DNA from: Neisseriaceae bacterium
GTDB taxonomy: Bacteria; Pseudomonadota; Gammaproteobacteria; Burkholderiales; UBA11063
Length of the DNA stretch: 13,978 nt
Direction: 5' to 3'
Assembly (NCBI GenBank): GCA_947454215.1
Contig: CANGJN010000003.1
Coordinates: forward strand, 1-13,978
In this document: piece after piece, positions 1 to 13,978 of the stretch
Layout of the letters: every line of letters begins with the position of its first letter
How positions within the stretch are numbered: the stretch's first letter is position 1
Notes under the pieces: model-generated
Database searches by the model: none
Told to the model about the DNA's origin: nothing
What the model saw: the letters and a program-made list of their open reading frames with translations, nothing else
Position numbers and translations under genes: made by a program

Positions 1-1
1 A

Positions 2-883
2 AAATACGATTCCTCTACCTTGCAAAATGAAAAATATAAACCAGATGGAATTTATCATACAACAGATGACCAATATTTTCAAGTTATTAACTATCCTAAA
101 CGTAGGGTTATACACGAAATGTATCTTAAATCGGAAGATAATAAGGATCGGCTAACTTTTAGCGATCAAGAAAAAGTACCAGAGAGTGTACTTGGTCGTC
201 TATTTTATAATTACACTCCAGATCAAAAAACAATATCAGAGTTAGATAAAAAACACCGTAAAATGTTATTAGTAGAAACAACAACTCTTAATCATTCAAA
301 TTACAACTTAGTTACTTATAGATTATCAAGGAGTACATCAGAAAATTTTATAAAAAAAGAAAATCGTGCTGATGGTGTTTATAGTACACAAGATAATAGA
401 TATTTTGAAGTGAAAAATAAGGTTATTCATGAACTTAAATTAAAAGATGAATCTAAAAATTTGTCTATGTACAAGAAAAAAACTATACTAACAGAGCAGA
501 AACTTATTTCTTTATTTAGTAATTATGAACCATTAACATTCAATACCTTAAATACATATAGTAAAGATGTAGACCAAGTAGTTATTAATGAAGATGATAA
601 AGAGAGTAATAATATTTATGGTATTAAAAACCCTAGTAATATCGAGGAAGATAAATATGATTTTATTCCAAACGATACTGTTTATTTAAATTTATGGGAA
701 TATAGTATAAACTCATTAGGTATTGTTGAGTTTAAATTAATTAAAATACTGAAATCTAAAGATTCCAAGGTTCCAAAACCCACAAAAACTAAAATAACTA
801 TACACGTTGAAAGAAACTCAAAGAATTATCTTCTAGATGCAGTTAAATCTGCGATCAATGAATTAAGTATTAACTATCGATAA
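2..883 (+). CDS. Partial protein with internal duplication, unknown function (5' end outside window)
   Basis: The reading frame is open to the left edge of the window, so the first in-frame start (TTG at 20) is probably not the true one and the gene is cut at its 5' end. I do not recognise the family. Counting from the TTG, residues 6-67 and 115-171 are two copies of one unit. Each begins with (P/A)DG(I/V)Y, an acidic turn and a (Q/R)YF(Q/E)V strand, then a VIHE strand, and ends in LF-x-NY-x-P. The period is about 109 residues. The C-terminal part (about 195-287) has the look of a third, divergent beta-rich module. The protein is hydrophilic and Lys/Asn/Asp-rich, with no membrane segment in the visible part. 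The visible part may be the C-terminal portion of a longer repeat protein, possibly surface or secreted, but that is only inference. The stop is TAA at 881-883. Confidence 0.7.
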   Translation, partial: KYDSSTLQNEKYKPDGIYHTTDDQYFQVINYPKRRVIHEMYLKSEDNKDRLTFSDQEKVPESVLGRLFYNYTPDQKTISELDKKHRKMLLVETTTLNHSNYNLVTYRLSRSTSENFIKKENRADGVYSTQDNRYFEVKNKVIHELKLKDESKNLSMYKKKTILTEQKLISLFSNYEPLTFNTLNTYSKDVDQVVINEDDKESNNIYGIKNPSNIEEDKYDFIPNDTVYLNLWEYSINSLGIVEFKLIKILKSKDSKVPKPTKTKITIHVERNSKNYLLDAVKSAINELSINYR

Positions 884-1038
884 TTAAGGATTTATGTACC
901 CTACTTTGAATATAATTTTAGTATTTATTAGTTATAACCATATATTTTATAATAAAATCTCTCAATCACAGAATAGAAGGAACTATTTTTCATTCAGAAA
1001 ACCTATTAAAAAATAGAAGTTGTTTTAATCAGTTTCAA

Positions 1039-1073
1039 CCTCTAACCACTTTATATCATAGAGGCTAATTTTT
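1039..1073 (+). terminator. Possible intrinsic terminator downstream of the first gene
   Basis: CCTCTA (1039-1044) pairs perfectly with TAGAGG (1059-1064) across a 14-nt loop and is followed by CTAATTTTT. The stem is short, the loop long, and the site lies about 155 bp after the stop codon, so it is a weak candidate. Confidence 0.3.
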
Positions 1074-1232
1074 CGAAATGAAGCGTTTATAGTATAGAGA
1101 CTTTTAAAAGTAAATTATAACTGAAATTATTCTCTATAACATTATATAAGTATATCAGTATATTAAAAGGTTTGTTCGACTCTCAGTAGCATTATACTTT
1201 GTTTAATAGATTATATTTGGTACTCATAAAAA

Positions 1233-1261
1233 TTGGCAAATTTTTTTAATGCAATTAAAAT
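1233..1261 (+). promoter_or_regulatory. Candidate promoter for the lipocalin gene
   Basis: TTGGCA (1233-1238, 5/6 to TTGACA), a 17-nt spacer and TAAAAT (1256-1261, 5/6 to TATAAT). This would place a transcript start about 65 nt before the ATG at 1333. The surrounding DNA is very AT-rich, so chance matches are expected. Confidence 0.35.
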
Positions 1262-1332
1262 TACTCAACTTAATATAAAGTTTCCAAACAAGTGAAAAGT
1301 ATTGAGTAACCACTTATAAAAAGGTTAAAGTT

Positions 1333-1875
1333 ATGAATAAAATTAGATTATTATTTATCAGTATTTTAGGCTGTATAAAATTAACTCACGCTAATCAAAT
1401 TGACACAATTATTGATTTTGATAGTGATAAATATTTAGGAACTTGGTATGAATTTGCCAGATTACCGAATAGTTTTGAAAGAAAATGCACTTTACCAATA
1501 ACTGCTACATACTCTGTCAACCCTGAAAATCAAGATCAAATTATTGTGACAAATCAATGTAACACAAAAGATAATTCTCCTAAAATAGCAACTGGTATTG
1601 CATATTTGCCCAAAAACTCTAATTTGGGTAAATTAAAAGTAACTTTTTTACCTAAATGGTTGAGATGGATGCCGTTTGCTTATGCTGATTATTGGATCTT
1701 ATATACTGATTATGACCAAGTTGCGGTTGTTGCTACTCCAAATAAAAAATATTTATGGATATTAAGTCGCTCGAATGATTTAAAAAGTGATATTCTAGAT
1801 AAGGCAATTCTAATTGTGAAGAATCAGGGGTTTAATATTGATAGAATGATTTTTAATTATAAAACTGATCAATAA
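1333..1875 (+). CDS. blc: Blc-type bacterial lipocalin, exported
   Basis: The 180-aa product matches the bacterial lipocalin Blc family, eight-stranded beta-barrels that bind fatty acids or lysophospholipids at the cell envelope. The hallmark motif GTWYE is at residues 36-40, followed by ARLPNSFER (42-50), LKVTF (101-105), YWIL (120-123) and the signature YLWILSR (140-146). E. coli Blc is about the same length. The N-terminus is an export signal that can be read two ways. The first is signal peptidase I cleavage after THA (residue 20). The second is a lipobox-like ILGC ending at Cys14, which would give a lipoprotein like E. coli Blc but from an unusually short 13-residue signal. Cys52 and Cys76 could form a disulfide in the mature protein. 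AAGG at 1321-1324 lies 8 nt before the ATG. The gene converges on the minus-strand gene ending at 1887. The family call is firm; the ligand is not known. Confidence 0.93.
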   Translation: MNKIRLLFISILGCIKLTHANQIDTIIDFDSDKYLGTWYEFARLPNSFERKCTLPITATYSVNPENQDQIIVTNQCNTKDNSPKIATGIAYLPKNSNLGKLKVTFLPKWLRWMPFAYADYWILYTDYDQVAVVATPNKKYLWILSRSNDLKSDILDKAILIVKNQGFNIDRMIFNYKTDQ

Positions 1876-1886
1876 ATTAACATTTA

Positions 1887-2387
1887 TCAAATCCAATTAG
1901 GTCGATCTCTTTTTTTCCAACTAAATAATTTATACTTATATTGCTTATAATAATTACGGTAACTTTGGATAACGGATTCAGTTTTACAATCCTCAGGCAT
2001 AACACAAACTGGTGATAAATCAAGAATATTTAGTGTCTTTCCATATGCAACAATATTTTTATTGATAATTCTACTATCCGTGAGGGTGGTATAACTCAAA
2101 TGCAGACGACCGTATCTATATATATACTCTTCATGTAACTCATAAGTATATGCGACTAACCATGAAAAATTATCATAGTTTTTGCTAACCCAAACACTAC
2201 ATGGATGATTGATATGCGACTTCTTATAAGGAACTGCAACTATATCTAATTTCTGTTGTAAATTAACATTAGTTATTACTGCTGTGCATAGCATTTGACA
2301 GTGTTCCAGTATCATTTTTACACAATGCTTATCAGCATGAAAAATTGCAGATTTTTTTATATCCTCATCAAGTATAAATATATTCAT
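1887..2387 (-). CDS. Conserved 166-aa protein of unknown function (MNIF / DKHxxKM / NHPCxxW family)
   Basis: I chose the ATG at 2385-2387. It gives the MNIF N-terminus I remember as typical of this family, and GAGAG (complement of 2396-2400) lies 8 nt upstream. An in-frame ATG 15 codons earlier (2432) has no ribosome binding site. Conserved-looking blocks are DKHCVKM (19-25), SHINHPCSVW (57-66), YRYGRLH (90-96), MPEDC (130-134), SYRNYY (142-147) and the C-terminal RPNW (162-165). From memory, proteins with this block pattern occur in tailed phages, large DNA viruses and scattered bacteria, mostly annotated as hypothetical. I do not know a proven activity. The conserved His, Asp and Cys residues suggest an enzyme or metal site, which is inference. 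There is no signal peptide, so it should be cytoplasmic. It is convergent with the lipocalin gene and divergent from recD across about 660 bp of noncoding DNA. Confidence 0.8.
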   Translation of the reverse strand: MNIFILDEDIKKSAIFHADKHCVKMILEHCQMLCTAVITNVNLQQKLDIVAVPYKKSHINHPCSVWVSKNYDNFSWLVAYTYELHEEYIYRYGRLHLSYTTLTDSRIINKNIVAYGKTLNILDLSPVCVMPEDCKTESVIQSYRNYYKQYKYKLFSWKKRDRPNWI

Positions 2388-2809
2388 AAAACAGACTCTC
2401 AATCTAGTAAATTGGTTAATGTTGATTTTCATTACAATAAATTACAAATATATATTTGGTAAAGTAAAACCTGCATTCAATGTAATAAGCACCCAATAAA
2501 AAACTTTAAAGGAATTCATAAATAAAAATTTGCCGTTCTATCATTTTAACAGAAAATGAAAGTAAATTCAAAAAATCTAAAATCATCTCATATAAATCTA
2601 GATTTAGAAGTTCAAGATAATCAAATAATCGCACTATATATCAAAAGATAATAAACTCGACTACAAAAGGTGTTATAACTTTTTAAGTGGAAACTATTCA
2701 GTTGGAGGTTGATTTTAATTAATCTTATACTAGGATTATCTTCATCAGCAACTTTTACATAATTAAAAAATATTAAATTAATATCATAAGGTAAAAATAA
2801 TTTTAAACC

Positions 2810-2823
2810 CACTATTAATAGTG
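2810..2823. repeat. Perfect 14-bp palindrome
   Basis: CACTATTAATAGTG reads the same on both strands. It lies in noncoding DNA about 224 bp upstream of the recD start. It could be an operator for a dimeric regulator, but AT-rich palindromes also arise by chance, and there is no T-tract to make it a terminator. Confidence 0.4.
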
Positions 2824-2956
2824 ATCTAACAAATTAAATATTGAATATTAACTCCACTTTACACGCCAGAAAATGTAGGAGCCAAATAAATCTGGTTTTC
2901 AATTTCTTAATTATTGAACAAAAAAGAAGTTTTGGAGTAAATCAAACTTTAAACTT

Positions 2957-2962
2957 TATAAT
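2957..2962 (+). promoter_or_regulatory. Candidate -10 box for the recDCB operon
   Basis: A perfect TATAAT lies about 85 bp before the recD start. The best -35 upstream (TTGGAG, 2932-2937) is poor and 19 nt away. An alternative -35, TTGCAC at 2973-2978, has no good -10 partner. Weak evidence in DNA this AT-rich. Confidence 0.25.
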
Positions 2963-3046
2963 GTTAACTCTGTTGCACTTAAATATTTTATATTTAACAA
3001 TATACCTATCAATTTTAATCTAGTTACTCCTTGGAAAGGTTTAGTA

Positions 3047-4777
3047 TTGAAAAATTTGTATACTCCATATCTTCATTACCTATTAAATGGAGAAACAAAC
3101 CCGACAATAGAGTTTGTTGTAGCCTCCTTAAATGAAAGCATGAATAACGGCAATAGTTGTTTAGATATCAACAATTTTGTGAACGAAAATAATTTAAATA
3201 TGAATGAAGTTATATACAATATTTGTCAAAGTAGCTTTGTAGTTAAAGTTAATTTCTCAATAGAAATTGAAGAAATCCCTAATATTCCAATCTTACTTGT
3301 TGAATTTAAAGATAATTATTTATTATATATCAATAGATATTTCTACTATGAAAAGCATATAGTTAGGAATATTAATTTACTTAATTGTAAAACTCAACCA
3401 ATAAATACAACAGACCTACTTTTTCAAAAAATATCCTTTGTTAAACAAACCCTATCATCTTTATCAACCAATAAATCATTTCCAAACCATGACCAATTGG
3501 ATTCAATTATATCAAGTTTATCAAGAAAATTTAGTATTATAACTGGGGGACCTGGAACTGGGAAAACAACCTCTGTATTCTTCTTACTTTGGTCTTTTCA
3601 ACAAATGTACGGAGATAATATTTCACTTAATATTTGTGCTCCAACAGGAAAGGCCTCAAAAAGGATTAAAGAGTCACTCCTATTTAATATCAATTCTTTT
3701 GCAAATATCACAGGATTAGAGGTAAACAATCTTTTACAAATAATAAATAAAACCGATATATTTGGAACAATTCATAAAACTTTAGGAGTTATTTTAAATA
3801 ATATATATTTTAGACATAATGCTTCAAAAAAATTAGCTATTGATATACTTTTTATTGATGAATCTTCAATGATAGGACTTCCTGTATTTTATAAATTAAT
3901 TGATGCTATCGATAGTGAGACAATAAAACATATTATTTTTTTAGGTGATTCAAATCAATTATCTTCAGTAGAAGAGGGTTATGTTTTTAGTTCATTAGTC
4001 AATAATGCTAAAAATAGTGATTATTTAAATGAATTAAAAATAAGCAATCGTAACAAAGGAGATATAGCAAAATTTTCTAATGCAATATTATATAATAAAA
4101 TTGCTGATATTAAATCTATATTAACGAATAGTTCTGAAATTCAAATTTTACCGCCTTCATTATATCAAATTATTAATAATTCACTAGATAAAAATTCGAA
4201 TTTTATCAAACTAGTAGAATGTGCCAATAATTTTGATCAATCCTCATATGAACAATTATTTTCTTTGCTTACAGATAGCACTATACTATGTATGACTAAT
4301 GTTGGTTATTTAGGCACCAAATCATTAAATTATCAAATTGAAGCTAGGATAAAAAATATTTATAAATTTAATACCTTATGGTATCCTGGAAGAATAATAA
4401 TTATTTTAGAAAATGACTCTTCTGAAAAAAATTTATCTCAAAGATTATATAATGGTGACATAGGTGTATGTGTTATGCGAAACAAAAAACCAAGTATTTA
4501 TTTTGATGAAGGAAGATCATTTATTCCTGAAAGACTACCTAAGTATGATTTAGCATTTGCGATCTCAATTCATAAATCTCAAGGTTCTGAATATGATAAT
4601 GTTTCAATTGTAATTCCGAATAATTATAATAAAATACTGCGTAAAGAACTTGTTTACACAGCTATTACTCGCACCAAAAAATTAGTAAAGATTTACTCCA
4701 ATCCTGATACTTTAATAAAAGCAATTAATATAGATGGAAAGAGAATCTCTGGATTACAATATTTATTAGAGAACTAG
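3047..4777 (+). CDS. recD: RecBCD subunit RecD (SF1B 5'-3' helicase)
   Basis: RecD is the fast 5'-3' helicase motor of RecBCD, running on the 5'-ended strand during processing of double-strand ends. Length is 576 aa against 608 in E. coli. The Walker A motif GGPGTGKTT is at 167-175 (Lys173), the DE-box FIDESS at 269-274, and motif III LGDSNQL at 299-305. The C-terminal 2A domain has IHKSQGSEYD (508-517) and YTAITRT (537-543) with the Arg542 finger. The order and spacing are those of the RecD/TraA helicase family. The N-terminus matches RecD from the first residues (GNSCLDI corresponds to the E. coli GHVCLPL segment), which supports the TTG start. That TTG follows GGAAAGG (3033-3039) by 7 nt, and no in-frame ATG lies nearby. 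The gene is first in the recD-recC-recB operon, and its stop is 3 nt before recC. The TTG start may limit RecD level relative to its partners (inference). Confidence 0.95.
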   Translation: MKNLYTPYLHYLLNGETNPTIEFVVASLNESMNNGNSCLDINNFVNENNLNMNEVIYNICQSSFVVKVNFSIEIEEIPNIPILLVEFKDNYLLYINRYFYYEKHIVRNINLLNCKTQPINTTDLLFQKISFVKQTLSSLSTNKSFPNHDQLDSIISSLSRKFSIITGGPGTGKTTSVFFLLWSFQQMYGDNISLNICAPTGKASKRIKESLLFNINSFANITGLEVNNLLQIINKTDIFGTIHKTLGVILNNIYFRHNASKKLAIDILFIDESSMIGLPVFYKLIDAIDSETIKHIIFLGDSNQLSSVEEGYVFSSLVNNAKNSDYLNELKISNRNKGDIAKFSNAILYNKIADIKSILTNSSEIQILPPSLYQIINNSLDKNSNFIKLVECANNFDQSSYEQLFSLLTDSTILCMTNVGYLGTKSLNYQIEARIKNIYKFNTLWYPGRIIIILENDSSEKNLSQRLYNGDIGVCVMRNKKPSIYFDEGRSFIPERLPKYDLAFAISIHKSQGSEYDNVSIVIPNNYNKILRKELVYTAITRTKKLVKIYSNPDTLIKAINIDGKRISGLQYLLEN

Positions 4778-4780
4778 ATT

Positions 4781-7700
4781 ATGGCTTTATATTTTAAAAC
4801 TAAAATTACTACCAATCTAAAATCGCAGGAATTGATTGCAGATTTATTATTTGACATATATAATTCTAAACATAAAAACCTTTTTAACCGTGTAAAGATA
4901 ATTGTTGCCAATAATACTATGGCAGAATGGATTAAATATAGGATCACAGATTTATATAATATTTGTGCTAACTTAGATTTTTTAATTTATCCAGAAGTAT
5001 TTATTACTAGTGTCTATGTTGAAAACAACCCTTTCCATAAACTTTTTGATTTCGAAAAAGCAACATTTATTATATTTAATTTTTTTAATAACCGAATAAT
5101 TTACGATGATCAACTTTATCACAATTTAAAAACATTTATTTTTGATAAAAATAATAATCTGCAAATTTATAGAGTATATCAACTTTCACTGCAATTAAAA
5201 AAAATTTTTTTTGAATATTTATTTTTAAGAACTGAAGAACTTTTAAATGGAACATTGTGGTCAATTAGTGAGGCTAAATGGCAAGAGCAAGTATGGAATT
5301 ATTTGATGAGTGAAATAAGTTCTCGAGGAGAAAAAACTTACTTAGATATATTTAAATACTATATGAACTCTAATAATACTTTTAATGCTCCCAAAGAATT
5401 ATTTATATTCAATTTACCAAGTGTATATCCTTCGCAACTTAAAATTTTGCTAAAAATGAGTAAATACATCGACATTCATTGGTACTATTCTCCAATTAGT
5501 GAGGGTTACTATGGTGACTTGTTATCGCCGTTAGCTAGGATTAAATTAGAAAAAAAAATAATGGGATATCCCAATTTAAATATTGATGATTTATATTTGA
5601 TAGATGGAAATCCTCTAGTTGCAGATCTAGGTGGCCAGTCAAGAGAGTTCATAGAGTTATTATTAAATAATGGAATAGAAATCGACTTCTTAAATAATAA
5701 TAACCCCAATAATTTCCCTAAAACAATGTTAGATATTATAAAAGATGATATTCTTAAAATAAAATACCGCTTAGATTCGCAATTAAGACTCAATAAAAAC
5801 TCAGATTTTTATGCCGACCCAATCAATATATCGGATAAGTCTACTATTAAAATAAATATTTGTTACAATAAAATGAGAGAAGTACAAGTAATGTTTAATA
5901 CTATAGCAGACATTTTAAATCAAGACAATTCTTTAAAATTAAATGATATTCTTATTACCGCACCAAACATAGATGACTATGCCACCTACATTGAGGCAGT
6001 TTTTAATAATGAGTATGTTGAAAGTGTTTTTTTAGAACAGAAGAAAATTCCTTATACTATAAACGGAGTAAAAAAATATACTAAGATTAGTATTTTTGAA
6101 AGCATTGAATTATTATTTAGTGTTCCTTATCATACACCTATTACTTTTTTAATTACTGTTATTTCTGATACAAATATCATGAAAAACTTACAGTTAAGTA
6201 ATCAAGATATTGAACTAATAACTATGTGGGCCTCAGAGAACAATGTTCATTTTGGTTATGCTAAAGATGATTATCATAAACTAGGATATCAAGATAATGA
6301 TATTTATAGTTTAAAAAGATTTATAATTAATTTAACGTATGGATTATTTATCCCTAATGAAATTAGTAAGAAAGCAAATTATTTACCTATAATTACTTTA
6401 GATGACACCTATGTTCCATATGATAATTTAGAGTTCTCTGATACAGAGTTATTAAATAAATTAGTAAAAATTATCGATATTATTATATCTATTCGTGACT
6501 TTTTATATATTGACGAAGTAACTGTTACAACTAGAGATTTAAATGATTTTAAAACTTTATTAATCGACATAAAAGAGAGTATTTTTTCTATTGAGCAAGA
6601 TCAATTTTATTTAGATGAACTAATTGCATCAATTAATGAGTCTAATTTGCCTATTAATAGATTAATAATTTTAAACATGATAAATGAGTTTGGTAAAACA
6701 AGTAAAACAAATTCTTTATTTTCAGGAAACCTACAGTTTTCATCAATGCAAGATGTTAGAGGGGTACCATTTAAAGTGGTTTATATTATGGGGATGGAAA
6801 ATGGAAAATTTCCTCGCATACATACTCCCAACAAATTAAGTATTTTATCCAATTATTGGTATATAGCAGATCGTAATTACAATTTAGAGGATAAACAAAA
6901 TTTTCTTGAATTAGTTATGATGGCTAAGAGTAAACTAATTATTAGTTACGTTGGAATAAATGAAAAAAATAACAATAATTTAGATCCAAATCCAATGCTT
7001 AATTTATTTTTTGAAGTTATTGCAAATAGTTTTGGTAAAGACTCCTTAGATTCAATTATGACTAAGCATTCTTTACATCCTTTTTATAATAATTTAAGCA
7101 GAAATTATTCTGGATATTGGAAACAATTATCCGGTAAAGTTACCAATTCAACGTTTAGAAATAAATGGAGTTTTAATCATCCTATAAACTCATCAAATGA
7201 TGAATTAAATATTTGTGCAGATGTTCTTATAAAAACATTATTATATACCAACTGTAATTTATATCATAAATTACAGATATCTAGTTATAAAAATTTAGAA
7301 GTTTGTGATGATGAGAGTTTTGAGTTTTCAAATAGAAATATTTCTAAATTAATGTTTAAAGAATTGCAAAAATTAAATTTAAATTCACAACTTATCTTGA
7401 AACTAAAGACACAAATAATAGAATATATGTCATCTAAAGGAATAGTTTCCTCAGGTAAATTTGGTAAAGATCAATCTTTATCATATTTAAAAGTATTTGA
7501 TATATTTTTGCAATATAATAACCATAAAGATATAGTAATAGAATATATTAATCAAGAATTAAACATCCAAATAACGCAAAAATATTCTCTTGCTTCTAAT
7601 GGTATTTTATACATTTTTAATGATTTAAACAATATTCGAGATGAGTTTCATAAAGAATCTTATGATGCGGCAATGTATGCAAAAATATTGGTATATTGGT

Positions 7701-8116
7701 CTTTAATTAATCACCCTAAAACTATAATTTATGATGAACAAAGAAATATAATCGCTAAACCTAAAATCATAGTAAATTTAATTAATTTAAAAGGTGAAAT
7801 TCAAGAATTAGAGTTTGGAATGAATTGTACTTCAGAGGTATTATTAAATAAAATTATTAACTACTATATAAATAGTTTAAATCATCCAACACTGTTTCAT
7901 AAGAAAGCCATTCAATCTTATGACAAATCAAAAAAACCTCAGCAGATATATCAGGAATTACTAAAAACTTATAATAATTATGATTTAGAAAAATTAAAGT
8001 CAGATCCAATCTGGAGTAGTCTCATAAATAATTATGAGTCATTATTAGATAATCCAAATTTTACAAATCCTTTGCTAAATCTTGTTGAAATTTTTAATTC
8101 CATTATAATATTTTAA
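4781..8116 (+). CDS. recC: RecBCD subunit RecC (Chi-recognition and strand-splitting subunit)
   Basis: RecC scaffolds the RecBCD complex, splits the duplex and reads the 3' strand for the Chi sequence. Length is 1111 aa against 1122 in E. coli. The N-terminus carries the RecC block IIVANNTMAEW (40-50) followed by ICANLDF (61-67), matching E. coli ILVQSTGMAQW and IAANIDF. The segment VPFKVVYIMGMENGKFPR (662-679) matches the family's IPFKVV..LGM..G.YPR block. As expected for RecC, no Walker A is present: it is an inactivated helicase with an inactivated nuclease-like C-terminal domain. From memory of the E. coli protein, Chi-contact residues Gln38, Thr40, Gln44 and Trp70 correspond here to Ala43, Asn45, Glu49 and probably Thr76, so Chi recognition is likely to differ. 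The start lies 3 nt after the recD stop with AGAGAA upstream, and translational coupling is likely. Confidence 0.94.
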   Translation: MALYFKTKITTNLKSQELIADLLFDIYNSKHKNLFNRVKIIVANNTMAEWIKYRITDLYNICANLDFLIYPEVFITSVYVENNPFHKLFDFEKATFIIFNFFNNRIIYDDQLYHNLKTFIFDKNNNLQIYRVYQLSLQLKKIFFEYLFLRTEELLNGTLWSISEAKWQEQVWNYLMSEISSRGEKTYLDIFKYYMNSNNTFNAPKELFIFNLPSVYPSQLKILLKMSKYIDIHWYYSPISEGYYGDLLSPLARIKLEKKIMGYPNLNIDDLYLIDGNPLVADLGGQSREFIELLLNNGIEIDFLNNNNPNNFPKTMLDIIKDDILKIKYRLDSQLRLNKNSDFYADPINISDKSTIKINICYNKMREVQVMFNTIADILNQDNSLKLNDILITAPNIDDYATYIEAVFNNEYVESVFLEQKKIPYTINGVKKYTKISIFESIELLFSVPYHTPITFLITVISDTNIMKNLQLSNQDIELITMWASENNVHFGYAKDDYHKLGYQDNDIYSLKRFIINLTYGLFIPNEISKKANYLPIITLDDTYVPYDNLEFSDTELLNKLVKIIDIIISIRDFLYIDEVTVTTRDLNDFKTLLIDIKESIFSIEQDQFYLDELIASINESNLPINRLIILNMINEFGKTSKTNSLFSGNLQFSSMQDVRGVPFKVVYIMGMENGKFPRIHTPNKLSILSNYWYIADRNYNLEDKQNFLELVMMAKSKLIISYVGINEKNNNNLDPNPMLNLFFEVIANSFGKDSLDSIMTKHSLHPFYNNLSRNYSGYWKQLSGKVTNSTFRNKWSFNHPINSSNDELNICADVLIKTLLYTNCNLYHKLQISSYKNLEVCDDESFEFSNRNISKLMFKELQKLNLNSQLILKLKTQIIEYMSSKGIVSSGKFGKDQSLSYLKVFDIFLQYNNHKDIVIEYINQELNIQITQKYSLASNGILYIFNDLNNIRDEFHKESYDAAMYAKILVYWSLINHPKTIIYDEQRNIIAKPKIIVNLINLKGEIQELEFGMNCTSEVLLNKIINYYINSLNHPTLFHKKAIQSYDKSKKPQQIYQELLKTYNNYDLEKLKSDPIWSSLINNYESLLDNPNFTNPLLNLVEIFNSIIIF

Positions 8117-8128
8117 TAAAGTAATATT

Positions 8129-11100
8129 ATGTCAAATTATCATCCTTTAAATGAAATTACTTTTAATTCATTAACGGAAACATGTGCAATAGAAGCAAGT
8201 GCCGGAACAGGTAAGACTTGGACTATTGAAAGATTGTATATTAAATCATTATTAGACAGGGCAAATCTTAATTTAGAAAACATCCTTGTTGTAACCTTCA
8301 CTAATAATGCTGCCAATGAACTAAAAATAAGAATTATTCGACAAATTAATGAAACCATTAATCACCTTATTAAATTTAAGAATAATAATCAAAATAATCC
8401 TGATGATCCTTTTATTAAAGATCTGCTACACACTAGAGATTCAAATACAATAATTAATGATATTACTGTATTAACTCGAGCAAAGCAATCCTATGACCGT
8501 ATATCTATCTTTACTATACATGGATTTTGTTCTAATATTATTAAAGACTTTCAGACAGAATTTAACATTAATACGCCCATACAAATAACCTCAAGTCATG
8601 ATGAAATACTCTTAAGACTAATTAAATCATTCTATAAAGAGCGAATACTTGATAATAAAATATTTTCAAACGACTTATGGAAGGTAACAAAAAATATTGA
8701 TAATTTATTTGAAACTGATTTTGAAACCACTATAATTGAAAAATTATTAGCCAAACTTCCCAAAAACCTATTTATAATTGAAAATGGTATTTCTAAATTA
8801 GCTTATTCCAATATTTCAAAATATAATTTAGAAGTTTTACGGGAAGATCTCCAACTGACTCCTGAAAATATTAATAGTGTTAATTTACCTGATGAATTAT
8901 CCAATAAGAAAAGGTTAACTAAAGATGAAATAAATACAATTAATAAGAAAAGAAAGATCTACTTTTTAAAAGTTTTATTAAGTGAGTTAATTGTATATAT
9001 CTCTAATAAATTTGATGATTATAGAAAACTTGGAAATAGAATTAATTATGATGAATTAATTCAAATAGTCTCCAGTGAGATAAAGGTAAATAAAGAACTT
9101 TCTCAAAAAATATTTAAGTTATATCCAATTGCTTTTATCGATGAGTTTCAAGATACTGACTCTAATCAATGGGAAATTTTTAAATCTTTATATTCAATAT
9201 CGGAAAATTCAACCAGAGGTCATTTGATAGTGGTAGGCGACCCTAAACAGGCAATATATAGATTTAGAGGGGCGGATATCAATACCTATTTTATGGCAAT
9301 TAAACAAATTAATAAAATTAAATTTCTATCTGAAAATAGAAGATCTCATCCTCATATTTTAAATTTTATCAATCATATTTTTAATCCCAATTACCAAACT
9401 CATAATAGTGCTTTTTTAGGGGATGGAATTCAATATCAAAAAATTACTGCTAAAGTTGATTTAGCAAAGTTAACTGAAATTCCTGATAGTAAAGATCTTA
9501 ATCTATTAGCACAAAAACTATCAATTAATCATAATTTTTATAATGACCATGTTCATATCGTTTCAATAAATAATCAACCAGATTGTACTAAAGAAGAAGC
9601 AATAGTACGTGCTTTAACTTTTGAGATATTAGCACTATTAACCTCCAATGAAAAATTAAATGCTAAAATTGCAATTTTAGTTTGTAAAAACTATCAAGCC
9701 ACAATAATTGTTGAATATTTAAAAAAATATGGAATCAAGTCAGTTGAACTTAAATTAAGCAATATTTATACTACTAATACAGCACAACAATTATGGAATA
9801 TTTTAGACTCTATCAAAGACTTAAGTAAGAAAAAGAAGTTTAATCTCGCTATATCTGGAGATATATTTAATTTTGATTTGTCTAAGTTACTGTTTCAAGA
9901 ACAACATCAAATTGAACTTGAATCGTTATACCAAAATTTCTATTCCTATAAACATATTTTTGAACAAAAAGGAATTTTATCTTTAATTTATAAAATTATT
10001 GAACATATATCATCTAAAATAACTCATGGAATAACCAATCGTGAATTATCAAATTTAACCCAACTAGGAGAGTTGTTAAACAAAAAAAGTAAGCAACTCC
10101 ATAATCCTTATGATATTTTACCTTGGTTTAAAAATAAAATTGAAGAATGCAAAAATAAAACAAATTTAGATATAAGTGATAATGATGATGAAGAAATTAT
10201 TCGTTTAGATAATGATGATGAACAAATTGTGGTTATGACTCAGCATACTGCTAAGGGTTTAGAATATGAAATTTTATTTTGCCCTTTTTTTAATAACGAC
10301 AGTGTATTAAATAATAATCAAAATAAATTACCACTTTTTATTTCATATCAAAATAATAAACAGCAAGTTTATGAGTTAATAGATGATGAAGAGTTAGCCA
10401 ATAAAATTATCAAAAGTAATAATAGTGAAATTCATAGATTAAATTATGTCACTTTAACAAGAGCGAAAAGTAGAATATACATTTATTTGAGCGAAACAAC
10501 CAAGACTAAAACTAATCCAATAAAATATTTTCATAAAGCAAATACCAATAAAATAGATGAACTATTTGGCTATATAAAATCTGACCCTAATGATATGAGC
10601 CATATGATATTTAATTATCCATTATTTTTTACTAACCCAGAACAGGCAATAAAGGAAGAGTTCAAAGTGTTACTTCCTAGTGTTGTTTCCTATAAAAGAA
10701 ATGTAACAATAAATGATTTAGATAAACTAAATTTAAATTTAACTAATACGATAGAAAATAAAACATCTATCGAAATGAATTACTTGTCAGATCTATCACT
10801 ATTAAACACTACCTTCACTAGACAAAGTTATTCATCCATAACAAGCAACTTAAATAATGATATAGATAATGAAAAAGACTATTTTAAAAGTAACGATGAA
10901 AATAATTATAATAATGAATATACTTATGAAATTTTAAATTCACCAGAACTAAAAGGAGCAAAATTTGGTCTACTTTTCCACGAGTTATGTGAAAATTATC
11001 CTTTAAATGTTAATAATACAAATTTAATTTTAAATAAACATAGTATAAATATAGATTTCGTTAATGACTATATAAATATTATAAATGAGGCATTAAATTA

Positions 11101-11647
11101 CAAATTAGGACCACTAAATTTATCCATAAGTAGTATTGATAATAAAATCCATGAACTAGAGTTTAATTTAAAAATTAAAAATAATATTAATATTTCGGAA
11201 TTAGTAGCTAATTTATTGATAAAATATTATGGAGAAACCCATCCATTTTCAATATCATGCAAGGAATTAAAAACTATTGATAGTGGCTATTTAAAAGGAT
11301 ATATAGATCTATTTTTTTTTGCAAATGATAAATTCTGGATTTTAGATTATAAAACTAATGAATTAAATAACTACTCAAATTGTAATTCACCTATATCTAC
11401 AACCAATGAAATACTATTATCCATGGCAGAAAATCATTATTATTTACAATATTTAATATATTTAGTTGCCGTTAAAAGGTATTTAGAACAATTTATTAAT
11501 ATCGAGGATAGTTCCTCTATATTAGGAGGTGCCATTTATTTTTATGTAAAGGGGGTATATGTTACAAATAAACAATTATCAGGAGGTATATACTTTGATG
11601 ATTGTTGCCAAAGTTTAATTTCAGACTTAGATCAGTTATTTCTTTAA
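8129..11647 (+). CDS. recB: RecBCD subunit RecB (SF1A 3'-5' helicase and nuclease)
   Basis: RecB is the 3'-5' helicase and the only nuclease of RecBCD, and it loads RecA after Chi. Length is 1172 aa against 1180 in E. coli. The helicase motifs are complete: Walker A EASAGTGKT (22-30, Lys29 as in E. coli), motif Ia VVTFTNNAANELK, the DE-box FIDEFQDTD (336-344), motif III GDPKQAIYRFRGAD (370-383), motif V QHTAKGLEYE (705-714) and motif VI YVTLTRAK (773-780). The C-terminal nuclease domain has His951 (in LFHELCE), Asp1060 (in GYIDL), Asp1073 and Lys1075 (in LDYKT), plus the downstream Q-x2-Y helix. These match E. coli His956, Asp1067, Asp1080 and Lys1082, so an active nuclease is predicted. The gene starts 12 nt after the recC stop with only a weak AAAG at 8118-8121, and is the last gene of the operon. 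Confidence 0.96.
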   Translation: MSNYHPLNEITFNSLTETCAIEASAGTGKTWTIERLYIKSLLDRANLNLENILVVTFTNNAANELKIRIIRQINETINHLIKFKNNNQNNPDDPFIKDLLHTRDSNTIINDITVLTRAKQSYDRISIFTIHGFCSNIIKDFQTEFNINTPIQITSSHDEILLRLIKSFYKERILDNKIFSNDLWKVTKNIDNLFETDFETTIIEKLLAKLPKNLFIIENGISKLAYSNISKYNLEVLREDLQLTPENINSVNLPDELSNKKRLTKDEINTINKKRKIYFLKVLLSELIVYISNKFDDYRKLGNRINYDELIQIVSSEIKVNKELSQKIFKLYPIAFIDEFQDTDSNQWEIFKSLYSISENSTRGHLIVVGDPKQAIYRFRGADINTYFMAIKQINKIKFLSENRRSHPHILNFINHIFNPNYQTHNSAFLGDGIQYQKITAKVDLAKLTEIPDSKDLNLLAQKLSINHNFYNDHVHIVSINNQPDCTKEEAIVRALTFEILALLTSNEKLNAKIAILVCKNYQATIIVEYLKKYGIKSVELKLSNIYTTNTAQQLWNILDSIKDLSKKKKFNLAISGDIFNFDLSKLLFQEQHQIELESLYQNFYSYKHIFEQKGILSLIYKIIEHISSKITHGITNRELSNLTQLGELLNKKSKQLHNPYDILPWFKNKIEECKNKTNLDISDNDDEEIIRLDNDDEQIVVMTQHTAKGLEYEILFCPFFNNDSVLNNNQNKLPLFISYQNNKQQVYELIDDEELANKIIKSNNSEIHRLNYVTLTRAKSRIYIYLSETTKTKTNPIKYFHKANTNKIDELFGYIKSDPNDMSHMIFNYPLFFTNPEQAIKEEFKVLLPSVVSYKRNVTINDLDKLNLNLTNTIENKTSIEMNYLSDLSLLNTTFTRQSYSSITSNLNNDIDNEKDYFKSNDENNYNNEYTYEILNSPELKGAKFGLLFHELCENYPLNVNNTNLILNKHSINIDFVNDYINIINEALNYKLGPLNLSISSIDNKIHELEFNLKIKNNINISELVANLLIKYYGETHPFSISCKELKTIDSGYLKGYIDLFFFANDKFWILDYKTNELNNYSNCNSPISTTNEILLSMAENHYYLQYLIYLVAVKRYLEQFINIEDSSSILGGAIYFYVKGVYVTNKQLSGGIYFDDCCQSLISDLDQLFL

Positions 11648-11701
11648 CTATTTTTGCATATATTCATATTAAATTTAAAACTAACTTATAATTAAAGAAA
11701 T

Positions 11702-11732
11702 ATGAGAGTTTTCAAACTCATCTTTATTTTTT
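11702..11732 (+). terminator. Intrinsic terminator of the recDCB operon
   Basis: GAGTT and AACTC form a 5-bp stem around a TTCA loop, extendable outward with a 2-nt bulge. The stem is followed at once by a T-rich run (TCTTTATTTTTT, 11721-11732). It lies 55 bp after the recB stop, the usual place for an operon terminator. The stem is modest, as is common in AT-rich genomes. Confidence 0.6.
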
Positions 11733-11874
11733 ATGCTAAAATATATATATACCTTTAATTAAATCTAAGATTCAACCGTTATAAAATTTAACATCAAAGA
11801 GATTATTTTATATGAGAATAAAAAATCTTAATATTAAATACAACAAGAGTTTAATGTTTAAATAGTTATTTTTA

Positions 11875-11903
11875 TTTAAAAGTGGTATACTTAGATATAT
11901 AAT
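11875..11903 (+). promoter_or_regulatory. Candidate promoter of the exported repeat-protein gene
   Basis: TTTAAA (11875-11880), a 17-nt spacer and a perfect TATAAT (11898-11903) would give a leader of about 27 nt carrying the AGGAGG site. An overlapping alternative is an extended -10, TGG-TATACT (11883-11891). The gene follows the operon terminator, so it needs its own promoter. Confidence 0.4.
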
Positions 11904-11925
11904 TAATTTTAATAAAGTATTATTC

Positions 11926-11931
11926 AGGAGG
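11926..11931 (+). promoter_or_regulatory. Consensus ribosome binding site (AGGAGG)
   Basis: A perfect Shine-Dalgarno hexamer lies 5 nt before the ATG at 11937. The other genes of this window have weaker purine runs (AAGG, GAGAG, GGAAAGG, AAAG), so this gene is probably translated strongly. Confidence 0.85.
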
Positions 11932-11936
11932 AAAAA

Positions 11937-13754
11937 ATGAAAAAAATTATTTTGCTATTATTGTATACCAATATTTATTCATTAACTGGTTATAATGAAA
12001 ATGGCATTAACTATCGTTATAATAAAACTGGTTTATCCCAGTTACTTAACCAAACTTTTTTATTAACATTATCAGAAAGTGGTAAAAATAGTAAACGTAT
12101 GCCTATGTTTTGTATGGGTATTTTAGAGGAATCTAGCATTATTTACCCCAAACAATGTGAAACTACAATGAAAGGTAAAGAGATAAGGACTTTTGATAAA
12201 GCTACCGCACAAAACTATTCAAACTTGACTAGTTCATTGTCCAGTAACACAAAATTTAGCGTTAATGATCAAGATCAACATTTAATAGATATTGGAAAGT
12301 CACTGTTTGTAGACAAACCAATAAAGTTAAATTCATCAATTCCAAAGGATAAAGCTAATTTTGTTAAAGAGCAATCCTTAGAAAAGATATTTAGCAGTTC
12401 TTGTGCAAACCCAGTTCCAAATGCTGAGAGTTCAACTAGTGAAAATGACTGTCAGTCTCTATTAGAACCATCAGTAGATCAAGATGGCAAACCAAAATTT
12501 GTATTTTTTCTGTTATTATACAATCAAAAAATTTTTCTTTATGACATAAGTAGAGTTGTTTATAATAAAGAAACAAATTTATTTTCAGTTTCTGCAGACA
12601 ATTTTCCACAGGCTGGAATATCTTATTTAGGAGCTCCACTTGTTGCCTGTACTAGCAACTTAAAATTTTGTGCATTTATGGGCTTATACACTTCTTTTGG
12701 AAATAATGGTGTTTATTTTACTCCAATTTCTATCGGTTCAAAAGTTTCTGTAGATAGTCATGTTAAGCAAGAAGTTAAACTTGATTATAAAAAAACTGCT
12801 TTATACACTTATTTAAATCAAACTTTTTTATTAACATTAAGCCAAAATACGAAAATTAAAAGAGGTAATAATTTAACTAACCGCTGTATGGGATTTCTAT
12901 ATGAAAAAAGTATTGTTTTTCCAAAAAGTTGCTTAATTTATAGCAAAGAAGAGCAAGACATTGAATTTAACAGAGCTACTGCACAGAATTTTTCAAATTT
13001 AACTTCCGTTCTATCTAAGAAAACAACTATTAATTTCGAAGGCAAAGATAAGGACTCAACAGTAACAATAGGGGATGAAGTTTTTATAAAAAAACCAATT
13101 CCACTAAATTCATCGATTCCAAAAAGTGACACTGATTTTTTTAATCAAAACAATTTAGATACTTATTTTACGAGTACTTGTAATTTTTCACCAAACTCCG
13201 ATTGTAATAAATATCTTACTCCAGTAACATCAGTTAATGGAGGAGGATCACACCCATTAATATTTTTTCTACTCTTATATAATAAAAAGCCTTATTTTGA
13301 AAAAATAGATAAACTTAACTATAATATTGAGAAGAAAGTTTATATAATTAATAAAAAATATATTTTACCTTCAGAATATAGTTATTTAGGCGCGGTACTT
13401 ATTGCATGTATAAACTACACATATAAAGCTTGTAAGTTTATGGGAACATACATTGGAAATAACAAAATAGATGGTACCCCTATTTTTAATGCTATTAATT
13501 TAGCATCTCAATCATCTACTTCCTTAGAGGATAGCAATGAATTATATTTTTCAACTGAAAGCATTCCCTTCTCTAAGGAGAGTAGAGGCTCATCTGGTTC
13601 TAGTCAAGGATCTGCTTCCTTAGAGGAGAGCGGTGGTTCATCTGGTTCTAGTCAAGAACCTACTTCCTTAGAGGATAGTGTTGGTTCAACTGATTCTATT
13701 CAAGAATCTACTTCCTTAGAGAATAGTGTTGGTTCATCTGGTTCTAATCAATAA
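11937..13754 (+). CDS. Exported protein with two degenerate trypsin-like domains and a Ser/Glu-rich repeat tail
   Basis: I know no named family for this 605-aa protein. Residues 1 to about 18 form a signal peptide (MKK, then an Ile/Leu core). Two homologous domains follow, about 31-270 and 287-522. Shared landmarks are NQTFLLTLS (38-46, 294-302), C-M-G-x-L...P-K-x-C (59-74, 317-332), ATAQN(Y/F)SNLTS (89-99, 347-357), KPI-x-LNSSIPK (127-137, 386-396), FFLLLYN (190-196, 443-449), and YLGA-x-L-x-AC...C-x-FMG (230-249, 483-503). Each domain has exactly six cysteines and there are no others, which suggests disulfides outside the cytoplasm. The order fits a trypsin fold: the C42-C58 loop, the DIALL...P..LN segment, the GGPLVC strand and a final GVY. 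His57 is replaced by Gln73 or Ser331, Ser195 by Leu231 or Leu484, and the Asp is not conserved, so it should be inactive as a protease. Residues 526-605 are 16-residue Ser/Glu/Gly repeats. The fold assignment is inference from motif order, moderately held. Confidence 0.85.
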   Translation: MKKIILLLLYTNIYSLTGYNENGINYRYNKTGLSQLLNQTFLLTLSESGKNSKRMPMFCMGILEESSIIYPKQCETTMKGKEIRTFDKATAQNYSNLTSSLSSNTKFSVNDQDQHLIDIGKSLFVDKPIKLNSSIPKDKANFVKEQSLEKIFSSSCANPVPNAESSTSENDCQSLLEPSVDQDGKPKFVFFLLLYNQKIFLYDISRVVYNKETNLFSVSADNFPQAGISYLGAPLVACTSNLKFCAFMGLYTSFGNNGVYFTPISIGSKVSVDSHVKQEVKLDYKKTALYTYLNQTFLLTLSQNTKIKRGNNLTNRCMGFLYEKSIVFPKSCLIYSKEEQDIEFNRATAQNFSNLTSVLSKKTTINFEGKDKDSTVTIGDEVFIKKPIPLNSSIPKSDTDFFNQNNLDTYFTSTCNFSPNSDCNKYLTPVTSVNGGGSHPLIFFLLLYNKKPYFEKIDKLNYNIEKKVYIINKKYILPSEYSYLGAVLIACINYTYKACKFMGTYIGNNKIDGTPIFNAINLASQSSTSLEDSNELYFSTESIPFSKESRGSSGSSQGSASLEESGGSSGSSQEPTSLEDSVGSTDSIQESTSLENSVGSSGSNQ

Positions 13755-13775
13755 TCTACTTCTTAGAAGATAGTA
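13512..13775 (+). repeat. 48-bp tandem repeat array, running past the stop codon
   Basis: Five 48-bp units begin at 13512, 13560, 13608, 13656 and 13704 and encode the C-terminal tail. The last three units are nearly identical (core CTACTTCCTTAGAG...AGT), while the first two have diverged. A partial sixth unit begins exactly in phase at 13752, but its first codon is TAA where the two preceding units have GAA. That TAA is the stop of the gene. The remnant (to about 13775) has also lost one C. Because 48 is divisible by three, copy-number change keeps the frame. Confidence 0.85.
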
Positions 13776-13856
13776 GAGAACTATATAAATCTTGTAACCA
13801 TTAAATATAATACTTATTTCGTATATTCATAAAGTTTCAAGTAAAAGTAAAATAGT

Positions 13857-13939
13857 AAAATCATTATTAATAAATCACATTAAAAATTAGTGAAATTATA
13901 TATTTTTTCTAACTTTGATTAACTATTAATAATGATTTT
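13857..13939. repeat. Perfect 16-bp inverted repeat with 51-bp spacer
   Basis: AAAATCATTATTAATA (13857-13872) is the exact reverse complement of 13924-13939. The 51-bp spacer is AT-rich and noncoding. It could be a long hairpin acting as a weak terminator, or the ends of a tiny inverted-repeat element; no target-site duplication is evident by eye. The rest of 13776-13978 shows no gene. Confidence 0.6.
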
Positions 13940-13978
13940 TAACTAATTATATTTTAAGCAACGGGCTATTTTTTCTAA

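What the first reader, a model, noticed from the sequence alone, without database searches (positions are those of the whole stretch)
11937..13754. Tandem six-cysteine domains that look like catalytically dead trypsin folds in a secreted bacterial protein
Both halves show the landmark order of chymotrypsin-like proteases: FLLTLS like the YQVSL strand, C-x-G-x-L...C like the C42-C58 loop around the catalytic His, KPI-x-LNSSIP like the segment after Asp102, and YLGAPLVAC...FMG-x-Y like GDSGGPLVC...GIVSWG. The position before Cys74/Cys332 is Gln or Ser instead of His, and the Ser195 position is Leu in both. The seen parts are the duplication, the cysteine pattern and the motifs; the fold and the loss of catalysis are inferred. 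Two fused pseudo-proteases with an export signal and a strong ribosome binding site suggest an abundant binding protein, inhibitor decoy or host-interaction factor rather than an enzyme.
Basis: partly seen in the sequence, partly recalled or inferred. Interest (0 to 1): 0.72.

Follow-up and report, generated by a model that had tools for sequence, protein, structure and literature searches.

The report
Secreted double dead-protease protein
A probably secreted bacterial protein made of two fused copies of a domain that looks like a trypsin-like protease that has lost its cutting residues, probably now used to bind something rather than to cut it; no relative of it was found in the searches made.

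The parts
11926..11931 (+). AGGAGG, likely ribosome binding site, 5 bases before the ATG
   Evidence: read directly from the sequence
11937..13754 (+). 605-aa ORF of the tandem domain protein, including stop codon
11937..11984 (+). probable signal peptide, residues 1-16 (two Lys then a hydrophobic run); extent judged by eye, no signal-peptide program run
   Evidence: sequence
12018..12746 (+). domain 1, residues 28-270, six cysteines (59, 74, 156, 172, 238, 245)
12153..12158 (+). Gln73-Cys74: Gln at the place of catalytic His57 when aligned with the intact proteases
12621..12635 (+). SYLGA (residues 229-233): aligned with GDSGG; Ser195 place is Leu231
12786..13508 (+). domain 2, residues 284-524, six cysteines (317, 332, 415, 423, 491, 499)
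12927..12932 (+). Ser331-Cys332: Ser at the place of catalytic His57
13380..13394 (+). SYLGA (residues 482-486): aligned with GDSGG; Ser195 place is Leu484
13576..13774 (+). 48-bp tandem repeat, 4.2 copies, encoding the Ser/Gly/Glu-rich tail; runs 20 bases beyond the stop codon

Best explanation
The gene encodes an exported, disulfide-rich protein made of two fused copies of one S1-like (PA-clan, chymotrypsin-fold) domain that lost catalysis before the domain was duplicated, since both copies share the same altered motif SYLGA in place of GDSGG and neither keeps the His before the second cysteine. Each half would fold as a double beta-barrel, with the first two cysteines bonded as C42-C58 of chymotrypsin (the pairing of the other four is open), and serve as a binding surface. 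It most likely acts outside the cytoplasm as a bivalent binding protein: a decoy or scaffold for a protease, inhibitor or other surface protein met by the bacterium, or a partner of the intact S1-like paralogue of the same genome. Shown: duplication, cysteine pattern, motifs, presence of the intact S1-like protease, and PA-clan ranking of the fold matches. Inferred: fold, bonds, loss of catalysis, order of loss and duplication, export, binding role. Confidence about 0.68 for fold plus loss of catalysis, about 0.3 for the decoy or scaffold role.
Against: No Pfam or NCBIfam family above cut-off and no trypsin hit; the only Pfam hits are weak and unrelated, best DUF6273 E 0.025. hhalign finds nothing between the halves and the intact proteases (probability 0.1, P 0.37-0.53). 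In a test against 68 single proteins the 38 trypsin-like ones did not score clearly above the 30 others (mean z 0.45 against 0.09, Mann-Whitney p 0.061). Cys-fixed permutations reached the profile score in 6, 2 and 27 of 300, and at the strictest gap setting the reversed halves score nearly as high (23.7 against 25.5). Models are of low confidence, Z stays under 8, which the tool warns may be only a common arrangement; no Foldseek match is at E 0.001 or below, TM-scores of the leading rows are 0.24-0.34, and adding the proteases to the alignment did not improve the best Foldseek E-value (5.2e-3 against 1.1e-3). The second model is biased by the proteases in its alignment. The number of invariant columns (13) was reached in 14 of 150 full and 23 of 150 Cys-fixed permutations. 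No DsbA match was found in the half-complete genome.
Confidence: 0.6

Rival explanations
1. The domain is an unrelated, perhaps new, beta-rich cysteine-containing secreted domain; the resemblance to S1 is convergence of a six-cysteine pattern plus hydrophobic strands, and it works as an adhesin or surface-binding module.
For: No profile hit above cut-off to any family, no hhalign signal, low model confidence, non-significant ranking test, no homologue in the searches made.
Against: A model built without protease sequences still ranks PA-clan proteases first; six-cysteine co-alignment not reached in 300 permutations.
Confidence: 0.25
2. A special case of the best explanation: it is a pseudoprotease partner of the intact S1-like proteases of the same genome and binds them as a co-factor, folding aid or inhibitor, as MamO promotes MamE-dependent proteolysis without its own catalysis.
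For: Intact S1-like genes, at least partly in tandem, in the same genome (L016, start of a second copy at G000:C2:14422, end of a copy at G000:C5:12008-12325); MamO/MamE precedent (PMC4794232, passages).
Against: The intact genes lie on other contigs; co-occurrence cannot be tested, because elsewhere in the genus the halves have no credible match and the intact family only weak ones (G003 E 0.046; G005 E 0.0036).
Confidence: 0.2
3. It is still an enzyme, with a rearranged or different active site.
For: Both halves keep SYLGA and other identical motifs, so that site looks constrained.
Against: No His is invariant between the halves; the His57 and Ser195 places are both replaced on the alignment.
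Confidence: 0.06
4. It is a decaying gene copy without function.
For: Orphan; tail repeat runs past the stop codon.
Against: Intact 605-codon frame, AGGAGG before the ATG, and all twelve cysteines kept in two copies that differ at 43%, 34% and 48% of first, second and third codon positions.
Confidence: 0.04

Closest known systems
Peptidase family S1 (trypsin, PF00089) / PA clan
   Same: landmark order; C-x14-C where chymotrypsin has C42-x15-C58 (recalled numbering); SYLGAPLVAC at the place of GDSGGPVFIC; fold-match ranking
   Different: no profile match; His57 and Ser195 places replaced; two domains fused; shortened region around Asp102
Divergent intact S1-like protease of the same genome (L016:3559-5088; relatives P0003-P0006)
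   Same: the six cysteines of the protease domain co-align, similar segment before the first cysteine, C-x-[FLM]-[MI] at the sixth cysteine
   Different: keeps His, Asp, GDSGGP; one protease domain plus, in the full-length members, a C-terminal Cys region; 17-21% identity to domain 1
MamO of Magnetospirillum (bacterial trypsin-fold pseudoprotease; PMC4794232, passages read)
   Same: bacterial, catalysis lost, protease domain kept for binding; duplication with a degenerate triad in one copy in related clades
   Different: HtrA homologue with a TauE-like transporter domain; binds metal with two histidines contributing
Scabies mite inactive serine protease paralogues (PMC4031079, abstract read)
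   Same: serine protease paralogues without catalysis used as binding proteins
   Different: animal proteins; that they are single-domain and clear S1 sequences is recalled
Human polyserases-1, -2 and -3 (PMC1435904, abstract read)
   Same: tandem serine protease domains in one chain; in polyserase-2 only the first of three is active
   Different: animal proteins with active domains

Membership tests
Peptidase S1 (trypsin) / PA clan | sequence profile match (PF00089) | tested here: not met
   hmmscan of the whole protein and of each half listed no trypsin family at max_evalue 10 (HMMER's filters drop most matches above about 0.1)
Peptidase S1 (trypsin) / PA clan | double beta-barrel fold | tested here: inconclusive
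Peptidase S1 (trypsin) / PA clan | His57-Asp102-Ser195 triad | tested here: not met
   Gln73/Ser331 and Leu231/Leu484 at the aligned His and Ser places; Asp place ambiguous; depends on an alignment without profile support
S1-like protease family of this genome (A2) | six conserved cysteines of the protease domain | tested here: met
   six all-Cys columns, 0 of 300 permutations
S1-like protease family of this genome (A2) | detectable profile-profile similarity | tested here: not met
   hhalign probability 0.1
Secreted pseudoprotease | no proteolytic activity and a non-catalytic role | not testable with these tools
   needs purified protein

The most novel reading that the evidence does not exclude
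An orphan bacterial family in which an S1-like protease lost its active site and was then doubled into a secreted bivalent binding protein, parallel to animal inactive serine protease paralogues, in a lineage that also carries other S1 relatives with degraded active sites.
Probability: 0.4. Interest if true: 0.65.

Novelty: new variant of a known kind. Interest (0 to 1): 0.5.

Why it matters
Bacterial S1 pseudoproteases look rare in print: a survey of 91 prokaryote genomes counted 2 inactive homologues among 247 trypsin-like proteins (PMC2605481, passages). A tandem, exported one, so diverged that profile searches miss it, would suggest that such proteins are under-counted, and the same genome offers an intact S1-like protease for comparison of structure and binding.

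Tried and rejected
Homologue searches with the whole protein (7,994 candidates scored, only itself) and with the two halves (2,060 candidates, none at E 1); genome and viral contig scans with two short peptide patterns each (83 and 35 stretches, none a relative by tblastn; these scans reach only sequences sharing a pattern); relatives and genus searches: nothing credible beyond the window. The three other genomes with weak hits at E up to 10 (G016, G002, G013) were rejected: the two G016 stretches hold six stop codons each, and the G002 and G013 stretches lie in frames that look like membrane transporters.

hhalign on full and trimmed domains found no signal. The single-sequence ranking test was not significant. 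PDB sequence search found no protease with the whole protein (one hit, E 0.3) or with the halves (a serpin, E 0.38). The mixed alignment A3 gave Csm2 first (E 0.0074) and then seven weak PA-clan hits (glutamyl endopeptidase E 0.097, trypsins E 0.23 to 7.5), but it contains the proteases. The promoter scan was not above shuffles (15 against a mean of 15.2). The tail repeat was not found elsewhere in the genus beyond matches of 26 and 24 bases.

Fold-match rows set aside as background: 27 of 50 (20 of them microtubule proteins), MreC in 3 of 50 rows and 1 of 50. One of the searches with A3 finds the window by construction and is not used as evidence.

Full report
What is there. The window is a whole contig (C3) of an unnamed draft genome (945,430 bases, 180 contigs, 52% complete). 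Its main genes are a 5'-cut ORF without Pfam match, a lipocalin (PF08212), a gene with a pyrimidine-dimer glycosylase match (PF03013, 25.9 bits, cut-off 23), recD, recC and recB, and the 605-aa ORF at 11937-13754. The ORF has AGGAGG five bases before its ATG, a signal-like N terminus, two domains that match at 42% identity (E 4e-52) with six aligned cysteines each, and a tail encoded by a 48-bp repeat of 4.2 copies that runs 20 bases past the stop.

It is an orphan as far as searched. In a database of 5.77 billion clustered proteins, only the window's own protein came back with the full length (7,994 candidates scored), and nothing at E up to 1 with the halves, a search that allows single-domain relatives (2,060 candidates). 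One of 100 genomes, its own, matched. Pattern scans of genome and viral contigs with the halves gave none. No Pfam or NCBIfam family reaches its cut-off; the weak Pfam hits (best DUF6273, E 0.025) are unrelated to proteases.

An intact S1-like protease in the same genome. A trypsin search over the genus found matches above cut-off in 16 of 23 genomes. In the window's genome a match below cut-off (E 0.31) pointed to G000:C2, where a 509-aa protein (L016:3559-5088) has AYHC, PEDIALL and SGDSGGP. Four relatives were found (P0003 is a 312-aa partial), and the five aligned sequences share the His, the Asp, GDSGGP and six cysteines in the protease domain. In three MAFFT modes the six cysteines of both halves fall on those six without forcing (again). 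In 150 full permutations of the halves' columns and 150 with cysteines held fixed, none gave six all-Cys columns (maximum five; the reversed halves gave two); the total of invariant columns, 13, was reached in 14 and 23 of 150. Profile Smith-Waterman scores beat 296, 300 and 276 of 300 full permutations, and 294, 298 and 273 of 300 with cysteines fixed, at three gap settings; the reversed halves scored 24.5, 27.0 and 23.7 against 30.8, 44.9 and 25.5, and the control region of the same proteases gave chance scores. hhalign saw nothing, and a ranking against 68 single proteins was not significant (p 0.061). So a relationship is supported but not proven by sequence.

Active site. On these alignments His57 is Gln73 and Ser331; GDSGGP is SYLGAP and SYLGAV with the oxyanion Gly replaced by Ser, so the Ser195 place is Leu231 and Leu484. 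The Asp102 region is shortened and ambiguous. No His is invariant between the halves. Both halves share SYLGA, so the simplest history is loss of catalysis first, doubling afterwards (inference).

Context of the genus. Two other members of the genus encode trypsin-family proteins with altered active sites: L035:712-1443 (PF00089, 31.1 bits) has Glu at His57, Ser at Asp102 and Thr at Ser195, and its relative in G022 (L059) has the first two changes but keeps Ser. If the window protein is S1-like, loss of S1 catalysis has happened more than once here. A secretin gene is present in 22 of 23 genomes, the own one included, so a route across the outer membrane may exist; type II secretion and pili were not told apart. 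DsbA was not found in the half-complete own genome, which says little.

Function. An exported, disulfide-rich, bivalent pseudoprotease most plausibly binds. Precedents: MamO binds metal and promotes MamE-dependent proteolysis without its own catalysis (PMC4794232, passages); scabies mite inactive paralogues bind complement factors and inhibit through a site other than the residual active site (PMC4031079, abstract); polyserases show tandem serine protease domains with inactive members (PMC1435904, abstract). Which of these applies is open.

Novelty. Paper searches on inactive or tandem trypsin-like proteins listed no tandem bacterial case among the titles and abstract starts shown; those lists were complete only (5 and 7 papers), and the others showed 10 of 28,466, 8 of 33,327, 8 of 57 and 10 of 33. 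MamO and other bacterial pseudoproteases were among them. A survey counted 2 inactive among 247 prokaryotic trypsin-like proteins (PMC2605481, passages). The library holds open-licence papers only, so absence from it is weak.

Noticed in passing
L035:712-1443 (-) and L059 frame starting near 1398 (+): Trypsin-family proteins of two other species of the genus with His57 replaced by Glu and Asp102 by Ser; Ser195 is Thr in one and Ser in the other: another pseudo-S1 lineage.
   Followed up: partly
L017:1279-2433 (-): Another divergent trypsin-like protein of the same genome (18.8 bits, below cut-off), AAHC kept but no recognisable GDSGG motif, with two small ORFs beside it that have signal-like starts and cysteines.
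   Followed up: partly
L016:3559-5538 and G000:C5:12008-12325: The intact S1-like protease is followed by the start of a second copy at the contig end, and a further copy's end lies at the end of contig C5: probably a tandem array that broke the assembly.
   Followed up: no
20-883: ORF cut by the contig start, with a seemingly duplicated unit of about 80 residues (by eye), no Pfam match.
   Followed up: no
13754-13774: The 48-bp tail repeat continues past the stop codon, so tail length may vary between strains.
   Followed up: no
4781-11647: RecC and RecB score below the NCBIfam equivalog cut-offs although clearly recognisable, perhaps a sign of fast divergence.
   Followed up: no
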